IMG/VR virus record: IMGVR_UViG_3300044825_000904 | Coordinates: 1 to 64,000 of that record | From: a virus | Length of the DNA stretch: 64,000 bases | Reading direction: 5' to 3' (one strand) | Shown: positions 1-64,000 of the stretch, one piece after another | Layout: every line of letters begins with the position of its first letter | How positions within the stretch are numbered: the stretch's first letter is position 1 | The notes under the pieces: generated by a model | Seen by the model: the letters and a program-made list of their open reading frames with translations, nothing else | Database searches by the model: none | Told to the model about the DNA's origin: nothing | Translations under genes and position numbers: made by a program

Positions 1-2689
1 AATTGCCTATTACGACTTTATCGGCATTGCCTGTACCTGCAAATGTTCCGCTAATCCAACTTCCTGATGTTGCCGCAACCTGTAATCTAACCGCATTTAC
101 ATTGGATGTTGTCGCAACCGAAATTGCATCACCGTGATCATATATAAGGCTATTACCTAAAGTCGTCGAACCTGTAGCTTTAGGAATGTAATTAGTACCC
201 AATGAACCCGTAATACCACCTGCAGGCCCTGTTGATGTTGATCCATCAGCCATTAAAAACTGAGATGATGTACCACCTGATTTAATAAATTTATTAGCAG
301 TAATATCTCCGCTGAATGATGCTGAACCACTAGCGTTTAAAGTAATTCCACCAACCATTGATAATGGCTCGGTAACAAATGCAGCTCCATCTGCTTTTAC
401 ATAAATACCTGATGAAGTAGGGTCTGTGTTAATAAAGTTAGCAATATAGGTATCAACTGCAGCAGCACTTACTGTAATATAAGTTCCACTGTCTGTGATG
501 ATACTATCTGCAATTGTATTAGCTCCTGTTGCTTTAGGTACTTTTGTTGCAGTTAACGTACCCGTAATCTGACCAACAGGAGTTGTTCCTGACGTACCAG
601 ATGTACCGTTTGCACCTGAGGTCCCTGAACTACCGCTTAATCCTGAAGTCCCATCAACGCCTGAAGTTCCGTTAATACCTGAAGTACCTGATACACCTGA
701 CGTACCGCTTGCTCCTGAGCTACCGCTTGTTCCGCTAACTCCCGAACTACCACTAGTACCATTCACCCCACTTGTACCATCTACCCCTGACGTGCCACTA
801 ACTCCTGATGTGCCGCTAACTCCGCTAGTTCCATCAGCTCCTGATGTACCTGCGGTTCCAGATGTACCGTCCACACCACTTGTACCCGTTGTACCTGAAG
901 TTCCACTTACCCCTGATGTACCTGAAGTACCATTTACACCACTTGTACCTGATGCAGCAGCAATAGATGTAGTAACATATGAGTACTCACTATCTTCTGT
1001 GTACCATTCTGCAGTTTTTGCAGTGCTTACATTATTGTTATAGTAAATCTTGACAATCATTCTGTCTGTTGCAGAAATTGTCGTATGTGGAAACACAAAG
1101 TCTACTGTAGTCTCTGCAATTACACCTGTTCCAAACCAAGCTAAAAGAACTACAGATGAAGTAGCTAATGTACCATAAGGAGTACCTGTGGAGTCAGCAA
1201 GTTGTAATGTTACATAAACTTGAATGTTGTCATTATCCTGAGGCTTTAATGTATGAAGATGAAATCTTTGTACACCTGATGGGATAATAGTAAATCCTAA
1301 TTGCTCTGTTATAAATTGCTGAACCAACACATTTTGTTGGTTACCAGTCATATTAACAGTTATAGTCTGTAATGCACCTAATGTAGGTTCAGTAGACAAT
1401 ACTTTGTATGGAGAAACAGATGATGATTGGCTATTATTAAAATAATAAACACGACCACCACTAACACCGTCAACACCCGAAGTACCACCTGTACCTGATG
1501 TACCTGTAGTTCCTGATGTTCCTGAAACTCCACTTGTGCCTGTCGTGCCTGACGTACCACCTGTGCCATCTGTACCTGAAGTAGCTGATGTGCCTGAGCT
1601 TCCTGATGATCCACTAGTTCCATCAATGCCCGATGTACCATTTATTCCTGAAGTTCCATCAATACCCGATGACCCACTAGAACCAGATGTGCCTGAAGTA
1701 CCTCCTGTTCCGTCCGTACCCGATGTGCCACCTGTGCCGTCTGTACCACTTGTACCTCCTGTACCTGATGTACCGTTAACTCCACTAGTTCCGCTAGTTC
1801 CACCTGAACCGCTAGTTCCATCAATTCCTGATGTACCGCTAGTTCCAGTTGTACCACTAGTACCTCCCGTTCCATCTGTTCCACTAGTCCCTGATGTACC
1901 ATCTGTACCGTCGATACCGTCAATGCCTGAGGTACCTGATGTACCACGTGTACCTGACGTACCGTCTGAACCGTTTGTACCTGAAGAACCTGATGTACCA
2001 CCTGTACCTGAAGAACCTGATGTTCCTGTTGTACCTGATGAACCCGACGTACCTGTTGTACCTGATGAACCTGAAGTGCCTGTAGTACCTGAAGTGCCTG
2101 ATGTTCCATCAATACCTGATGTTCCAGATGAGCCTGAGCTACCGCTACTACCCGAGGTTCCTGTTGTTCCTGATGTGCCACTTACGCCTGAGAATAACCC
2201 AAATGTAACTGGCTCATCTTCGTTAACAATACCTGAATGGCCACCAATAAAATCTAAGTCTAAGAAATAGTAATCACCATCTTCAACAACAGCAGTTACT
2301 TTATATAATCCATACTCACTAGGAAATCCTGGACGGTTAACAAGAATAATTTTATCTAACCAAGCCTGCTCAATGAAGATACCTGGCTCAGTATTAGCCA
2401 TTGTCAAGAAAGAAACCTTGATGGTTCCTGCAAGTCCAATTACATCTACTGTGTCGTATGGATGGTCAACTAATTCAAACGTCTTCGCAGGTTGAGATTC
2501 TGTCGGAGCATACATTCTGTATGACCAGTTGAAACTACCTGTATCGATAATACCTACTCGATTAAAATAATCGGCAACAGCATTTGCTGTAAAGTTTTTG
2601 GTTATGAAGTCGTTGTTGGCGTCTGAGCCAATCCATTTATCATTACCAGTAACATATATGTCGTTTGGGTAGGTTTGTATTCTCGCCAT
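1..2689 (-). CDS. Collagen-like tail fibre, N-terminal 896 residues (runs off window)
   Basis: Starts with MARIQTYPND at 2689. An N-terminal domain of about 165 residues is probably the virion-anchoring part. Residues about 165-408 and 578-697 are Gly-Thr-Ser-Gly style repeats (GTSG, GSSG, GTTG, GIDG), separated by a globular domain of about 170 residues. The remainder has beta-rich fibre phrases such as GTGNADKVVIGN and is still open at base 1. The frame continues without a stop into the ORF at the right window edge if the ends are joined, giving one fibre of about 1,140 residues with a C-terminal S74 chaperone. Role: receptor-binding tail fibre or appendage (inferred from repeats and the chaperone). 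The Ser/Thr-rich repeats are plausible glycosylation targets. Confidence 0.85.
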   Translation of the reverse strand, partial: MARIQTYPNDIYVTGNDKWIGSDANNDFITKNFTANAVADYFNRVGIIDTGSFNWSYRMYAPTESQPAKTFELVDHPYDTVDVIGLAGTIKVSFLTMANTEPGIFIEQAWLDKIILVNRPGFPSEYGLYKVTAVVEDGDYYFLDLDFIGGHSGIVNEDEPVTFGLFSGVSGTSGTTGTSGSSGSSGSSGTSGIDGTSGTSGTTGTSGSSGTTGTSGSSGTTGTSGSSGTGGTSGSSGTNGSDGTSGTRGTSGTSGIDGIDGTDGTSGTSGTDGTGGTSGTTGTSGTSGIDGTSGSGGTSGTSGVNGTSGTGGTSGTDGTGGTSGTDGTGGTSGTSGSSGSSGIDGTSGINGTSGIDGTSGSSGSSGTSATSGTDGTGGTSGTTGTSGVSGTSGTTGTSGTGGTSGVDGVSGGRVYYFNNSQSSSVSPYKVLSTEPTLGALQTITVNMTGNQQNVLVQQFITEQLGFTIIPSGVQRFHLHTLKPQDNDNIQVYVTLQLADSTGTPYGTLATSSVVLLAWFGTGVIAETTVDFVFPHTTISATDRMIVKIYYNNNVSTAKTAEWYTEDSEYSYVTTSIAAASGTSGVNGTSGTSGVSGTSGTTGTSGVDGTSGTAGTSGADGTSGVSGTSGVSGTSGVDGTSGVNGTSGSSGVSGTSGSSGASGTSGVSGTSGINGTSGVDGTSGLSGSSGTSGANGTSGTSGTTPVGQITGTLTATKVPKATGANTIADSIITDSGTYITVSAAAVDTYIANFINTDPTSSGIYVKADGAAFVTEPLSMVGGITLNASGSASFSGDITANKFIKSGGTSSQFLMADGSTSTGPAGGITGSLGTNYIPKATGSTTLGNSLIYDHGDAISVATTSNVNAVRLQVAATSGSWISGTFAGTGNADKVVIGN

Positions 2690-2715
2690 TGAAAATGTCT
2701 TTACTTATTATCTAG

Positions 2716-2733
2716 CAAAAATACGCAAATTTA
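2716..2733 (-). promoter_or_regulatory. Possible late promoter -7 elements for the tail fibre
   Basis: On the minus strand two TAnnTTTG matches lie close together, TATTTTTG (2723-2716) and TAAATTTG (2733-2726), about 30-40 bases before the tail-fibre ATG. TAnnTTTG is the known Bacteroidetes -7 consensus. I see no clear TTG at the right distance upstream, so this is tentative. Confidence 0.4.
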
Positions 2734-3177
2734 TCTAAGTACTAGAAATTTGAAATAGGCATATAATATAATAATAGCCGACTCTATTAGGATAACTATA
2801 ATAGCCCAAGTAGGAACTAAGTATTTAATAACCTCAACGTTTTTTACACTAATGCTAGAATTATTTTTGCTTCTATACTTATCTTCGTACACTTGAGCGA
2901 TTGAATCAATGTCAACTGTGGCCTCAATCTTGCCACGTACGGAGCGAATTACTACTTGCCCTTGCGGTATCTTGATCTTGCTATAGAACGTGCTTAAAAT
3001 GCCAGAAGAATCGCATGGATTCTCAATTAATAATGTATCATGTACAGCTGGAAGTATTTTTGCTTCACGTTCAATTTTAAACGTATCTACACGCACAACC
3101 TCTTTATATTCAGTAATTGTTTTTGTTGGACGACAAGAAACTGTTATAATTAACAATAATAAAAACAATCTTTTCAT
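2731..3177 (-). CDS. u-spanin-like lipoprotein (lysis)
   Basis: 148 residues. The N-terminus has a basic-hydrophobic signal ending in a lipobox (ITVSC, Cys15), so it is predicted to be an outer-membrane lipoprotein. Near the C-terminus (about 122-146) is one hydrophobic segment that can sit in the inner membrane. A lipobox plus a C-terminal transmembrane segment in one chain is the architecture of unimolecular spanins such as T1 gp11, which fuse the two membranes in the last step of lysis. It directly follows the endolysin gene; the stop and start share base 3177. The function is inferred from architecture and position; I recognise no sequence family. Confidence 0.7.
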   Translation of the reverse strand: MKRLFLLLLIITVSCRPTKTITEYKEVVRVDTFKIEREAKILPAVHDTLLIENPCDSSGILSTFYSKIKIPQGQVVIRSVRGKIEATVDIDSIAQVYEDKYRSKNNSSISVKNVEVIKYLVPTWAIIVILIESAIIILYAYFKFLVLR

Positions 3178-3662
3178 TAGCTTACTAGTTTTTCATTTCC
3201 TTTGTATGGTAAATAAACAGTTTTGCCTGCCTTTTTTGTCGCAACTAATATCTGATTGTTATTTAAGCCGTCTCCATACGCCACGTGTACCCATCCTAGC
3301 TTGCCAGATTCAGGGAACTCAGCAATGAGTTGCTTGAACTTTAGATTATCCTTAATCCAATGGAATATATCATTGTTTGTAACACCCGAACTAGATCCAT
3401 CCATATCAATGTCAATAGCTCTGCCATAACAGTGGTCAGAAGTAGATGATCCCCCAACAGATTTGTTGAGTTCTTTCGATCGATATCCGCTTGAAATGTA
3501 AATAGGTACACCGAAGTGATTACGAATAGGTTCAAATACATGCTCGGCAAGTCTTTTGAAGTTTTCTAAATGTTCTGGTGTTGGAGTATTAGCAATGCCT
3601 TTTCTTTTGGCTGAATCTGACCTTGTAACTTCTGATAAGTCTAGGTGCTCTGATAGTTTCAT
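3177..3662 (-). CDS. Endolysin, M15-type peptidase
   Basis: 161 residues. The M15 (VanY/D-Ala-D-Ala carboxypeptidase-like) zinc motif is clear: SDHCYGRAIDID with His77 and Asp84, and the third ligand His126 in GWVHVAY. SSGYRS at about 58-62 is also typical of the fold. Such phage enzymes cut peptidoglycan cross-links. There is no signal peptide, so export would need a holin; small membrane proteins are encoded just upstream. It is followed at once by the spanin-like gene. The whole catalytic core is present. Confidence 0.88.
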   Translation of the reverse strand: MKLSEHLDLSEVTRSDSAKRKGIANTPTPEHLENFKRLAEHVFEPIRNHFGVPIYISSGYRSKELNKSVGGSSTSDHCYGRAIDIDMDGSSSGVTNNDIFHWIKDNLKFKQLIAEFPESGKLGWVHVAYGDGLNNNQILVATKKAGKTVYLPYKGNEKLVS

Positions 3663-3778
3663 TTGATTATCTGTCTAATTAAATCTTCATTAAAAAAATG
3701 CAAGAAAATAAAAACAAGATCTATACACATAGCTAGTGCTACTATAGCCGACACTACATAAGTAGTTAATTTTATCAT
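3659..3778 (-). CDS. 39-aa single-span membrane protein
   Basis: Starts MIKLTTYVVSAIVALAMC with one hydrophobic stretch from residue 5 to about 28 and a charged tail. Its stop overlaps the endolysin ATG (ATGA type), and its own ATG overlaps the preceding stop, so it is tightly coupled within the lysis cassette. It could be a holin, antiholin or pinholin-like peptide; the sequence alone cannot decide. Confidence 0.65.
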   Translation of the reverse strand: MIKLTTYVVSAIVALAMCIDLVFIFLHFFNEDLIRQIIK

Positions 3779-3894
3779 CCTTGACCTCTCGATTTCTTTG
3801 ACTTGCAATCTTTTGGCCCACTTGTTTTAGAGTGCTTACCTTTTCGTCTTACGCCAAAGGTTACCTTTTTAGATTCGTTATTTGCTTTTGCCAT
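3775..3894 (-). CDS. 39-aa very basic protein
   Basis: Begins MAKANNESKKVTFGVRRKGK and is about one third Lys/Arg, with no hydrophobic segment. Both ends overlap neighbours (17 bases with the holin-like gene upstream, ATGA with the gene downstream), which supports real translation. One of several tiny Lys/Arg-rich proteins in this block; perhaps nucleic-acid binding, but no function is known. Confidence 0.65.
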   Translation of the reverse strand: MAKANNESKKVTFGVRRKGKHSKTSGPKDCKSKKSRGQG

Positions 3895-4099
3895 TGATTG
3901 ATTTATACCCTGCTATACCTAATGCAGATGCAGAATATATTAATAGTGAATTAAAAATAAACTCTTTTACGGTTAAGTCATTACCTAGAATACCAGCAAC
4001 AACATCAGCCAAAGCAATAATAGCTACCAACCCAAGTGCTATAAATGCAGCAACAGATTGCTCATTTACATCGTTTGAGTCTTTAAATATATTCCACAT
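3878..4099 (-). CDS. Holin-like protein, two membrane spans
   Basis: 73 residues. Two hydrophobic segments (about 17-36 and 46-64) are separated by a short polar turn, with a charged N-terminus and a basic C-terminus (YKSINGKSK). Size, topology and a position two genes before the endolysin fit a small holin. It starts at the stop of the upstream membrane peptide (shared base 4099). The assignment rests on topology and neighbourhood. Confidence 0.6.
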   Translation of the reverse strand: MWNIFKDSNDVNEQSVAAFIALGLVAIIALADVVAGILGNDLTVKEFIFNSLLIYSASALGIAGYKSINGKSK

Positions 4100-4254
4100 T
4101 ACTCTTTGCCTTTAATTAAGTTATATAACTTAAACCCTGTGTAAATAATAGACACAGCCAACAATGCCAACCGTAAGGCAGCTTCGATATTTGTGAACGA
4201 CAAGATCAATGTCGATGCGTTCAATAGTCCTATTTTCAAATCCTCTTCCGTCAT
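4099..4254 (-). CDS. 51-aa membrane peptide, lysis cassette
   Basis: I start it at MTEEDLKIGL (base 4254), because a longer in-frame extension would overlap the well-formed upstream gene. It has a hydrophobic stretch from about 8 to 40 (LLNASTLILS, ALRLALLAVSIIYTG) and a basic tail (NLIKGKE). Possibly a second holin or antiholin partner of the next gene. No family recognised. Confidence 0.55.
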   Translation of the reverse strand: MTEEDLKIGLLNASTLILSFTNIEAALRLALLAVSIIYTGFKLYNLIKGKE

Positions 4255-4255
4255 A

Positions 4256-4519
4256 TTACCAAAGAGCAACAATGTTAGTAGCTGCTGTTCCTGTAGAGAA
4301 AACTCTCTTAACACGAACTTGAAGAGTTGTGCCTGCTGGTACTGCGTAGAAGATAACCTCGTCACCACCAATAGTTAACACCTTTAAGTTACCAGTACCA
4401 CCAATGTAAAGGATACATCCCTCATCATTTGTGCCACCTGATACGCTAGGAATATTATCAGTGTTTGATGGCGTTACTGCTGCAGCACGCCCCGACTGTA
4501 CGTAATTTAAAACACCCAT
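4256..4519 (-). CDS. Small structural-type protein, 87 aa
   Basis: Starts MGVLNYVQSG. A Gly-rich beta-type sequence (ILYIGGTGNLKVLTIGGDEV) is followed by VPAGTTLQVRVKRV and the ending ATNIVALW. The pattern recalls small phage virion proteins that end in a similar way in other environmental phages, but no function is assigned. It lies directly upstream of the lysis membrane genes with only a one-base gap. Confidence 0.7.
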   Translation of the reverse strand: MGVLNYVQSGRAAAVTPSNTDNIPSVSGGTNDEGCILYIGGTGNLKVLTIGGDEVIFYAVPAGTTLQVRVKRVFSTGTAATNIVALW

Positions 4520-4520
4520 C

Positions 4521-4649
4521 TTATTTCTTCTTTTTGTTTTTCATTGCAGCTTGAGCATTCTCAGCATAGTGCTTACGTGCAGCAGGCTTTAATTTTTGAT
4601 TACTAGCTTCTTTGATGTCGAACGCTGTTTTTTTGCTAACCTTTTTCAT
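4521..4649 (-). CDS. 42-aa basic protein
   Basis: ATG at 4649 (MKKVSKKTAFDIKEASNQ) is preferred to the longer frame, which would overlap the upstream gene. Lys-rich throughout, ending MKNKKKK; predicted soluble and strongly basic. Similar in style to the other tiny basic proteins between 3.8 and 6.7 kb. Function unknown. Confidence 0.6.
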   Translation of the reverse strand: MKKVSKKTAFDIKEASNQKLKPAARKHYAENAQAAMKNKKKK

Positions 4650-4677
4650 TATCTTGATATTTTGAATTACAAAGATA

Positions 4678-4884
4678 TTACTTTTTTGTTTTATAAGGAT
4701 TCTCTCTATGCCACTTACGAATCGACTCAATACCATCCTCTATTGTCTTGGCTTTGGCCTTTTTAGTTAGGTTAATTTTATCCCATTTGCCAGCAGGTCT
4801 ACCTGCTGTATGGTCTACAATTACATCGCCCTGTTTATTCTTGAAAACTTTGTGGGTCTGCCCACCAACTTTTAAGATAGCCAT
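4678..4884 (-). CDS. 68-aa basic protein
   Basis: Starts MAILKVGGQTHKVFKNKQGD and ends in a basic helix-like tail (IRKWHRENPYKTKK). The first half looks like a small beta hairpin fold, the rest is Lys-rich. It is followed after 28 bases by the next small gene on the same strand. I do not recognise the family. Confidence 0.65.
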   Translation of the reverse strand: MAILKVGGQTHKVFKNKQGDVIVDHTAGRPAGKWDKINLTKKAKAKTIEDGIESIRKWHRENPYKTKK

Positions 4885-4890
4885 TACTTT

Positions 4891-5166
4891 TTACTTTTTC
4901 TTACCTCTTGCACGACGATCACCAGGCATATTTGAATGAGATCCACGGTTCTTGCTGGCTGATTCCTCAACGATACGGCCATTTCTTTTGTGGCTCATAT
5001 CTTTGCCATCGCCATCGCCATATTGACCACGGTCACGGTTGATTTTGTTAAGCTCAATACGCTTTTTTAATTGATCAGCTCTCTTGTTATATTCAGCCTG
5101 ATATTCAAGACGTTTTTTGCGAGCCTCCGGATGAGTCTTATAGTATTCAGATGTCCGTCCTGCCAT
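4891..5166 (-). CDS. 91-aa basic, probably helical protein
   Basis: Starts MAGRTSEYYKTHPEARKKRL. Residues 10-45 are a charged helix with many Arg/Lys (YNKRADQLKKRIELNK); a Gly/Asp stretch and a basic end (RRARGKKK) follow. It recalls small phage proteins with a 'SxYYxxHPEAxxKK' beginning, whose role is not known. It shares base 5166 with the preceding gene's stop. Confidence 0.7.
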   Translation of the reverse strand: MAGRTSEYYKTHPEARKKRLEYQAEYNKRADQLKKRIELNKINRDRGQYGDGDGKDMSHKRNGRIVEESASKNRGSHSNMPGDRRARGKKK

Positions 5167-5309
5167 TACTTTTTCTTCTTTTCTTTAGCAACAATTTTTT
5201 TTTCTTGCTTTAGCATTTCCGCAGTTGGCTTCTTTCCACTTCCTGATTTGGCACGGATATTATTCCACAAAGAGTTTTCTACTCCTAACTTATTTAGTTT
5301 CTTTTTCAT
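5166..5309 (-). CDS. 47-aa Lys-rich protein
   Basis: Read from ATG at 5309: MKKKLNKLGVENSLWNNIRA, ending AKEKKKK. More than a third of the residues are Lys/Arg. It fills exactly the space between its neighbours (stop overlaps the next ATG, start is next to the previous stop), which supports it as a gene. Function unknown. Confidence 0.6.
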   Translation of the reverse strand: MKKKLNKLGVENSLWNNIRAKSGSGKKPTAEMLKQEKKIVAKEKKKK

Positions 5310-5310
5310 A

Positions 5311-5583
5311 CTAACAGTTCCATTTTCTTAGTGCTAATGCTTTTCTTGTTGGCTCGCCATTTGGCTTCTTCATTGGTCCTTCTACGCCTGACATGCGAGC
5401 ACAGAATGACTTGCGTCTAGCAGCATCTCTGCTGCCCGCTTTTAATTTAGATGGGGGTGTAGTCACTGCTGTTTGCAGTTTGCTACCCGGATTCTCACGT
5501 CGGTACGACGCAACGCCTTTAGCGTTCAGACCACCAGTTTTACTTTTACCCTCTGACCGTTGCCATGCTGCTGTTTTAGCCAT
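5311..5583 (-). CDS. Conserved phage protein, DUF6321-like, 90 aa
   Basis: Start chosen at MAKTAAWQRSEGKS (5583). It contains AWQR.EGK, GGLNAKGVASYRRENPG, the phrase RRKSFCARMSG and the ending TRKALALRKWNC. I recognise this from phages of many hosts as a conserved protein of unknown function (DUF6321-like, from memory). Basic and soluble; presumably a virion- or DNA-associated factor, but that is a guess. The upstream HNH gene's stop overlaps its start by 8 bases. Confidence 0.75.
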   Translation of the reverse strand: MAKTAAWQRSEGKSKTGGLNAKGVASYRRENPGSKLQTAVTTPPSKLKAGSRDAARRKSFCARMSGVEGPMKKPNGEPTRKALALRKWNC

Positions 5584-6100
5584 TTTGTTTGTTATTAAAA
5601 TCAACAACTGATTTGCACAAATTTATAAAATTATCAACAGATGTATTACTCTTTGATATATTTACAATACGACAAACCAACTGTATATTTCCTTCAACAT
5701 ATCCTATTGATGAATCTATTCTATCAATGCTACAATTTGTTTGTATAACACCTTCCCCTAAAACCATAGTCATATCCCAACCAGTTAAAGCACATTTACC
5801 ATTTTGTTTATCCCAAAGGCTAATTAAATAGTCTATGTTTATATTATCGTCTTTCTTTCTGCCTAATGCTTTAGCCCTTAAATAAGACAAATATGATTTT
5901 ACTGATTTGGTTCTTTTAAAAGAAGTATACTTTAACTTATCTTCTCCCCAAGTTTGTTTGTGGTATAAAGATTGTTTTTCTAATATACATTTTTTACACC
6001 AAGAATTATACTTAGGTTCCCCTGATACTTTTTTCCCTGTTGTATAGAAGTTACTTAAATCAAAAACATTATTGCATTTTGTGCATTTTTTTGATGTCAT
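5576..6100 (-). CDS. HNH-family homing-type endonuclease
   Basis: 174 residues. The N-terminus holds zinc-type Cys pairs (KKCTKCNN at 4-11, SWCKKC at about 33-38). The C-terminal half has an HNH/endonuclease VII-like core: GKCALTGWDM, then SIDRIDSSIGYVEGNIQLVC and N-rich VNISKSN. Such proteins are free-standing homing endonucleases in phages. The gene sits inside the row of small basic genes; its start overlaps the end of the upstream gene by 32 bases and its stop overlaps the next start, suggesting tidy insertion. Codon use is more A/T-rich than in neighbouring late genes. Confidence 0.82.
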   Translation of the reverse strand: MTSKKCTKCNNVFDLSNFYTTGKKVSGEPKYNSWCKKCILEKQSLYHKQTWGEDKLKYTSFKRTKSVKSYLSYLRAKALGRKKDDNINIDYLISLWDKQNGKCALTGWDMTMVLGEGVIQTNCSIDRIDSSIGYVEGNIQLVCRIVNISKSNTSVDNFINLCKSVVDFNNKQNG

Positions 6101-6266
6101 TACTTGATTGTATTTTATTATTTACTTCTTTATTAAATGGGAATGCCCTGTTTAGTGCATCTCTTCTAGCAGCACAGCCGCAGTCATCACCTGCGACGGC
6201 TTTAACAGCGGCTGCAACGCCTGTTACTTTAGCAACATGCTCGACTACGTCTCCTAAGCCTTTCAT
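6069..6266 (-). CDS. 65-aa protein with GDDCGC motif
   Basis: Starts MKGLGDVVEHVAKVTGVAAA. An amphipathic N-terminal helix is followed by AGDDCGCAARRDALNRAFPF. This Cys pair with RRDALN and FPF recurs in small phage proteins of unknown function. The last 20 residues or so (KIQSSNDIKKMHKMQ) overlap the HNH gene and may be an altered tail created by that insertion (inference). Confidence 0.65.
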   Translation of the reverse strand: MKGLGDVVEHVAKVTGVAAAVKAVAGDDCGCAARRDALNRAFPFNKEVNNKIQSSNDIKKMHKMQ

Positions 6267-6267
6267 A

Positions 6268-6408
6268 TTAGCACATTTTCTTGATTGCTTTAGCAGCCTT
6301 AACTACCTTAGCAACCTTAACTGCTTTTTTAGCAGCTGCAATTTTAGTAATGCCCATTTGTGTTTTAGGCATTGGACGTGTCATTGGTGTTTTTTCTTGC
6401 TTTGCCAT
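6268..6408 (-). CDS. 46-aa basic Ala/Lys/Val-rich protein
   Basis: ATG at 6408: MAKQEKTPMTRPMPKTQMG, then a run of AKKAVKVAKVVKAAKAIKK that would form a basic amphipathic helix, ending KMC. The composition is like histone-tail or antimicrobial-type helices. Likely nucleic-acid or membrane associated; function unknown. Confidence 0.6.
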   Translation of the reverse strand: MAKQEKTPMTRPMPKTQMGITKIAAAKKAVKVAKVVKAAKAIKKMC

Positions 6409-6409
6409 C

Positions 6410-6700
6410 TTATTTCTTATTGAATAATTGTGAAGAAGAAGGAAGAGGTACATCACGACCCTTAGTTTTTGAGTCGATCAATCCTTGGTAACGCTCTGCG
6501 ATTGGTGCATAGTATGCGTTCTCCTTGCGTAATTGTGCAATGCGAGATGCAGCAGCCTTATCTTGATCTGGAGCTAGTCCTAAGTTGCGGTTTTTTTGAA
6601 GCATTGTACGCTCGTCTTCACGCTCAGTCATTGCTTTTCTCATGCCACCAACGACTCCCTTCAAGTCGCCAATCTTAATCATTGAATTTTTCTTAGCCAT
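6410..6700 (-). CDS. 96-aa basic protein, first gene of the block
   Basis: MAKKNSMIKIGDLKGVVGGM is followed by a charged helical region (REDERTMLQKNRNLG, SRIAQLRKENAYYAPIAERY) and a flexible end. It is the first gene of the minus-strand small-protein block, and a -7 promoter match lies 20 bases before its ATG. Soluble; function unknown. Confidence 0.7.
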   Translation of the reverse strand: MAKKNSMIKIGDLKGVVGGMRKAMTEREDERTMLQKNRNLGLAPDQDKAAASRIAQLRKENAYYAPIAERYQGLIDSKTKGRDVPLPSSSQLFNKK

Positions 6701-6719
6701 AATTTTTCTTATTATTCAA

Positions 6720-6737
6720 CAAAGATAAGTAATTTTG
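6720..6737. promoter_or_regulatory. Divergent promoter pair
   Basis: In the 52-base gap between divergent genes, TATCTTTG is found on the minus strand (6727-6720) and TAATTTTG on the plus strand (6730-6737). Both match TAnnTTTG, and each faces its own gene. The -33 TTG elements are poor in both directions, so strength is uncertain. Confidence 0.5.
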
Positions 6738-6752
6738 TAAAAATAAAATCTA

Positions 6753-7259
6753 ATGATAAAAACATACATGAAGCCTAGGAAGATTAAGCCTAGAGCTATT
6801 AAAGTGCGTGAATATAAAGTCAAGCCTATCGTAGTTAGACGTGAGGCTGTCGACAAAGACTTTCTAAAATACATCAAAGTTGTACGTGCCTGGGCTCGTC
6901 ATAAGCACGGATTGAGCCTAGAAGACTTTGAGATGCTATGTTATTTGTACTCCGAGCACGTTTTTGACGCCAATCAGTTCGACCAATACTGCCAAATATT
7001 TGGATTTACTAAAAATAGACGGCAAGATTTGATGCAGAAAGGTTTAATCGTGCATTTTCGCAAGCCTGAACCGGGCAAACGTGCGATTTATGAGCTGTCT
7101 TACCAAGCTAAGTCCATTATGCGACAGGTTTATGAGATGTTGCAGGGTGAAAGACCCATTCCAAAGCTATCTGACATCAAACCTAAAAGCAATAAACCCC
7201 ATCACTTTGCCACAAGGCAATATGACAGGGTCATTGGTAGACTTAATAAAGATTTTTAA
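6753..7259 (+). CDS. Winged-helix-like DNA-binding protein
   Basis: 168 residues, basic (pI clearly high by inspection). After a Lys/Arg-rich N-terminal tail (MIKTYMKPRKIKPRAIKVRE), residues 40-130 read like a MarR/PadR-type winged helix: HGLSLEDFEMLCYLYSEHVF, FGFTKNRRQDLMQKGLIVHF, RAIYELSYQAKSIMRQVYEM. A third basic part follows. It is the only plus-strand gene in the left arm, divergent from the small-protein block and facing the tRNA-like cluster, so it may control this region. Family assignment is by pattern only. Confidence 0.6.
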   Translation: MIKTYMKPRKIKPRAIKVREYKVKPIVVRREAVDKDFLKYIKVVRAWARHKHGLSLEDFEMLCYLYSEHVFDANQFDQYCQIFGFTKNRRQDLMQKGLIVHFRKPEPGKRAIYELSYQAKSIMRQVYEMLQGERPIPKLSDIKPKSNKPHHFATRQYDRVIGRLNKDF

Positions 7260-7339
7260 AAATGCTGTCTTTCCAGCTGTCAAGCAAGTTCTCCAGATTA
7301 ACGGACTGAATGCCATATTGGAAGATTGCTATCTCTCCG

Positions 7340-7459
7340 TAGCCAGTCGGGATTCGAACCCGCAAGTCACCGTGACAGCGACTATGTTTGTTATTATGCT
7401 AACACACCTATTGGATGCAAACCAATTCACATAGTGTATACCAATTCCACTACAGGCTA
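7340..7459 (-). tRNA. tRNA-Leu-like gene with enlarged anticodon domain
   Basis: The acceptor TAGCCTG (7459-7453) pairs with CTGGCTA (7346-7340) except for one T-T mismatch. The D arm GTGGAATTGGTATACAC is of tRNA-Leu type. The T arm has GGTTCGAATCC, and a long class II variable arm (GTCA-CGG-TGAC) is present. Between D arm and variable arm there are about 35 extra bases: an outer helix TATGT/ACATA encloses 41 bases that include an inner hairpin ATTGG-TTTGCAT-CCAAT, itself shaped like an anticodon arm reading UGC. Total 120 bases rather than about 85. The amino-acid identity is therefore uncertain. Confidence 0.6.
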
Positions 7460-7528
7460 AAATTTGATGTCTTTCCATCAGTCATTAGTTTAGTTACTAT
7501 GCTATAGTAACCAACATCACTAAAAGTG

Positions 7529-7600
7529 TAGTTAGGACATGAATCGAACATGTATCTTCGAGCGTTTCAGCCAATTAGGTTACCATTACCCCACCTAACT
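7529..7600 (-). tRNA. tRNA-like gene, anticodon position GAA
   Basis: 72 bases, standard length without CCA. Acceptor AGTTAGG/CCTAACT is 7 perfect pairs, T arm ACATG-TTCGATT-CATGT is perfect, and the D arm GGGT..ACCT is acceptable. The seven bases in the anticodon-loop position are CTGAAAC, which would read GAA (Phe). The flanking stem bases (ATTGG and GCTCG) hardly pair, so the anticodon arm is degenerate. Either an unusual tRNA or a decayed or altered one. Confidence 0.6.
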
Positions 7601-7605
7601 AATTA

Positions 7606-7669
7606 GTACCGTTCCTATCTACTTTATGAACATACGGTACAAAATGCTTCATCATAACCTTCGGATAGG
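7606..7669. other. Possible RNA pseudoknot between tRNA-like genes
   Basis: GTACCGT (7606-7612) pairs with ACGGTAC (7634-7640), and CCTATC (7614-7619) pairs with GATAGG (7664-7669). The order a-b-a'-b' gives an H-type pseudoknot with stems of 7 and 6 pairs. It lies in the spacer between the second and third tRNA-like genes. Could be a processing element or chance; seen only by eye. Confidence 0.35.
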
Positions 7670-7675
7670 TAAGTT

Positions 7676-7857
7676 TAGTCAGGACAGGATTCGAACCTGT
7701 AAGCCTTGGTGCCAGCCGCTAATGCGAGCCACGAACCAGGGATTGTCTTATTTAGACTCGCTTCCACACTATGATAGTTTAATACTACCCTACGAGTTGG
7801 CTTTTTGCGTCTACCTTCGGCCGGGAACTCCTGATACGACCCTTCCGCCACCTGACT
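7676..7857 (-). tRNA. Class II tRNA-like gene (Leu type) interrupted by insertions
   Basis: Acceptor AGTCAGG (7857-7851) pairs perfectly with CCTGACT (7683-7677), and the T arm ACAGG-TTCGAAT-CCTGT is perfect. The whole is 182 bases. In the D loop a 27-base insert (7814-7840) is bordered by direct GAAGG repeats; removing one copy restores a textbook Leu D arm (GCG-GAAGGTAGA-CGC). The anticodon region is also enlarged by about 70 bases with internal hairpins (for example GGTAGT/ACTATC). I cannot assign an anticodon. Too small for a standard group I intron. Confidence 0.55.
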
Positions 7858-7863
7858 AATATT

Positions 7864-7989
7864 TTAAAATCTTATCCACCAAGTGTGTGTCAACCACCCG
7901 AACATAAGTTCCCTTGTTCCATCTTCATGCATTTCAAATGCAATTAGTGGTAGGATAATTAAAGCAAACCCTTTAGATTTCTTCTCCAT
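7864..7989 (-). CDS. 41-aa hypothetical protein
   Basis: MEKKSKGFALIILPLIAFEM starts with a basic end and a short hydrophobic run, then a Trp-rich end (FGWLTHTWWIRF). It ends just before the third tRNA-like gene and starts 10 bases after the groS stop. Possibly a small membrane-associated peptide; may also be spurious. Confidence 0.4.
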   Translation of the reverse strand: MEKKSKGFALIILPLIAFEMHEDGTRELMFGWLTHTWWIRF

Positions 7990-7998
7990 ATTATTTAA

Positions 7999-8256
7999 TT
8001 AAAGAACTACTACCACATCTTTCTCTGTGATGACCGTATATAGGTCCTCATTGATGCGGATGGTGTGGCCAGCTGCACGATCAAAGTAGATAAATGAGCC
8101 TGGCTTAATTCCATCTACTAGCGAGCCTTGTGATACCACGGTTGCTTTCTTGTAGCGTAGCTCATTTGCATCCATTGCGGTCATAATTAAGCCGCCCTTG
8201 GACTTTGTCTCCTCTTCTTGAGGCACGATTAGAATATTCTTTCCGATTACTTTCAT
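7999..8256 (-). CDS. groS: GroES-type co-chaperonin
   Basis: 85 residues, slightly shorter than bacterial GroES (about 95). Typical features: N-terminal KNILIVPQEEETKSKGGLIM (the last part is the region of the mobile loop), KKATVVSQGSLVDGIKPGSFIYFDRAAG and the C-terminal strand YTVITEKDVVVVL. It caps the GroEL ring during protein folding. A groEL-like gene lies 1.8 kb upstream on the same strand, separated by two endonuclease genes and a small ORF, so the pair is likely a functional chaperonin system for virion proteins. A 16-base palindrome lies 25 bases before its ATG. Confidence 0.9.
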   Translation of the reverse strand: MKVIGKNILIVPQEEETKSKGGLIMTAMDANELRYKKATVVSQGSLVDGIKPGSFIYFDRAAGHTIRINEDLYTVITEKDVVVVL

Positions 8257-8280
8257 AACATTAATTATATTTTACATTTA

Positions 8281-8296
8281 TTTACAAATTTGTAAA
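8281..8296. promoter_or_regulatory. 16-bp perfect palindrome upstream of groS
   Basis: TTTACAAATTTGTAAA is perfectly self-complementary and lies just before the groS start. It contains CAAATTTG, one base off the TAnnTTTG -7 consensus. It could be an operator covering the groS promoter. No cognate regulator is known. Confidence 0.5.
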
Positions 8297-8446
8297 TTTT
8301 ATTTAACCTTATTATCAGAACTTGCAACTTTTTACAAGTTTCGTCAATAGTGTATATTAGTAATGCACACTTCCAACCTGTTCCAAATTGTAACGGTTTG
8401 GATAATTATCATTTACCATCCCATATTGGTTTGGATTATTAACATT

Positions 8447-8466
8447 TGTTAACTTATAAGTTAACA
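8447..8466. promoter_or_regulatory. 20-bp perfect palindrome, candidate operator
   Basis: TGTTAACTTATAAGTTAACA is a perfect inverted repeat in the AT-rich gap (8257-8531) between the GIY-YIG/HTH gene and groS. The gap also holds a hairpin TCGGAA-TTT-TTCCGA at about 8502-8516. A dimeric HTH protein, such as the adjacent XRE-domain protein, could bind here (inference). Confidence 0.5.
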
Positions 8467-8531
8467 TTTTTGTAACGTATTTTGGCAAAATTTGTTACAA
8501 AACTCGGAATTTTTCCGAATTTGTAAATTAT

Positions 8532-9122
8532 TTAATAGCTCCCTCTTGGCGTTTTAACTAAAGGCATCAATTCACATCCCAATATATCAAGTACTGTTTC
8601 TATATTTGATATGGTAGAATTTTTATCTTTGTTTTCCATATTATGTATTGTAACCCTTGATATTTTAGCTAAATCTGCCAACTCTTGTTGTGAAATATTT
8701 AATTGTTTTCGCCTATATTTAATAAATTCACTTATACAGGACATTCCATTTATTAAATTCCTCACTAAAGAAATTTTGTCATTAAGTCTAGATTCTTCTT
8801 TATCAACTTCTTTTTCAAGACCTTCTATCGCTTTGCCTTTGTACTTAATATGGTTAAACAATATACATCCAACTCTTTGATAATATTGAATCCAAAAATG
8901 TTCTTTTATAACTAATTCACTTTCTTGGCATTGTTCAATTACATCAACCAAAGGAGCCAATCCTTCTTCTCTTAATTCAAGAACCCAGTGATTTACTGAT
9001 TCATTGTGCGAATAGGTTAGGTGTGATTTAGCTCTATTAATACCACTTGAACTTTTGCCTATATACCTATAGTCATCTGTCTTTGGACACCTAAGTCCAT
9101 AAATTAAATATGTCTTTGTCAT
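8532..9122 (-). CDS. GIY-YIG endonuclease fused to XRE helix-turn-helix
   Basis: 196 residues. Residues 1-95: a GIY-YIG-like nuclease domain (YLIYGLRCPKTDDYRYIGKS, then Arg/His-containing INRAKSHLTYS and a later Glu-rich part). Residues about 95-125: a charged coiled linker. Residues 130-190: a Cro/C1-type HTH (RRKQLNISQQELADLAKISR, VTIHNMENKD, ETVLDILGCEL). Free-standing GIY-YIG enzymes are mobile in phages, and the XRE end probably provides DNA binding or autoregulation. It lies upstream of groS on the same strand. The XRE fusion is uncommon among those I know. Confidence 0.8.
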   Translation of the reverse strand: MTKTYLIYGLRCPKTDDYRYIGKSSSGINRAKSHLTYSHNESVNHWVLELREEGLAPLVDVIEQCQESELVIKEHFWIQYYQRVGCILFNHIKYKGKAIEGLEKEVDKEESRLNDKISLVRNLINGMSCISEFIKYRRKQLNISQQELADLAKISRVTIHNMENKDKNSTISNIETVLDILGCELMPLVKTPRGSY

Positions 9123-9246
9123 ACTGTAAAGTTAAATATATTTTACAATATGTGCAATATATTATACATTTATATGCCAAATGATATAATTGTTGACTTT
9201 CTCCACCATTAAGTGCAATATTATGCTCTAATGTTGGTTATTACCG

Positions 9247-9456
9247 TCATGGCTTTAGCTTTAATATTTCTATTTTTACTTCATCCCAGTATTCCTCAGA
9301 AAACCTATCATTTTCAAATTGTTTAGAAAAATGTTTTGTGCATTTTGCTATTTCATTTATTGAAAAAATAGCTGATTTTTTGCATTCATCTGGTGTTAGA
9401 TTAGTAAATCTATAAATTCCTACTAATAATTCTTTTGCTTTTTCTTTTGGTGTCAT
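9247..9456 (-). CDS. 69-aa hypothetical protein
   Basis: ATG at 9456 (MTPKEKAKELLVGIYRFTNL) follows the HNH stop closely. Mostly helical and charged: AIFSINEIAKCTKHFSKQF, YWDEVKIEILKLKP. No known family; a small accessory ORF between two endonuclease genes. The 124-base gap after it holds no gene that I can see. Confidence 0.55.
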   Translation of the reverse strand: MTPKEKAKELLVGIYRFTNLTPDECKKSAIFSINEIAKCTKHFSKQFENDRFSEEYWDEVKIEILKLKP

Positions 9457-9461
9457 TGTAT

Positions 9462-9965
9462 TCAATTAAGATACTTGTTTATTATATTATTTTCATTTTG
9501 AAAATCTATTCTTGCCTTATGAGCTAAATCTTCATTGTCAAATGCCCCCAAATGTACTTTTTTATTTTTAAAATTTATATAGGAAGCCCATTTATTTTTT
9601 TCTTTGCTCCAAGCAACTCCAACATATTTACTACTAGTATTATTATTTAGATTTTTATGAAAATGATTTTCAATAGTAGATACCCATTCTAAATTTTCAA
9701 CTCTATTGTCGGATTTTATTTTATTAATATGGTTTATCTGATTTTGGTAATCTTGCTTTTCTAGTAAAAATGCTTCTGCTACTAATCGATGAACATTATA
9801 ATACTTTTGTTTGCCCTCTTTCCAAAATCCTATCCTAAGATATCCATCTCTTTCTACCTTAGGCTTCATTATTTTACCTTTCCTTGTGAATAAACTGTTT
9901 ACTCTTCCTAGGTTACTGACTTCATATAAGTCTTCATAACCCTTAATTGGTTTCCAAATTTCCAT
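9462..9965 (-). CDS. Homing endonuclease, NUMOD4-HNH-AP2 architecture
   Basis: ATG at 9965 gives 167 residues (a longer frame would run through the terminator). Order: NUMOD4 at 1-50 (EIWKPIKGYEDLYEVSNLGR), HNH_3-type core at 55-100 (VHRLVAEAFL, NQINHINKIKSDNRVENLEW), AP2-like DNA-binding end (SSKYVGVAWSKEKNKWASYI, KKVHLGAFDNEDLAHKARID). This is a standard mobile HNH endonuclease. It begins right after the groEL-downstream RNA; the terminator T-run forms its 5' leader, so it may be translated only from read-through. Confidence 0.88.
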   Translation of the reverse strand: MEIWKPIKGYEDLYEVSNLGRVNSLFTRKGKIMKPKVERDGYLRIGFWKEGKQKYYNVHRLVAEAFLLEKQDYQNQINHINKIKSDNRVENLEWVSTIENHFHKNLNNNTSSKYVGVAWSKEKNKWASYINFKNKKVHLGAFDNEDLAHKARIDFQNENNIINKYLN

Positions 9966-9968
9966 AAT

Positions 9969-10000
9969 AAAAAAACCCCCAACGATTGCAGCGAAGGGGG
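9969..10000 (-). terminator. Intrinsic terminator after groL
   Basis: On the minus strand, CCCCC (10000-9996) pairs with GGGGG (9980-9976) around a 15-base loop, followed by seven T (9975-9969). This is a classic rho-independent terminator between groL and the HNH gene. Confidence 0.8.
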
Positions 10001-10059
10001 CGGTCAAGTTTCCTTGATAATCCGAATTAGTAAGCTGCAATATTACCAACTCGGATTTG
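9969..10059 (-). ncRNA. Candidate small RNA with kissing hairpins, downstream of groL
   Basis: A TAnnTTTG match (TATATTTG, 10073-10066) would start transcription at about 10059. The RNA would hold a 15-bp hairpin (10057-10019, two G-U pairs, 9-base loop), a small UCAAG-GAAA-CUUGA hairpin at about 10002-10015, and an intrinsic terminator hairpin (10000-9976) with a U run. The first loop carries AUUGCAGC and the terminator loop carries GCUGCAAU: eight perfectly complementary bases that could form a kissing interaction. It may be a free sRNA or the 3' end of the groL mRNA. No known class recognised. Confidence 0.55.
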
Positions 10060-10065
10060 TATATG

Positions 10066-10073
10066 CAAATATA
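10066..10073 (-). promoter_or_regulatory. -7 element for the candidate small RNA
   Basis: TATATTTG on the minus strand lies 9 bases before the first base of the long hairpin. No TTG is visible at the usual 19-20 base spacing upstream, so this promoter is only half supported. Confidence 0.4.
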
Positions 10074-10084
10074 ATTAATAAAAT

Positions 10085-11644
10085 CTACATTTGACGTACA
10101 TTTGTTATGACAGTTTCTGTAGATAATAGTGTTACTGCAACAGATACAGCATTTTTTAGAGCCTCCTTGCACACTTTAGTCGGGTCAATGATCCCAACGC
10201 TCATCATGTGGCAGTATGCCCCTGTAGCTACGTTCACCCCTATGCCTCCCTTAGACAACTGCTTACCTTCATCAAAGTCTGCACCATCCACATCTATGCC
10301 TGCATTGGATAGTATCTTGATCATTGGAGCCAGCATCGCCATTTGTAATATCTCGGTGCCTTTGTTCTCCACGTCCATAGTAGCAGCGATATCTTTTAAC
10401 GCCACGCCACCACCTGGAAGGATGCCTTCTTCTAGTGCTGCACGTACTGCACACACCGCATCGTCCACCCGGTCCTTCTTCTCTTTCTGCTCAATGTCTG
10501 AGTTAGCACCCACCTTGATGATAGCCACCCCACCACCTAGATTAGCGATGCGTTCTTTTAAGAATTCTTTCTCGACAGCCTGCATCTCCACCTCTATCTG
10601 CTCTTGCAACTCTTGCACTCTCTCATCCCCTGCTCCAACAGCATCGAAGATAATTGTATTGAACCGTGAGCTCACCACCTTGCCTGCTTGTCCGCAGTCG
10701 TCAATAGTGACCATCATTAAGTTGTCACCTGTCTGCTCAGAGAAATACTTAGCCCCTGTCGCAATAGCGATGTCCTGCATGATCTGATGACGCTTGTAGC
10801 CAAATGACGGAGGAATAATAGTGCTTACTTTTAGACCCAACTTAATCTTGTTCACGTTAAGTGAGTTTAGTGAGTTCTCATCGAGCTCCCCAATAATAAG
10901 CAATGAATGTCTGCCTTGGTGGATGAACTCTAGAATAGGCAAGATGTCGTTAAGGTTTGTAATGGGCTGGTCAGTCACCAAGATGTATGGCTTGTCTAGC
11001 ACAGCCTCTTGCTTCTTATGGTCTGTCACAAAGTACTTACTCGCAAACCCTCTGTCTATCTTCATGCCACTGACCACCTCAGCGTATGTGTCCGATGTCT
11101 CGGATGCTCCAACTGTCACTACACCACTTAAGCCAACTTGATTGTACGCATCAGCAATGATCTTGCCAATCTCCGCATCGCCATTGGCCGAGATAGTCGC
11201 CACGTCCACCAACTTATCTGATGTAATCTCCGTTGACATAGCAGTTAGCTCCTCAGCCACCTTAAGTGCTGCAGCCTGCACATCACGCAATACTTGTGTG
11301 GTATTGTCTTCTGGTGTAAGCACACCCATTGCCGAATGGATGATGGCTTGTGCCAGCACCATACTCGTCGTCGTCCCATCACCTGCTGAGTTAGCCGTCT
11401 TCTCAGATGCTTCTCGCATGATCATCACAGCCAAGTTCTCAGCTGGATCCATTAAGTTAATTGACTTAGCGACGGTCACACCATCCTTGGTTACTGTAAT
11501 GCCACCAACGTGTTGCTCCGACTCAATAAGCACCGTGCGACCACGAGCTCCTAGTGTAGACCCAACTGCATTTGCAATTGTATTAACACCCTTAATTAAT
11601 TTCTGTCTGCCTTCATCTCCGAAGACGATCTCTTTTACTATCAT
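10085..11644 (-). CDS. groL: GroEL-type chaperonin
   Basis: 519 residues, slightly shorter than bacterial GroEL (about 545). The ATP site is GDGTTT at 88-93, the catalytic Asp corresponds to Asp395 (VDDAV), and PGGGVAL is at 410-416. The apical domain spans about 180-370. The C-terminus ends NVRQM without the usual Gly-Gly-Met repeats that line the cavity. It forms ATP-driven folding chambers, probably with the GroES encoded downstream. Phage GroELs are known but uncommon. A good promoter lies 19 bases upstream, and a terminator or structured RNA follows. GC content is higher than in the neighbouring endonuclease genes. Confidence 0.95.
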   Translation of the reverse strand: MIVKEIVFGDEGRQKLIKGVNTIANAVGSTLGARGRTVLIESEQHVGGITVTKDGVTVAKSINLMDPAENLAVMIMREASEKTANSAGDGTTTSMVLAQAIIHSAMGVLTPEDNTTQVLRDVQAAALKVAEELTAMSTEITSDKLVDVATISANGDAEIGKIIADAYNQVGLSGVVTVGASETSDTYAEVVSGMKIDRGFASKYFVTDHKKQEAVLDKPYILVTDQPITNLNDILPILEFIHQGRHSLLIIGELDENSLNSLNVNKIKLGLKVSTIIPPSFGYKRHQIMQDIAIATGAKYFSEQTGDNLMMVTIDDCGQAGKVVSSRFNTIIFDAVGAGDERVQELQEQIEVEMQAVEKEFLKERIANLGGGVAIIKVGANSDIEQKEKKDRVDDAVCAVRAALEEGILPGGGVALKDIAATMDVENKGTEILQMAMLAPMIKILSNAGIDVDGADFDEGKQLSKGGIGVNVATGAYCHMMSVGIIDPTKVCKEALKNAVSVAVTLLSTETVITNVRQM

Positions 11645-11662
11645 TTTAGATTTTATTTGTTA

Positions 11663-11693
11663 CAAATTTATATACAATTGTAATGCCAAGCAA
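11663..11693 (-). promoter_or_regulatory. groL promoter, Bacteroidetes type
   Basis: Minus strand: TTG (11693-11691), 20-base spacer, TAAATTTG (11670-11663), then 18 bases to the groL ATG. This fits the -33/-7 consensus TTTG...TAnnTTTG. Confidence 0.65.
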
Positions 11694-11695
11694 GA

Positions 11696-12013
11696 TTATT
11701 TGTCCTCATATTCTAGCCCATAGCCAAAATGTCTTAGTATAAGACCCTTCATGCTACTCGGACTTGGTCCAAAGAAACTAAAAGTGTTAGACAAGCCGTT
11801 TCTAGAGTTCTCCCATTCACGACACTGGATAGTTAACTTCTTGTCATATGGATTAGAATCTGCACTCGTTACCATCTCGTGAGAGAATCCCATTAGCTCT
11901 TGAGCACATTGCAATAAGTCGCAATCCTGGAACATTAAATGCTCAGTGTCACAACCCTCCTGAGAGATGTTAACTCTGATCAATTTTGTAGGTTTTGAAA
12001 AGTATGGTTTCAT
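11696..12013 (-). CDS. 105-aa hypothetical protein
   Basis: Starts MKPYFSKPTKLIRVNISQEG. Cys-containing in the first half (EGCDTEHLMFQDCDLLQCAQ), ending GLILRHFGYGLEYEDK. Mixed alpha/beta, soluble. First gene of the chaperonin region transcript, with its own promoter match 20 bases upstream. No family recognised. Confidence 0.7.
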   Translation of the reverse strand: MKPYFSKPTKLIRVNISQEGCDTEHLMFQDCDLLQCAQELMGFSHEMVTSADSNPYDKKLTIQCREWENSRNGLSNTFSFFGPSPSSMKGLILRHFGYGLEYEDK

Positions 12014-12032
12014 ATTATATTTATTAGTTGTA

Positions 12033-12063
12033 CAAATATACTAAAAACAAATGAAATGTACAA
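12033..12063 (-). promoter_or_regulatory. Promoter upstream of the 105-aa gene
   Basis: Minus strand: TTG (12063-12061), 20-base spacer, TATATTTG (12040-12033), ATG 20 bases further on. Same geometry as the groL promoter. Confidence 0.6.
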
Positions 12064-12127
12064 TATGTAAACTTGCAAACTTTTTTGCCACATTACGTAA
12101 ATATATTTTTTTATTTTGAGCGTGTGA

Positions 12128-12265
12128 AATTTTTTTTACTTTTCTTATTTATTTTGTTCATTTTGTTCATAAAAGAATAAATACTTAATATAAATAACTA
12201 ATAATCAATAAGTTAAGTGGTTGTAAGAAAATACAAGTTGTACATATTTTGTACACAAAGAAGTC
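12128..12265. repeat. Non-coding element, copy A (copy B at 21.67 kb)
   Basis: This AT-rich stretch resembles 21672-21800: both contain CTTTTCTTAT(T/A)TATTTTGTTCA followed by (T/C)TTTGT(T/A)CATAA, then a stretch with AATAAATA and AATCA(A/G)TAAGTTA, and after that a cluster of TGTACA-like words (TTGTACATATTTTGTACAC here). No ORF fits it. The two copies sit at the head of the early region and just upstream of the primase-helicase gene pair, so a control or origin function is possible. Confidence 0.6.
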
Positions 12266-12306
12266 ACAAAAGTGTACGAATTGTATAAACAGACAAGATA
12301 ATGAGC

Positions 12307-12334
12307 AAAAAAAAGACTCAGCATAGCCAAGTCT
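12307..12334 (-). terminator. Terminator after the 46-aa basic gene
   Basis: On the minus strand AGACT (12334-12330) pairs with AGTCT (12318-12314), 11-base loop, followed by eight T. It lies 31 bases after the stop of the small gene that ends at 12365. Confidence 0.65.
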
Positions 12335-12364
12335 CTTTAAATAGTACGATGTTTAAAATAAAAA

Positions 12365-12505
12365 TTATTTCTTTTTCATCTTTGGAAAGACACCTTTCTT
12401 CTCCATCTTCTCTACCTTCTTGCCTTCCTTTTTCTCGTGCTTCATCATAGCAGACTTAGAAGCGTACTTCTCCTTGCCACCATATTCTTTAATCATTTTT
12501 GCCAT
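12365..12505 (-). CDS. 46-aa basic protein
   Basis: MAKMIKEYGGKEKYASKSAM, then a run of Lys/Glu with KKGVFPKMKKK at the end. The start codon follows an A/C-rich leader, and an intrinsic terminator follows the stop, so it looks like an independently transcribed small gene. Similar in style to the tiny basic proteins at 3.8-6.7 kb. Function unknown. Confidence 0.6.
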   Translation of the reverse strand: MAKMIKEYGGKEKYASKSAMMKHEKKEGKKVEKMEKKGVFPKMKKK

Positions 12506-12563
12506 TGTTTGTTTGTTTTGGTTTAGGCAAAGTTAAAAATTTTATTAGATAAATATGGGTTTT

Positions 12564-12801
12564 GGGTAACACCACCATCTCAGCCGGCCGGGGCCAATCC
12601 GGAAACGCCCTGGATCTTGGTACGGGGGGTACGATTTGGGAAAATTGCCGTAGATTTTTTGGCTTTTCTGGGTGCCATGGGTCACGGCGACGGGCTCCGC
12701 TCGTTTGGCTCCGCTCTGCCCTCTGTCTGTTACGATTTCGCACGGCTCAACACAGACGTAAACAAAAAGCGGTTGAGGTGTACACGCTGACTCTGTTACC
12801 C
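12564..12801. other. GC-rich non-coding island with inverted ends
   Basis: The stretch is visibly GC-rich (close to 60% in its first half by eye) inside a genome of roughly 38%. GGGTAACA (12564-12571) is matched by TGTTACCC (12794-12801), and CAGC/GCTG lie just inside. A 10-base direct repeat GGCTCCGCTC occurs at 12693 and 12707. No convincing gene: the three overlapping ORFs look like chance. Candidate origin, structured RNA or small inserted element. From 12802 to 12955 I see only AT-rich sequence with several ACACG/ACGC words. Confidence 0.5.
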
Positions 12802-12959
12802 ACCGCCACAAATCCCGCACGATTTCAAACGCTCAATTTTTTTCACGCACTCGACTACACACGCCAAAATATTTTTAACACAAAACACGTCAATACGCTA
12901 CAATTAGCCATATTTTAAAAATATCGTAAAAAACTTTGCATTTTTTTTTACGTGTTGTA

Positions 12960-12989
12960 TTGTTTATTCGAAATCTTTTTTTACCTTTG
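12960..12989 (+). promoter_or_regulatory. Early promoter for the plus-strand block
   Basis: TTG (12960-12962), 19-base spacer, TACCTTTG (12982-12989), and the first early ATG at 13025. A very good match to the Bacteroidetes vegetative promoter, so early genes are probably read by unmodified host polymerase. Confidence 0.75.
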
Positions 12990-13024
12990 AAAAAGAAATC
13001 AAACACACCTTAAAAAATAACGCA

Positions 13025-13237
13025 ATGAACAATTACCTAGAAATTCAAAATTTGACCGGCGTAAACAAAGCTACAAAGGGGGAAAAATCCGTAGTAATTT
13101 CCAAACTACTTGACAAGGTTGTAATTGAGTTTTACTTCCAAGAAAAATACAATACGTTAAAACTTTATTTGGCTTCTGAAATTGACGAAGCGAATAAGGA
13201 CGCAAATACATTTTTAGATTTTGGACTAGTCCTATAA
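13025..13237 (+). CDS. 70-aa early protein
   Basis: First gene after the early promoter: MNNYLEIQNLTGVNKATKGE. A small beta-rich sequence (SVVISKLLDKVVIEFYFQEK) with an acidic end. Its leader CTTAAAAAATAACGCA resembles the leaders of the next three genes. Function unknown; early position suggests host takeover or counter-defence, which is a guess. Confidence 0.65.
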   Translation: MNNYLEIQNLTGVNKATKGEKSVVISKLLDKVVIEFYFQEKYNTLKLYLASEIDEANKDANTFLDFGLVL

Positions 13238-13266
13238 ATAATTTAATCACCTTAAAAAATACTACT

Positions 13267-13500
13267 ATGGAATTCACTAGAATAAACAACGACACAAACG
13301 GAAACCCTCGCTACGTTACGCACTTTTTAAATATACCTATTGATGGCGAAGGCTTAAGCATTGACCAAAAATACGCCCTTGCATGCAAGAAGGCGAACAC
13401 AATAGGCGGGAAAAAATATCATACTAAATCCTTCGGTGGTGGTATTGTGTTCCAATCTTACAATATTAACGACTTAGAAAATCAAATTAACAACCTATAA
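13267..13500 (+). CDS. 77-aa early protein
   Basis: MEFTRINNDTNGNPRYVTHF, then IPIDGEGLSIDQKYALACKK and KKYHTKSFGGGIVFQSYNI. The ending with a Gly triplet and a Phe/Gln pair looks like a small alpha/beta fold. Many phages have a comparable short early ORF, but I cannot name the family. Confidence 0.65.
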   Translation: MEFTRINNDTNGNPRYVTHFLNIPIDGEGLSIDQKYALACKKANTIGGKKYHTKSFGGGIVFQSYNINDLENQINNL

Positions 13501-13510
13501 AAATACGCTC

Positions 13511-13678
13511 ATGGATACCTACATTTTTAACGCTTATTATTTCGGAGGCGAAAAGAAAGAAATTAAAGTAAAAGCAAATAGCAGATTTTCCGCATACGGA
13601 AAGGCTACAATTTTAGCCACGCAATACAATAATAATCTAGATTTAGTCGAATTAGAAAAAACTATTTACCATTGTTAA
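13511..13678 (+). CDS. 55-aa early protein
   Basis: MDTYIFNAYYFGGEKKEIKV, then KANSRFSAYGKATILATQYN. Small, with a beta-hairpin-like start and a helix. It has the shared early leader before its ATG and ends 24 bases before the next gene. Function unknown. Confidence 0.6.
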   Translation: MDTYIFNAYYFGGEKKEIKVKANSRFSAYGKATILATQYNNNLDLVELEKTIYHC

Positions 13679-13702
13679 TCACATTTTAAAAAATACGCAA
13701 TC

Positions 13703-14353
13703 ATGAAAAAGTACACACAAATCCAAAAGTTAGTTTACAAAATGTTAACAGAAAACACGGGCGTGCACTTCCTCGATTCAGGTGGGACAGATGGCCGGAT
13801 GTGGCAACGCAACGCAAAGAAAACAATCGAAGACTTTGCAAATGAGCCAGCGGAACTATATATAAAATATAGAAACGATGATTATATCGAGCGGAGTGTA
13901 TCCGTATTTCATTACATTTCAATGACGCACGAATTAGACTCTATTTGTGATAAATTCAACCGCATTAAATCCACAGACTGGGACGGCGATTTCTACGGAG
14001 TATCCGCAAAGCATCAAGCATTTTTAAACGAGATCGGATATGATAAAAACCCCAGAGAGTGGAACACATACAATGGAGATAGCGACCTTTCCCAAACTTT
14101 GCAGGGTGTCTCATTGCGTTTATTTGTAGACGGGCAATATGAGGATTACGCACTTATTCAAATACACAATGGTGCAGACGTTCGCGGAGGGTACACAGAT
14201 GCGAAATTATTCAAGGTCAACGAATATGCGGAATACATTTCTGAGTACATGGGACAAAGCGAAATTGAGGACGAGCTAGAATATATCACCGTGGTAGATG
14301 AGCACGGGGTAGAATACACCGCCGAAGAACTAAATTTAATCACCTCAAACTAA
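13703..14353 (+). CDS. Conserved phage early protein, 216 aa
   Basis: The N-terminus contains TENTGVHFLDSGGTDGRMWQ, followed by RNAKKTIEDF; this 'HxLDSGGxxGRxWxRN' phrase recurs in early proteins of many unrelated phages. The rest is acidic (YRNDDYIERSVSVFHYISM, LDSICDKFN, ALIQIHNGADVRGGYTDAKL). I know of no proven function; an anti-host or anti-restriction role would be a guess. Preceded by the common early leader. Confidence 0.75.
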   Translation: MKKYTQIQKLVYKMLTENTGVHFLDSGGTDGRMWQRNAKKTIEDFANEPAELYIKYRNDDYIERSVSVFHYISMTHELDSICDKFNRIKSTDWDGDFYGVSAKHQAFLNEIGYDKNPREWNTYNGDSDLSQTLQGVSLRLFVDGQYEDYALIQIHNGADVRGGYTDAKLFKVNEYAEYISEYMGQSEIEDELEYITVVDEHGVEYTAEELNLITSN

Positions 14354-14361
14354 ATACAATC

Positions 14362-14625
14362 ATGAAGAAGAAATATTTATTAGAAACACTGAAACAATTA
14401 GAAGGACTTATAAATCACTTTGAAAGTATAGGATTAGAAGTTATTGAAACGTCAATGGCTGAAGGAACAATTTGGTTGCATTTCAAATTTGACTTTGAAT
14501 TTATTAAGGCCATGATACGTGCGAACTATGAAATTGTAGAAGAAATTTCATGCATTAAAATAACATTCAAGAAAGATAATGTATTTTTTACAACCTATAG
14601 ACCATACGGCGATGAAGGCAAATAA
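14362..14625 (+). CDS. 87-aa early protein
   Basis: MKKKYLLETLKQLEGLINHF is an N-terminal helix, then TIWLHFKFDFEFIKAMIRAN and VEEISCIKITFKKDNVFFTT. Alpha/beta, soluble. The next gene's ATG lies 14 bases inside its end. No family recognised. Confidence 0.65.
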   Translation: MKKKYLLETLKQLEGLINHFESIGLEVIETSMAEGTIWLHFKFDFEFIKAMIRANYEIVEEISCIKITFKKDNVFFTTYRPYGDEGK

Positions 14626-14806
14626 GCTATTAGAATATCTTTTAGAACTAGACAAAGTCTACGATTTATCAAAGGTCGACGTGTATTATCGAACAGATAG
14701 AGATTCAGATGACGAGGCGGTTAACCACGCAGAAGAGGACCTATACGATGAGCATACAAATTCAGAATTAATATCTATCATGCTATTAAATAACCCACAA
14801 AACTAA
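14612..14806 (+). CDS. 64-aa acidic early protein
   Basis: ATG at 14612 (MKANKLLEYLLELDKVYDLS) is chosen because upstream codons overlap the preceding gene. Acidic: RDSDDEAVNHAEEDLYDEHT. A strongly acidic small early protein could mimic DNA, but nothing specific supports that. The last base of its stop is the first base of the next ATG. Confidence 0.6.
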   Translation: MKANKLLEYLLELDKVYDLSKVDVYYRTDRDSDDEAVNHAEEDLYDEHTNSELISIMLLNNPQN

Positions 14807-14994
14807 TGAACGTAACGATAAACATTTTAGAACTGGCTAGTGAACTGGCCCACGCTGATTTAATACTGCATATGAATTATGGTGCAGTATACAAAGACGG
14901 CGAAGACTCGACGACTTACACAGAAGAGGCACAAGATGAGTTCAATGAGTTATATGATAAATATTATTCAATTATAGAATCATGCACGATATGA
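14806..14994 (+). CDS. 62-aa acidic early protein
   Basis: MNVTINILELASELAHADLI, then DGEDSTTYTEEAQDEFNELY. Helical and acidic. Coupled to both neighbours: shared base at the start, ATGA overlap at the end. Function unknown. Confidence 0.6.
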   Translation: MNVTINILELASELAHADLILHMNYGAVYKDGEDSTTYTEEAQDEFNELYDKYYSIIESCTI

Positions 14995-15275
14995 AAGACT
15001 TAAAAGAGTTTAGCACCACTGAACTAACCCGTGAATTATGGGCCCGTGGTTACGACGTGTACCACTCAAAAGAGTATGCAACAGATACGATGTGGTTACT
15101 TGATGACGCAATCGATACCTATTCAGGAATTAAGAGTATATATTTTACTGAGAATGAACTGACTCATGAGCAGTTGATGCAAATACTGAATGAAGCGATA
15201 TCTTCATCGGTTGTAATGAGTGCAATATCTGAGTTACTATATGAAAAAATTTATCAAAACTTATTCGAAAAATAA
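14991..15275 (+). CDS. 94-aa early protein
   Basis: I chose the ATG that overlaps the previous stop (ATGA at 14991); another ATG lies 9 bases earlier. MKDLKEFSTTELTRELWARG, then DAIDTYSGIKSIYFTENELT. The first part looks like a short helical 'STTELxRELxxRGYDV' module seen in other phage early proteins. Soluble; function unknown. Confidence 0.65.
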   Translation: MKDLKEFSTTELTRELWARGYDVYHSKEYATDTMWLLDDAIDTYSGIKSIYFTENELTHEQLMQILNEAISSSVVMSAISELLYEKIYQNLFEK

Positions 15276-15484
15276 TGGCACGCAAATCATTTAAGACCGC
15301 AGGGTATACCTTATACTTAACCACCTCGATCGGTGGCTTAATTAAATCCCAGTTAGTGGACAAACTAACTCGAGAAGAGGTGGAACAGAAATATTTCACC
15401 TCAATGAACGACGAGCTCGAAGACTATCTTACCTCAATTGGGGTGAGTGTGACAAAGGTGCAAGATTATTTAAACGCAATATAA
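15275..15484 (+). CDS. 69-aa early protein
   Basis: MARKSFKTAGYTLYLTTSIG, then KLTREEVEQKYFTSMNDELE. A basic start and an acidic helical end. Its start shares a base with the previous stop, and its stop is followed after one base by the next gene. Function unknown. Confidence 0.6.
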   Translation: MARKSFKTAGYTLYLTTSIGGLIKSQLVDKLTREEVEQKYFTSMNDELEDYLTSIGVSVTKVQDYLNAI

Positions 15485-15485
15485 A

Positions 15486-15824
15486 ATGGGACTAACTAAA
15501 TCACAAGACATTTGGTCGTGCCACGAATGTGGTGAACTGAAGGGTCGACATGACCTTTGGTTTGATGGAATTTGTGAAGACTGCAATACAGAGAAGCAAG
15601 AATTTAAATTAGATTCCACAAAACCATCAAATAAATTTAAAGAGTACTTAGCAAAATATATGGCTGAAATAGATTTCATAAATTTCCCTAGCAAAACATT
15701 TGACCAACATTACGCCAACAATATGGAGCTAAGAGATTTTGATTTACTCAAGTACTGGCTAGAATACAATGGAGTGTTTGATGGTGGCGAAGAGATGTTA
15801 AATAAATTAAAAATCCTTTTATAA
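15486..15824 (+). CDS. 112-aa zinc-ribbon early protein
   Basis: The N-terminal 40 residues hold two Cys pairs, WSCHECGELKG (C-x2-C) and ICEDC (C-x2-C), which form a probable zinc ribbon. The remainder is helical (SNKFKEYLAKYMAEIDFINF, LLKYWLEYNGVF). It could bind DNA or RNA polymerase; the function is not known. Confidence 0.7.
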   Translation: MGLTKSQDIWSCHECGELKGRHDLWFDGICEDCNTEKQEFKLDSTKPSNKFKEYLAKYMAEIDFINFPSKTFDQHYANNMELRDFDLLKYWLEYNGVFDGGEEMLNKLKILL

Positions 15825-15844
15825 AAAACTAAACGCAATTTAAA

Positions 15845-16066
15845 ATGAATACGACCTTAGAAACGCAATTACAAAAAGCAATGAATATAGTCAATTGGGA
15901 CAATTGGACTGACGACGAGACAAATGAGCCTTTAAAATTAGGTGATGTTTACTATTGCAAACTTGATTGGATTAAAGACCACTTAGAAGATGAAGAGATG
16001 ATAGACATCATTAATGATTTACAAGAGACTATTGTTCCAATTTTAAACGAACTAGATAAATACTAA
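15845..16066 (+). CDS. 73-aa acidic early protein
   Basis: MNTTLETQLQKAMNIVNWDN, then DDETNEPLKLGDVYYCKLDW and a helical acidic end. The leader AAACGCAATTTAAA before the ATG resembles the early leaders at 13 kb. Function unknown. Confidence 0.6.
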   Translation: MNTTLETQLQKAMNIVNWDNWTDDETNEPLKLGDVYYCKLDWIKDHLEDEEMIDIINDLQETIVPILNELDKY

Positions 16067-16067
16067 C

Positions 16068-16349
16068 ATGACATACAACGAATGGTGCGAGTATGCTCAG
16101 TTCGGGCAGGCTTGCGAATACGATAATCAAATCTTACAATTTGTGGAGCAATACAATAATGCAAAGCATCAGCAATTCTTAGACCAACAAAATAATGATA
16201 GAGCAAATAGACAGATTCAGAGAACTGATAATTTCTGGCACGAAAGGGGGGACATTCTACCTACCGACCGCAACCAAACGTACGGTGCAAATGAAGTTTA
16301 CACGAGATCCGATCACCAAGAAATATATTCTCCAGTGCTACGATGGTAG
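16068..16349 (+). CDS. 93-aa ORF overlapping the next gene
   Basis: MTYNEWCEYAQFGQACEYDN is a natural-looking start one base after the previous stop, and residues 1-43 are Gln/Asn-rich and helical. From 16195 on it shares 155 bases with the next gene in another frame, and its C-terminal half reads like a shadow (RTDNFWHERGD...). Either two overlapping genes or a +1 shift that joins them; see findings. Confidence 0.45.
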   Translation: MTYNEWCEYAQFGQACEYDNQILQFVEQYNNAKHQQFLDQQNNDRANRQIQRTDNFWHERGDILPTDRNQTYGANEVYTRSDHQEIYSPVLRW

Positions 16350-16437
16350 CGATTGGCTATGGACTAGCTACGATAATATCAGTAAGAATTTAATCAGAGA
16401 TTTCGATGAGATTATCTCTCAATATACAGAGCTTTGA
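16195..16437 (+). CDS. 80-aa early protein
   Basis: MIEQIDRFRELIISGTKGGT, then QMKFTRDPITKKYILQCYDG and WLWTSYDNISKNLIRDFDEI. A small beta-sheet-like core with a C-terminal helix. It looks more protein-like than the frame it overlaps. Function unknown. Confidence 0.6.
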   Translation: MIEQIDRFRELIISGTKGGTFYLPTATKRTVQMKFTRDPITKKYILQCYDGSDWLWTSYDNISKNLIRDFDEIISQYTEL

Positions 16438-16505
16438 AAACAAGAACAATAATTATTTTGTGGATACTGACCATTTTGGTCGCAATAATTGGACATTTAC
16501 TATGA
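16434..16505 (+). CDS. 23-aa possible membrane peptide (TTG start)
   Basis: From TTG at 16434 the frame reads KTRTIIILWILTILVAIIGH: a two-residue basic start and one full membrane span. Its TGA overlaps the next ATG (ATGA at 16502). The overlap at both ends and the clean membrane segment suggest translation, but it is very short and lacks an ATG. Confidence 0.35.
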   Translation: MKTRTIIILWILTILVAIIGHLL

Positions 16506-16666
16506 ATTCACTATTTAAAATTTCCTATGGGCTATTTGCCTTGGTCCTTTTGTCAGCCTATCTAGGCTACATGACTGCCACCTTTTTATTATTTACTGCC
16601 GGCGTGCTAGTACTAGCACTAGGTGTTTACGTTAATGATTTAAAAAACAATGATAACAGACGTTGA
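16502..16666 (+). CDS. 54-aa two-span membrane protein
   Basis: ATG at 16502: MNSLFKISYGLFALVLLSAY with spans at about 6-24 and 27-46, then a charged end (DLKNNDNRR). Coupled to the tiny membrane peptide before it and overlapped by the DnaA-like gene after it. Could alter the host membrane early in infection; unknown. Confidence 0.55.
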   Translation: MNSLFKISYGLFALVLLSAYLGYMTATFLLFTAGVLVLALGVYVNDLKNNDNRR

Positions 16667-17006
16667 TGCAATGGACGTTATAGCACGCAAGGTGTGCTAT
16701 CGTCACCGAATTAGAAAGAAAGATATATTTCTCAATACCAGATTCCACCCAGTGGTCAGGGCCCGACAACATTTTTATTTTTTGTTGCACGAGGCAGGCT
16801 TTAAAATATCTGAGATACAAAGATATTGTGAGCGTTACGGCTATCCAGTTGAGCATGCCACAGTTATTTATGGCATCAAGAAGATGAAGGAGTACGAACA
16901 AGAACTAATCAAGGCAGGCAAAAAGAATTTAGTCACTGGTTTATCATTAATTGAGCAGAGACAAGAAGAGCGTGCCATTAAACAAATGCAATTAGATGGA
17001 GAATGA
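16650..17006 (+). CDS. DnaA domain-IV-like DNA-binding protein
   Basis: 118 residues. Residues 36-80 read like the DnaA C-terminal helix-turn-helix: VRARQHFYFLLHEAGFKISE, IQRYCERYG, then HATVIYGIKKMKEY, which matches the DnaA signature His-x-Thr-Val. No AAA+ ATPase domain is present; the protein starts only about 30 residues before the motif. Such short proteins may recruit replication factors to an origin, or compete with host DnaA. It lies 5.5 kb before the primase-helicase gene. Family call from motif only. Confidence 0.7.
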   Translation: MITDVDAMDVIARKVCYRHRIRKKDIFLNTRFHPVVRARQHFYFLLHEAGFKISEIQRYCERYGYPVEHATVIYGIKKMKEYEQELIKAGKKNLVTGLSLIEQRQEERAIKQMQLDGE

Positions 17007-17130
17007 GAAGTTTAACTGCAAGGAAGTCTCAGAGATTGCCTTCAGACAATTTGTTATTGGTGCTATTATTGGTGTATCAGGTACACTTAGTGCACTGCTT
17101 TGTATTTACATTTTAATTAGACTATCATGA
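16996..17130 (+). CDS. 44-aa membrane protein
   Basis: MENEKFNCKEVSEIAFRQFV followed by one long hydrophobic span (IGAIIGVSGTLSALLCIYIL) and RLS. The start overlaps the end of the DnaA-like gene and its stop overlaps the next ATG. Single-pass inner-membrane peptide; function unknown. Confidence 0.55.
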   Translation: MENEKFNCKEVSEIAFRQFVIGAIIGVSGTLSALLCIYILIRLS

Positions 17131-17393
17131 CAAAGAAACAAACGGCAATGCAAGAAATGTATTCTGATTTGATACAAAAGCATATTGTGTATACAAAATC
17201 AGGAATGATTAACGAGGCCACGTCTTTAGTATCATCAATTGAATTAGCAGAACACTTAATTAGTAAAGAGAAAGAACAAATAATCGATGCTAATGACTCA
17301 GGATTTGAAGATGGAGTAATGTTTACGCAAATTGGTACTCCAATTTATGATACACCTGAACAATACTATAACAAAACATATGGAAAGATATAG
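17127..17393 (+). CDS. 88-aa protein with E-x-YY tail
   Basis: MTKKQTAMQEMYSDLIQKHI is a helical start; LAEHLISKEKEQIIDANDSGF and the ending TPEQYYNKTYGKI follow. The 'ExYYxxxYG' tail recurs in two proteins near 27 kb, so these belong to one small helical family common in environmental phages, function unknown. Confidence 0.65.
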   Translation: MTKKQTAMQEMYSDLIQKHIVYTKSGMINEATSLVSSIELAEHLISKEKEQIIDANDSGFEDGVMFTQIGTPIYDTPEQYYNKTYGKI

Positions 17394-17664
17394 AATAATA
17401 GAAACCAAAGTACCAGTGTTATCCCAAAACACACAGGGAATTGCAAATTTTGTACCCGAAATTGAATATGAATCAACTTATCATGTGCAAGAATTAGTAA
17501 TAGAAAAATTTTTATGGATGACATTTAAAAGATGGTATGCAGTTCAATTTTATAGAGTATACGGATCTACCGAAGGGACAAGATTCAAATCTATTGAAGT
17601 AGCAAAGAAACATATTGAATTCAGAGAAAAGAAAATAGAAAGAAAAGTTGTATGCAAAGAATAG
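17380..17664 (+). CDS. 94-aa hypothetical protein
   Basis: ATG at 17380 (MERYRIIETKVPVLSQNTQG). Beta-rich: YESTYHVQELVIEKFLWMTF, FKRWYAVQFYRVYGST, ending in a basic helix (KHIEFREKKIERKVVCKE). It ends in TAG. Overlaps both neighbours by 13-14 bases. Function unknown. Confidence 0.6.
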   Translation: MERYRIIETKVPVLSQNTQGIANFVPEIEYESTYHVQELVIEKFLWMTFKRWYAVQFYRVYGSTEGTRFKSIEVAKKHIEFREKKIERKVVCKE

Positions 17665-17936
17665 CTAGATCCCGAGAAGGATACGAGGAATCCAATACGG
17701 CATGCCCATGGTGTGGGCACGAGCACGATGTGAATGTCTTACGTAAGATATTTGAACGCTCAGGTAACAAGACAACGATGCACACTACCTGCGATGTGTG
17801 TGACAAGCGTATGTTATTGCAACGTCACAAATTAGGTCACTTCAGTTTTTACAAATACATTGACTATAAGAAGAGACGCTTAATTAAATCTGGTCATGTG
17901 CCAGTACCAAGAAATGGGACGCAAGATTACGCCTGA
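17652..17936 (+). CDS. 94-aa zinc-ribbon protein
   Basis: Two Cys pairs: ACPWCGHEHDV and CDVCDKRM, 30 residues apart, forming a probable zinc ribbon, in a basic context (MQRIARSREG, QRHKLGHFSFYKYIDYKKRR). Likely nucleic-acid or polymerase binding. Function unknown. Confidence 0.65.
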   Translation: MQRIARSREGYEESNTACPWCGHEHDVNVLRKIFERSGNKTTMHTTCDVCDKRMLLQRHKLGHFSFYKYIDYKKRRLIKSGHVPVPRNGTQDYA

Positions 17937-18174
17937 TGGACTATTGTCCAAGACACGCAGACACCTTCGGGAGAGAGGGTTGCGGTACGCAAGTGTGGTA
18001 GGTGGTAAGAATTTATTGGTGCTTAAAGCATCAGGCGATTACCACTACCTACTCATCCAATTCGATGCTCTGCCTGAGCACTGGTTGGAGCAACAACGCT
18101 ACTTTAACATTAAGATAGCGAGTGCTTTAAATTACGAGCAATTAACTAACGCAATAGACAGATATTTAGTATGA
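17914..18174 (+). CDS. 86-aa basic protein
   Basis: ATG at 17914 (MGRKITPDGLLSKTRRHLRE) rather than 18 bases earlier, to limit overlap. The middle has YASVVGGKNLLVLKASGDYH, a beta-hairpin pattern, and the end is helical (NYEQLTNAIDRYLV). I do not recognise the family. Confidence 0.6.
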   Translation: MGRKITPDGLLSKTRRHLRERGLRYASVVGGKNLLVLKASGDYHYLLIQFDALPEHWLEQQRYFNIKIASALNYEQLTNAIDRYLV

Positions 18175-18362
18175 CACAAGAAGAATCAGAAAAAGAATAC
18201 AAGGCAGATAGTCTAGTTATTATTATAAAAACTAAGGATGATACATATCATCAAGTAGCATTAAATAAAAAAGAAGTAGCATTAGTATTTGGTTTAATAG
18301 ATCAGATGCACAATGGAGTAGTAAAAGTTTTAGAAGAAAAAATTAATTACTTAACATTTTAA
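18171..18362 (+). CDS. 63-aa hypothetical protein
   Basis: MTQEESEKEYKADSLVIIIK, then a regular beta/alpha pattern. ATGA overlap with the previous stop shows coupling. Function unknown. Confidence 0.55.
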   Translation: MTQEESEKEYKADSLVIIIKTKDDTYHQVALNKKEVALVFGLIDQMHNGVVKVLEEKINYLTF

Positions 18363-18373
18363 ACAACAAAACA

Positions 18374-18637
18374 ATGCCAGAATTTAATCACGATGTTGAA
18401 ATAGATATCTCTCCGTGGGAGTACGTAAGAGAATGTTCAGATAGCGAAATTAAAGAATTGCTTGAAGAAATTAGAGATAAAGGGTATAACATACCTAATG
18501 GTATTTTTAGAGATACTCATAAGTTAAGTGTCAGGGAAATTGAATTTGAGGATGCAATTGAAAAGATTAACTTAAACTACCTTAGATTATCTTATGAACA
18601 AGAAGAATACATTTTAAATTTATCTAAATCATTATGA
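18374..18637 (+). CDS. 87-aa acidic protein
   Basis: MPEFNHDVEIDISPWEYVRE, then CSDSEIKELLEEIRDKGYNI. This 'EIDISPxEFLxxCSxxEIxELIxxL' start is familiar from phage proteins of unknown role. Its leader AACAACAAAACA just before the ATG resembles the start-site element at 25.6-26.8 kb. The stop overlaps the kinase start by ATGA. Confidence 0.65.
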   Translation: MPEFNHDVEIDISPWEYVRECSDSEIKELLEEIRDKGYNIPNGIFRDTHKLSVREIEFEDAIEKINLNYLRLSYEQEEYILNLSKSL

Positions 18638-19134
18638 AAAAGAAAATTTGCATTATCGGTCATGCAAGGCATGGGAAAGACACTGTTGCTGAGTTTATTA
18701 ACAAGCATTATGGGTACAAAAGTGAGAGTAGTTCGCAAGCTGCATCAAGATTGTTTTTATTTGATGCTTTAAAGGAAAAGTATGGATACAAAACCGAGGA
18801 AGAATGTTTTGAGGACAGGGTAAATCATAGAGCTGAATGGTTCGACATGATTTGCGAATACAACAAAGACTATCCCGGTCAACTAGCTAAAGATATCATG
18901 AATCACAACCAAATTTATACTGGTATGCGTAGTGATAAAGAACTAGATGCTTGCTTACGTGATGGCATATTTGATTTAGTTATTGGAGTGTACGACCCAC
19001 GCAAACAAGATGAACCTTTGGATTCTTTTGATATCAATATATTACGAAAGTCACATATTATTATACCTAATTCAGGTGATTTATTTGATTTAGAGAATAG
19101 AGTTATCTTATTAAAAGAACTTTTTGAGAAATAA
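18634..19134 (+). CDS. P-loop kinase, probable dNMP kinase
   Basis: 166 residues. Walker A GHARHGKDT at 9-17 (Gly-x4-Gly-Lys-Asp-Thr), typical of phage deoxynucleoside monophosphate kinases (T4 gp1-like) rather than Ser-type kinases. Later: MRSDKELDAC and LRKSHIIIPNSGD, resembling the acceptor and lid regions of that family. Would phosphorylate dNMPs to dNDPs to feed DNA synthesis with NrdAB. Family is likely, substrate uncertain. Confidence 0.72.
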   Translation: MKKKICIIGHARHGKDTVAEFINKHYGYKSESSSQAASRLFLFDALKEKYGYKTEEECFEDRVNHRAEWFDMICEYNKDYPGQLAKDIMNHNQIYTGMRSDKELDACLRDGIFDLVIGVYDPRKQDEPLDSFDINILRKSHIIIPNSGDLFDLENRVILLKELFEK

Positions 19135-19139
19135 TTTTT

Positions 19140-19169
19140 TTGTAAATATCAATTTTAATTTTATCTTTG
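19140..19169 (+). promoter_or_regulatory. Middle promoter before the recombination genes
   Basis: TTG (19140-19142), 19-base spacer, TATCTTTG (19162-19169), ATG at 19194. Same geometry as the early promoter at 12960. Confidence 0.75.
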
Positions 19170-19193
19170 TCGCTCACTTTAACTTAATCTAAT

Positions 19194-19787
19194 ATGTCTA
19201 ACAAATCAGTGTTCGAGCAGTTATCTGCTCTCAACCTCTCATCCAAAGTCGAGAAGAGGGGTCAATTATCTTACCTTTCTTGGGCTACTGCTTGGGCAGA
19301 ATGCAAGAAATTATTCCCTGACATGACACGTACGGTGTACGAATCAGAGACTGGGATGAATTACTTTTCAGATGGGGCTACGGCTTGGGTCAAGGTTGGT
19401 GTTACCATCAATGGCTTGGAGTACATTGACTATCTACCAGTAATGAATCACATGAACAAGTCTATCCCACTAGCTAGTCTTACATCGTTCGATGTGAACA
19501 AAACTATTCAGCGTTCCACGGTTAAGGCGTTGGCATTACACGGCTTGGCTCTTAACATCTATGCCAAAGAAGATTTCCCTGAGGCAACCGATGGCACTCC
19601 TGCTAAGGTGGTGGCTAAACCTGCAGGCAAGATTGCTCTTGTGGTAGGGGATGCGAACTGGGAGAAAGTAGTCAACTATGTTGTCGATAACATAGGGCTA
19701 AAGTCTGAGGATGTGTTCAAGAACTTATCCAAGAAGTATGAGTTATCAGATCAAGTCAAGTCAGCAATCAATAAACTTAAGAAGTAA
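19194..19787 (+). CDS. Single-strand annealing protein (DUF1071-like)
   Basis: 197 residues. Start MSNKSVFEQLSALNLSSKVE, followed by LSYLSWATAWAECKKLFPDM and LPVMNHMNKSIPLASLTSFD, VNKTIQRSTVKALALHGLAL. This is the DUF1071 (Rad52-superfamily-like) annealing protein pattern. Acts on single-stranded DNA to pair complementary strands in phage recombination and repair. A linker and small C-terminal helical domain follow (about 135-197). A partner exonuclease gene lies two genes downstream. Confidence 0.82.
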   Translation: MSNKSVFEQLSALNLSSKVEKRGQLSYLSWATAWAECKKLFPDMTRTVYESETGMNYFSDGATAWVKVGVTINGLEYIDYLPVMNHMNKSIPLASLTSFDVNKTIQRSTVKALALHGLALNIYAKEDFPEATDGTPAKVVAKPAGKIALVVGDANWEKVVNYVVDNIGLKSEDVFKNLSKKYELSDQVKSAINKLKK

Positions 19788-20182
19788 TGGAGAATGTATT
19801 TAAAAAAGGAGATAAGGTGTTTCATTATTTATATAAATGGGGAACCGTCACAAATGATTATAAAATAAATAATTCAGGTGATTTTTATGTAGAAGTTAAA
19901 TTTGATAATAGTAGTCAAAATTATTTTCAAAATCTTAAAGATGCATTTCTGCTATCTTTTACCGAATATACACTTGAAGGATTCAGCCAAGAGCGACCTG
20001 AAGAATTACCTAAGAAAGGTCAGATTGTATGGGGAAGAGATAAAGATTATCAAAATTGGCACATATATCATTTTTCACATAAATCAGATGATGGTTTATA
20101 TCATTTATCAAGTGATAATTCAAGAAGTGCATATATTTTAAAACAAATAACAACTGAAAATCCATACGCAAATGAGAAATAA
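19787..20182 (+). CDS. KOW/SH3-like small protein, paralogue A
   Basis: 131 residues. FKKGDKVFHYLYKWGTVTND, then VEVKFDN..., and LLSFTEYTLEGFSQERPEEL. The gene at 21828 repeats the same order (GDKVF, YGWG, FFDD, LSFTEYALQGF), so the two are paralogues. The first 60 residues look like a small SH3/KOW barrel; a second domain (IVWGRDKDYQNWHIYHF) is extra here. Similar proteins occur in Bacteroides phages; function unknown. Confidence 0.7.
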   Translation: MENVFKKGDKVFHYLYKWGTVTNDYKINNSGDFYVEVKFDNSSQNYFQNLKDAFLLSFTEYTLEGFSQERPEELPKKGQIVWGRDKDYQNWHIYHFSHKSDDGLYHLSSDNSRSAYILKQITTENPYANEK

Positions 20183-20906
20183 CATCTTAGAAACATTGAA
20201 AAACGATTCAGAATACTATTCTGGAATTGGTAAGCAGTACCTATCTAACTCAGACATCGGAGCTCTATTGTACAACCCTACGCAGTATGGTGTGCCGAAA
20301 GAAAAGACTCCTGCTATGCTTGCAGGGTCTTACTTTCACACGTTCATCCTTGAGCCTGAGAAGTTAAAGAACTTTATGGCAGTGGAGGCATCGACACGTA
20401 CGACTAACTTGTACAAAGATGCGTTAGCCTCCTCAGGTGCTGACATGTTATTACTTCAGAAAGAAGTTGATGATTGTGAACGCATGGCTAAGGCATTGAT
20501 GGGAAACCTAACGTTTTACGATATGATCCGTGACTCAGCTAATGCGTACGAGGTTCCGGCAATCGGTGAGATTGGTGGCGTACAATGGAAAGGTAAGTCG
20601 GATATTGTAGGTGATGAGATTCTTATTGACCTAAAGACCACTGCTAACCTTGATGACTTTAAATTCTCTGCACGTAAGTATAACTACGACTCGCAGGCTT
20701 ACATCTACAACCAATTATTCGGTAAGCCTATGGTGTTTATCGCAGTAGAGAAAGATAGCTGTCGTACGGGCTTGTTTGAATGCTCAGATGAGTTCTTAGA
20801 TCGTGGCAGAGAGAAGGTCTACAAGGCCATCGAGGTGTACCAAAAGTTCTTCGGGCCAAATGCGACCGATGACATTACTCAGTATTTTAAATTAGAAACG
20901 CTATGA
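20172..20906 (+). CDS. PD-(D/E)XK exonuclease (RecB/ExoVIII-like)
   Basis: 244 residues. Helical start with YLSNSDIGALLYNPTQYGVP, GSYFHTFILEPEK (the His motif of lambda-exo-like nucleases), then the core GKSDIVGDEILIDLKTT at about 141-157 giving Asp...Asp-x-Lys, and YDSQAYIYNQLFG. Digests one strand of double-stranded DNA to make ends for the annealing protein encoded nearby. A complete family-length protein. Confidence 0.83.
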   Translation: MRNNILETLKNDSEYYSGIGKQYLSNSDIGALLYNPTQYGVPKEKTPAMLAGSYFHTFILEPEKLKNFMAVEASTRTTNLYKDALASSGADMLLLQKEVDDCERMAKALMGNLTFYDMIRDSANAYEVPAIGEIGGVQWKGKSDIVGDEILIDLKTTANLDDFKFSARKYNYDSQAYIYNQLFGKPMVFIAVEKDSCRTGLFECSDEFLDRGREKVYKAIEVYQKFFGPNATDDITQYFKLETL

Positions 20907-21061
20907 TAAAATTTATCATAAAGGAACAAATAATGTTTGGTGAGATTTACTACAATATTTACATTAGATTTTTTTGGTTTATTGATGTATTTTATGAAAG
21001 GTGGAATACATATGAAAGTGCAAATCTTCGGTTAAGTGAATTAAATAAAACAAACATATGA
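20903..21061 (+). CDS. 52-aa hypothetical protein
   Basis: ATGA overlaps at both ends (with the exonuclease stop and the next ATG) support this ORF: MIKFIIKEQIMFGEIYYNIY, then RFFWFIDVFYERWNTYES. Aromatic-rich and possibly membrane-touching. Function unknown. Confidence 0.5.
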   Translation: MIKFIIKEQIMFGEIYYNIYIRFFWFIDVFYERWNTYESANLRLSELNKTNI

Positions 21062-21258
21062 CACCTAAAAAAACATATACTCTTTTATATAAAAAAGATA
21101 TCTATTCCATTGATGCAGATTATTTCGTGGAGCATTATGAAGGAAATAGACTTTCATTTTTTACAGGGAAAGAAACATATATTCATATGACAATGAATCC
21201 ATTAGTCGCATCCTTTCCGTTAAAAAAAACAGCAATAGTTAAAATAGTAAACAATTAA
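21058..21258 (+). CDS. 66-aa hypothetical protein
   Basis: MTPKKTYTLLYKKDIYSIDA, then YFVEHYEGNRLSFFTGKETY and a beta-strand-like end with AIVKIVNN. Small beta-rich protein. Function unknown. Confidence 0.55.
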   Translation: MTPKKTYTLLYKKDIYSIDADYFVEHYEGNRLSFFTGKETYIHMTMNPLVASFPLKKTAIVKIVNN

Positions 21259-21272
21259 ACAAACAATAAATT

Positions 21273-21581
21273 ATGGCACAATTATTTTCAGCATCATTAG
21301 ATGTAAAAAAAATCACTAAATCTAAATTAGTGGAAGGTAAGAAAGGTACTTACGCAAATGTAACTATCTCGATTAATGACGAGGCAGACCAGTATGGTAA
21401 CACTGCTAGTATTTATGAGTCTCAAACACAAGAAGAACGTGAGGCTAAAGCCCCTAAAGTTTACTTAGGTAATGCAAAGCTAGTATGGTCATCTGATGGT
21501 GGCTCTACGGCCAAGCAAAGTGCACCTGCTCCAGCTCCTGCACCAACTCCAACGGTGGAAGAACAAGACCTTCCTTTTTAA
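21273..21581 (+). CDS. ssb: Single-stranded DNA-binding protein
   Basis: 102 residues. Small beta-barrel-type N-terminal part (FSASLDVKKITKSKLVEGKK, YANVTISINDEADQYGNTAS, PKVYLGNAKLVWSS), an Ala-Pro-rich linker (APAPAPAPTPTV), and the acidic tip EEQDLPF that is the classic SSB tail for binding partner proteins. Short compared with host SSB but typical of phages. Coats single strands and would work with the annealing protein and primase-helicase on either side. Confidence 0.8.
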   Translation: MAQLFSASLDVKKITKSKLVEGKKGTYANVTISINDEADQYGNTASIYESQTQEEREAKAPKVYLGNAKLVWSSDGGSTAKQSAPAPAPAPTPTVEEQDLPF

Positions 21582-21671
21582 AATGGAAGTTTTCTAAACT
21601 ACCGTTCTAGTGTACAAATGAACAAAATATGTGGGACTTAGATGAATATATATTTTTTCTTTTTAGATAAA

Positions 21672-21800
21672 TTATTTTTTTCTCTTTTCTTATATATTTT
21701 GTTCACTTTGTACATAATCAAAGAGTAATAAATATAACTTATTATAAATCAGTAAGTTATAAATGTAAACTTTAAAAAAAAGTGTACACTTTTTCGTGTA
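21672..21800. repeat. Non-coding element, copy B (copy A at 12.13 kb)
   Basis: Within the 246-base gap after ssb. CTTTTCTTATATATTTTGTT, then CACTTTGTACATAA and ATAAATCAGTAAGTTATAAA match copy A in order. Further TGTACA words follow (GTGTACACTTTTTCGTGTACA at 21782-21802), with an inverted pair of GTGTACA/TGTACAC. It stands directly before the gene pair containing the primase-helicase, so it may be an operator or part of an origin. Confidence 0.6.
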
Positions 21801-21827
21801 CAAATGTAAACTTTAACTTAAAACGAC

Positions 21828-22127
21828 ATGGAAAGATTTAAAGCAGGTGATAAAGTATTCGATATAAGATATGGTTGGGGGGAAGTTGGAAGAGTAGCAA
21901 CAGATGATTACGTATATGTTTTTTTTGATGATATATCTCTTTGGTATAGAGGTGAAGGTTCTCGAATTCTTTCATTTACTGAATACGCATTGCAAGGATT
22001 TACCGCTGAAAGGTTAGAACCTAATTGGGATTCGATTTATAAGGATTGGTCTAATGATGGCAGCGACCTTAAATACAGAGAATATTTAGCTATAAACTTC
22101 GAACCACCAGTACGCAAATGCAAGTAA
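21828..22127 (+). CDS. KOW/SH3-like small protein, paralogue B
   Basis: 99 residues: MERFKAGDKVFDIRYGWGEV, YVYVFFDD, LSFTEYALQGFTAERLEPNW. It repeats the module of the protein at 19787. Its end overlaps the primase-helicase start by 10 bases, so the two are co-translated. Function unknown. Confidence 0.7.
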   Translation: MERFKAGDKVFDIRYGWGEVGRVATDDYVYVFFDDISLWYRGEGSRILSFTEYALQGFTAERLEPNWDSIYKDWSNDGSDLKYREYLAINFEPPVRKCK

Positions 22128-24496
22128 CTATTTTTTCTAACATAAAAGAGACATCTGTCCCATTCTACCGGGATGTCTTGGCTATACTCTCAAGAGTCAA
22201 GGAGGGTAAGTCCAAAGACATTGTCCGCAAGATTAGATTGGAGAAAGATAAGGAGCTACGTAACAAGCTCAAGCAAGAGTTGCCTGCGATATGTTTCTCA
22301 GGTACGTTCTCTAAGCGTGAAGACTCGGCTCTTATGGAGCATAGTGGTCTGATATGTTTAGACTTCGATAACTTCCCATCAAGTGATGAGATACTAGCCA
22401 AGAAAGATGAACTGGCTAATGACCCTTATACGTTTTCAGTTTTTATATCACCATCAGGTAATGGCCTGAAGGTATTGGTTAAGATACCAAAGGATGCAAG
22501 CAAGCACAAGTCATTCTTCAATGCACTGGAGGCTTACTATAACTGCGAGCAGTTTGATAAGACATCCAAGAATGTGTCACGTGTGTGCTACGAGTCATAC
22601 GATCCGACCATCTTTGTTAATGTAAACTCTATTGAGTGGAACAAGGTGGATGATGCAGAGATTGAGCACGTGACTAAAGACATGAGACCAACCATCCCTA
22701 TCGATGATGAGAACGAAATCATTAATAGACTTGCTAAATGGTGGGACAATAAGTTTGGCTTCGTGTCAGGTGCACGCAACAATAATTTGTTCGTGCTTGC
22801 TATGGCGTTCAACGAGTATGGCGTATCTAAGTCTGAGGCGATGTATCGTATGATGGCGTTCGCATCGGAAGACTTTACAACCAAGGAGATTCAGGGTATC
22901 ATTGACTCAGCTTATCGTCATACAGACAAGTATGCTACCAAGTACTTTGAGGATACATCACGTGTTGACTTTGCAAAGAATCAACTTAGCCGTGGCGTGC
23001 CAAAAAAAGACATCCGTTCTCAATTGAAAGCCTCCGGAGTGGAGGACGGAACGATTGATTCAGTACTAACTAGAATCGAGGAGGAGCAAAGCAAGAATAC
23101 ATTCTGGACTAAGAGTGACAAGGGTGTGGTGACATTGATACACTACGAACTAAAGACATTCTTAGAAAACAATGGGTATCGCAAGTATGTACCTGAGGGT
23201 AACAAGGGTTTCATCTTTGTACGTATTAATCAAAACTTAATTGAGATGTGTACTGAGGATGACATCAAGGACTTTGTGTTAAACCATATCCTTAATAACT
23301 TCCAGGACCTAAGCGTATATAATTACTTTGCTGACAAGACTCGCTTCTTCAGGGAGGACTTCTTGTCTATGCTTGACTCGGTCAACATCTACTTTGTAGA
23401 GGACACAAAGGATGAGGCGTACCTATACTTCAAGAATGGTGTGGTCAAGGTGACTAAGAATCAAACTGTCCTATTAAACTATGAGGACTTAGGTGGCTAC
23501 GTTTGGTCAGACCAAGTTATCCAACGTGACTTCATATTCTGTCCTGCAGATGAGTGTGATTACAAAACATTCATTCGCAACATCGGTGGCAATGATGACC
23601 AACGTGTGGCATCCATCGAGTCAACCATTGGCTTCATCCTTCATGCATTTAAGAATGGTGGCTACTGCCCTGCGGTAATCATTAATGATGAGGTGATATC
23701 GGAGAATCCTGAGGGAGGTACTGGTAAGGGTCTATTTATGAACGGCATAAGTCGCATGAAGAAGGCAGTCACCATTGATGGTAAATCATTCTCATTTGAT
23801 AAGTCTTTTGCTTATCAGTTAGTTAGCACAGACACGCAGGTGTTGGTGTTTGATGATGTGAAGAAGAACTTTGACTTTGAGCGTTTATTCTCTGTGGTTA
23901 CTGAGGGTATCACGGTTGAGCGTAAGAACAAGGATGCAATTAAGATTCCATTCCATAAGTCACCAAAGGTTGTCATCACTACTAACTATGCTATCCAAGG
24001 TAAAGGTAACTCATTTGAGAGGCGTAAGTGGGAGATGGAGTTCAAGCAATTCTATTCTAAAGACTTCACACCTCAGGATGAGTTTGGTCGATTGTTGTTC
24101 AATGATTGGAGCCAAGATGATTGGTGTGCGTTCGACAACTATATGATCAAAGTATTGCAAGGGTACCTGAATACTGGTCTAGTTAAATGTAACTTTGTGA
24201 ACCTTAAAGAACGCAAGTTCAGGGCAGAGACTAACGCTGAGTTTGCTGAGTGGGCTCACGAGTTTGGGCCATCATTCATACCGATGAATCAGCGATTCAG
24301 ACCTGATGATGTGTTCGATAAGTTCATAGCGGATAACAACGGCATGTTCCGTATGCTATCTAAGCAACGATTTAATTCGTGGCTACGTACCTACTGCTTG
24401 CATATGACAGGAAGCAACCCTGTAGAGGGTCGTGATGGTGCAGGGAAGTGGATGGTGTTCCCATTAAAAGAAGATAAACAATTAGAACTATTATAA
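22118..24496 (+). CDS. Primase-helicase (BT4734-like N-terminus plus SF3-type helicase)
   Basis: 792 residues. Residues 55-165 look like an archaeo-eukaryotic-type primase core as in BT4734/VirE-N proteins: GLICLDFDNF (metal site Asp-x-Asp), SPSGNGLKVLV, SRVCYESYDP. Residues about 205-290 form a PriCT-like helical domain. The helicase part has Walker A GGTGKG at about 533-540, Walker B VLVFDDV at about 574-580, and VVITTNYAI as the sensor motif. It makes primers and unwinds DNA at the fork. The main replication protein; no DNA polymerase gene was found here, so host polymerase is probably used. Confidence 0.85.
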   Translation: MQVTIFSNIKETSVPFYRDVLAILSRVKEGKSKDIVRKIRLEKDKELRNKLKQELPAICFSGTFSKREDSALMEHSGLICLDFDNFPSSDEILAKKDELANDPYTFSVFISPSGNGLKVLVKIPKDASKHKSFFNALEAYYNCEQFDKTSKNVSRVCYESYDPTIFVNVNSIEWNKVDDAEIEHVTKDMRPTIPIDDENEIINRLAKWWDNKFGFVSGARNNNLFVLAMAFNEYGVSKSEAMYRMMAFASEDFTTKEIQGIIDSAYRHTDKYATKYFEDTSRVDFAKNQLSRGVPKKDIRSQLKASGVEDGTIDSVLTRIEEEQSKNTFWTKSDKGVVTLIHYELKTFLENNGYRKYVPEGNKGFIFVRINQNLIEMCTEDDIKDFVLNHILNNFQDLSVYNYFADKTRFFREDFLSMLDSVNIYFVEDTKDEAYLYFKNGVVKVTKNQTVLLNYEDLGGYVWSDQVIQRDFIFCPADECDYKTFIRNIGGNDDQRVASIESTIGFILHAFKNGGYCPAVIINDEVISENPEGGTGKGLFMNGISRMKKAVTIDGKSFSFDKSFAYQLVSTDTQVLVFDDVKKNFDFERLFSVVTEGITVERKNKDAIKIPFHKSPKVVITTNYAIQGKGNSFERRKWEMEFKQFYSKDFTPQDEFGRLLFNDWSQDDWCAFDNYMIKVLQGYLNTGLVKCNFVNLKERKFRAETNAEFAEWAHEFGPSFIPMNQRFRPDDVFDKFIADNNGMFRMLSKQRFNSWLRTYCLHMTGSNPVEGRDGAGKWMVFPLKEDKQLELL

Positions 24497-24645
24497 TGAG
24501 CATACTTAAAAAGATGAAGAAGCAGTGGTATAAAATAAATAAAGATAACATTGAGGTCATCAAAGAACAGAGAGACGTAAGAGAATTGCAAAAGTTCATT
24601 AAAGAAATTCAACAACTTTATAGTATTAAATCTTATAATAAATGA
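24496..24645 (+). CDS. 49-aa basic helical protein
   Basis: Starts within the primase stop (TAATG at 24495-24498) and ends by ATGA with the next gene. MSILKKMKKQWYKINKDNIE, then a long charged helix. Function unknown; coupling to the primase-helicase suggests a related time of expression. Confidence 0.5.
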   Translation: MSILKKMKKQWYKINKDNIEVIKEQRDVRELQKFIKEIQQLYSIKSYNK

Positions 24646-25040
24646 ATGATTCAGAAAGACTAGGTCGAATTGAAATGGCTATTATTGGAATACCATTACA
24701 TTATGAAAACCTAAAACAAATAGAAGAAATGAAACTAGAAATGTTTGAAAAATTGTACGATAAAATAACAAAAAACAAAGAAAAATATAGGATACAAGAA
24801 AACTATAATGGATTTGTTGCTCAGGTAAAATTAGTAGGAGATACTTGGTATAGAGATATTCATAGTAGCTGTCCATTATCTCATCATACTTTAGATCACC
24901 CATTAGATTCAAGTAATTACGTAGATTCATTTGATAAAGCTAAAGATGTTATTGAAGCAAGAAAGAAAGCGATTAAAGATAGGCAAGCCTTTTGGGATGC
25001 AAATCGCAAACCAGAACCAAAATATCATAACATAGACTAA
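24642..25040 (+). CDS. 132-aa hypothetical protein
   Basis: MNDSERLGRIEMAIIGIPLH, then a charged helix (KKQIEEMKLEMFEKLYDKI-type) and YNGFVAQVKLVGDTWYRDIH; ends DAKDVIEARK-like helix and KPEPKYHNID. Two-part helix/beta protein. No family recognised. Confidence 0.6.
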   Translation: MNDSERLGRIEMAIIGIPLHYENLKQIEEMKLEMFEKLYDKITKNKEKYRIQENYNGFVAQVKLVGDTWYRDIHSSCPLSHHTLDHPLDSSNYVDSFDKAKDVIEARKKAIKDRQAFWDANRKPEPKYHNID

Positions 25041-25041
25041 C

Positions 25042-25698
25042 ATGCCATACTTAAATCATAATATCCCAACACTAACTTGCTTCATTAGAAATGAGTTCTT
25101 GTTTAACCATACCAAAGGACATGGAGAGCACACATTGTGTGACGTTCACTCGGTCGCATCAATAGAGAAGAGAACGCCTTTGTTTGAGGCATTCTTGGAG
25201 AACGGAGTCAACTGGACACGTAGACCTATTCACGCATTCTGTTGGAGAAAAGATGCAGAGGAGCTACCACTGACTGAGTACATGTATTGGGACTGCTTTA
25301 GTTCATACGTAGATGTTCAGGTAAGAGCAAGAATGTCAGGACTGAGAGCAGATTTGCTGTCCATCTCAGGGATCAAGAGACAAGGCACGTACTTGTTTAC
25401 ATTGGACTGGGCATTTGAGAACAGAAGTATGTTAGATACCAACTTCTCTGAGACACCTGAGCATAAGTGTGGTCATGTATTCAAGATGGACAATGGCAAT
25501 TACTTTATCTACCCAAACAATAGAATTATTTGGATGGATAACGCTTGGACTTATAACAGAATAGATAAGAATCCAGGCTATCAAATTGATATGTCGGTTT
25601 ATTCTATTGAGAATAAGGCAGGATACGAGACAGATTATAGTTACCTAACAGAATTTAAACCACAAGACAATGCCAATATACACAGGATATTCAGATGA
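25042..25698 (+). CDS. Conserved phage protein, 218 aa
   Basis: MPYLNHNIPTLTCFIRNEFL, then HTKGHGEHTLCDVHSVASIE and IHAFCWRKDAEELPLTEYMY, VQVRARMSGLRADLLSISG, FTLDWAFENRSMLDTNFSET. Trp/Tyr-rich and family-like; similar proteins are present in many Bacteroidetes and marine phages, always hypothetical as far as I know. The next ATG lies 28 bases inside its end, where the tail KPQDN is encoded by the recurring start-site element. Confidence 0.65.
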   Translation: MPYLNHNIPTLTCFIRNEFLFNHTKGHGEHTLCDVHSVASIEKRTPLFEAFLENGVNWTRRPIHAFCWRKDAEELPLTEYMYWDCFSSYVDVQVRARMSGLRADLLSISGIKRQGTYLFTLDWAFENRSMLDTNFSETPEHKCGHVFKMDNGNYFIYPNNRIIWMDNAWTYNRIDKNPGYQIDMSVYSIENKAGYETDYSYLTEFKPQDNANIHRIFR

Positions 25699-25900
25699 TG
25701 GTTCAGATATGCAAGAATTTCAAGGTATGCATGTTTCATCGTGTGGTAACTTTTGGGGATCTGAGCCTTTCACAAAGCAACAAGAGAAGGCTATGAGGAA
25801 GGATGCCTACAAAAAGAGAATAAGAAATATAATGAACTCACAGTTTAATTCACAGAAGGACATTGATGTCCCTCTGTCAAAACAACAAGACAATGGATAA
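25670..25900 (+). CDS. 76-aa hypothetical protein ending KQQDNG
   Basis: MPIYTGYSDDGSDMQEFQGM, then SSCGNFWGSEPFTKQQEKAM and a basic helix. The last five residues come from the recurring start-site element that also starts the next gene. Function unknown. Confidence 0.55.
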   Translation: MPIYTGYSDDGSDMQEFQGMHVSSCGNFWGSEPFTKQQEKAMRKDAYKKRIRNIMNSQFNSQKDIDVPLSKQQDNG

Positions 25901-26102
25901 TATAGTATACTTTCAGTCACCTGATATCAACCCAAGATACTGCGAAGCAGGAATGATTTCTGAAACAGACAAGGATTACATTTGGTATCTAGAAGAACCA
26001 TGCAAAATATTAATAACAGATGTAAAAATGATACCCAAAGAAAACGTTACTTACAACAAGAAGCGTAGGTTATATGAGCTTAAACCACAAAACAATGACT
26101 GA
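25893..26102 (+). CDS. 69-aa hypothetical protein
   Basis: ATG at 25893 inside the recurring element: MDNIVYFQSPDINPRYCEAG, then YIWYLEEPCKILITDVKMIP. Beta-rich, soluble. Ends in KPQNND from the next copy of the element. Confidence 0.55.
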   Translation: MDNIVYFQSPDINPRYCEAGMISETDKDYIWYLEEPCKILITDVKMIPKENVTYNKKRRLYELKPQNND

Positions 26103-26409
26103 AGATAAACTATATAGTGCTATAGAAAATGCCATTATCAAATGGGTTATTGATGGTACTAAAACAGCAGGTTCTCTAACAAGAGAGATTATGTTAATAC
26201 TTAAACAACAAGACATCTATTGGAGAACAGACAAGCCCCCAAAAGTTGGTCAATACATCATTAACATTGGTGCTAATGGTATCAGTTGGGGATGGTGGGA
26301 TGGTAACAATTGGAGAAAATTATGGCACGAGTATCAGATAGATGTATCTGGTTGGTTGCCTACACCTTTACATAAACAACAAGACAATGGGATGGAAATC
26401 AACAATTGA
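26095..26409 (+). CDS. 104-aa protein with DUF551-like end
   Basis: Helical start MTEDKLYSAIENAIIKWVID, then a Trp-rich part: YWRTDKPPKVGQYIINIGAN, GWWDGNNWRKLWHEY and SGWLPTPL. The 'PPxxGxYI ... WxPxP' arrangement is that of phage DUF551 proteins, whose function is unknown. C-terminal HKQQDN is encoded by the repeated element, after which seven more residues follow. Confidence 0.65.
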   Translation: MTEDKLYSAIENAIIKWVIDGTKTAGSLTREIMLILKQQDIYWRTDKPPKVGQYIINIGANGISWGWWDGNNWRKLWHEYQIDVSGWLPTPLHKQQDNGMEINN

Positions 26410-26581
26410 TATAACGAGGACGCAAGCTCTTGCTCTTGTTATAGATTACGCATTACAATGCGGTACTTTGTCTGACTCAGAACTAGAGGACTTATTAGAG
26501 ACTCTTGGCTACGGAGACAATCAGACGTTACCTTATTTTGGATATAATTTTAACATAACTAGACAACAAGACAATGAATGA
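26387..26581 (+). CDS. 64-aa hypothetical protein
   Basis: MGWKSTIDITRTQALALVID, then CGTLSDSELEDLLETLGYGD: the 'DITRxxAlxLI...ls..eLe.lLe.LgyG' pattern is known from many small phage proteins of unknown role. Ends RQQDNE from the element. Confidence 0.6.
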   Translation: MGWKSTIDITRTQALALVIDYALQCGTLSDSELEDLLETLGYGDNQTLPYFGYNFNITRQQDNE

Positions 26582-26807
26582 TGAAATTAAAATGTACGAA
26601 GATAAACTAAAAATGGCTGACACAGGTGGATATACTATTAAAGGATTTATACCAAGCCCGTTTAGTGTATCATTTAGTTGGGAAGGAGAAACTATTACAA
26701 TAGAATTAAAAGAAGGTAAGGATGTGCTAAAACTTGCATCAGTTTTTTCTTTAATGCTTACAGAGAATGGTATTGAACACAATATTAAACAACAAGACAA
26801 TGCCTGA
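26574..26807 (+). CDS. 77-aa hypothetical protein
   Basis: MNDEIKMYEDKLKMADTGGY, then PSPFSVSFSWEGETITIELK and a C-terminal helix; ends KQQDNA from the element. Alpha/beta and soluble. Function unknown. Confidence 0.55.
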   Translation: MNDEIKMYEDKLKMADTGGYTIKGFIPSPFSVSFSWEGETITIELKEGKDVLKLASVFSLMLTENGIEHNIKQQDNA

Positions 26808-27093
26808 TATAGCAAAATGTAAAGGAGATGAGTGCCAAAAGAAGCAGATGTGCTATAGGTACACAGCAAAAGCGAGTGACTACCAGTCATACTTTATGAC
26901 TCCACCAATGAAGGAGGATGGCGAATGCGATCACTTCATGGAGATATGGGATAAACCCAAGGAGTTAATGCGAATAAAAAACGGACAAGTCTACATTGAT
27001 GGAGAACTTATACCTGAAGAATTATTACTATCGGTTTACAGAGAATTTTTAAGCAGTCAATACCCATGGAACAAAGAAAACAAACAGCAGTAG
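26800..27093 (+). CDS. 97-aa Cys-containing protein
   Basis: ATG at 26800: MPDIAKCKGDECQKKQMCYR. Four Cys (CKGDEC, MCYRY, GECDHF) suggest a small metal site at the N-terminus, as in the 'CxxxxCPxxxxCxRY' proteins seen in phages. The end is helical (YREFLSSQYPWNKENKQQ). Function unknown. Confidence 0.65.
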   Translation: MPDIAKCKGDECQKKQMCYRYTAKASDYQSYFMTPPMKEDGECDHFMEIWDKPKELMRIKNGQVYIDGELIPEELLLSVYREFLSSQYPWNKENKQQ

Positions 27094-27308
27094 AGTGGTT
27101 AGAAGAGTTGTTGCACTTTGAATGTAAATATAGTCTTAATAATGAAGTAATAATTAATTATGATGTATTAGATAACATTATTATGAAAAGCAAACAAATG
27201 GAGGAAGATAAAATAAGAGAGGCTTATTACAGGGGTGTCCGAGATGAGATGCAAAACATAGGGAAAGACTTTGAAGATTATTATAAAGAAACTTATGGAA
27301 AAGAATAA
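27066..27308 (+). CDS. 80-aa protein with E-x-YY tail
   Basis: MEQRKQTAVEWLEELLHFEC is the frequent 'QTAVEWLxEQL' start of small phage proteins; it ends GKDFEDYYKETYGKE, like the protein at 17127. Function unknown, likely a short helical adaptor. Confidence 0.65.
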   Translation: MEQRKQTAVEWLEELLHFECKYSLNNEVIINYDVLDNIIMKSKQMEEDKIREAYYRGVRDEMQNIGKDFEDYYKETYGKE

Positions 27309-27579
27309 AACAACATTAAGGTATTTTATGGAGAAGATTATCCGAATGCCTACAGATAGTATACCGAACTTTCTTAGAGTTATTGGATTGCAGTATCTTA
27401 TATCTGAAAGAAAACAAATACTTGACGCTTGGAACGATGGCTACGAAAAGGGTTTAAGAACAAGAGAAGAAAAGATTTCTAACCCTGCATTTGATGCAGA
27501 AACTTATTACGCAAATAATTATGATACAACTAAGGGATTACCAGAAGAAGATAGTAAACGACGGGCTTGGCATTATTAA
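27295..27579 (+). CDS. 94-aa protein of the same small family
   Basis: ATG at 27295 (MEKNKTTLRYFMEKIIRMPT), another Met 11 codons later. ILDAWNDGYEKGLRTREEKI and FDAETYYANNYDTTKG match the small E-x-YY family, then a longer tail overlaps the helicase gene by 59 bases. The tail after NNYD may be an extension created by that overlap. Confidence 0.5.
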   Translation: MEKNKTTLRYFMEKIIRMPTDSIPNFLRVIGLQYLISERKQILDAWNDGYEKGLRTREEKISNPAFDAETYYANNYDTTKGLPEEDSKRRAWHY

Positions 27580-28756
27580 AGAGCATGGTCTGCTGTATCT
27601 TTCTATGGAAGTAAGGACCGGTAAGACCATGACATCACTAGCTATCTGCGATGCATTAGGTGCTAAAGAAGTATTGTTCATCACTAAGTTAAAGGTGGTG
27701 CCAGGTATTAAGAAAGACCATAAAGATTTAGGTTGTAACTTTAACCTTACGTGTGTAAACTATGAGTCATTACATAAACTTGAGGGGACAAATTGGAACC
27801 TCATAATTTGTGATGAGGCACACACCATGGGTGCATTCCCTAAGCCTAGCAAAAGAGCGAAGCAAGTTAAAGATTTGGTGAAGAAGTCTAACGCAAAGGT
27901 TATATTTCTATCGGGCACACCGACACCTGAGAGTTACTCTCAGATATACCACCAGCTTTATGTGCATCCTAATAACCCATTCAAATCTTATGCTAACTTT
28001 TACCGGTGGGCTAATGACTATGTTAAAGTAAAAATAAAGTACATAGGTGCAATGAAAGTTAATGACTACTCAGGTGCGTTGAAAGATAAAATTATGGATG
28101 CCATCAAGTATCTAATGATATCATTCACCCAAGAGAAAGCAGGCTTCACTACATCAGTAGAGGAGGCAGTGCTTAGAGTTGGCATGAGCCCTTTGACTTA
28201 CAAGTTGGCTAACAAACTGAAGAAAGATTCAGTTGTGCAAGGTGATGATGACACGATACTTGCTGACACTGGGGCTAAGATGATGAACAAGTTACATCAG
28301 ATGTACTCAGGCACCATCATCCTTGAGTCAGGCAGAAGACTAGTGTTTGACTACACCAAGGCTACCTACATCAAGGATCAGTTCAAGAACAAGAAGATAG
28401 GAATCTTTTATAAGTTCAAGGCTGAGTGGGATGCATTAAAGTTTGTGTTTGGTGATGAGTTGACTGATGACCTTGAGGAGTTCAATACAACTAGCAAGAA
28501 CATTGCTCTTCAGATTGTATCAGGACGTGAAGGTATTAGCCTCCGCAACGCTGACTTCTTGGTGTACTATAACATAGATTTTAGTGCAACATCTTATTGG
28601 CAAAGCAAGGATAGGATGACCACCATCGACCGCAAGTTTAACAAGGTGTATTGGGTGTTTACGATTGGAGGAATCGAGGAAAAGATTTACGAAGTGGTTC
28701 AACAAAAAAAGGACTATACCTTAAACTTCTTCAAGAAAGATTTCTTAAATTCGTAG
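27521..28756 (+). CDS. SF2 (SNF2-like) DNA helicase
   Basis: ATG at 27521 (MIQLRDYQKKIVNDG, the typical Q-motif-like start). Walker A EVRTGKTMTS at about 27-36, DEAH box CDEAHTMG at about 96-103, motif III SGTPTPESY, then in the C-terminal half SGREGISLRNADFLVYYN and SATSYWQSKDRM plus R-finger region. 411 residues. DNA unwinding in recombination, repair or replication restart. The VRR-NUC nuclease gene follows after 4 bases; the two are often neighbours in phages. Stop is TAG. Confidence 0.88.
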   Translation: MIQLRDYQKKIVNDGLGIIKEHGLLYLSMEVRTGKTMTSLAICDALGAKEVLFITKLKVVPGIKKDHKDLGCNFNLTCVNYESLHKLEGTNWNLIICDEAHTMGAFPKPSKRAKQVKDLVKKSNAKVIFLSGTPTPESYSQIYHQLYVHPNNPFKSYANFYRWANDYVKVKIKYIGAMKVNDYSGALKDKIMDAIKYLMISFTQEKAGFTTSVEEAVLRVGMSPLTYKLANKLKKDSVVQGDDDTILADTGAKMMNKLHQMYSGTIILESGRRLVFDYTKATYIKDQFKNKKIGIFYKFKAEWDALKFVFGDELTDDLEEFNTTSKNIALQIVSGREGISLRNADFLVYYNIDFSATSYWQSKDRMTTIDRKFNKVYWVFTIGGIEEKIYEVVQQKKDYTLNFFKKDFLNS

Positions 28757-28760
28757 CCCC

Positions 28761-29066
28761 ATGTCAGAACAACAAATACAATCCAAACGAATTAAGCAAC
28801 TAGAGAAAGAAGGGTACTATGTTCTTAAGTTAATCAAGACTAACAAGAACGGTATACCTGACTTACTAGCTTTGCATCCGACCAAGGGAGTTTTGTTTAG
28901 CGAGGTGAAGACACCAACAGGAAAAGTATCAGACTTACAAAAATTTAGACTAAATGAACTCAGAAAACACGGATTTAGTGTCGAGGTATTTCGAGGAGAG
29001 ACAAATGGTAGCAGTACCGCAGAGTCTCTTCAAATGGATGAGCTCGATGCGGGAGGATACTTTTGA
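28761..29066 (+). CDS. VRR-NUC domain nuclease
   Basis: 101 residues. GYYVLKLIKTNKNGIPDLLA, FSEVKTPTGKVSDLQKFRLN, ELRKHGFSVEV: this is the PD-(D/E)XK-type VRR-NUC core with Asp-Leu, Glu-x-Lys and the Gln helix. Free-standing phage VRR-NUCs act on branched or single-strand DNA together with the SNF2-like helicase. The last 20 residues overlap the next gene in another frame. Confidence 0.85.
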   Translation: MSEQQIQSKRIKQLEKEGYYVLKLIKTNKNGIPDLLALHPTKGVLFSEVKTPTGKVSDLQKFRLNELRKHGFSVEVFRGETNGSSTAESLQMDELDAGGYF

Positions 29067-29349
29067 TCAGATAGCTGATGCAATGGTTCACTTCTCTAAT
29101 GAATTAGACAGAGATATTGAACGTGTAATTGCGTTCAGTGTTGTCGAAGAAGAGCCTAAGTATTTTAGGTTTTACGCTTCTGAAGGCGAGATATATCTTG
29201 ACCATAAAGAAGAACCAGATAAGGTGGTTACAGTCGAATTGCTTGAGCAAATAGACATTGACCAGTTCTTGGATGAAATATCAGATGGGAACTTAATAGT
29301 TAAAGACAAAACAATAAAACGATTTATAGCATCTTATGAGTTTATTTGA
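29005..29349 (+). CDS. 114-aa acidic protein
   Basis: ATG at 29005 (MVAVPQSLFKWMSSMREDTF); the ATG at 29041 is an alternative that would reduce overlap with the nuclease gene. Acidic: AMVHFSNELDRDIERVIAFS, YLDHKEEPDKVVTVELLEQI. Lies in front of nrdB and overlaps its start by 14 bases. Function unknown. Confidence 0.55.
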   Translation: MVAVPQSLFKWMSSMREDTFDQIADAMVHFSNELDRDIERVIAFSVVEEEPKYFRFYASEGEIYLDHKEEPDKVVTVELLEQIDIDQFLDEISDGNLIVKDKTIKRFIASYEFI

Positions 29350-30328
29350 AAAACGTATTGCATACAAACCTTTTGAATACCCAGAGTATTACACAGAAGG
29401 ATGGTTGAAACAAGCCCAAGCATTCTGGTTACACACAGAGATTCCTATGTCATCCGATGTAAAAGATTGGAATGAGAATCTAACAGAGAATGAGAAGCAC
29501 GTGGTAGGCAATATCCTACTTGGATTTGCTCAGACAGAGTGTGCTGTGTCTGACTACTGGACAGGCATGGTGACTGATTGGTTCCCTAAGTATGAAATCA
29601 TTCAGATGGCTATGATGTTCGGAGCTCAGGAGACTGTTCACGCAACGGCTTACTCGTATCTTAATGATACTCTTGGTCTTGATGACTACGAGGGGTTCAT
29701 GCACGAGCCTGCTATTGCTAGTCGTGTGGAGGCGTTAACATCTGTGCCACACCATTACAACTATAAGATTCTTTGCACGAGTGCACCAGCTCGTAGAGAT
29801 GTGGCTAGATCATTAGCTATCTTCTCAGCGTTCACTGAAGGTGTAGCATTGTATAGCTCATTCGCTGTGCTCTATTCATTCCAATTGAACAATAAACTAA
29901 AAGGTGTTGGTCAACAGATGAAATGGTCAGTAAGAGATGAGGCTCTGCACTCTAAGATGGGGTGTCAATTGTTCCGTCATATGTGTGAGGAATTCCCTGA
30001 CCTAAAGACAGATGCAAAGGATGCCATCATTGAAGCGGCTAAGTTAACCTTGGATATGGAGATGAAATTCATTGACAAGATATTTGAAAGAGGTGACTTA
30101 GAAAACTTAAAGGCTTACGACCTTAAACATTTTATGCACAAACGCATCAACGATAAGTTAGTAGAGCTAGGCTATGATGCCATCTTTGCTTACGACCCAG
30201 GTGCTGCCGAGCAATTAGATTGGTTCTACCAATTAACAGCAGGCGTTGAGCACTCAGATTTTTTTGCAACCAGACCAACTGCTTATAGCAAAGCCAATGA
30301 AGGCGAGGACTGGAGTGATATGTTTTAA
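29336..30328 (+). CDS. nrdB: Ribonucleotide reductase small subunit, class Id-like
   Basis: 330 residues, full length. Metal ligands can be placed: Glu68, Glu99, His102, Glu168, Glu202 and His205 (AQTECAVS, QETVHATAY, FTEGV, RDEALHS). The first ligand is Glu rather than the Asp of E. coli-type enzymes, as I recall for Flavobacterium johnsoniae class Id NrdB (dimanganese). Tyr106 is in the radical-tyrosine position. C-terminal EDWSDMF is the tail that docks on NrdA. Makes deoxyribonucleotides with the NrdA encoded downstream. Confidence 0.92.
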   Translation: MSLFEKRIAYKPFEYPEYYTEGWLKQAQAFWLHTEIPMSSDVKDWNENLTENEKHVVGNILLGFAQTECAVSDYWTGMVTDWFPKYEIIQMAMMFGAQETVHATAYSYLNDTLGLDDYEGFMHEPAIASRVEALTSVPHHYNYKILCTSAPARRDVARSLAIFSAFTEGVALYSSFAVLYSFQLNNKLKGVGQQMKWSVRDEALHSKMGCQLFRHMCEEFPDLKTDAKDAIIEAAKLTLDMEMKFIDKIFERGDLENLKAYDLKHFMHKRINDKLVELGYDAIFAYDPGAAEQLDWFYQLTAGVEHSDFFATRPTAYSKANEGEDWSDMF

Positions 30329-30349
30329 CTTAAACTAAATATAATAACA

Positions 30350-30658
30350 ATGGAAGAATTATCTTTTGACCAACTAATTATTAATGTACATGACTGGGCT
30401 AACGACAAAGGTTTGATTGACCCATCATTTGTAAAGTCTCAATTCGTAAAAGTAATTGAGGAGCTAGGCGAAGCGGCATCCGCTATCAGCAAGAACAAGC
30501 CTGATGAATTGATTGACGGCTTAGGTGACACGTTCGTTACTCTTATCATCTTGACAATGCAATGTGGGTTAACACCACAAGAAGCATTGAACTCCGCATG
30601 GAATGAGATTAAGCATCGCAAAGGAAAAACAACTAACGGAGTCTTCATAAAGGAATGA
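30350..30658 (+). CDS. MazG-like nucleotide pyrophosphohydrolase
   Basis: 102 residues. The EExxE...ExxD signature is visible: VIEELGEAASAISKN and DELIDGLGDTFVTLII. Also GLTPQEALNSAWNEIKHRKG at the C-terminus, as in single-domain phage MazGs. Hydrolyses (d)NTPs, or lowers ppGpp, during infection. It lies between nrdB and nrdA, consistent with nucleotide metabolism. Confidence 0.85.
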   Translation: MEELSFDQLIINVHDWANDKGLIDPSFVKSQFVKVIEELGEAASAISKNKPDELIDGLGDTFVTLIILTMQCGLTPQEALNSAWNEIKHRKGKTTNGVFIKE

Positions 30659-30954
30659 TAAAGCACCATCCTATCCATGAGCAAGACCTAATAGATTTAG
30701 GTTTTGAGAAAGTCTTTATCTCTAAACATGAGTCAGGACATGAGTACGATTTTTACTACTATGTATATGTAGTATCCAAGCATACTACGTTAATTACAAA
30801 TGAGGATGATGCGGCAAAACTTAGCACATGGAAGGTTTATATATTCGATGATGAGTATATGTATTTTGATGAGATAGAACCTTTAACCTCTTTTTTAACA
30901 TCATTTAGCTATGCCAAATTCCCCAATAAAGATGGAGATAGTGTTGCCCGATAA
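30655..30954 (+). CDS. 99-aa hypothetical protein
   Basis: ATGA overlap with the MazG stop. MIKHHPIHEQDLIDLGFEKV, then YDFYYYVYVVSKHTTLITNE and YIFDDEYMYFDEIEPLTSF. This 'DLxxLGFExxxV...YYY' style is common for small phage proteins near nrd genes. Function unknown. Confidence 0.65.
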   Translation: MIKHHPIHEQDLIDLGFEKVFISKHESGHEYDFYYYVYVVSKHTTLITNEDDAAKLSTWKVYIFDDEYMYFDEIEPLTSFLTSFSYAKFPNKDGDSVAR

Positions 30955-31048
30955 GTCAACCGCTTCCATAGATGCAAGCAGCTCAGAGAGTGCTGTGCAA
31001 ATGATAGAATTTTTACTTGAACTAATTAAATCTTTAGAAAATGATTAA
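30911..31048 (+). CDS. 45-aa hypothetical protein
   Basis: MPNSPIKMEIVLPDKSTASI, then SSESAVQMIEFLLELIKSLE. Overlaps its neighbours by 44 and 8 bases. An acidic helix ends it. Moderately supported by the tight fit before nrdA. Confidence 0.45.
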   Translation: MPNSPIKMEIVLPDKSTASIDASSSESAVQMIEFLLELIKSLEND

Positions 31049-32804
31049 TCACGCAGAGAACCTAGGATGGGAACTAGATGTAGACTTCCCAGCTTGGGGT
31101 AACTCACCCGAATACGTAAAGACAATCTCAGGTGGATACCTGCTTGCAGGAGAGAAACCAATAAATGCATACGCACGTGTATCTCGTGCTGTAGCTGATA
31201 GACTTGGTAAGCCTGAGATGGCTGACAAGTTCTTTCAATACATCTGGAATGGATGGTTAAACCTAGCTACACCTGTGCTATCTAACACAGGCACTGATCG
31301 AGGCTTACCTATCTCTTGTTATGGTATTGACATAGCTGACTCAGTCTATGACATTGGTACTAAGAACTTAGAGATGATGCTACTTGCTAAACACGGAGGT
31401 GGTGTAGGAGTAGGCTTTAACCGCATCCGTCCTGCAGGATCAAAGATATCTAAGAACGGAACATCTGATGGTGTTATCCCATTCACTAAAATCTTTGACT
31501 CTACCATTCTTGCAACATCACAAGGCAATGTTCGTCGTGGTGCGGCATCTAGTAACCTTAACATTGAGCACAAAGATTTTGAGGATTGGTTGGAGATTCG
31601 TGAGCCCAAGGGTGATGTGAATCGCCAGTGCTTAAACCTACACCAATGTGCTGTGGTGGGTGATAAGTTCATGCGTAAGCTAGAAGAAGGAGACCCGGAT
31701 GCACGTCGCAAGTGGGGTAAGTTATTACAGAAGCGTAAGGCTACAGGTGAGCCATACATCATGTTCAAAGGTAATGTAAACAAGCAGAACCCTGAGGCAT
31801 ACAAGAAGAATAGCTTGAAGGTGTACATGACTAACATCTGCTCGGAGATTGTGTTACATACAGATGAGAGCCATAGCTTTGTGTGTTGCCTATCATCAGT
31901 CAACCTAGCTAAGTACGACGAGTGGAAAGACACAGACTTAATCTATGTAGCTACATGGTTTCTAGATGGTGTGCTTGAAGAGTTCATTCAGAAAGCTAAG
32001 AATATGAAAGGCTTCGAGAACGTAGTTCGATTTGCTGAGAAAGGTCGTGCTATTGGACTAGGTGTTCTAGGATGGCATACATACTTACAACAGAAAGGTA
32101 TTCCGTTCGAAGGATTGCTTGCTCAGTTTGAGACACGTAAGATATTCTCTCAAATTAAGATTGAGTCTGAGCGTGCATCACGTGACATGGCTGTAGAATA
32201 TGGCGAGCCATTATGGTGTGTTGAGACAGGCATGCGTAACACACACTTACGTGCAATAGCTCCAACCGTATCTAACTCTAAGCTAAGTGGTAACGTATCT
32301 GCTGGTGTTGAGCCTTGGGCTGCTAACGTATTCACAGACCAATCAGCTAAGGGTACATTCATTCGCAAGAACAAAGAGCTCGAGAAAGTATTGAAGAAGA
32401 TTGGTATTAACACCAAGGAGATATGGGATAAGATTCTTGCTGATGGTGGATCAATCCAAGACATTGCTGAACTAGATAACTGGTTCTATGTGAACGGAAA
32501 GTTGACTGAGAATCCTGAAGGCGATGACCATATCCCAGTTAAGGATGTATTCAAAACATTTAAGGAGATAAACCAATTAGAATTAATTAAGCAGGCAGGT
32601 ATCCGTCAGCAGTACATTGACCAATCTGTTTCATTAAACCTAGCGTTCCCATCTCAGGCTACACCTAAGTGGATTAATCAGGTACACATGGAGGCTTGGA
32701 GACAACGTATTAAGACATTGTATTATATGCGTACAGAATCTGTTTTGCGGGCTGATATTGCTACACGTGCAACGGATCCTGATTGTTTATCTTGTGATGG
32801 TTAA
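31041..32804 (+). CDS. nrdA: Ribonucleotide reductase large subunit, short form
   Basis: 587 residues; no N-terminal ATP-cone, and much shorter than E. coli NrdA (761). Catalytic residues are present: Cys93 (GLPISC) pairing with Cys283 (CCLSSVNL), active-site loop NICSE with Asn265, Cys267 and Glu269, radical-relay pair Tyr561-Tyr562 (TLYYMRT), and C-terminal DCLSCDG with the redox Cys pair 582/585. Without an ATP-cone, overall dATP inhibition is expected to be lost. Partner of the NrdB encoded upstream. Confidence 0.93.
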   Translation: MINHAENLGWELDVDFPAWGNSPEYVKTISGGYLLAGEKPINAYARVSRAVADRLGKPEMADKFFQYIWNGWLNLATPVLSNTGTDRGLPISCYGIDIADSVYDIGTKNLEMMLLAKHGGGVGVGFNRIRPAGSKISKNGTSDGVIPFTKIFDSTILATSQGNVRRGAASSNLNIEHKDFEDWLEIREPKGDVNRQCLNLHQCAVVGDKFMRKLEEGDPDARRKWGKLLQKRKATGEPYIMFKGNVNKQNPEAYKKNSLKVYMTNICSEIVLHTDESHSFVCCLSSVNLAKYDEWKDTDLIYVATWFLDGVLEEFIQKAKNMKGFENVVRFAEKGRAIGLGVLGWHTYLQQKGIPFEGLLAQFETRKIFSQIKIESERASRDMAVEYGEPLWCVETGMRNTHLRAIAPTVSNSKLSGNVSAGVEPWAANVFTDQSAKGTFIRKNKELEKVLKKIGINTKEIWDKILADGGSIQDIAELDNWFYVNGKLTENPEGDDHIPVKDVFKTFKEINQLELIKQAGIRQQYIDQSVSLNLAFPSQATPKWINQVHMEAWRQRIKTLYYMRTESVLRADIATRATDPDCLSCDG

Positions 32805-32812
32805 TAAGGTTT

Positions 32813-32863
32813 ACCCATTTAAAACCACTAAGGCTTTGGTCGGTGGTGTCCTTGAAAATGGGT
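32813..32863 (+). other. Structured RNA element after nrdA
   Basis: ACCCATTT (32813-32820) pairs with AAATGGGT (32856-32863), and ACCAC (32824-32828) pairs with GTGGT (32843-32847) inside. It lies 9 bases after the nrdA stop in a 180-base non-coding gap. It may stabilise the 3' end of the nrd mRNA or act as a weak terminator (followed by TTATAAATTTTTT). Confidence 0.45.
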
Positions 32864-32944
32864 TCTTATAAATTTTTTATTAAAAATGTACAAGTAATTA
32901 GATATTTAACTAAATTTACAAAGGTTAAAGTGATAATTTTTTTG

Positions 32945-32983
32945 AAGGGGAGGTGTTTATCGTTTTACACTTCCCCTTTATTT
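32945..32983 (+). terminator. Terminator downstream of nrdA
   Basis: AAGGGGAGGTGT (32945-32956) pairs with ACACTTCCCCTT (32967-32978) with one wobble, 10-base loop, then TATTT. It lies directly before the next small gene at 32988. Confidence 0.75.
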
Positions 32984-32987
32984 GTTT

Positions 32988-33188
32988 ATGAAAGAGCATA
33001 TTGACTATACTAACACAACAATTCGCTTCATCAATAAGATGACAGACGAGATATATGAGGCTCTTATAGACAAAGAGTACGAAGACCTTCAAGACTCTAT
33101 TTCAATTCTAATCGAAAAATTAAATCAATTACGTGATGAAACCTTACCTAGAATACGCACTAGAACTACACCAACAAGGCGATCTTAA
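32988..33188 (+). CDS. 66-aa helical protein
   Basis: ATG at 32988 (MKEHIDYTNTTIRFINKMTD), helical and acidic in the middle (IYEALIDKEYEDLQDSISIL) and ending basic (RIRTRTTPTRRS) where it overlaps the next gene by 53 bases. The basic end may simply reflect the overlap. Function unknown. Confidence 0.55.
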   Translation: MKEHIDYTNTTIRFINKMTDEIYEALIDKEYEDLQDSISILIEKLNQLRDETLPRIRTRTTPTRRS

Positions 33189-34266
33189 CAAAGCTGAGAT
33201 TGCTAGAAGAGTACAGGAGAATTATAATATGCACGACAGAAATGTCGATACGCTACGCAAAAGAATTTCCGAATACATTTTAAGAACAGAACATCGCAGC
33301 CTAAACGATGAGTGTGATAAAGAAGGTGCACCAATCGGTGAGGTATCGCACTACTGGCTGAAGACTGATAAGCAGTCTATTTTTGTCAAGGTTGACAAGA
33401 AAGACCCGGTACAAACATATCATGACATGCGAGCTGATATCGTGGCTGAGATGCAAAAGCACGCACCTGTATATCCCAAGTTAGATCGCAGTAACATTCA
33501 GGATGGTCACCTATTAGTTGTTGACCCAGCTGATATTCACATTGGCAAGTTAGCCTCTTCTTTTGAGACTGGCGATGACTACAATAATCAGATTGCTGTT
33601 CAGCGTGTACTTGATGGTGTACGTGGAATCGTACAAAAAGCATCTGGTTTTAACATTGACAAGATTCTTTTTGTAGGTGGTAATGACATCCTTCACATAG
33701 ACACCCCAAAACGTACGACTACAAGCGGAACTCCACAGGATACGGATGGAATGTGGTACGACAACTTTAGAGTCGCTAAGAAGTTATATATCGAGGTCAT
33801 CGAGATGTTAATTGGTATAGCTGACGTTCACTTTGTATTTAATCCATCAAACCACGACTACACTAATGGCTTCTTTTTAGCCGATGCAATCGAGTCTTGG
33901 TTCCATAATAATCCAAACATCACATTTGATTGCTCTATTGCCCACCGTAAGTACACTCAGTATGGCTCAAACCTAATTGGCACAACACACGGAGACGGGG
34001 CTAAGGTATCAGACTTACCCCTATTAATGGCTCATGAAGCAAGTAAAGAGTGGGCAGACTCAAAACACCGCTACATTTATACTCATCACGTGCACCACAA
34101 GTCTTCTAAGGATTACATGGGCGTTTGCGTCGAGTCTCTCCGATCTCCCAGTGGTACCGATAGTTGGCACCATCGTTCCGGATATCAGCATTCTCCCAAA
34201 GCTGTTGAAGGTTTCATTCACCACAAAGAGAATGGGCAGGTTGCACGACTAGTGAATATATTTTAG
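33136..34266 (+). CDS. Metallophosphoesterase with N-terminal HTH-like region
   Basis: 376 residues from ATG 33136. Residues 1-60 (HQQGDLNKAEIARRVQENYN) look like a small helix-turn-helix. Then the calcineurin-type phosphoesterase motifs in order: DPADIHIGK (Asp-x-His), VGGNDILHID (Gly-Asn-Asp), NPSNHDYT (Asn-His), GTTHGDGAK and YTHHVHHK. Two-metal hydrolase; in phages this type is often called DNA repair exonuclease- or SbcD-like, but the substrate is unknown. Stop is TAG at the base before the next -7 element. Confidence 0.82.
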   Translation: MKPYLEYALELHQQGDLNKAEIARRVQENYNMHDRNVDTLRKRISEYILRTEHRSLNDECDKEGAPIGEVSHYWLKTDKQSIFVKVDKKDPVQTYHDMRADIVAEMQKHAPVYPKLDRSNIQDGHLLVVDPADIHIGKLASSFETGDDYNNQIAVQRVLDGVRGIVQKASGFNIDKILFVGGNDILHIDTPKRTTTSGTPQDTDGMWYDNFRVAKKLYIEVIEMLIGIADVHFVFNPSNHDYTNGFFLADAIESWFHNNPNITFDCSIAHRKYTQYGSNLIGTTHGDGAKVSDLPLLMAHEASKEWADSKHRYIYTHHVHHKSSKDYMGVCVESLRSPSGTDSWHHRSGYQHSPKAVEGFIHHKENGQVARLVNIF

Positions 34267-34274
34267 TATTTTTG
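34267..34274 (+). promoter_or_regulatory. -7 element for the last early gene
   Basis: TATTTTTG is a TAnnTTTG match 15 bases before the ATG at 34290. A TTG occurs 23 bases upstream of it, a little too far, so the promoter is plausible but not strong. Confidence 0.45.
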
Positions 34275-34289
34275 TGAAAATATAAGATT

Positions 34290-34643
34290 ATGACAGTCCA
34301 AGAATACGTTAGCTCATTATTATAGATTCAAGATATCTCACACATTGCTCACTTGCAAACATCATCATTCGCAGAACACAAGGCTTTGAATGAATTGTAT
34401 GATGGCATTACGGATCAATTTGACGCTTACGTGGAGGCTTACCAAGGTAAGTATGGTATCATTAAAGGATACAAATCTTTTAAGCTAGAAGAGGGTCTTG
34501 ATATGGTAGATTACTTGAAAGAAAAGATGACAGCATTTGAAGGATACCGTGGTACTTTAACCGATGGTTACTTACAACAAATGGTTGACAACACTCAAGA
34601 GTTATTAAGCTCTACACTTTACAAATTAAGATTTTTAAGTTAG
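34290..34643 (+). CDS. DUF5856-like protein with in-frame amber codon
   Basis: From ATG 34290 the frame reads MTVQEYVSSLL, then TAG at 34323, then IQDISHIAHLQTSSFAEHKA and on to the end at 34643 (117 sense codons). The part after the TAG matches the family I know as DUF5856 (phage protein with 'DITHIxHLQTTSFAxHxAL ... ESYQGKYG'). Homology starts before or at the amber, so the natural start is probably 34290. Translation could use a TTG start at 34353 (96 residues), or the TAG may be read through. A -7 promoter match sits 15 bases upstream. Function of the family is unknown. Confidence 0.7.
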
Positions 34644-34663
34644 AATTGCGTATAAGGTGATTA

Positions 34664-34695
34664 ATTAAAAAGGGGACTCATGGTCCCCATTTTTA
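34664..34695. terminator. Bidirectional terminator between early and late blocks
   Basis: GGGGAC-TCATG-GTCCCC (34672-34688) with an A-run before and TTTTTATT after, so it works for both strands. It separates the plus-strand early block from the minus-strand virion block at the point where they converge. Confidence 0.85.
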
Positions 34696-37600
34696 TTAGT
34701 TCGTCTTATTAAATTCGGCTTCCATTTTTTTATCATAATCCTCTCTTTTAAGAACATTCTTAATAAAGTTTTTCTTACGTTTATTCTGAATGCTTCTATA
34801 CTCGGTAGGGAATACTGTTATTTCACCTGGAGCCAAATACATTCTATTCAAAATTTTCTGCTTTTCTTCTTCGGTATATGGATGGAATTTATCGTACTTA
34901 TCTGTGTATCCTCCTTTATATAGCTCCATAAAGTTGTCGAATATAACCTTTTTGCCAACTTCATAAGAAACAGCTGTCGTACCACCCATTAGGCTCATCA
35001 TTGCATCGAACTTACCTTCCGTCTCAGGAATAAATATTCTTAATGGTTTATTTATTTTCTCTTTTGTTTTCTTTCTTTGTTTTTCCTCATAGGTTTCAGG
35101 CATAGACTCTTCACCACCCGACTCAAACTTTTTCCAAGCAGCTTCTTGCTCTGGACTCATTTTACCATCTTCTTTATTAGTAATATAAGCGTGAAGATAG
35201 TCAACTAAGTCTAGTAACCCATTTATAGCATATTGCTCTGCCTCTTCCTCTACAAAGGGAAGTGATCCAGTAAATGATTGCAATGTGCTAGTACCCATCC
35301 TTTGAGCCTCCTGCATTGCTTTGAGTGTTTTAGTATCCTCATCTTCCTCCTCATTATCAATGTAGTTAGCCACACCAATAAAAAATGCCCCAATACCCCA
35401 TCTTAATCCATTGAACATAGTTTGTTCTATCAATGTAGCCACCATAGATTTGGCTGCATCAGCTTTCTCTTCTTTGGTTGCTTTGAAGTTCGTGTCAAAT
35501 AAAATAGCTGAGTTAGCTTTTATTTTATCTTTCATTGCCATTGAGTATCCAGAGAATGGACCAAAAGCCATCCTAGCGAATTTTCTTGCAGAGTCTTTAC
35601 CTGAGTATAGTCTAGGCAATAGCTCAGACATACTTTGGTTATGCTCCTTTTTGACAATTCGCTCAGCTTCTTTTGCCGCTTTAATACTTTCTGGGCTATC
35701 ATACCCATCAAAATCAAAGTCTTTGACACCAAGTTTTTGTAGTTCGTTCAAATAAATAGCAAGCCAAGAAGTACGAGCAATGTAAACATCGGCAGGCACT
35801 AATCGCTTATCGATAATAAAATCCAAGGCACTCTTAATTGACTTTGCGGCCTTATCCTTAGTCGAGTAATCGCCTTTATCTAATAACTTTGATGCAAAAT
35901 CTATAGACGTAACAGACTCCTTACTCCTTACACTAACTGTATATGGCATCTTATTCATCCACTCCATAACCTTAGGGTCATTAATAATCTTCATTGCCTC
36001 AAGCATTTTACCTGAATTTTTATTCAAGTAAGTTAATGTATTTAAGAACAATGGTAGAGTCTGCTTACTAGCCGCAAAAACTGAACTAAGTCCTAATCTA
36101 GCACCTGCCTTTCCAAGGTAACTATATAGTGGTGCTAAGAAATCAAAGATAGCTCCTGACTTAGGAGTTTTTGCGTTATTAGTCAAACTACGAATAGTGT
36201 AGTCCATCTTATCTTTAAATAAATCTCTAGAGTACTTATTCTTGATAATGTATCTAAACGCAGGTGAATTAACAAAGCCCAAATACTGATTCATGCCAGG
36301 TGCAGTCTTTACATTACCAATAGTAGACGTAAGTGCTCTGTTATTATTTTGAAAGAAATCAAAATTAATAATTTTATTTACACTACCATCTGCGTTTCGT
36401 GGTAATCCATCAGGGTATTTAGGTGCAATAAAGTTTCCTGCCGGCTTTGTATTAACAATATCATGACCGATACTAAATCCTCTTGTCGAGAACACGTCAG
36501 CCTCTGGATCATAGTCAACAGTCTTTTCCCAGAAGTCAGGCAAGTAGTTAGCGTCAGGTGAAAGTATAATACCAAACTGCTCCTTAGCAATTCTAGCAAA
36601 CTCGGGATACCATTTTTGATACTCAGAGATGTAATCATTAAGTGCTTCACGAATAACAGGATTAGCTCTATCAAAAACTTCCTTGCCACTAGTAGCATTC
36701 TCAATATCTAACTTTTCGTAAATATCACGAAGTCTTTCAGCTAAGTCCTTATTCTCTTCTTGCTCTTCTAAGTACTCAATAGTCTCTTTTATGTTTTTCT
36801 TTCTTTCATCAAAATACTGCTTGGTATCCATATTGGTTGCCTCTCTGTACAAAATACCAACCATAGCCAATTCATTAGCTGTATATGATGTCAAGAAATT
36901 ATGCTCACCATTTTTTCTATCCTTATACTTCTCCTCTATTTTATTAGAGAAATCAATTACTGCTTGTTTTGTTTGAACAGCTCCTTGCTCAATTCTGTCA
37001 TATCCCATCGCCTCTTTTATATCTTCCCATGGTTTTCCAAAATATGTAGAACCAAAATTATCTATATGACCTAACTCCTTCAACCAATTCTCTTGGTAAA
37101 CATCAGATAGCTTCTTTACTTTTTTATTGCTTAAGTAATACGGAATATCTCCTAAAGCATATACATATTTTTTGTAGCCTCCTAGCTTTATTTTTTTATC
37201 GACAACACGCTTCTTGTACTCAAGCAACTTTAGCATTTGATCTGCTTTCAAAGCACCTGTGTATGTGTCAAGTATAAGACCCATGTTTGCCGTAGATCCG
37301 TTAACAATAAAGTTCTCTAATGATTTAGCGGCTTTAAACGCATCCATTGATGACATTCTAAGCAAGTTCATGTCAATAAACTTCTTAATCAATGGTAGGT
37401 CTTCTTTATTAACCTCTCCATTCTTAATCATCTCAAGTACCTCTTTCTTTGAATCCTCAAAGAACTCTCTAGAGTCCTTTAGTACTTGAACAGACTTAGG
37501 GTAATCAAATGATTTAGGGTTTTCTTGTACACCTTTTAAATAATCCTCGATATCAGCAACATTCATATTGCTGGTAACTTTCCCCTCCTCCAATAGCTTA

Positions 37601-40600
37601 TCGTATTTAGCCGACATAGCATCATCTAATGCTTTCTGCTGTATTGTGGCTTGCTTGTTTAGGTAATCATTAAACTCCTTGTAATTAATTACTTTAGGTT
37701 TAACTGTTTTACCCTCAACAACCTTTGGAGCAGACACAGACTCAATGAATGCGGTAGCTTTATTTATGTACTCAGGTAGGTTAGTTACTAAATCAGGGTT
37801 AATAGAAGTAAATCCTTTAGCAATGTTCTTATCTTCAGGAGATAAGTTTTTTCTTTTTGCTATACTAGATATTCTACCTTTAAGTTTATTGGCATCAAAC
37901 AAGTCTTTTGCATAATCTGCTTTCTCAATAATTTGTTGCACTTTAGCAATGAATTTATCAAGCATAGCTGGGTTAGCAAGGTTAGACTTTAACCCATTGA
38001 AAATAGCTGATTGTTGAAAAGGTGTAATAGCCCCTCGTGAAACCATTGACTTCAATGTTTCGCTAAGACTTTTTGTAATTCTTTTTACAAAGTCTACACC
38101 TTTCTTAGCTCCTCTGATCTCAGCCTCGATTTGACTAGACACTAACTTAGCATTACTAATAGCTACCTTATCCTCTGACTTCTTAAAAATATCTAATACT
38201 TTACCTATAATAACACTTCTTTGCTCAGCCGTCTCTGCTTTACCATCTAAAGCAGTTAATAAAGAATTAATTGCTTTTGTGTCCAACGCACCTTTAGGTA
38301 ATTTTTTGAGTGTTAAATTAACAAGTTTTTTAGCCTTGTTTGCAAAGTCCATTCCACTCTTAGCAGCTTTCTCTTGTAGTTTTAGTTTCTCTTGTAATGA
38401 CTTCATCTCATCTACAAGAATCATTGTTGGTTTAATACCCAACACCTTCTTTACAGATGGAGGTGATACTTTCTTAGCTGTACCAAGTGAATAGTTCATT
38501 TGTCTGATCATCTCTTCTTTCTGAGTTTGGTCAGCATCGATGTACTCTTGGTTTGTTTTTTGAAATTCAGTTATAGCTTTTTCTTTTACAGCTAATGGCT
38601 GACGTTTAGGGAATGCTTTAACTAAATCTTCTGCTTTTTTAATACCGTTTTTTATTGCTGAATTTTGCTCATCAGACAATTTTGTAGCTTTAGGTGTTTC
38701 AGTAGGCTCTTGTTTTTTTGACAACAAAGATTCAATCGCTTTTGGATATTTTTGCTGCATTTGTAAATCTTCTGCAGCCGTAATCTCCTCGCCATTATAT
38801 ATTCTATCTGCTAATTCCTGGACTTTTGTCCATTCCTCTTGAGACATCTCTGTTGGCTGAGCTACTTCTTCGACTTTAACTTCTTCGGTAGGGACTTGAG
38901 GTTCTGATTGGGGTTCTCCTTCCTCCACTTCTCCGCTAACTCCGGTTTCTGGCTGTACAGGTACTTCACTTGTTGTTTGCTCTTGAATGGCATTTTTTGG
39001 TAGTTTAGATAGTTCTTGATTATTTTTTTCTATTTGTGCTTCTTTTTCTTTCATTGAAGCAGTAACATCTGTAACTAAATTAGGGTCTTTACCTACAATA
39101 GATTCAGACATCTGCTCTAATTCAGATTCAATTTTAGCATTATCTGCTAATATAGTAAATGCTTTTCTTTGACTTTCTACAGGAATTTGATCAGGTATTA
39201 AATCAAGAATTCGCTTAGATTCATTTAATGCTTTTAATTGATTTTCAGCATCCTCTTTTGTGATGACGCCAGTTGATAAATCAGTTGTTATTTTAGATAT
39301 TGTTAATTGTGCATTTTCTGGGTCTTGAATCAAAGACTTCATTGCAACAAAATCATCATTAGATAAGTCTTTGCCTTTTAAAGCAGATTGAGCTGCCATG
39401 ATAGGTGCTCCCATAATTAGACCACCAATACCTTCAACATTAGCATCGTATATAACTTTGCCTAGAAATTCTTTAGAAAGTATTTCAGGATTCTTAAATA
39501 AATCTATGTTATTTGCTTTATCATAAATTTCTTTAGTAATCATTTCTGCAGAAGATTGTAATGCTCCTGTTTCAGCTTCAACTCCATAAGACTTTGCAGC
39601 ACTTTCTGCAGTCTTTAATAGTAATTTACCAGCAGTACTTTCTGCAAACTCTTTGGTTGCTTTGCCTATTAAATCCATTGTTGCGTTTGCAGGTATTTTT
39701 GATAATACCGCAGAAACAAATTTTCCAACAACAGGAGTTAATGCAGGAGCACCTTGTTTTAATAATCTACCAAAGCTAACATCTTCTAAATAACCAGATA
39801 TAATTGCAATAGGTAATGTGATTTTTTTCCTTTCATTTTCATCCATTGATGCCAATGCCGGATCATTATCCATTTGTTCGTTTAGGCTTGCATATGTTTG
39901 CATCGCACCAGTAGCAAAACGACCATATCCACCAGATGCCATTATAGGTAAACTTTCAGCTATACCTAATGTCGCAAGTGGAAGAATTCCTTCTTTCTTC
40001 TTCTCTTGAATAAATTCTTCTGTAGTTCCCTTTGACTTTACTTCTTCGTATCCCTTTTTAAGAATAGGTTTGAATGTATTTATAACTTCCTTTTTAGATA
40101 AGTCTTTAACTTTTGAGTTAATCTCCTCTTCAGTAAGTTTACCTTTACCTTCTTTTATAACTTGGTTTCTTAATTCAGCTTTCTTTTCCTTGCTTGCATA
40201 ATCTATACCCATTAAATCAAGCAATTCAATACCTGCATCAATAGTAGACCGTTGAAATCCTTGTGCAGAACTTTCCAGACCATTTATAATTGAATTCCAA
40301 AGAGCTCCTCCCCAATTACCTTGCTCTGCTTTTTTCTTATAGTTTGCTACAGCTTTCTTTTTTAATTCAAGATTTGCTACATCAACCTCACTTGCTTGAT
40401 TATTAAGTGCCTGAGATCTTTGGTTTAATTCCTCTTGTCTTTTTTGTAAGTCTTTTTGAAGTGTAATTAATTGGGGATCAGACGGATTAAGTTCAGCTAA
40501 TTGCTGAAAAGAATTTAAGTCATCTTGAAACGATTTCGAGTCAGCATTAAATGCCTTGATATCAGATGCCACAAGTTTTGATTTCTCAATGACGCCTTTA

Positions 40601-41043
40601 CTTAAAGCATTAACATCTTGTTTATTTTCTAACCAAGATTTATCTTTTAAATTATATGGTTTTGGTTTTTCTGGTGCACGAAGAAGCTCGCCCTCGGTTG
40701 AAGGTAGTTCTTGTTTAGTAGGCTCTTGTGCTAAAAGTTTACTTCCTGATTGACCAAATGATGCCGATGGTCCAGTTACTATCTGACCTTTGGAAACCGA
40801 AGAAGGCTTCGTAGTTTCCGAAGGAGTAGCTGAAACCATACCTTGAGTCTGGTCTTTTTTTTTTGACCAAAACTGGCCTACAAATTCTTGTTCAGATTTT
40901 GTATAAAGATTCTGCTCCTTTAAGGTATTATACAATCTCTTCTGTCCATCAGGACTACCGAACTGATTAACAAACTCATCATAAGATTTGGTATATAATT
41001 TGTCCTTACTTAATTGATCGTATAATCTTTTACCGTTATCCAT
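34696..41043 (-). CDS. Very large internal virion protein, 2115 aa
   Basis: N-terminus has two related units of about 26 residues (4-29 and 35-60): KRLYDQLSKDKLYTKSYDEF and KRLYNTLKEQNLYTKSEQEF. Long coiled-coil regions rich in Glu/Lys follow (about 150-250, 560-900), then a predicted helical core with ISNAKLVSSQIEAEIRGAK-like stretches. Near the C-terminus is RMAFGPFSGYSMAMKDK and a hydrophobic pair (about 1890-1920, GIGAFFIGVANYI). It resembles the very large polyvalent or ejection proteins of Bacteroidetes and marine podoviruses, which are packed with DNA and may enter the cell with the genome. Confidence 0.75.
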   Translation of the reverse strand: MDNGKRLYDQLSKDKLYTKSYDEFVNQFGSPDGQKRLYNTLKEQNLYTKSEQEFVGQFWSKKKDQTQGMVSATPSETTKPSSVSKGQIVTGPSASFGQSGSKLLAQEPTKQELPSTEGELLRAPEKPKPYNLKDKSWLENKQDVNALSKGVIEKSKLVASDIKAFNADSKSFQDDLNSFQQLAELNPSDPQLITLQKDLQKRQEELNQRSQALNNQASEVDVANLELKKKAVANYKKKAEQGNWGGALWNSIINGLESSAQGFQRSTIDAGIELLDLMGIDYASKEKKAELRNQVIKEGKGKLTEEEINSKVKDLSKKEVINTFKPILKKGYEEVKSKGTTEEFIQEKKKEGILPLATLGIAESLPIMASGGYGRFATGAMQTYASLNEQMDNDPALASMDENERKKITLPIAIISGYLEDVSFGRLLKQGAPALTPVVGKFVSAVLSKIPANATMDLIGKATKEFAESTAGKLLLKTAESAAKSYGVEAETGALQSSAEMITKEIYDKANNIDLFKNPEILSKEFLGKVIYDANVEGIGGLIMGAPIMAAQSALKGKDLSNDDFVAMKSLIQDPENAQLTISKITTDLSTGVITKEDAENQLKALNESKRILDLIPDQIPVESQRKAFTILADNAKIESELEQMSESIVGKDPNLVTDVTASMKEKEAQIEKNNQELSKLPKNAIQEQTTSEVPVQPETGVSGEVEEGEPQSEPQVPTEEVKVEEVAQPTEMSQEEWTKVQELADRIYNGEEITAAEDLQMQQKYPKAIESLLSKKQEPTETPKATKLSDEQNSAIKNGIKKAEDLVKAFPKRQPLAVKEKAITEFQKTNQEYIDADQTQKEEMIRQMNYSLGTAKKVSPPSVKKVLGIKPTMILVDEMKSLQEKLKLQEKAAKSGMDFANKAKKLVNLTLKKLPKGALDTKAINSLLTALDGKAETAEQRSVIIGKVLDIFKKSEDKVAISNAKLVSSQIEAEIRGAKKGVDFVKRITKSLSETLKSMVSRGAITPFQQSAIFNGLKSNLANPAMLDKFIAKVQQIIEKADYAKDLFDANKLKGRISSIAKRKNLSPEDKNIAKGFTSINPDLVTNLPEYINKATAFIESVSAPKVVEGKTVKPKVINYKEFNDYLNKQATIQQKALDDAMSAKYDKLLEEGKVTSNMNVADIEDYLKGVQENPKSFDYPKSVQVLKDSREFFEDSKKEVLEMIKNGEVNKEDLPLIKKFIDMNLLRMSSMDAFKAAKSLENFIVNGSTANMGLILDTYTGALKADQMLKLLEYKKRVVDKKIKLGGYKKYVYALGDIPYYLSNKKVKKLSDVYQENWLKELGHIDNFGSTYFGKPWEDIKEAMGYDRIEQGAVQTKQAVIDFSNKIEEKYKDRKNGEHNFLTSYTANELAMVGILYREATNMDTKQYFDERKKNIKETIEYLEEQEENKDLAERLRDIYEKLDIENATSGKEVFDRANPVIREALNDYISEYQKWYPEFARIAKEQFGIILSPDANYLPDFWEKTVDYDPEADVFSTRGFSIGHDIVNTKPAGNFIAPKYPDGLPRNADGSVNKIINFDFFQNNNRALTSTIGNVKTAPGMNQYLGFVNSPAFRYIIKNKYSRDLFKDKMDYTIRSLTNNAKTPKSGAIFDFLAPLYSYLGKAGARLGLSSVFAASKQTLPLFLNTLTYLNKNSGKMLEAMKIINDPKVMEWMNKMPYTVSVRSKESVTSIDFASKLLDKGDYSTKDKAAKSIKSALDFIIDKRLVPADVYIARTSWLAIYLNELQKLGVKDFDFDGYDSPESIKAAKEAERIVKKEHNQSMSELLPRLYSGKDSARKFARMAFGPFSGYSMAMKDKIKANSAILFDTNFKATKEEKADAAKSMVATLIEQTMFNGLRWGIGAFFIGVANYIDNEEEDEDTKTLKAMQEAQRMGTSTLQSFTGSLPFVEEEAEQYAINGLLDLVDYLHAYITNKEDGKMSPEQEAAWKKFESGGEESMPETYEEKQRKKTKEKINKPLRIFIPETEGKFDAMMSLMGGTTAVSYEVGKKVIFDNFMELYKGGYTDKYDKFHPYTEEEKQKILNRMYLAPGEITVFPTEYRSIQNKRKKNFIKNVLKREDYDKKMEAEFNKTN

Positions 41044-41055
41044 AAATTCTTGTTA

Positions 41056-42507
41056 TTATTTATCGTCCAATAGACCTGGTTTTTTATTCGTACCCTTGTA
41101 ATCAAATAAGGTTCTGTTAGGATTATTGCCAGCTTGAACCCAATCTCTTTTTGCTGTTTCGGACGTACCATATTCCTCGCCCATTCTATTGTCCTTTGTT
41201 AATCTTTGGTATATAGCATCTGGGTCTATTCGTATTCTATCATATGTTCCACCCACATTAGATCCCTTTACTTTATTTCCGTTTTCGTCTTTTTTAAATA
41301 TATTAAATCCAATTACATCATTACCACGTTTTAATGGTTCGACTATAACTGAACCTGTTGGGTACAATCCAGCTATTTCAGATAATACTTGTGGGTTTGT
41401 TGGGTCTTTTCTAAATGTTTCGGACATACCTACAGCGTGTCCATATAAATCTCTTCTTTTTGTTACAGCTTCAGGAGTTTTTTCAGCTTTATCCGGTTTA
41501 GGAGGTGCCCACCCAGCAGTCTCACTTTCCTTCTGCCCAACACCTACTTCAATTTGGTCTCTAACATAAGACTGTGCTGCTTTCTTTTGAGTATCAGTAA
41601 GCACTGGAGTAAGAACCCCATTTACTCTTTCTGCAGAAATAATATTCTCAGCAAGCACTCCATTTGCTATTAATTGTTTTTTCTCAGCTTCTGTTTCCGC
41701 AAATTGGTATCCTCCTGCATAATCCATTAAAACACTAGCGGCTTTAAATGGCGTTACTGTTAATGCATTAACTTGAAGTTCAAGTGCATTTTTATATGAA
41801 GAATTTTGTCGAGCATTTTCAATAAGTTCAATTCTACCTCCTCCGAGATTTTTAGCAATACCATAATCAGATACACGCTTTAAGAATTCGGTAACACCAT
41901 TATTCAAGTCAACTTTTTCATCAATAATATTATATTGATTAATCATTGACACTGGACTATATACATTAGTTGGTGCATCAACAAGACCTGTTTTAGGATT
42001 TACTTTAGCTCCATAAACACGTAATGTGTCTGGATTAACATAAAGTTTTCCGTCTTTAATATCAAGTTGTTGACCATATTTTTCTGAACGATATCTACCA
42101 AATCCAGACATTTTTCCGCTTGCATTCATTTTTTGAATGCCTTCCATAATCCCTGCATTATTTTTAAGGGCTTTTGATACATTACCCCAATCAGTCATAA
42201 GCGTATTTTTCTTCAGCTTATAATCTGCCATAGTAATGGCACCTTTCTTCAATAAATCGTATTGAGTTTTTAGTGCATTACGAGCTTCATCTACACCTTT
42301 ATACAAATATTCATTTGTTGTTTGGTCTGTAGTACTTTCGTATTCACCAATTTTTTGAAAAGTTTCAGAAAAATCATTTTCAATTTTTTCTTTTTCTGCT
42401 TTTCTATCTTCATTTATCTTGTTATACTGATCAAATAACTGCGTACCAATCTTACCCCAATCTGTTGGAGGAACTTGATTGCCTACATATCCTGCGTATT
42501 CTGCCAT
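41056..42507 (-). CDS. Internal virion-type protein, 483 aa
   Basis: MAEYAGYVGNQVPPTDWGKI, then a long charged helical region (NEDRKAEKEKIENDFSETFQ), a mid-part with DVGNVSKALKNNAGIMEGIQ-like helices and later beta stretches. No domain recognised. Position between the 2115-aa protein and the Ala/Gln-rich protein suggests it is part of the same ejected internal core. Confidence 0.6.
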   Translation of the reverse strand: MAEYAGYVGNQVPPTDWGKIGTQLFDQYNKINEDRKAEKEKIENDFSETFQKIGEYESTTDQTTNEYLYKGVDEARNALKTQYDLLKKGAITMADYKLKKNTLMTDWGNVSKALKNNAGIMEGIQKMNASGKMSGFGRYRSEKYGQQLDIKDGKLYVNPDTLRVYGAKVNPKTGLVDAPTNVYSPVSMINQYNIIDEKVDLNNGVTEFLKRVSDYGIAKNLGGGRIELIENARQNSSYKNALELQVNALTVTPFKAASVLMDYAGGYQFAETEAEKKQLIANGVLAENIISAERVNGVLTPVLTDTQKKAAQSYVRDQIEVGVGQKESETAGWAPPKPDKAEKTPEAVTKRRDLYGHAVGMSETFRKDPTNPQVLSEIAGLYPTGSVIVEPLKRGNDVIGFNIFKKDENGNKVKGSNVGGTYDRIRIDPDAIYQRLTKDNRMGEEYGTSETAKRDWVQAGNNPNRTLFDYKGTNKKPGLLDDK

Positions 42508-42517
42508 GTTTGATTAA

Positions 42518-43429
42518 TTAAAAAGTAGAATTAGCATACCACTCATTGTTAATTGGATTCCATGCATACTGCTGGTCAAATGCACTTTGTGGTGCACGAA
42601 GTCCCGATAATTTAAAAGCATCATATTGTCCTTGAGCAGCTCTTAACCCTTGTAAATTTTGGTTATAATTAAAATTAGACTTCATTGCACTTTGAGCAGG
42701 AGTCATAATTCCTTGCGGCATCATTTTATTTAACTGTGGAGCTAATGCTTGTTGTGCATTAGTGCCAATTTGTTGAGTCTGCTGATTAGTTAATTGACTT
42801 TGATACGGCTTTAAATTAACTCCTGTTGTATCTTGTCCCCATAAAGGTTGGTCTTTCATATATTGACCAGCAAGATTGCCAGCTGTCTGAGCAATTCCTT
42901 GAATCCCCATGTTGATTTGGCTTTGTCCATAAGCAGCCGCAGCTTGAGCTCCTTCTAACCGTTGCTGTTCTAATCCTGATTTTCTAGCTAAATTTCTTTG
43001 TTCTACCCCTTGAGCATTTTGTGCTTGAGCTAAGTCACGTGCATATTGAGCTTGTTGAGCTTGTGCTGCTAACTGTAAATCTTCTGCTTGACCTTGTTGG
43101 TTTAGTGCAGTAAGACCACCTAATACTCCAGCTGCACCAATATCCCTTAACCCTTGTAGCTGTTGTGCTTGTCTGGCTTGAACATTTTGTTGAGCCATTT
43201 CTAATCCAAGAGTAGGAACTTGCAAACTTTTAAATTTGTCAGCCTCTTGCATTTGGGCTAAAGATTGAGCTGCTTTGCTTGCTGCATCTTCTGCTTCTCC
43301 TTTAGCATTTGATCCTTGAATAATATTTAATGCAGAACCACCAGCAGCTACGGCTCCTGTGACACCAGCTGCTATTATAGGTGCTGTTAATGCTGTTCCA
43401 GCTATTAATGATGCTGTTATTGCTGCCAT
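42518..43429 (-). CDS. Ala/Gln-rich internal virion protein, 303 aa
   Basis: N-terminus has an Ala/Gly hydrophobic segment (SLIAGTALTAPIIAAGVTGA, AVAAGGSALN), then long Gln/Ala-rich helices (QQNVQARQAQQLQGLRDIG, AQAQQAQYARDLAQAQNAQG). Such N-terminal hydrophobic plus Ala/Gln-rich proteins are typical internal ejection proteins of podoviruses (T7 gp14 type). Likely forms part of the DNA delivery channel. Function by analogy. Confidence 0.7.
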   Translation of the reverse strand: MAAITASLIAGTALTAPIIAAGVTGAVAAGGSALNIIQGSNAKGEAEDAASKAAQSLAQMQEADKFKSLQVPTLGLEMAQQNVQARQAQQLQGLRDIGAAGVLGGLTALNQQGQAEDLQLAAQAQQAQYARDLAQAQNAQGVEQRNLARKSGLEQQRLEGAQAAAAYGQSQINMGIQGIAQTAGNLAGQYMKDQPLWGQDTTGVNLKPYQSQLTNQQTQQIGTNAQQALAPQLNKMMPQGIMTPAQSAMKSNFNYNQNLQGLRAAQGQYDAFKLSGLRAPQSAFDQQYAWNPINNEWYANSTF

Positions 43430-43430
43430 G

Positions 43431-43838
43431 TTATAATAATTTAATCATTTCTGTACAATTGGTATTTGATTTTGTAAATCCACATTTTTCGTATTTACTA
43501 ACCAAACTCTTATTAATAAGACAAGTCCAAACAGCTTTATGCCCTGCATCCTTACAAGCCTGAGATATTGTTTCAATTAATAACTCAATAGCCTCGTGTC
43601 TATCCTTATCCTTATATTTAAAATTAGATACTATAAACTCACAAAATGCGATCCCTGAATTAGTGAAATATGCAAAACCTGCACAAACATCCACATCTCC
43701 TTTTGAAATCATAAAACCACCTAATCCATTGTTGGGTAGCATTTCTTTTGGAGGGGCTTGCCATCTCCAATCTTTCCACCATTTTACCAATGTATTATCG
43801 TAGTCACTTTCGTTTAGTAACCTAATATTAAATTTCAT
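43431..43838 (-). CDS. GNAT-like N-acetyltransferase
   Basis: 135 residues. MKFNIRLLNESDYDNTLVKW, GLGGFMISKGDVDVCAGFAY, EFIVSNFKYKDKDRHEAIEL, KAVWTCLINKSLVSKYEKCG: the strand/helix order and the final 'sL...YekcGF' fit the GNAT fold, which moves acetyl from acetyl-CoA to amines. Such genes sit among tail or internal genes in many environmental phages; the target is unknown. A -7 element ends 5 bases before its ATG. Confidence 0.72.
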   Translation of the reverse strand: MKFNIRLLNESDYDNTLVKWWKDWRWQAPPKEMLPNNGLGGFMISKGDVDVCAGFAYFTNSGIAFCEFIVSNFKYKDKDRHEAIELLIETISQACKDAGHKAVWTCLINKSLVSKYEKCGFTKSNTNCTEMIKLL

Positions 43839-43842
43839 TCTA

Positions 43843-43850
43843 CAAATATA
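43843..43850 (-). promoter_or_regulatory. -7 element directly before the acetyltransferase
   Basis: TATATTTG on the minus strand ends at 43843; the ATG is 43838-43836. If used, the mRNA would begin at or very near the start codon (leaderless). No TTG at the expected spacing. Confidence 0.4.
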
Positions 43851-43859
43851 ATTAAATTA

Positions 43860-44588
43860 TCAAGGATAACTCTTGAATACGTCAGAAGTTACCATATACA
43901 TTTCTGTGTAATCTGTATCGTTATTTGTAAACTCTACGCTCAAGTAAGTTCCCCTTGTTGGGCTAGACTCAGCTACCGGGCTCTTCTCGTAAAGAATAAA
44001 GCTACCATTTGTTGGTGCGGTCCCAGTCACACTCACGGTTACTGTAGTCGCAGTGTGTGCAGTGATTGTTCCAATTAACGTAAGTACGCCTGCGTTAACC
44101 CAATAAAGAACGTCTCCTGTGCTAATTATATCACCAATATTAAACGCAAACGTAAGTACACCTGCCGCATACGTAGTCACATTACCTATGCCCTGTACAG
44201 ATGTCATAGACACATCGCTATGTGTGGCTTCGTTACGTCTGATATAAGCGTACCAAGTACCTTCTTTTAACGCATACCAATCTGCATCGATATACCCTTC
44301 TCCTTGGTCAGCTAAGATAGCTGTTTCCCAAGCAGTCGTTGAGTTGGTGGCTATTGTTTTAAATGACTTTGTTTGAGACGGCTCGTTATTAAATATGGTT
44401 GTTATTTTAGACGGGTACAATGTCCCATAGTAACTATTTCTAGTCGTATTGGAGTTATGCTTGTATAAATTACCGTTCTTAAATGTGTACAAATAATTAT
44501 TCATAGACACCATCCACTCTGGTAAATATGAGTGGTATGATGTCCATCCTGATAATCTCGGAGAATATGTTATTGTATAGTTAGCCAT
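43860..44588 (-). CDS. Tail-associated protein, 242 aa
   Basis: MANYTITYSPRLSGWTSYHS, YLPEWMVSMNNYLYTFKNGN, NNEPSQTKSFKTIATNSTTA. Aromatic and beta-rich, reminiscent of phage proteins with SPR or YD-like sheets found in tail tubes or spikes. Between the large BACON protein and the acetyltransferase gene; virion location likely. A promoter immediately upstream gives it independent expression. Confidence 0.65.
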   Translation of the reverse strand: MANYTITYSPRLSGWTSYHSYLPEWMVSMNNYLYTFKNGNLYKHNSNTTRNSYYGTLYPSKITTIFNNEPSQTKSFKTIATNSTTAWETAILADQGEGYIDADWYALKEGTWYAYIRRNEATHSDVSMTSVQGIGNVTTYAAGVLTFAFNIGDIISTGDVLYWVNAGVLTLIGTITAHTATTVTVSVTGTAPTNGSFILYEKSPVAESSPTRGTYLSVEFTNNDTDYTEMYMVTSDVFKSYP

Positions 44589-44595
44589 ATGCTTA

Positions 44596-44625
44596 CAAAT
44601 TTACTTATTTTAATATTACGGACAA
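44596..44625 (-). promoter_or_regulatory. Late promoter, near-leaderless
   Basis: Minus strand: TTG (44625-44623), 19-base spacer, TAAATTTG (44603-44596). The ATG of the following gene lies at 44588, 7 bases on, so its transcript would start at or close to the start codon. It overlaps the end of the BACON tail gene. Confidence 0.65.
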
Positions 44626-47600
44626 CTATAGAACGATGTTATTTGAATTGAACCATTATATCCAGGAGGAACAGTAGTTTGTGTTAATGTGGCTCCTGTA
44701 TAAGTATAGAACTTCTCTGTTGGATATGGCAATACATATCTTCTACCAACTGATCCAGGAACAATCGTAGTGTATGCATATCCTGTACCAGGAGAGCATT
44801 CTGATAACTCATAGTAAGTAGTTAATGTCTCACAACCCGTTTCTCCTGTAGGAGTAATTGCTAATAATGTCCCACCAGGGTTGTATTCTATTTCACCTGT
44901 AATAACATACGTACTACCCCCTGATGTAACTCTGTCATCTATGTTAAATATGCCGGTAGCATAACTTTGAGAGTTAGCAGTAGAGCTATCAAAGCAGTTA
45001 AACAATTGATACCAATAAGCAGCAGGAGTAGGACATCCTTGAAGTCCTGTAGGCTCAACATCTATTAAAACTCCTGCAGGCTCTTCATGTAAAACCTCAA
45101 TGATATTAAATGTAGAATCACCAAAAGTGACACGATCATTAAGTTCATAAGTACCTGCCGCATACTGAATTGTATATGGAGTACTAAATACATCACAGTT
45201 TAATAATTTATACCAATCGTATAATACCTCTTGACTGATATTTAATACTACATCATCAGCACAACTATTTATTGTTATGTCTAAATCTCTAGCAGTTGTG
45301 GTATTTTCTGTAACTGTAACTGTAATCAATTGATTATTAGAACCAAATCTATCACTTAATGTAACCCAAGTGTTAGTCGGAACAGTTATCTCCCAATCAG
45401 AATTAGACTCAATGTAAAATGTTTTGCTCTGAGCCAAACCATCAAATGATAAAGATGTAGGTGTTACCGATAATGAGCAAGTTTTAATTTGTCTATCATT
45501 ATCTAACGCTAAAACATAATGCTCAAAGTATGGATCAAACATTCCTAGTTTTACTGTATTAGTATCTAAGTTTGCTTTAAACCAGTTCTTCATTCCTTGG
45601 GATGAGACCTCAAATAAACCATTAGGTTGTAATGCCATAACAGCACCACGTCTAGCGTCAGTAAAGAATAAATCATTACCCCACTTAGTAAAACTTTCTG
45701 GGTTTAAACTAATACCATATTCTCCTTCGTAAGAAATTTGAGTACCCAATACCTCAGGAATAGATGCAACTACGCCTCCACCTGTTGAATCACTCAATAA
45801 ATTCTTACCATAAAGAACTTTAGATATCTTATTCTCTTGCAATACAACTAAATCTGTATCACGAGAGAATAGTTTTTGGATAGAACCAAAGAATCTATCT
45901 AAGTATTTAAAGTTTCCAAGTGATAAGTTAAACTCATTTAATCTATTAATTGCAGATGTCTGAGTATAAATACCGCTGTATGTAAGAGCTTGAACTAAAG
46001 TTTGCTGCTCATATCCCTCAATGGTAGAGTTTACACGTGGGCTAAACTGCATTGTTGCAGAATTCCACGCATCCCTAATTCTAAAACTTTCAACACCATT
46101 ACCAAAAGTAAATGCATTAAAATCAGAATTAAAGTCAAGTGTATTTAAATCTATTATCGCCGGAGCCCCCAATGCAATATTCTGATTGTCAACATTTCCA
46201 TAGTGATTGCCATCGATAATAGGATACGTTTGTGAAAGCTCATAGTATATATCTTGGTTAGTGTCAGTTGGAACAGTCTCAAATAAAGAAGGGAACTCAG
46301 ATTGTTGTAACGAAAATTCCGTATCAATAGCTGGTTCTGCTCCTCCTTGATAAGAGTAGAAATACATATACACAGGGTAAGCTAAAGATGTCGAACTTAT
46401 AGTTGATCCTTGCGATATACTTCCTGGTCTTCCCGAAGATAACTGTAAACCTCTTCTAAAACAAACATTTTTAGGACCAACATTTTCATCACTAGTTCCT
46501 AATGCAACCCATTTTTGGTATGCCCCATCCTCAACAAACCATTCTTCAATATTAACATAATCTCTTGTAGAGATAAATGTCTGGGTAATCCATTGGTCTG
46601 TCCCGTTTGTTTCTTTATACTTAAATGTTAATATAGCTCCCGCTTTAACAGGTCTATCTTCATCGTGAGCAGCAGTAGGGTCCCAATTATTTAATGTAAA
46701 GAATACTCCTGGTACAGGAGTATTATAATCTATGTAACCTCCGAATATATTTAAACATACTTCTGCTACATTCCCTCTGCAATTAACAACCCAATAATCT
46801 TTAAATGTATATCCACTATTAGCCGCAAATCTAATAGAACAAGTTCCACCCGAATAGGTTAATACTTGGTCTGCAGCAGAGTTAATAGTAATTCCACTAG
46901 CAACTAAAACTTTATAATTACCATTTTGAGATGCGTAATATTTAAAAGTAGTTCCTGCAACATTATCAATTTCTACATAAAATCTAGTATCATTGTCTCC
47001 AGTGTATACATTAGATGCACCTGTAGTCATTGTATCTAAACCTGAACCGTAGAATATAGCATTCTCAGCAACATTAAATCTATCAAAAACTAAAGTTGTA
47101 GCTGAACTAGGGTATCCTCCAACATTATAATCTTTATAATATGTTACAGGAGGTAACTCTGACGCTTCAATTTTTAATTTAAAATATACACCTGCAGGCT
47201 GAACTGAATCAGCACTGTTTAAGAAGTTGGCATTTTTAGATTCAATATCTAATACTTTATATTGAACATTAGTATTAGTTGCAGCACTTTTTAAATACAA
47301 ATAAGAACCAACCGATATTTTATCTTGGTCAGCTTGGTTAATTAAAAACCATTTAAACTGACCATCATTAAAATAAGTTAATGGGAATACATTATAATAG
47401 TCCTGCTTATCCTGCTTAATCATAAAGCGATAATGTGTAGCAAAAGATGGTGGCTGGTAAGTACCATCAATTGTGATACGAATATTATTCGCATCAACAG
47501 CATTAACAGGAGGTATGTAAATTGTATTAGTATTATCTGTTGGTGTAATCACAGTAGTTGTTCTCCCGTAATCATCCAAGTAGACAATACCAATCTCATA

Positions 47601-48734
47601 GTCTCTATTGCTTTTAAACGTAGGAGTAGGTGTTCCACTGACTACTGAATTAGATAATAGTGATACTGAGAAAGCTGGATTAATGGGTTCTTTGTTTTCC
47701 TTTAACAAATCAAAGAATTGAGTATAATTACCATATACCAATCTACTTCCAATTAACTCTTGAGACTTCGCCTTAATAGGCACGTTATCAAACAATCTAT
47801 TTACTTGCTCAATTGGCAATAATGTAAATACTTTATTGTTTTTAAACTTATATTGATATTCCGAATCGTCGTCGTAATTATTTAGAGATTTAACTAAATT
47901 ATCAATCACATAAGTATTAGTACTTAATGTATCTCTAAAAACCAACTGAATCTCTTTTACAGTTTTAGGCCCAGAGTTGAAAGTTATATCTGCTGTGTTA
48001 AAGTTGTTAACCATAGATACGTTCTCTGATACACCATAATCGTATGCATATTCTTTTGGAAAGAATGCTACAGGTGAGAATGGAGATAGAGCACTATACT
48101 CGTTGTCTAAATATTTATATCTGTAAGAAAAGTATAAAAATTTATTCTCTAAGTTGTTAGCTTCACCCTGTGAATATAAATTAATTGTTGGTGCCGATAA
48201 AGGAGGAGCTAAGATAACATTGATGTCAGCCTCAGTAAATCCATTTACAGCATAATTCTTCGCACGATCAATATTAATCCTGCGTGGAGGATTTAGATTG
48301 TCAGTCCAAAAAAGCAACCCGTTAATATAGTTGATACCTGTAACAAAAAACTCTTTATTAAAGCCAAGTTTTGAGGTTGTAGTAGGCGTTTTAGTTGCCT
48401 GAATAACAGGTGTTGTTAAATCTAATGTTTCATTGTATTCATAAATAGCATCCAAGTAATCAGATGCTACTAACCAATAGATACAATTGTTAGCCTCATA
48501 AGCAAGTGAACCAATACACATTGCATTGGTTAACTCGTAGTCCGTTCCCTTTAATACGTTACCTAAATAATTTTGTGCTACCCCATTATGTGAGCCTTCT
48601 TCAGAAACAAATGTTCCATCAGAATCGCCCACAATAATATTGAGTGCATCTCTATATGCACCATCAGGTAAAAAGTGAGGGTCAAGATCTTTATTCATGA
48701 CCCCCGAAAGGAAATTTCTTTGAAGTTCTATCAT
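44616..48734 (-). CDS. BACON-containing tail/stabilisation protein, 1372 aa
   Basis: N-terminus MIELQRNFLSGVMNKDLDPH and GAYRDALNIIVGDSDGTFVS are typical for the tail hub or stabilisation protein of crAss-like phages. Many beta stretches follow. Residues about 1084-1168 form a BACON-type domain (SVTPTSLSFDGLAQS, SNSDWEITVP, TVTVTENTTTARDLDI). Then come tandem ~60-residue units, each WY-x-L-x-NC...TG-x-x-GC, and a final unit with VGRRYVLPYPTEKFYTY and PPGYNGSIQI. Likely forms a virion ring or appendage; BACON could bind glycans. Confidence 0.78.
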   Translation of the reverse strand: MIELQRNFLSGVMNKDLDPHFLPDGAYRDALNIIVGDSDGTFVSEEGSHNGVAQNYLGNVLKGTDYELTNAMCIGSLAYEANNCIYWLVASDYLDAIYEYNETLDLTTPVIQATKTPTTTSKLGFNKEFFVTGINYINGLLFWTDNLNPPRRINIDRAKNYAVNGFTEADINVILAPPLSAPTINLYSQGEANNLENKFLYFSYRYKYLDNEYSALSPFSPVAFFPKEYAYDYGVSENVSMVNNFNTADITFNSGPKTVKEIQLVFRDTLSTNTYVIDNLVKSLNNYDDDSEYQYKFKNNKVFTLLPIEQVNRLFDNVPIKAKSQELIGSRLVYGNYTQFFDLLKENKEPINPAFSVSLLSNSVVSGTPTPTFKSNRDYEIGIVYLDDYGRTTTVITPTDNTNTIYIPPVNAVDANNIRITIDGTYQPPSFATHYRFMIKQDKQDYYNVFPLTYFNDGQFKWFLINQADQDKISVGSYLYLKSAATNTNVQYKVLDIESKNANFLNSADSVQPAGVYFKLKIEASELPPVTYYKDYNVGGYPSSATTLVFDRFNVAENAIFYGSGLDTMTTGASNVYTGDNDTRFYVEIDNVAGTTFKYYASQNGNYKVLVASGITINSAADQVLTYSGGTCSIRFAANSGYTFKDYWVVNCRGNVAEVCLNIFGGYIDYNTPVPGVFFTLNNWDPTAAHDEDRPVKAGAILTFKYKETNGTDQWITQTFISTRDYVNIEEWFVEDGAYQKWVALGTSDENVGPKNVCFRRGLQLSSGRPGSISQGSTISSTSLAYPVYMYFYSYQGGAEPAIDTEFSLQQSEFPSLFETVPTDTNQDIYYELSQTYPIIDGNHYGNVDNQNIALGAPAIIDLNTLDFNSDFNAFTFGNGVESFRIRDAWNSATMQFSPRVNSTIEGYEQQTLVQALTYSGIYTQTSAINRLNEFNLSLGNFKYLDRFFGSIQKLFSRDTDLVVLQENKISKVLYGKNLLSDSTGGGVVASIPEVLGTQISYEGEYGISLNPESFTKWGNDLFFTDARRGAVMALQPNGLFEVSSQGMKNWFKANLDTNTVKLGMFDPYFEHYVLALDNDRQIKTCSLSVTPTSLSFDGLAQSKTFYIESNSDWEITVPTNTWVTLSDRFGSNNQLITVTVTENTTTARDLDITINSCADDVVLNISQEVLYDWYKLLNCDVFSTPYTIQYAAGTYELNDRVTFGDSTFNIIEVLHEEPAGVLIDVEPTGLQGCPTPAAYWYQLFNCFDSSTANSQSYATGIFNIDDRVTSGGSTYVITGEIEYNPGGTLLAITPTGETGCETLTTYYELSECSPGTGYAYTTIVPGSVGRRYVLPYPTEKFYTYTGATLTQTTVPPGYNGSIQITSFYSCP

Positions 48735-49631
48735 TTACTTAATCCACTTAGATTGGCCTCTCATGCTCATTAACAAGCGACCTGGGTGTAAATTACTTAA
48801 TCTAATCTTTGCGTTTCTCCAATTAGAAACTTTTTCTTTGCGAGCTCGTGAAATAACATACTCAGGCTGGTTTGCCTTTGTGTTTAAGATAGCCCATTTA
48901 ATGTATGAGTAAATATACTCTTCTGCTAACTTAGGAATAGTAATCTGAGCGTCGTCACCTGGATACAATCCGTCTGAAATATATTCTAATACAACAGAGC
49001 GATTAAACATACCTGAGCTAAAGTTAATAACTCCAGCTGCTTTGTCTACTCTAAATGTAGGGTTTACGTTTGCTACTTCAGTATTCAATCCATAAGCAGC
49101 ACCGAATCCCCAAGTGAAATACCAAAGACCATCTACATACCAACCCCACTGATTATTGAATGGGCATAGCATATAGTTCTCTCCATCAATACGAGACAAG
49201 TCTAGTTTAGATGTTCCTTGTAGGGCATTGCCTTGGTCATCAAATAAAATCTGATACTCATCATCCTGCAAAAATTCAATAGATGAATTAGCCTGAGGAT
49301 TCTCAGTCATTGGGTATAAGTTTCCACCCCAAAATAAAGATACACGAACATAGTTCACGTAATCAGGAGGCAATATAAACTTAAGGTCATGTCCAACTTC
49401 TAACTGCAAAGCATTAATCTGACGATTACCATCGTAGTTTAATTCCTGTACAGCTCTTTTGGCGTGGAATAATACCTTGTATCTGTTGATGTTATTCAAC
49501 AAATCGCCATCATCTGTATACATTAAGATGAAGTTATTTACAACATCGCCTAATGTTACATTCTGATACGTGCCCCAATTGGCATCGGTAGGGGTGACCC
49601 CATCATTGGTATAATATTTCTCCTGATTCAT
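48735..49631 (-). CDS. Tail/ring protein, 298 aa
   Basis: MNQEKYYTNDGVTPTDANWG, then NRYKVLFHAKRAVQELNYDG and a beta-sheet C-terminal half (SSGMFNRSVVLEYISDGLYP). Resembles head-tail connector or ring proteins next to the stabilisation gene in crAss-like phages. No exact family. The stop is next to the following start. Confidence 0.68.
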   Translation of the reverse strand: MNQEKYYTNDGVTPTDANWGTYQNVTLGDVVNNFILMYTDDGDLLNNINRYKVLFHAKRAVQELNYDGNRQINALQLEVGHDLKFILPPDYVNYVRVSLFWGGNLYPMTENPQANSSIEFLQDDEYQILFDDQGNALQGTSKLDLSRIDGENYMLCPFNNQWGWYVDGLWYFTWGFGAAYGLNTEVANVNPTFRVDKAAGVINFSSGMFNRSVVLEYISDGLYPGDDAQITIPKLAEEYIYSYIKWAILNTKANQPEYVISRARKEKVSNWRNAKIRLSNLHPGRLLMSMRGQSKWIK

Positions 49632-50323
49632 TATTGTTGTTTTTGATCAGTGTATGCTTCTTCTGCTCTTGCCGCTTGAACCACATCCATTTCTCTAATG
49701 TTAACACCTGCATATTCACAAATCTTAACGACTAACTTAGGGAAGTCAGATATAGCCAACTCGAAATCTTGGTAGTCATTAGCCGATTGATTAAACAAAG
49801 GGCTACCGTTAACTACTGTATAAGTCCATTTAGGATCTAACGGGTATCTAACGTAATAGATATTAATGTTATCCGTAATGGTATTCGGGTACACAGTAAC
49901 TTGATTACCTTGCATAACATACGTAGGGTATGTTTCTGTAGGTGCTGTTAAATTGGAATTAAGCAAATAATATAATTTACCTTGGTCCACATGAGTAACC
50001 TCTTTACCATTATAGTATAATACATTTAATAAGAAAAAGTTTGCAGGTAAGTCGAATCTACTATCTCCTGAATTGTATACCAAGTCTTCGTTCTTAGAGA
50101 AATAGTCAATAGTTTGGTCTATTTGCTTAGTGATATCGGAGTACCCACTGGTCTCCATACCCTTCATATCTTTTATCTTAGCCTGCTGAAAGTCAAAGAA
50201 GTATTGTTGGAACAATTCTAACTGAGCTTGCTTTGCAAAGCTGTTGAATTCTTCTGGTGTAATAAACCCATTATTATCCTTATTGATAATATTTAGGACA
50301 GTATTTCGTACGGAATTTATCAT
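49631..50323 (-). CDS. Connector/ring protein, 230 aa
   Basis: ATG at 50323 (MINSVRNTVLNIINKDNNGF) is used because upstream in-frame codons run through a terminator. The N-terminal FITPEEFNSFAKQAQLELFQ recalls head-tail joining proteins in Bacteroidetes phages; a beta-rich part follows (LPANFFLLNVLYYNGKEVTH). Virion assembly role inferred by position. Confidence 0.65.
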   Translation of the reverse strand: MINSVRNTVLNIINKDNNGFITPEEFNSFAKQAQLELFQQYFFDFQQAKIKDMKGMETSGYSDITKQIDQTIDYFSKNEDLVYNSGDSRFDLPANFFLLNVLYYNGKEVTHVDQGKLYYLLNSNLTAPTETYPTYVMQGNQVTVYPNTITDNINIYYVRYPLDPKWTYTVVNGSPLFNQSANDYQDFELAISDFPKLVVKICEYAGVNIREMDVVQAARAEEAYTDQKQQ

Positions 50324-50337
50324 AATGACAAAGATAA

Positions 50338-50362
50338 TAAAAAAAGGGCACTCAGTGTGCCC
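50338..50362 (-). terminator. Terminator inside the late block
   Basis: Minus strand GGGCAC-ACTGA-GTGCCC (50362-50346) followed by eight T. It would lower expression of downstream ring and tail genes relative to the head genes. Confidence 0.75.
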
Positions 50363-50369
50363 TCTTAAT

Positions 50370-51116
50370 TTAGCGATATTTTTTAGATAGTAACTCGTAG
50401 ACATCTAAACCATCATTGCTTTGGAGCCATGACACAAGTAGTTTGGTTGGGTCTTCTCCAAATGGAACGCCCATTAACTTATTCTTATTGTCAGGCAGGT
50501 TAAAGAAGATGTCACGTTTTTTATTCTTCAATACAAACGTACCATCTTGCAATGCCTTAGCTGCGATATCATTCAACTTAAGCTCAGGATCATTTAACAT
50601 GTTCATGAATTCGTAAGGATGGTTACGTGCATATAAAATTAAGTCACGTCTCAATTCCTCTGTAGTTAAACGATCAACACGAGCACCTAATAGTACACGT
50701 CCTAATGCATCAGCTGTATTGATATCTAAATCACGTGCAGCAAGTTGTGCATCCAATTGAGAGTACATAACCTCAATCTGATTGTTTGCATCTCTTTGAG
50801 TATCAACCTCTTCGAACAACACACCATTGTCTGGGTGTAATTCTAGGAATTGTTGTAATACCTGGTTGTATTTGTTAACAGCTAACAAACCATCTTCAAA
50901 GATGATTGGCTCTAAAATGAAGTTACCATCTTGCTCATCTTCAAATGGAGACTTCTGGTTAACTGCATAACGTAAAGCTCTATTAAGACCTTTAGAAGCG
51001 TCAAAGTATAGTAATGATTTGTTTCTAGTATTTCTACTAGCAAGCATAAAGCTGATAGGGAATGTTTTTCTTTTAAGGACATAGATCTTGTCCTTTAATT
51101 CTTTCTGAGTTGACAT
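50370..51116 (-). CDS. Head-associated protein, 248 aa
   Basis: MSTQKELKDKIYVLKRKTFP, SFMLASRNTRNKSLLYFDAS, then helix-rich central region (VMYSQLDAQLAARDLDI) and LILYARNHPYEFMNMLNDPE. Unknown family, mixed fold. Directly after the capsid gene and its terminator, and followed by another terminator, so it is a single-gene unit. A minor head or head-completion role is likely. Confidence 0.6.
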   Translation of the reverse strand: MSTQKELKDKIYVLKRKTFPISFMLASRNTRNKSLLYFDASKGLNRALRYAVNQKSPFEDEQDGNFILEPIIFEDGLLAVNKYNQVLQQFLELHPDNGVLFEEVDTQRDANNQIEVMYSQLDAQLAARDLDINTADALGRVLLGARVDRLTTEELRRDLILYARNHPYEFMNMLNDPELKLNDIAAKALQDGTFVLKNKKRDIFFNLPDNKNKLMGVPFGEDPTKLLVSWLQSNDGLDVYELLSKKYR

Positions 51117-51151
51117 TATATTTGATTTTAAAATTTAAACAAATTAAATAA

Positions 51152-51171
51152 GGGGAGACCGAAGCCTCCCC
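51152..51171 (-). terminator. Terminator after the major capsid gene
   Basis: On the minus strand GGGGAGGC-TTCG-GTCTCCCC, an 8-bp stem with a UUCG tetraloop, followed by TTATTT. A very stable hairpin placed 9 bases beyond the capsid stop, likely to protect or end the abundant capsid mRNA. Confidence 0.75.
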
Positions 51172-51180
51172 CTAAGTTTA

Positions 51181-52596
51181 CTAGTTCTCGAACAAGAAGA
51201 AGTTGTTCGCACCAAGAGTACATAATGCACGCTCAGATAAGAAGTTAACTTCCATTGCATCTAAAGAACTTGTTTGAGCACCACCAGCAGAACCAGTGAT
51301 CCAAGTTTTGTAACGACGATCTTCAGTTTCAGAAGCACGGTAACGTACGTGTAAGAACGGACGCTTAGCATTCTTTCCTAAGATTTGATCGTATACGTTA
51401 GTAGAACCTGCAGGTACCAAGATACCATTGATAGCTCCACCTACGATTCCACCACGAGTAGTTGCATCGTTTAAGTATTTCCAGTCAGTCTTGTAGAAAT
51501 CGTATCCACGCTTAAAGCCTGTGAAACCTAAGTTTAACGCCATAGTCTCGCTGTTGTCGAATAAACCGTAAGAAGTACCACCTGAACCATAAGAGTTTTG
51601 TGATGCCAACATATCGTCGATATCAAAACCAAACTTACGGTTTAAGAAGATAACATTCTCTTGGATTGCTCCTTGCTTATCAAGACGTTGGATGATAGAA
51701 TCGAAGTCAGACAAAGTAGTTGGGTTACCACCTGCCCATACGTTTCCACGCTCAGCAACAGCATTGAATAAACCTTGAGTACCAGCAGCACCAGGTTGTA
51801 CTTGAGAAGAAGCTACAGTTAAGTAAGTAGCAGCAGCTGAACCAGCTTCTGCAGGAACACCTTCAACCATTGACATCTCTAAGTAATCTTCGAAACGTAA
51901 ACGAGTCTCGTGCTCAGACTTGATGTACCATAAGTAACCAGTAGCACCGTTCTCAGAAGTTACTTCAACCCATCCGATTTGAGCCATGTCAGAACCAGAA
52001 ACAGCGTACTTATCTTTGATGATAATTGGCTTGTTTTCGAAGAAGATATCTTGAGACTCTAAAGAACCGTCCATTCCTAATGAACCTTTAGTGAATTCAG
52101 AACCGTAAACGAATGCAGTAGAAGCAGTATCTACAGCGATTGATTGTCCTGAAGCAGCATAGTAAGCTACTGTGAAAGTGTTAGCAGTTGTATCTACTGC
52201 AGTGATAACCGCTTTATCAGAAGCAGAACCAGAGTTTGCAGATAAGAATACAGTTTGGTTAACACGGAAGTTAACAGTTACATCTGCATCTTCAACAGTC
52301 CACACAGCTGTATCTTGTCCTGCAGCAGCTGCTGAAGTACAGTTTACATACTTAGTGTGTAAACGACCTTGCTCTGCCCATTTGATTAAGTCAGAGTTAG
52401 AAGGTAATTCTGCACCTACCATACGTAAGAAAGATGCAATAGAACGATTACCATAACGCTCGAATTCAGCCTCGTAAGTATCAGGAAGATACTGATTTAA
52501 GAAATCGAAGTTAGTAATGTAGTTTGTAGGCAATGTTGCCTTTACCGCTGAGGGCTCTAATTGAAAGCCCGGGGTAGCTTGAACTGATCCAGCCAT
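51181..52596 (-). CDS. Major capsid protein
   Basis: 471 residues. Position (after portal and the acidic scaffold-like gene), size, and Ala/Thr/Gly-rich beta character (ANTFTVAYYAASGQSIA) fit a HK97-type major head protein. MAGSVQATPGFQLEPSAVKA is a flexible start; the core contains FLRMVGAELPSNSDLIKWAE and ENVIFLNRKFGFDIDDMLAS; the end RALCTLGANNFFLFEN is well formed. No cleavage protease gene was seen nearby. Assignment by context and composition. Confidence 0.8.
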   Translation of the reverse strand: MAGSVQATPGFQLEPSAVKATLPTNYITNFDFLNQYLPDTYEAEFERYGNRSIASFLRMVGAELPSNSDLIKWAEQGRLHTKYVNCTSAAAAGQDTAVWTVEDADVTVNFRVNQTVFLSANSGSASDKAVITAVDTTANTFTVAYYAASGQSIAVDTASTAFVYGSEFTKGSLGMDGSLESQDIFFENKPIIIKDKYAVSGSDMAQIGWVEVTSENGATGYLWYIKSEHETRLRFEDYLEMSMVEGVPAEAGSAAATYLTVASSQVQPGAAGTQGLFNAVAERGNVWAGGNPTTLSDFDSIIQRLDKQGAIQENVIFLNRKFGFDIDDMLASQNSYGSGGTSYGLFDNSETMALNLGFTGFKRGYDFYKTDWKYLNDATTRGGIVGGAINGILVPAGSTNVYDQILGKNAKRPFLHVRYRASETEDRRYKTWITGSAGGAQTSSLDAMEVNFLSERALCTLGANNFFLFEN

Positions 52597-52615
52597 TGTT
52601 TTTGTTTTTTTGGTT

Positions 52616-53704
52616 TTAGTTTTTTAAAGATTTAATCTTAAGTCTGTTACCATGGTCACTATCCAATGCTGTTACTTTAAACCCACCTTTGTCGATATTT
52701 TGTGGAGCATTTCTAACGCTCATATCGATGTTCTTGCTTTGACGAACTGAGTCATCAATTGCATCTGCTTTGCCCATATCATAAAAGAATTTGGCCATCG
52801 CATCCGGGTTCATTGCCGCAGCAATTGTTTTGTGATACTGTTTAGCATCCTTAATGTATCCATTTTCATCAACGAAATTAGTGAAGAATTTGGAAATGTC
52901 TGTTTGTTGAGCTTTCAGCTGCTCTGGAGTTCCAGGTTTATAAGATACTTCCTTATCTCCAACTTTGAAATCAAAACCTTTGAATTCATCAGAGAATAAT
53001 TCATTTGTCTTATTCATAAAGTACTCCGACTTTTTAGCCTGCTCTTGCTGCATAGCAGTAGATTGGCTGATATATTGCTTGTAAGATTCCAAAGCCTCTT
53101 TGTCCTCAGCAGGAATAGCAGCTTCCATCCTCGACTCAAGGGGAGCTTTGTATTTTTCCTTTTGTTCTTCAAAGTACTTTGACGCCTTGCCAAGTTCTTT
53201 TTTAAGTGCTAACTTCTTGCGTTTGATTTCTTTTTCGTCATCCATCTCCTCATCGTATCCAAACTTTGATTCATATTCGAATGCGATATCCTCATCATCA
53301 AAATCAGGATTAGTCTCACGCATGTAGTCAGCTAGAAGTCTTTCTGGGTTAACCTTAGAAAAATCTTGGTTAACACGATAGAAATCTTCTAAACCACGCC
53401 CTGTGTCTTTCTTGAATTTTAAGAAAGCATTTACGTCTTCAGGAAGTAATTCCTGTTGTGGTCTCTCTGTAAATAATTCATCCAAAGAGTTTACCTCCTT
53501 GTTGAACTTTGTTTTTAAATATGAAAGAACGTCGTTGTCACCAAATTGCGGCGACTCTACTACAGGTGGCTCTTCTACATGTGTCTCCTCTACAGGAGCT
53601 ACATCTTCAGCCATCTTTTGTTCGTGCTGATCAAGCAACTGTTGCTCGATTTCTTGCACAGACTTTTCTTCAAAGTCTACAAGTTTTACTTGAATATTAT
53701 CCAT
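52616..53704 (-). CDS. Scaffold-like acidic protein, 362 aa
   Basis: Acidic and strongly helical: VKLVDFEEKSVQEIEQQLLD, EDVAPVEETHVEEPPVVESP, then a long charged coil (KEIKRKKLALKKELGKASKY). Placed between portal and capsid genes, as scaffold proteins are. The C-terminus is basic (DSDHGNRLKIKSLKN), fitting a capsid-binding tail. A promoter-like TACTTTTG lies upstream on the minus strand at about 53722-53729. Confidence 0.72.
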   Translation of the reverse strand: MDNIQVKLVDFEEKSVQEIEQQLLDQHEQKMAEDVAPVEETHVEEPPVVESPQFGDNDVLSYLKTKFNKEVNSLDELFTERPQQELLPEDVNAFLKFKKDTGRGLEDFYRVNQDFSKVNPERLLADYMRETNPDFDDEDIAFEYESKFGYDEEMDDEKEIKRKKLALKKELGKASKYFEEQKEKYKAPLESRMEAAIPAEDKEALESYKQYISQSTAMQQEQAKKSEYFMNKTNELFSDEFKGFDFKVGDKEVSYKPGTPEQLKAQQTDISKFFTNFVDENGYIKDAKQYHKTIAAAMNPDAMAKFFYDMGKADAIDDSVRQSKNIDMSVRNAPQNIDKGGFKVTALDSDHGNRLKIKSLKN

Positions 53705-53741
53705 TTAATTAAATTTAGTTGCACAAAAGTAATAATAAAAA

Positions 53742-56174
53742 TTATCTTGGGTTGAATTGCTCTAAATCAAAGCCATCTAGAGAGTCTTCTTCTGATTCGA
53801 AGTTCATCGCTGGAAGGTCTTTTTGACGTTGTTCAATTAACTTAGATTGTTGAGTAGCTTGAAGTTTTGTGCGATCGTCTTTAGCTTTCTCCTTATCCAT
53901 ATCCAACTGCTTAACCTTCTCTACCTCCATGCCTCTTAATTGCATGTTATAGTTAAATTCAACAGCCATAAGTTGTTCTTTAATCTGAGCTTCTGCTTGC
54001 ATGCGTTGAATATCAAACTGCATCTGTGCTTGAGCAATTTGTGCTTTAGCTTGTGCTTCTGCTTGTACTTTTTGTAATGACGCTTGAGCTGCCGCTTGAG
54101 AAGATTGGATATTACCCTGAGTCTGCATTTGAATCTTAGCTTGCTCATTCTCCATATCTTTCTTACCCTTATCCTTACGCTTCATCTTAAGCAACTCGTT
54201 AGCTAACTTAAGATTCTTCATTTGACGGATATCAATAGCATCCTCAAGAGTAATTTGATCACGCTGTAATGCCATCTGAATGTTAGCCTCTAATTGAGCC
54301 TTCTCTTCTTCGTCAGGAGCAACCTCAATGAAAATACCAAAGTCGTGTAAGTACAAGTCTTTAATCTCCTCTAGAAGACCAACAGCATACTTACCGATTT
54401 GCATCGTAAACTCTTCTTTGAAATCAGAGTATTCTAAGATATCGGCAACACGAAGCGATAACGCTTCAGATAATCTACGAGTAATAAATAAACTTCCTTC
54501 TAAGATGTGGCGAGTTGCTGTGTTTGAATTTAATGCAGCAAGTTTCTGTACGCCAACTAATGCATCAGGATTAGGAGTAGAAGCATCACGAGCTTCATTC
54601 AATCCTGTTACATCACGTATCATGCTCATGTACTGATTGTATGCATTAATCAATGCAGTAATCTTACCTTGACCACTATTAGTATTAAGTTCTTGAATAG
54701 GAATACGACCATGGTTTAAATCACCATCGGTAGTCATACTACGTCCAATAACACTACCAGTTTGGAAATACAAACGAAGAGCATCTTCAGGATTGTAAGC
54801 ACCACCAGTTCCTAAGTCAACCTCATTGATACCATCAGCATCGATGAACACACCATCCGGCACAACACGTTGTAGAACTTGTTGTAATTTAAGGTGGGTC
54901 ATTTGAATTAAGTCAGCAAAAGGAATCATACGACGAGTCAATGACTCGATGATACCTTTGTACATTCTTGGTGCTACAGCGATGTAGTTTGGTAACGCAT
55001 ACTGAGAAGCAGACTTAGGGCGAACCATATTGCGAGCAAGCTCCCACTTAAGTAAATAAGGAGATCCAGGTACCATAATACCTTCGTACCATACATCAAT
55101 TCTCTTTTCAATTCTCTCGAATCTTTCTTCAGTTCCTTCAGGAGGGTTGAAATTTTCATCTTTTTGGATTACACGAACGCCATTGTTCTCAAGGTATTTC
55201 TTCTTGTAAACAAACGTCTTGTCAGTTTTATAATTAAAATATAATAACGTAACTACATCTCTGTTAAAGATGTCGCTACGATAAGGACGCATAATTCCAT
55301 AATAATTGTACCACGCTGTTCCTAATTGTTGAATCTCTGCCAACTCCTCTTTTGTAATGTCTGGCTTAATCTTAATTAGTTCAGTGATTGGTACTTGCTT
55401 TACTTCTCCCCAATAGAAACAATCGTCAAATGTTGGAGATTCAGTGTAACTATAAACAATGTTAGCGGGGTCAACATACTCAACACGAACTCCTGTTCCT
55501 GGTACAAATGAGTGCTTTACTACTCCGATACCGATTGTTGTGATGTCGTAGTCGACCCTTTTACGAACGTCTTGATAATGATTTAAATCTAAGATAGTAT
55601 TGATTGCCTCCTCTTCAGCAATCTCAATTGCAGGCTTATAATTAAGCTGCATATATAACGATAACTCTTGGTCGTTCTCTGGTAAATCTTCCTCAGGAAC
55701 ATTAAATGCATCAATACCAAACTCTTGCTTAGTTTGAACTAATAGGTCTTTAGCAATCATATCTGCCTCAACCATCTCTTGAAACTTAGAGCGTTTGTTT
55801 GATGACATAGCATCTTGTGCATATGCTTTAACCTCAAATAATCGGTCATGCATACCGTTAACAACGATGTCAACAAACTTAGGGATGATTGGTACAGGAG
55901 TCCAGTCTAGGTTAATGTGCGACATGTCGCCATCAACTTCTAATTGGCTTTTATATTTAGCTACTGGTTGTTCACCACGAGCATAAAGTCTAACTCTATG
56001 GAAATCAATCCATTGTGAATAGTATCGGCAACTGTTGCCTGTCTTTGCAAACCATTCATATGAAATGCTTTGCCCAATTCTTAAGCCATATTCCCATGAT
56101 GCCTTTTCCTGATCAGTCGCTAACTGCGAAGGGAATTGGGTATCTGGCATTAATATTCCAAGAGGTTTGTTCAT
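53742..56174 (-). CDS. Portal protein, 810 aa
   Basis: Long portal-type protein: LDWTPVPIIPKFVDIVVNGM, YDITTIGIGVVKHSFVPGTG, IQMTHLKLQQVLQRVVPDGV, then the GRIPIQELNTNSGQGKITAL stretch. The C-terminal 150 residues are a Gln/Ala/Lys-rich coiled-coil barrel (AAQASLQKVQAEAQAKAQIA). Forms the 12-mer channel for DNA entry and exit. Directly downstream of terL (4-base overlap). Similar in style to crAss-like portals. Confidence 0.87.
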   Translation of the reverse strand: MNKPLGILMPDTQFPSQLATDQEKASWEYGLRIGQSISYEWFAKTGNSCRYYSQWIDFHRVRLYARGEQPVAKYKSQLEVDGDMSHINLDWTPVPIIPKFVDIVVNGMHDRLFEVKAYAQDAMSSNKRSKFQEMVEADMIAKDLLVQTKQEFGIDAFNVPEEDLPENDQELSLYMQLNYKPAIEIAEEEAINTILDLNHYQDVRKRVDYDITTIGIGVVKHSFVPGTGVRVEYVDPANIVYSYTESPTFDDCFYWGEVKQVPITELIKIKPDITKEELAEIQQLGTAWYNYYGIMRPYRSDIFNRDVVTLLYFNYKTDKTFVYKKKYLENNGVRVIQKDENFNPPEGTEERFERIEKRIDVWYEGIMVPGSPYLLKWELARNMVRPKSASQYALPNYIAVAPRMYKGIIESLTRRMIPFADLIQMTHLKLQQVLQRVVPDGVFIDADGINEVDLGTGGAYNPEDALRLYFQTGSVIGRSMTTDGDLNHGRIPIQELNTNSGQGKITALINAYNQYMSMIRDVTGLNEARDASTPNPDALVGVQKLAALNSNTATRHILEGSLFITRRLSEALSLRVADILEYSDFKEEFTMQIGKYAVGLLEEIKDLYLHDFGIFIEVAPDEEEKAQLEANIQMALQRDQITLEDAIDIRQMKNLKLANELLKMKRKDKGKKDMENEQAKIQMQTQGNIQSSQAAAQASLQKVQAEAQAKAQIAQAQMQFDIQRMQAEAQIKEQLMAVEFNYNMQLRGMEVEKVKQLDMDKEKAKDDRTKLQATQQSKLIEQRQKDLPAMNFESEEDSLDGFDLEQFNPR

Positions 56175-58384
56175 ATCTTGTTAATTCTACTGAAGGAACC
56201 AGTGTTATCGTAAGTTGCAAATTTAATGCTTATTTTTGACTCTTTTTTCTCAGGCAAATATACGTGCTTTTGATTTGCCATAATAGCATATCCTGAACTA
56301 ATTGACGCATCAAATTTAGTTCTGTCGTTTACGTCGAATCTAGCCCAGTCCTGAAGTGTCTTATTGAACGGCATATCGCCTATTTCATCAGGCTGACGGT
56401 AGTTACCCTCCATATCTAATCCCACAAAACGCTCTATGTATGTCTCGATTGCTGTGGCGTGTGCTTGCTTAATATCTTCACTTGATGACGGTATACCACC
56501 AATCTCTCTTTCTGTGAATGACAGTTTGTGTGCGTGCTTATCAGGACGGTTCATTGAGAACCCACGGTAGCCTCTATTCTTAAAGTGATAAAGTAGACGT
56601 GCTTTGTTGTTCTCACAAAGAATAGGCATGCCATAGAATACGCAAGCCATCAGCACCTCTTCGAAGAATATCTCTGCTGTCTGTGGACGAGCAATATATT
56701 CTAAAAAGAATTGGTTGGATGGTGCACCTGTCATATTAAACTTGGTTAACCCATGGAGCGAACCGTTTGATCCACCAAAGGTCGCACCTGAGATGTCGTA
56801 GGGGTCACAGCCAAACGCACCAATATGCTCATTACCCGGATATCTATTCCCATTCTTAGTAATATAATTATTGTTGATGCCTGGTCCAGGTATCCAAGAT
56901 ACTAGGAACCGACCATTCTTATCGGGTGTCCAAACAACCTTGGTGTCCTTCTCTCCGTTAGCCCAGTGAAAATAGCCACGTGTTACGACGTGGTCTTGTA
57001 CCAAACTGTCATTGTAGTCTATCTGCTGATAGATTTTAGTCAAGTTAAACAGAGATGACTTGGTCTCATCACGGAAAGCGTGTGACTCTGTTCTAGGGAA
57101 CTGACGATAGAATTCATTCAGTGCATCAGGGTTAGCCTTTAACGATGCCACCTCATTGTTCCAATACTCAATTACGCCTTGTGTTATCCAAGTACCCTCT
57201 GCTGAACGCACAGGCTTCTCAGGACGTTCTAATACTGCGTGACCGTACTCGTCAATATATCCCTCAAAGTTATACTCCATTGGAATAAAGAGCGAATATA
57301 GACCCGATATAGTCTGACCATTCTGGTTTCTTTTCCTGACGTTCGAGTCATAATAAATACGTTTATAGTTTTCTCCACCTTTATCTAGTGCATTAGATGT
57401 TGATCCCATCATACACTTACCGATAATCCTAGCACCTAGACGAAGACAAGTTTTTCTGACACGCCAACCGTTCTCTATGTTCATAGGACGCTCTAACTTA
57501 GCGGCCTCATCTTCAACCAAATATAATAATTTTTCTCCATCATAGGAGTTGTCTGCTGTGTTACGCCAGTCAATCGTTGTATCCAATCCATCAATCTCTT
57601 CCTCGTTCTCCTCGTGCATATTCTTACGAGTAATCTTAGAAGCTGGTACACGGAATGCAAGTTCAGTCTTTGGTGTGGTCATACCATCACGCACTGGTTG
57701 AAAAAAGAATGGATAGTTATTTGCAATCGGAACTACCTTATCGGTAAACATCTTTTTAGCATCGGGACCTGTCTTAGATGTTAAACCTATACGAGCATCT
57801 TTAGCTAAAGTTGCAATGTTAACAGCTTCTGATGATGCCATAAAAGAGAAACCTGAACGACGGTTCTTAAGGTAGCACATACCAAAGCATCTACTATCAG
57901 CCTTGCATGCTTCCCAAAATATAAAGAATACTCTGTTTGATTCACGGAAGTCAGGATGACCTACGTCGGTCTTTGACCATTGCAGATACATATAATGTGC
58001 ACCTGTGATGTAAGTCTTCTCGCCATTGTTAATAAACCAATAGCCAAGCTCACGTCTGTCAAACTCTTTTTCGATGTAGTCTACCCATTGAGACTTAAAT
58101 GAATTGTCACGACGGTTCCAATCAAAGATGGTCTTGATACGAGATAATTCTTTTGGGAGCTCGGTGGCTTTCCACTTGTTGCCATCGTAGTCAACCTTAT
58201 CAGGAGCTAGTGGCAGAGCAACTCTTAGACCGCTGATATTGTACACCTCTCCAATCGTGCCATCTTTTGACACTACCACAAAGTCATACTCAGGATCCCA
58301 TCCATACTCCCAATCTTTCTTTGCATTTCTTTTTGCAAGGATTTTTTCAGGAACATTAGAATCTTCAATGTAGAATAAACTCAT
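56171..58384 (-). CDS. terL: Large terminase subunit
   Basis: 737 residues. ATPase: a Lys/Arg-rich Walker-A-like KNRRSGFS at 173-180, Walker B LLYLVEDEAA at 286-295 and coupling motif GSTS at 327-330. Nuclease: an Asp-containing FGCDPYDISG (about 535) is likely one of the metal-binding sites. The N-terminal 150 residues are an added helical part, as in crAss-like TerL. Packages DNA into the prohead with the portal encoded next. Stop overlaps the portal start. Confidence 0.9.
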   Translation of the reverse strand: MSLFYIEDSNVPEKILAKRNAKKDWEYGWDPEYDFVVVSKDGTIGEVYNISGLRVALPLAPDKVDYDGNKWKATELPKELSRIKTIFDWNRRDNSFKSQWVDYIEKEFDRRELGYWFINNGEKTYITGAHYMYLQWSKTDVGHPDFRESNRVFFIFWEACKADSRCFGMCYLKNRRSGFSFMASSEAVNIATLAKDARIGLTSKTGPDAKKMFTDKVVPIANNYPFFFQPVRDGMTTPKTELAFRVPASKITRKNMHEENEEEIDGLDTTIDWRNTADNSYDGEKLLYLVEDEAAKLERPMNIENGWRVRKTCLRLGARIIGKCMMGSTSNALDKGGENYKRIYYDSNVRKRNQNGQTISGLYSLFIPMEYNFEGYIDEYGHAVLERPEKPVRSAEGTWITQGVIEYWNNEVASLKANPDALNEFYRQFPRTESHAFRDETKSSLFNLTKIYQQIDYNDSLVQDHVVTRGYFHWANGEKDTKVVWTPDKNGRFLVSWIPGPGINNNYITKNGNRYPGNEHIGAFGCDPYDISGATFGGSNGSLHGLTKFNMTGAPSNQFFLEYIARPQTAEIFFEEVLMACVFYGMPILCENNKARLLYHFKNRGYRGFSMNRPDKHAHKLSFTEREIGGIPSSSEDIKQAHATAIETYIERFVGLDMEGNYRQPDEIGDMPFNKTLQDWARFDVNDRTKFDASISSGYAIMANQKHVYLPEKKESKISIKFATYDNTGSFSRINKI

Positions 58385-58842
58385 ATCTTTTTTAAGAATG
58401 CAACCTGTATAATTCTAGAATATTCTCCTTGCCCATAGTTATCAAAAATATTTCTTGAGTGAAGAATTGTAGAATCAAATATAAATAGTCTATTAAACTT
58501 TGCGTTGGTAATTAGTATCTTATTATAAGATTCGTCATACAATGTAGTGCCGTCATCTTTAGGTGGATTCTTTGTTAGATATAATATGGCAGTCAAATCT
58601 CCCATCATCTCATCCGTATGAATGAAGTTTGGCTCTATTTGGCCATAAGGAGATAGACGAATAAAGTTATGAGCAATCTCATAATCAGGATACATATTAA
58701 GTAGCAATTGAGCTACCTCATCCCCATCCCTAGGTTGTATGCCTTTGAAGACTTTATGTCCATCGGGCACATCATAGAATTGACCACTTAAAACATTCTT
58801 TAAGTGATGGTCAGGATTCGGTAAAAAATTATCTACTACCAT
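58381..58842 (-). CDS. 2OG-Fe(II) oxygenase-like protein (DUF6445-like)
   Basis: 153 residues. An Fe(II) triad can be placed: His75-x-Asp77 (NFIHTDEMMGDLTAILYL) and His128 (FDSTILHSR), with Arg143 (YSRIIQVAF) as likely 2-oxoglutarate contact. Family of small prolyl-hydroxylase-like proteins often seen in phages. It lies between a candidate terS and terL, stop/start overlapping, which is a striking place. Target unknown; it might hydroxylate a virion or host protein. Confidence 0.72.
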   Translation of the reverse strand: MVVDNFLPNPDHHLKNVLSGQFYDVPDGHKVFKGIQPRDGDEVAQLLLNMYPDYEIAHNFIRLSPYGQIEPNFIHTDEMMGDLTAILYLTKNPPKDDGTTLYDESYNKILITNAKFNRLFIFDSTILHSRNIFDNYGQGEYSRIIQVAFLKKI

Positions 58843-59123
58843 TATTTACCTTTTGCTCTTTGTTCTGCAAACCCACGGTTAGTAGGTGCAGAGTTTCCAA
58901 CTACTCCCTCAATAATATTATTCTCCTCCTCGACTCTTTTAAGAATCTCAAAAGCATCCATGATGGCTAACTTCTTTGCTGCGGCTGCGTTCTTTAATTT
59001 GTCTGCAGACAAGTCATCATCCATGTGGGTAACAATCTTCTCCTCAGCAACTTTAATCAACTCTTCAACGGCTTTATATCCAGAGTCAATGATGCGTTTC
59101 TTTAACTCAGTTATTTTGTTCAT
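58842..59123 (-). CDS. Candidate small terminase or DNA-binding protein, 93 aa
   Basis: Helical and charged: MNKITELKKRIIDSGYKAVE, IVTHMDDDLSADKLKNAAAA, KKLAIMDAFEILKRVEEENN. The size and place just upstream of terL (with only the oxygenase between) suggest a TerS, but no HTH is obvious. Ends NRGFAEQRAKGK with a basic tip. Confidence 0.5.
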   Translation of the reverse strand: MNKITELKKRIIDSGYKAVEELIKVAEEKIVTHMDDDLSADKLKNAAAAKKLAIMDAFEILKRVEEENNIIEGVVGNSAPTNRGFAEQRAKGK

Positions 59124-59670
59124 CTAATTTAATTGTTAAATTCTTAGTATACATACGATACACTTTCTCACCATCAATATAGAATGGATACTCGCTCTCA
59201 GGCTCAAACGTGACCGTGTCACCCTCTTTTAATCCTAGTGCTAGTACTTCTTCGTTTGGATACTTTATCGTGCCTACAAGAGGCTTCTCTGCGTCCGCAG
59301 TAAGTATGCCTGTGCTATAGTTCTCTACCGGAGAGATGAACACGTAGCGACCAATACCAATCCAATCGGACCCTGGCTTCTTGTATGCATACGGATCATC
59401 AATAAAGTACAAGTCATCTCGGAAGTAATTCCAAGCAGACTTCTCTCTACCACGCATATCGTAATACAACCTAAAAGTATTGTGATGCACAATGACCGTG
59501 TCGCCTGGTTCAACAGGACCCTCGTATCCAATAGGCGTAGAGATAACAACAGCCTCACGCATAGTGGCAAGGTGGTCTTCTTTCGATGTAGAAATAATAA
59601 GCTCTCCCCTCGTGTTGTCATATCTCTTGCCATCACGGGGTTGCACTATAAAGTAAAATGGGGACTTCAT
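59107..59670 (-). CDS. 187-aa hypothetical protein
   Basis: MKSPFYFIVQPRDGKRYDNT, then beta-rich stretches: GDTVIVHHNTFRLYYDMRGR, YVFISPVENYSTGILTADAE, GDTVTFEPESEYPFYIDGEK, and a final LTIKLDEQNN. It has the look of a small barrel or GroES-like fold with repeated 'GDTV' turns. A virion or chaperone-like role is possible; not recognised. Confidence 0.6.
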   Translation of the reverse strand: MKSPFYFIVQPRDGKRYDNTRGELIISTSKEDHLATMREAVVISTPIGYEGPVEPGDTVIVHHNTFRLYYDMRGREKSAWNYFRDDLYFIDDPYAYKKPGSDWIGIGRYVFISPVENYSTGILTADAEKPLVGTIKYPNEEVLALGLKEGDTVTFEPESEYPFYIDGEKVYRMYTKNLTIKLDEQNN

Positions 59671-59671
59671 A

Positions 59672-59890
59672 TTAGAAATCTATATTATATTCAATTAAGA
59701 ATGGCATATTGCCATTAATCTTTTTCCATAAGACCACCTCATCGTTAGCCTCAATGAAGATTTCAATATCTCCTGCTTCGGTCTGACGAATCAAATGAAT
59801 CTTGTAGTTTCCTTGGAGTACAGATTGATTATGCATATAATTCATTGCATTCTTATAATCTGCACCAACTGATATTTTACGAATTACCAT
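59672..59890 (-). CDS. 72-aa hypothetical protein
   Basis: ATG at 59890 (MVIRKISVGADYKNAMNYMH) is used to limit overlap with the upstream gene; RKISVGADYK..MNY is the start of a small beta protein that recurs in Bacteroidetes phages. Also IEIFIEANDEVVLWKKINGN. Function unknown. Confidence 0.6.
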   Translation of the reverse strand: MVIRKISVGADYKNAMNYMHNQSVLQGNYKIHLIRQTEAGDIEIFIEANDEVVLWKKINGNMPFLIEYNIDF

Positions 59891-60131
59891 CTTTGTTCTT
59901 GATTTCTCCAGTCGCAAAGTCAATCGTGATATCTCCGTACTTAGCGTGTAGTTCTTGTTGGATAGCAACGTGTGTTGTACCAGCTGTATCTAACTGAGCT
60001 AAAATAGATTGTTTCTCTACTTTGGAATTGTGAATTGATATCTCAGCATCTGCTAATGCGTTGCGAAGATTTCTGATTTCTGTATGAGCGGCTCTGAAAC
60101 GATCCAACTCGTCTTGTGTTAATTTATCCAT
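59877..60131 (-). CDS. 84-aa coiled-coil protein
   Basis: MDKLTQDELDRFRAAHTEIR, then a helical heptad region (RNLRNALADAEISIHNSKVE), ending YGDITIDFATGEIKNKDGNS. First gene of the packaging region on this strand. Probably a small oligomeric helper; unknown. Confidence 0.6.
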   Translation of the reverse strand: MDKLTQDELDRFRAAHTEIRNLRNALADAEISIHNSKVEKQSILAQLDTAGTTHVAIQQELHAKYGDITIDFATGEIKNKDGNS

Positions 60132-60180
60132 TGTATTATATTTTTTTGTAAAAGTACTAATTATATTTTAATTTTAGCAT

Positions 60181-62208
60181 ATGAAGCTACTATACTTAAT
60201 TCCACATTGCTCAACTGGAGGGATGCCCGGTTTTGTTTTAAAGAGTGTTCAAACTCTTTATAAGACATTTGAGATTGAGGTAGTAGAATATCAATGCCAT
60301 AGCTTAGACTATGTCGTGCAACGAAATGCTATCAAGGAGCTAGTTTCTTTTCATACTTTGCACGAGGACAAGATGGAGTTGTTCAACATCATCGCAAAAT
60401 TCAATCCCGACATTGTTCACATTCACGAGCCATCTGAGCGATTTAATCGTGATATGATTTCTGAGTTATATCGGGAAGACCGAAACTATCGAATCGTGGA
60501 GACGTGCCATGACGTGTCATTTAAACATGACATAGAAAAGATATTTCACCCTGATGCGTATTACTTCTGCACGCCATATCACTTAGAGACATTCGCTTCA
60601 TCTCCATCTTACAAAGAAGTGATTGAGTTTCCTATTGATGACAGGACTAGTGAGACGTATGAGAATCCTTTTTATACAAACAAAATAAACATAGTAAACG
60701 TAGGTCTTTGGACTCCTGGTAAGAATCAAGCTGAGGGGATTGAGATAGCTAGAAAGTATCCCGAGATGGACTTTCATTTTGTCGGAAACCAAGCTATAAA
60801 TTTCAAGCATTACTGGGAGCCATTAATGAAGGATTTGCCATCTAATGTTCACGTGTGGTTGGAGAGAAATGATGCACATAGGTTCATTAAGATGGCAGAT
60901 ATCTTTATGTTCAATTCTACGTGGGAGTGTAACCCACTAGTATTACGTGAGGCAATATCTTTTGGTAAACCAATCATTGCCCACAACCTGCCACAGTACG
61001 GCTCGATGTTTGATAAGTATATTCAGCCTATCGACACCGATCTAAATACTATTAAATGTAATTACAATGTACCTACAGATAATACATCAGTTAAATTCTG
61101 GGACAAGCAAAAGGCATTCTACAACAAAGTAATGACGCTAGACAAACAAGAACAAGATGTTAAAATCATCCAACACTTTGTTGGTCAGCCATACCTAGAG
61201 ATTAAGTCAGGACTGAAAGCCGACTTTAAGGTACAATACTTTGATGCTGACAAGTTAGTCTATGAGAATACTATCGGATCAAACTGTTGGGTCAAACTTA
61301 ATAGACAATACTATACTAAGTGGCATAGTAAAGTCTATATGGATGGTAGACTAATACACGATAACGTACTTGACCTAGAAGGCAAGCGTGTGTATATCGC
61401 TTTATCTAGTAAGTCATTAGGCGATACAATTGCCTGGGCACCATATGCTGAAGAGTTTCAGAAGAAACATAAGTGTAAGGTAATATTATCTACATTCTTA
61501 AATAAGATATTATTTATGCCTGAGATAGAGTTAGTGGAACCTGGAACGGTTGTGCCTAATATCTATGCTCAGTATAACATTGGTTGGTTCTATGATTCAA
61601 ACAAGGAGCCTGAGTTACCAAATACTATTAAACTACAAGAGGCAGCTACCAAGATTCTTGGTCTTGAGTTCAAAGAGATTAAGCCAACAATAATATATCC
61701 ATACAAAAAAGTAATAAACGACACTAAGTATGTGACCATTGCTACCAACTCTACATCAGGGTGTAAGTTTTGGACAAAGGAAGGTTGGCAAGGAGTAATT
61801 AACTATTTACACGAGAAAGGCTATAAAGTAATTAACGTATCGCTTGAAGAGAATCCGTTCGATAATTGTGAGCAGATTATTAATCACAACATCTTTGATA
61901 CGATGGCGTTGATCGACCACAGTGAATTCTTTATTGGATTGGGAAGTGGTGTGAGTTGGCTTGCTTGGGCTCTAGGTAAAGAAGTAGTTATGATAAATAA
62001 CTTCGCTGAAGAGGACCACGAGTTTGAGTGTATACGCATCACAAATAAAAATGTTTGCAATGGGTGCTGGAACAATCAGAACTTTAAATTTGACAAATCG
62101 TGGGACTGGTGCCCTATATACAAAAATACTCCTCGACAATTTGAATGTCAGAGGAGTATAACTGCTGATGATGTAATTAATAGACTAGTCCTTCTTAAAA
62201 ACATTTAA
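60181..62208 (+). CDS. Two-domain glycosyltransferase, GT4-like plus TibC-like
   Basis: 675 residues. Residues 1-335 are a GT-B/GT4-like fold: LIPHCSTGGMPGFVLKSVQT, NPDIVHIHEPSERFNRDMIS, PLVLREAISFGKPIIAHNLP (the C-terminal Glu and Gly-rich motif). Residues 340-675 resemble bacterial autotransporter heptosyltransferases (TibC/Aah/BAHT): SKSLGDTIAWAPYAEEFQKK, IGLGSGVSWLAWALGKEVVM and four Cys (626, 629, 644, 656) in NVCNGCW, WDWCP and FECQRS, an arrangement like the iron site of that family. The only plus-strand gene in the late region. Might add heptose or other sugar to virion proteins such as the Ser/Thr-rich fibre (inference). Confidence 0.78.
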   Translation: MKLLYLIPHCSTGGMPGFVLKSVQTLYKTFEIEVVEYQCHSLDYVVQRNAIKELVSFHTLHEDKMELFNIIAKFNPDIVHIHEPSERFNRDMISELYREDRNYRIVETCHDVSFKHDIEKIFHPDAYYFCTPYHLETFASSPSYKEVIEFPIDDRTSETYENPFYTNKINIVNVGLWTPGKNQAEGIEIARKYPEMDFHFVGNQAINFKHYWEPLMKDLPSNVHVWLERNDAHRFIKMADIFMFNSTWECNPLVLREAISFGKPIIAHNLPQYGSMFDKYIQPIDTDLNTIKCNYNVPTDNTSVKFWDKQKAFYNKVMTLDKQEQDVKIIQHFVGQPYLEIKSGLKADFKVQYFDADKLVYENTIGSNCWVKLNRQYYTKWHSKVYMDGRLIHDNVLDLEGKRVYIALSSKSLGDTIAWAPYAEEFQKKHKCKVILSTFLNKILFMPEIELVEPGTVVPNIYAQYNIGWFYDSNKEPELPNTIKLQEAATKILGLEFKEIKPTIIYPYKKVINDTKYVTIATNSTSGCKFWTKEGWQGVINYLHEKGYKVINVSLEENPFDNCEQIINHNIFDTMALIDHSEFFIGLGSGVSWLAWALGKEVVMINNFAEEDHEFECIRITNKNVCNGCWNNQNFKFDKSWDWCPIYKNTPRQFECQRSITADDVINRLVLLKNI

Positions 62209-62454
62209 GAATTGAGCCTTAGCTAAGATAGTAACAGTCTCGCTATCTTTAATAAAGGTCTTAAGAGTCTCTTGGTCAGATGAGTCTAGGTCAAGGATAT
62301 CGCCTTTGTTTAAAGCAAGAGCCCATTCCCAATACTTCACAGCATCACCTTTGGTTTGCTGAATAAGTGTGTTAGCTAATAACTTTCCTGCATTAGCACC
62401 TTCTAGTTCTTTACCGTCTAAATCGGTTAGATTAAAATTAAAATTAAGTTTCAT
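62185..62454 (-). CDS. 89-aa protein, convergent with the glycosyltransferase
   Basis: MKLNFNFNLTDLDGKELEGA, then NAGKLLANTLIQQTKGDAVK and LNKGDILDLDSSDQETLKTF. Small alpha/beta. Its end overlaps the end of the plus-strand glycosyltransferase by 24 bases. The start resembles phage proteins that follow tail genes; function unknown. Confidence 0.62.
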   Translation of the reverse strand: MKLNFNFNLTDLDGKELEGANAGKLLANTLIQQTKGDAVKYWEWALALNKGDILDLDSSDQETLKTFIKDSETVTILAKAQFLNVFKKD

Positions 62455-62474
62455 AATATATTTTTTTTGTAAAG

Positions 62475-62810
62475 TTACACAATAGGTTCTTCAACTACAA
62501 CTTCTTCTTCTACAATTGGCTCAGGAGGTACTGGAGGAACATATTCTCCTGTAATAACTAGGTTTAATTGACCTGCAATCCAATCCCAAGCATAAGTATC
62601 TTGTGACCATTCTGCATAAGCCTCTCCTGTCATAGACAGATTACCTTGAGCAACTTGCACTCCTACATTGCCATCTTCGGTTGTAGTAAATAATCCGTAC
62701 CAAAAAGTAGCAGATGTATTTAAAGTTACATTTACTGCATAAGAGTTAAGGATAGTCGCTTGTTGTACTGTACCATTGTCCCAAATTGAGACTGCTTCGA
62801 TAGTTTTCAT
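62475..62810 (-). CDS. Tail-associated protein, 111 aa
   Basis: MKTIEAVSIWDNGTVQQATI, beta-rich (ATFWYGLFTTTEDGNVGVQV, YAEWSQDTYAWDWIAGQLNL), ending in a Pro/Glu/Val repeat (PPVPPEPIVEEEVVVEEPIV). Phage proteins of this style are often tail or fibre accessory proteins. Follows the GYNGS-module gene. Confidence 0.62.
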   Translation of the reverse strand: MKTIEAVSIWDNGTVQQATILNSYAVNVTLNTSATFWYGLFTTTEDGNVGVQVAQGNLSMTGEAYAEWSQDTYAWDWIAGQLNLVITGEYVPPVPPEPIVEEEVVVEEPIV

Positions 62811-62839
62811 TTATATATTTTTTTTAAAATTACTAAAAA

Positions 62840-63274
62840 TTAAGGACAAAAAAGTTGTCCTGATACAATTTGTATCGATCCGTTATATCCAGCAGGTAAT
62901 GTAGTTTGAAATATTCCATTGTAATAATAGAACACAGGACTACCACTTGGTAGTACATAACGCTGACCCAATCCCAATACAGGAGTAATCTTAGTCCACG
63001 CAGCAGGTCCACCTGAGCAATGATTAAGTTGATAATAAGTGTAAGAAGATGCTACTAAATTGCTTTTAACTACTAATTGATTATCAGTCTTACCCGATAA
63101 AGGAGAAGTCTGAATATCCACTGTTGTTAAAGCACCTAGCTTAGTAACTTCCCTATTACTAGGTATACCTGGAGGAGGTATAGTTCCAATCTGTATAAAT
63201 ACATTATTATTTACCGCATCCTGAAGATTAGCCCAACTCACACATTGATTACTTGCTATTCCTGCCCAAGACAT
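62840..63274 (-). CDS. Tail protein with GYNGS end module, 144 aa
   Basis: MSWAGIASNQCVSWANLQDA, then YYQLNHCSGGPAAWTKITPV, GLGQRYVLPSGSPVFYYYNG, LPAGYNGSIQIVSGQLFCP. The C-terminal 65 residues match the C-terminal unit of the 1372-aa tail protein (YYELSECS, VGRRYVLP, PPGYNGSIQITS, CP). One base separates it from the fibre stop. Likely a receptor-side or capping piece of the tail. Confidence 0.68.
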   Translation of the reverse strand: MSWAGIASNQCVSWANLQDAVNNNVFIQIGTIPPPGIPSNREVTKLGALTTVDIQTSPLSGKTDNQLVVKSNLVASSYTYYQLNHCSGGPAAWTKITPVLGLGQRYVLPSGSPVFYYYNGIFQTTLPAGYNGSIQIVSGQLFCP

Positions 63275-63275
63275 A

Positions 63276-64000
63276 TTAGTTTAAGTTTAATAATTGTTCT
63301 AATTCTGATACACGTTTCTCTAATCTTGCAATCTTTGCTGTATGCACCTCACGATAAGAAAGACTCAGTAATCCGTCTGTTCCTTTGCTAACTGCACTTG
63401 GTAATATTTCTTGTACATCTTGTGCAAAGTATCCAAGTTCTTCTTTACCATTCTTAATATACAACTTAGCTATAATAGATTCAATACCTTTAGTTTGATA
63501 ATTATCTTCAATTAAAGTCTTAATAGTTTTATCTGAAGATTCAAAGAAACTTGCAGCTGTTACAGCACCACCATTTGTCATTGTTAATAATGCTGTACTA
63601 TTTCTTCCAATCGCAAATTTATCTGTTCCGACAGAACAAACACCAATCCCAATATCCCAATACATATCTGCAGCCGCATTTCCTGCCATTCTAAGCATTG
63701 CACCATATGTAGTTCCTGTATATCCATTAACCCCATTTTGAGTGTATGATACGTGAGGATTAATGTGCATCACCCATCTATCATTAGAACTTCCATATAA
63801 TGTTGGATATGATGCACTTCCTGCCCAAGATGCTTGTACTCCTCCTAATATCGCCTTAAATGAACCGGTATCCATTGCAATTTGTCCATTTACATAAACA
63901 TTGTATCCTGCATCTGTATTAGTGTTTATTAAAATATTTCCATTTGTATTGATTTTTAAATATTGAGTACCACTAACATTGAATGATTGGTAATTATATG
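63276..64000 (-). CDS. Tail-fibre C-terminus with S74 intramolecular chaperone
   Basis: About 241 residues, open at the right edge. The upper part reads SYNYQSFNVSGTQYLKINTN, continuing from the left-edge fibre. The last 95 residues or so are a Peptidase_S74-type chaperone: FFESSDKTIKTLIED (the Ser-Asp-x-x-x-Lys autocleavage region), ELGYFAQDVQEILPSAVSKG, LLSLSYREVHTAKI and the coiled end IARLEKRVSELEQLL. Such ends trimerise the fibre and are then cut off. Joined to the left-edge fragment it gives one gene. Confidence 0.85.
   Translation of the reverse strand, partial: YNYQSFNVSGTQYLKINTNGNILINTNTDAGYNVYVNGQIAMDTGSFKAILGGVQASWAGSASYPTLYGSSNDRWVMHINPHVSYTQNGVNGYTGTTYGAMLRMAGNAAADMYWDIGIGVCSVGTDKFAIGRNSTALLTMTNGGAVTAASFFESSDKTIKTLIEDNYQTKGIESIIAKLYIKNGKEELGYFAQDVQEILPSAVSKGTDGLLSLSYREVHTAKIARLEKRVSELEQLLNLN

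Follow-up and report, generated by a model that had tools for sequence, protein, structure and literature searches.

Gly-x-x repeats carrying O-glycans are known from BclA of Bacillus, from mimivirus collagen and from the cuticle collagen of Riftia, in the last of which galactosyl-threonine stabilises a proline-poor triple helix. TibC has a proven substrate, TibA, whose gene neighbours its own; the enzyme binds iron through Cys-339, Cys-342, Cys-358 and Cys-370, and its thumb links dimers into a dodecamer (Yao et al. 2014, PMC4358343). In mycobacteriophages, virion proteins are glycosylated, a modification credited to phage enzymes (Freeman et al. 2023, as cited in PMC12619734).

The gene that we compare with these systems is an intact open reading frame of 675 codons, from ATG to stop, in the window, by which we mean the whole 64,000-nucleotide stretch of viral DNA analysed. 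As originally predicted, it is a lone plus-strand gene in the late region, the only one of any size amid late genes that otherwise run on the minus strand (about 34.7 kb to 64 kb). It is flanked on one side by genes for terminase, portal and virion proteins, and on the other by small genes and the C-terminus of a tail fibre. Its features are the following.

60181..62208, plus strand: gene for a GT4-TibC fusion glycosyltransferase, 675 aa (open reading frame, profile matches, structure model)
60181..61140, plus strand: N-terminal GT4 domain (GT-B, retaining type), residues about 1-320, with the EX7E pair E249/E257 (profile matches to PF00534 and PF13692; conservation)
61159..61368, plus strand: seven-strand segment where TibC has its N-terminal beta-barrel, residues 327-396 (secondary structure of the model; full-domain TibC match)
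61369..62205, plus strand: TibC-type catalytic domain, residues 397-675, without the beta-hairpin thumb insertion (profile, alignment, model)
61423..61425, plus strand: Asp415, in the column of the TibC catalytic Asp110, LGD motif (alignment to the TibC structure)
62056..62148, plus strand: predicted iron-finger cysteines C626, C629, C644 and C656 (alignment with TibC Cys-339/342/358/370)

The N-terminal domain belongs to family GT4, as judged from a PF00534 match above cut-off over residues 161-277 (E 9.9e-11, 41.9 bits against a cut-off of 26.4) and from the presence of the EX7E pair; PF13692 also scores above its cut-off. The glutamates of this pair, K181 and a GGMP loop are kept in 34 aligned relatives. 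Profile searches of the 675-aa protein also returned an NCBIfam match to an AcrIIA2-family anti-CRISPR protein, which we rejected as noise (17.1 bits against a cut-off of 40).

The original prediction, which described a GT4-like domain fused to one resembling the autotransporter O-heptosyltransferases, had proposed a profile search of the C-terminal half and a structure prediction as checks, and both came out in its favour. Residues 350-668 match TIGR04414 (hepto_Aah_TibC) with an E-value of 1.3e-72 and 244.8 bits, above the curated cut-off of 200, and phmmer aligns about 300 residues of this half with the TibC crystal structure 4rap (E 1.1e-44). The equivalogs specific for lipopolysaccharide enzymes of the WaaC, WaaF and WaaQ class were not reached (TIGR02193, 23.0 bits against 185.3; TIGR02201, 21.6 against 170.2). 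An AlphaFold model of the 675-aa protein (pLDDT 88.5), built with the phage's own relatives, matches TibC (4rap/4rb4) in Foldseek with an E-value of about 1e-27 and a TM-score of about 0.8 over the target, and in its match to 4rap shows the N-terminal beta-barrel and GT-B core fold of TibC; retaining GT4 enzymes are its other structural neighbours.

Two alignments were used to follow individual residues, one (A1) of the window protein and 33 relatives, the other (A2) of 16 diverse phage TibC domains with identities down to 31%. Asp415, the column of which is mutated in 4rb4 (the D110A mutant of TibC), is invariant in 34 close relatives and 16 diverse ones (A1, A2). The four cysteines said to be placed like an iron site do pair one to one with the iron-binding cysteines of TibC, which makes them putative iron ligands here, and they are invariant in the 34 GT4-TibC fusions (A1) and in the 16 diverse domains (A2). 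The beta-hairpin thumb of TibC is absent from the window protein and its 33 A1 relatives, which have a gap at TibC residues about 258-270, F265 and V266 included; this argues against a ring dodecamer like that of TibC. Some other phage members (A2) carry an insertion at the thumb position.

These matches bear on what the enzyme might modify. Serotype-converting phages alter the host surface to block superinfection, and the literature consulted often explains phage glycosyltransferases in this way or as DNA modifiers. The present enzyme could likewise act on lipopolysaccharide, a host glycoprotein or the S-layer, the more so as PF01075 is the lipopolysaccharide heptosyltransferase family, and any link with repeat-bearing fibres would then reflect a common host group. 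However, the C-terminal domain bears the protein-O-heptosyltransferase signature and not just PF01075, and the distribution of enzyme and repeats, as described below, speaks further against such a role. The genes concerned are these.

3..2689, minus strand: 5' part of the tail-fibre gene with G-T/S-S arrays, running off the window edge (open reading frame, tail-fibre match)
1586..2188, minus strand: G-x-x array 1, fibre residues 168-368
1451..1576, minus strand: G-x-x array 2, fibre residues 372-413
581..949, minus strand: G-x-x array 3, fibre residues 581-703
63276..63998, minus strand: C-terminal part of the tail-fibre gene (PHROG tail-fibre matches)
62840..63274, minus strand: another small gene between the enzyme slot and the fibre, also kept in L126, a relative without the enzyme
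62475..62810, minus strand: small gene flanking the enzyme slot towards the fibre, kept in L126
59107..59670, minus strand: GroES-like gene on the side of the enzyme slot away from the fibre, kept in L126
56171..58384, minus strand: terminase large subunit, which marks the phage backbone in the control set and in the tree

Where TibC and AAH have a self-associating autotransporter encoded next door, the enzyme here has as its neighbour a tail fibre bearing G-x-x arrays. The three arrays together comprise 366 G-x-x residues, of which 181 are serine or threonine, in agreement with the roughly 360 repeat residues originally predicted. Their placement 5 kb from the enzyme on a circular map was not established: a 65,151-bp contig corresponding to the window showed no terminal overlap, and simple joining of its ends disrupts the fibre reading frame. 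Nevertheless, in related contigs the two terminal pieces are parts of one and the same fibre, the join lying outside the window, and intact relatives (L003, L004, L006, L014 and others) have a single fibre reading frame of about 1,300-1,800 aa, convergent with the enzyme gene. The array lies downstream of the enzyme in 31 of 46 loci, at a median distance of 3.9 kb and on the opposite strand in every case, so that the linkage stands without circularity. Homologues of GroEL (10085-11644, minus strand) and of GroES (the gene listed above) are encoded apart in this phage.

Over the stretch compared, the 65,151-bp contig is identical to the 104-kb source record (G000) up to base 64,932. Positions 64933-104271 of the latter hold a late-gene block of their own and a fibre C-terminus that is 80-92% alike. 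The second late-gene block and the homologous fibre ends at both joints disfavour the 104-kb record as a real larger genome; it is probably a chimera past base 64,932, with the fibre C-terminus as the likely point of mis-joining. By terminase, the nearest isolates are the Flavobacterium 'elemo' phages (44%) and Cellulophaga phages, one uncultured record being closer (66%), and this kinship makes a flavobacterial host likely.

We collected 80 virus contigs encoding relatives of this two-domain protein and searched 48 whole records for arrays. A GTSGxxGTSG coding pattern was present in 41 of these enzyme-selected records, and a looser Ser/Thr pattern added G058 and G065, giving Gly-[Thr/Ser]-[Thr/Ser] arrays in 43 of the 48; arrays were not found in the remaining five, which are four fragments and G064 (84 kb). 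The GTSGxxGTSG pattern was absent from all 22 records that have a related terminase but lack the enzyme (43/48 vs 0/22, Fisher p 9e-14, a guide only as the records share ancestry). In the reverse test, 46 records picked by the repeat pattern alone were searched with the TIGR04414 model, which was found in 20 of them (19 above cut-off) and in 9 of the 12 longer than 100 kb. Phages with Gly-Pro collagen arrays, the specificity control, lacked the enzyme throughout (0/33), while a single one of 14 random virus records had it; that record, G129, holds 101 Ser/Thr-Gly array matches, and the other 13 hold none. The comparison of 20/46 with 0/46 (Fisher p 1.3e-7) is again a guide, since the common ancestry of records and trees causes such values to overstate independence.

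Two records stand somewhat apart. The 636-kb phage W03 (LR756504.1) encodes a single-domain TibC at 457181-458230, and a Ser/Thr-Gly array was not found in it; either its TibC has a substrate other than arrays or the array has diverged. Virus record G091 (locus L575) has, besides the main fusion, three more TibC-like or partial TibC-like reading frames within 20 kb, which are possibly paralogues for different fibres.

On a terminase tree of 59 rows, the enzyme state changes four times, at least three of these changes being forced by well-supported branches, and the arrays change along with the enzyme at each switch. Thus, L024 and L059, which have both enzyme and arrays, nest within relatives that have neither, and L092, which has neither, nests beside L013, which has both. 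Among rows whose flanks permit a call, 20 have enzyme and arrays, 19 have neither, none has arrays alone, and one has the enzyme alone, this last being a short fragment cut off near the expected start of the array. L126 has the gene order of the window (fibre, two small genes, groES, terminase), with no enzyme in the slot between the small genes and groES, and its fibre of 1,889 aa is free of repeats. Such joint gain and loss within one phage backbone counts against a role at the host surface.

Enzyme and repeats are also paired in phages unrelated to this one; among the cases are longer proteins that join an FkbM methyltransferase, a DXD glycosyltransferase, a GT4 and a TibC domain in a single chain. 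Microcystis phage Mel-JY01 (L181) encodes a 1,226-aa GT4...TibC protein at 4750-8430. A long GTSG reading frame (2-3052, plus strand, at least 1,016 aa) lies about 1.7 kb away and is not annotated as a fibre. In the Mel-JY01 record, the TibC fusion is annotated as methyltransferase FkbM, and the place of the GTSG fibre is taken by 'hypothetical' reading frames, most of them on the opposite strand. The pairing of enzyme and repeats is also present in a 735-kb phage. Because the association thus holds for phages of flavobacteria, for a cyanophage and for a 735-kb phage, a single common host group fails to explain it.

A scan of bacterial genomes with a narrow alignment gave no matches, and one with a broader alignment gave 78 chromosomal relatives. 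Thirteen of these, which rank with the nearest relatives of the phage proteins, lie near GSSG/GTSG arrays, 12 of them within 1.2 kb. The array proteins are mostly small, with a signal peptide or lipobox, and several read as collagen-like by Pfam. The bacterial pairs (L592-L599, L601-L604, L643) come from Methylobacter, Methylomicrobium, Polaromonas and other Gammaproteobacteria or Burkholderiales; L602, a contig of a Flavobacteriales metagenome-assembled genome, clusters with a phage protein and is possibly viral. The TibC tree has two branches, a classical one of 62 bacterial enzymes and one of 46 phage and bacterial enzymes. Arrays lie nearby in 41 of the 46 in the latter and in none of the 62 in the former, in which an AIDA autotransporter adjoins all six enzymes checked. 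Support for the fork that joins the array-associated branch is moderate (SH-aLRT 86, by a quick method). Since TibC, in the classical branch, has its proven substrate TibA as neighbour, neighbourhood is a fair guide to substrate. With the pairing found even in bacterial chromosomes without a phage, we regard modification of the host surface as an unlikely role for the enzyme.

Still less probable, in our view, is that the enzyme glycosylates another virion protein, such as the capsid or tail tube, with the fibre arrays a correlated marker of large aquatic phages. The association follows the repeat sequence and not one structural gene, as phages with Gly-Pro collagen arrays lack the enzyme and the bacterial relatives have repeats adjoining the enzyme gene; what speaks for this explanation is the glycosylation of mycobacteriophage capsid and tail-tube proteins (reported in work cited in PMC12619734). 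Modification of phage DNA (glucosylated, hypermodified bases) is very improbable: glycosyltransferases of that kind are known from phages, but TibC-family enzymes target serine in proteins, no repeat association would be expected, and a non-exhaustive look revealed no base-hypermodification gene.

As this enzyme branch is tied to Gly-Thr/Ser repeat proteins in viruses and bacteria alike, the phage protein therefore probably glycosylates its own tail fibre. The predicted pairing with the GTSG fibre has gained support from co-occurrence with controls, coupled gain and loss and bacterial adjacency; the modification itself is what we infer, and the missing thumb stands on the other side. We consider it probable that the protein is a bifunctional cytoplasmic O-glycosyltransferase. 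Its TibC-type domain would attach the first sugar to serine or threonine of the Gly-[Thr/Ser]-[Thr/Ser] fibre repeats within the infected cell's cytoplasm, either ahead of virion assembly or while it is under way, and the fused GT4 domain would probably extend the glycan by another sugar; in longer relatives, the FkbM domains would methylate the glycan. Such a modification would decorate the long fibre shaft, which is proline-poor and collagen-like, and may also lend it stiffness or shield it; on a proline-poor G-T-S repeat, a glycan could stabilise the shaft or protect it against proteases.

ADP-heptose is the donor used by the TibC family. No genes for sugar nucleotides or for ADP-heptose synthesis were found in this phage. 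A TIGR02199-like domain occurs in 12 of the 48 enzyme-positive records, only that of G099 being above cut-off: the region 144669-145088 of this record encodes a phage-borne ADP-heptose synthase adenylyltransferase domain (183 bits, above the curated cut-off). A 'cytidylyltransferase-like' gene of Mel-JY01 was considered as an ADP-heptose synthase and was rejected by NCBIfam.

If the phage enzyme does glycosylate its own fibre, a recurrent phage gene now annotated as autotransporter heptosyltransferase, after its family name, or in Mel-JY01 as FkbM methyltransferase, gains a testable function, and the Gly-Ser/Thr repeat fibres of many environmental phages a likely modification. As an isolated phage that has both enzyme and repeats, Mel-JY01 may make the idea directly testable. 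A second class of TibC-type substrate, collagen-like repeats, is predicted, free-living bacteria included, and virion glycans would influence phage adsorption, stability and protein-based detection in mass-spectrometry surveys. More tentatively, and with a somewhat less than even chance of holding, we suggest that phages and bacteria share a large, unnamed TibC-type branch dedicated to the O-glycosylation of collagen-like Gly-[Ser/Thr]-[Ser/Thr] repeats, that the single-chain glycan builders of many aquatic phages (methyltransferase, glycosyltransferase, TibC) decorate their own fibres, and that the glycan replaces proline as the stabiliser of the shaft.

Self-glycosylation of a phage fibre had been put forward as new. 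Virion glycosylation as such is known, from the mycobacteriophage work cited above, while its TibC-type form with Gly-Ser/Thr fibre repeats appears to be new. A search of the open-licence literature, in which silence is not proof of absence, found nothing that pairs TibC-type enzymes with phage fibres, and both the combination of TibC-type enzyme, GT4 fusion and Gly-Ser/Thr fibre repeats and the second TibC branch appear to be unreported there.

We know of no TibC-type enzymes or Gly-Ser/Thr fibre repeats in mycobacteriophage glycosylation, the targets of which, as far as the citing article describes them, are the C-termini of capsid and tail-tube subunits. The glycosylated collagen-like proteins BclA, mimivirus collagen and Riftia collagen differ in that other enzyme families are involved and none is a phage fibre. 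The N-terminal domain shares PF00534 and the EX7E pair with family GT4 (PimA, BshA, PglA), members of which are structural neighbours of the model, but here it is fused to a TibC domain and its acceptor is presumably the first sugar on the fibre. TibC/AAH (BAHT, TIGR04414, GT9-like) has the fold, catalytic aspartate, beta-barrel and four-cysteine iron finger in common with the phage enzyme, acts on Ser-rich repeat proteins and is encoded beside its substrate. In contrast to TibC/AAH, however, the present enzyme is phage-encoded, fused to GT4, devoid of the thumb hairpin and placed on a separate branch of the tree, and its partner is a Gly-Ser/Thr collagen-like fibre instead of a beta-helical autotransporter.
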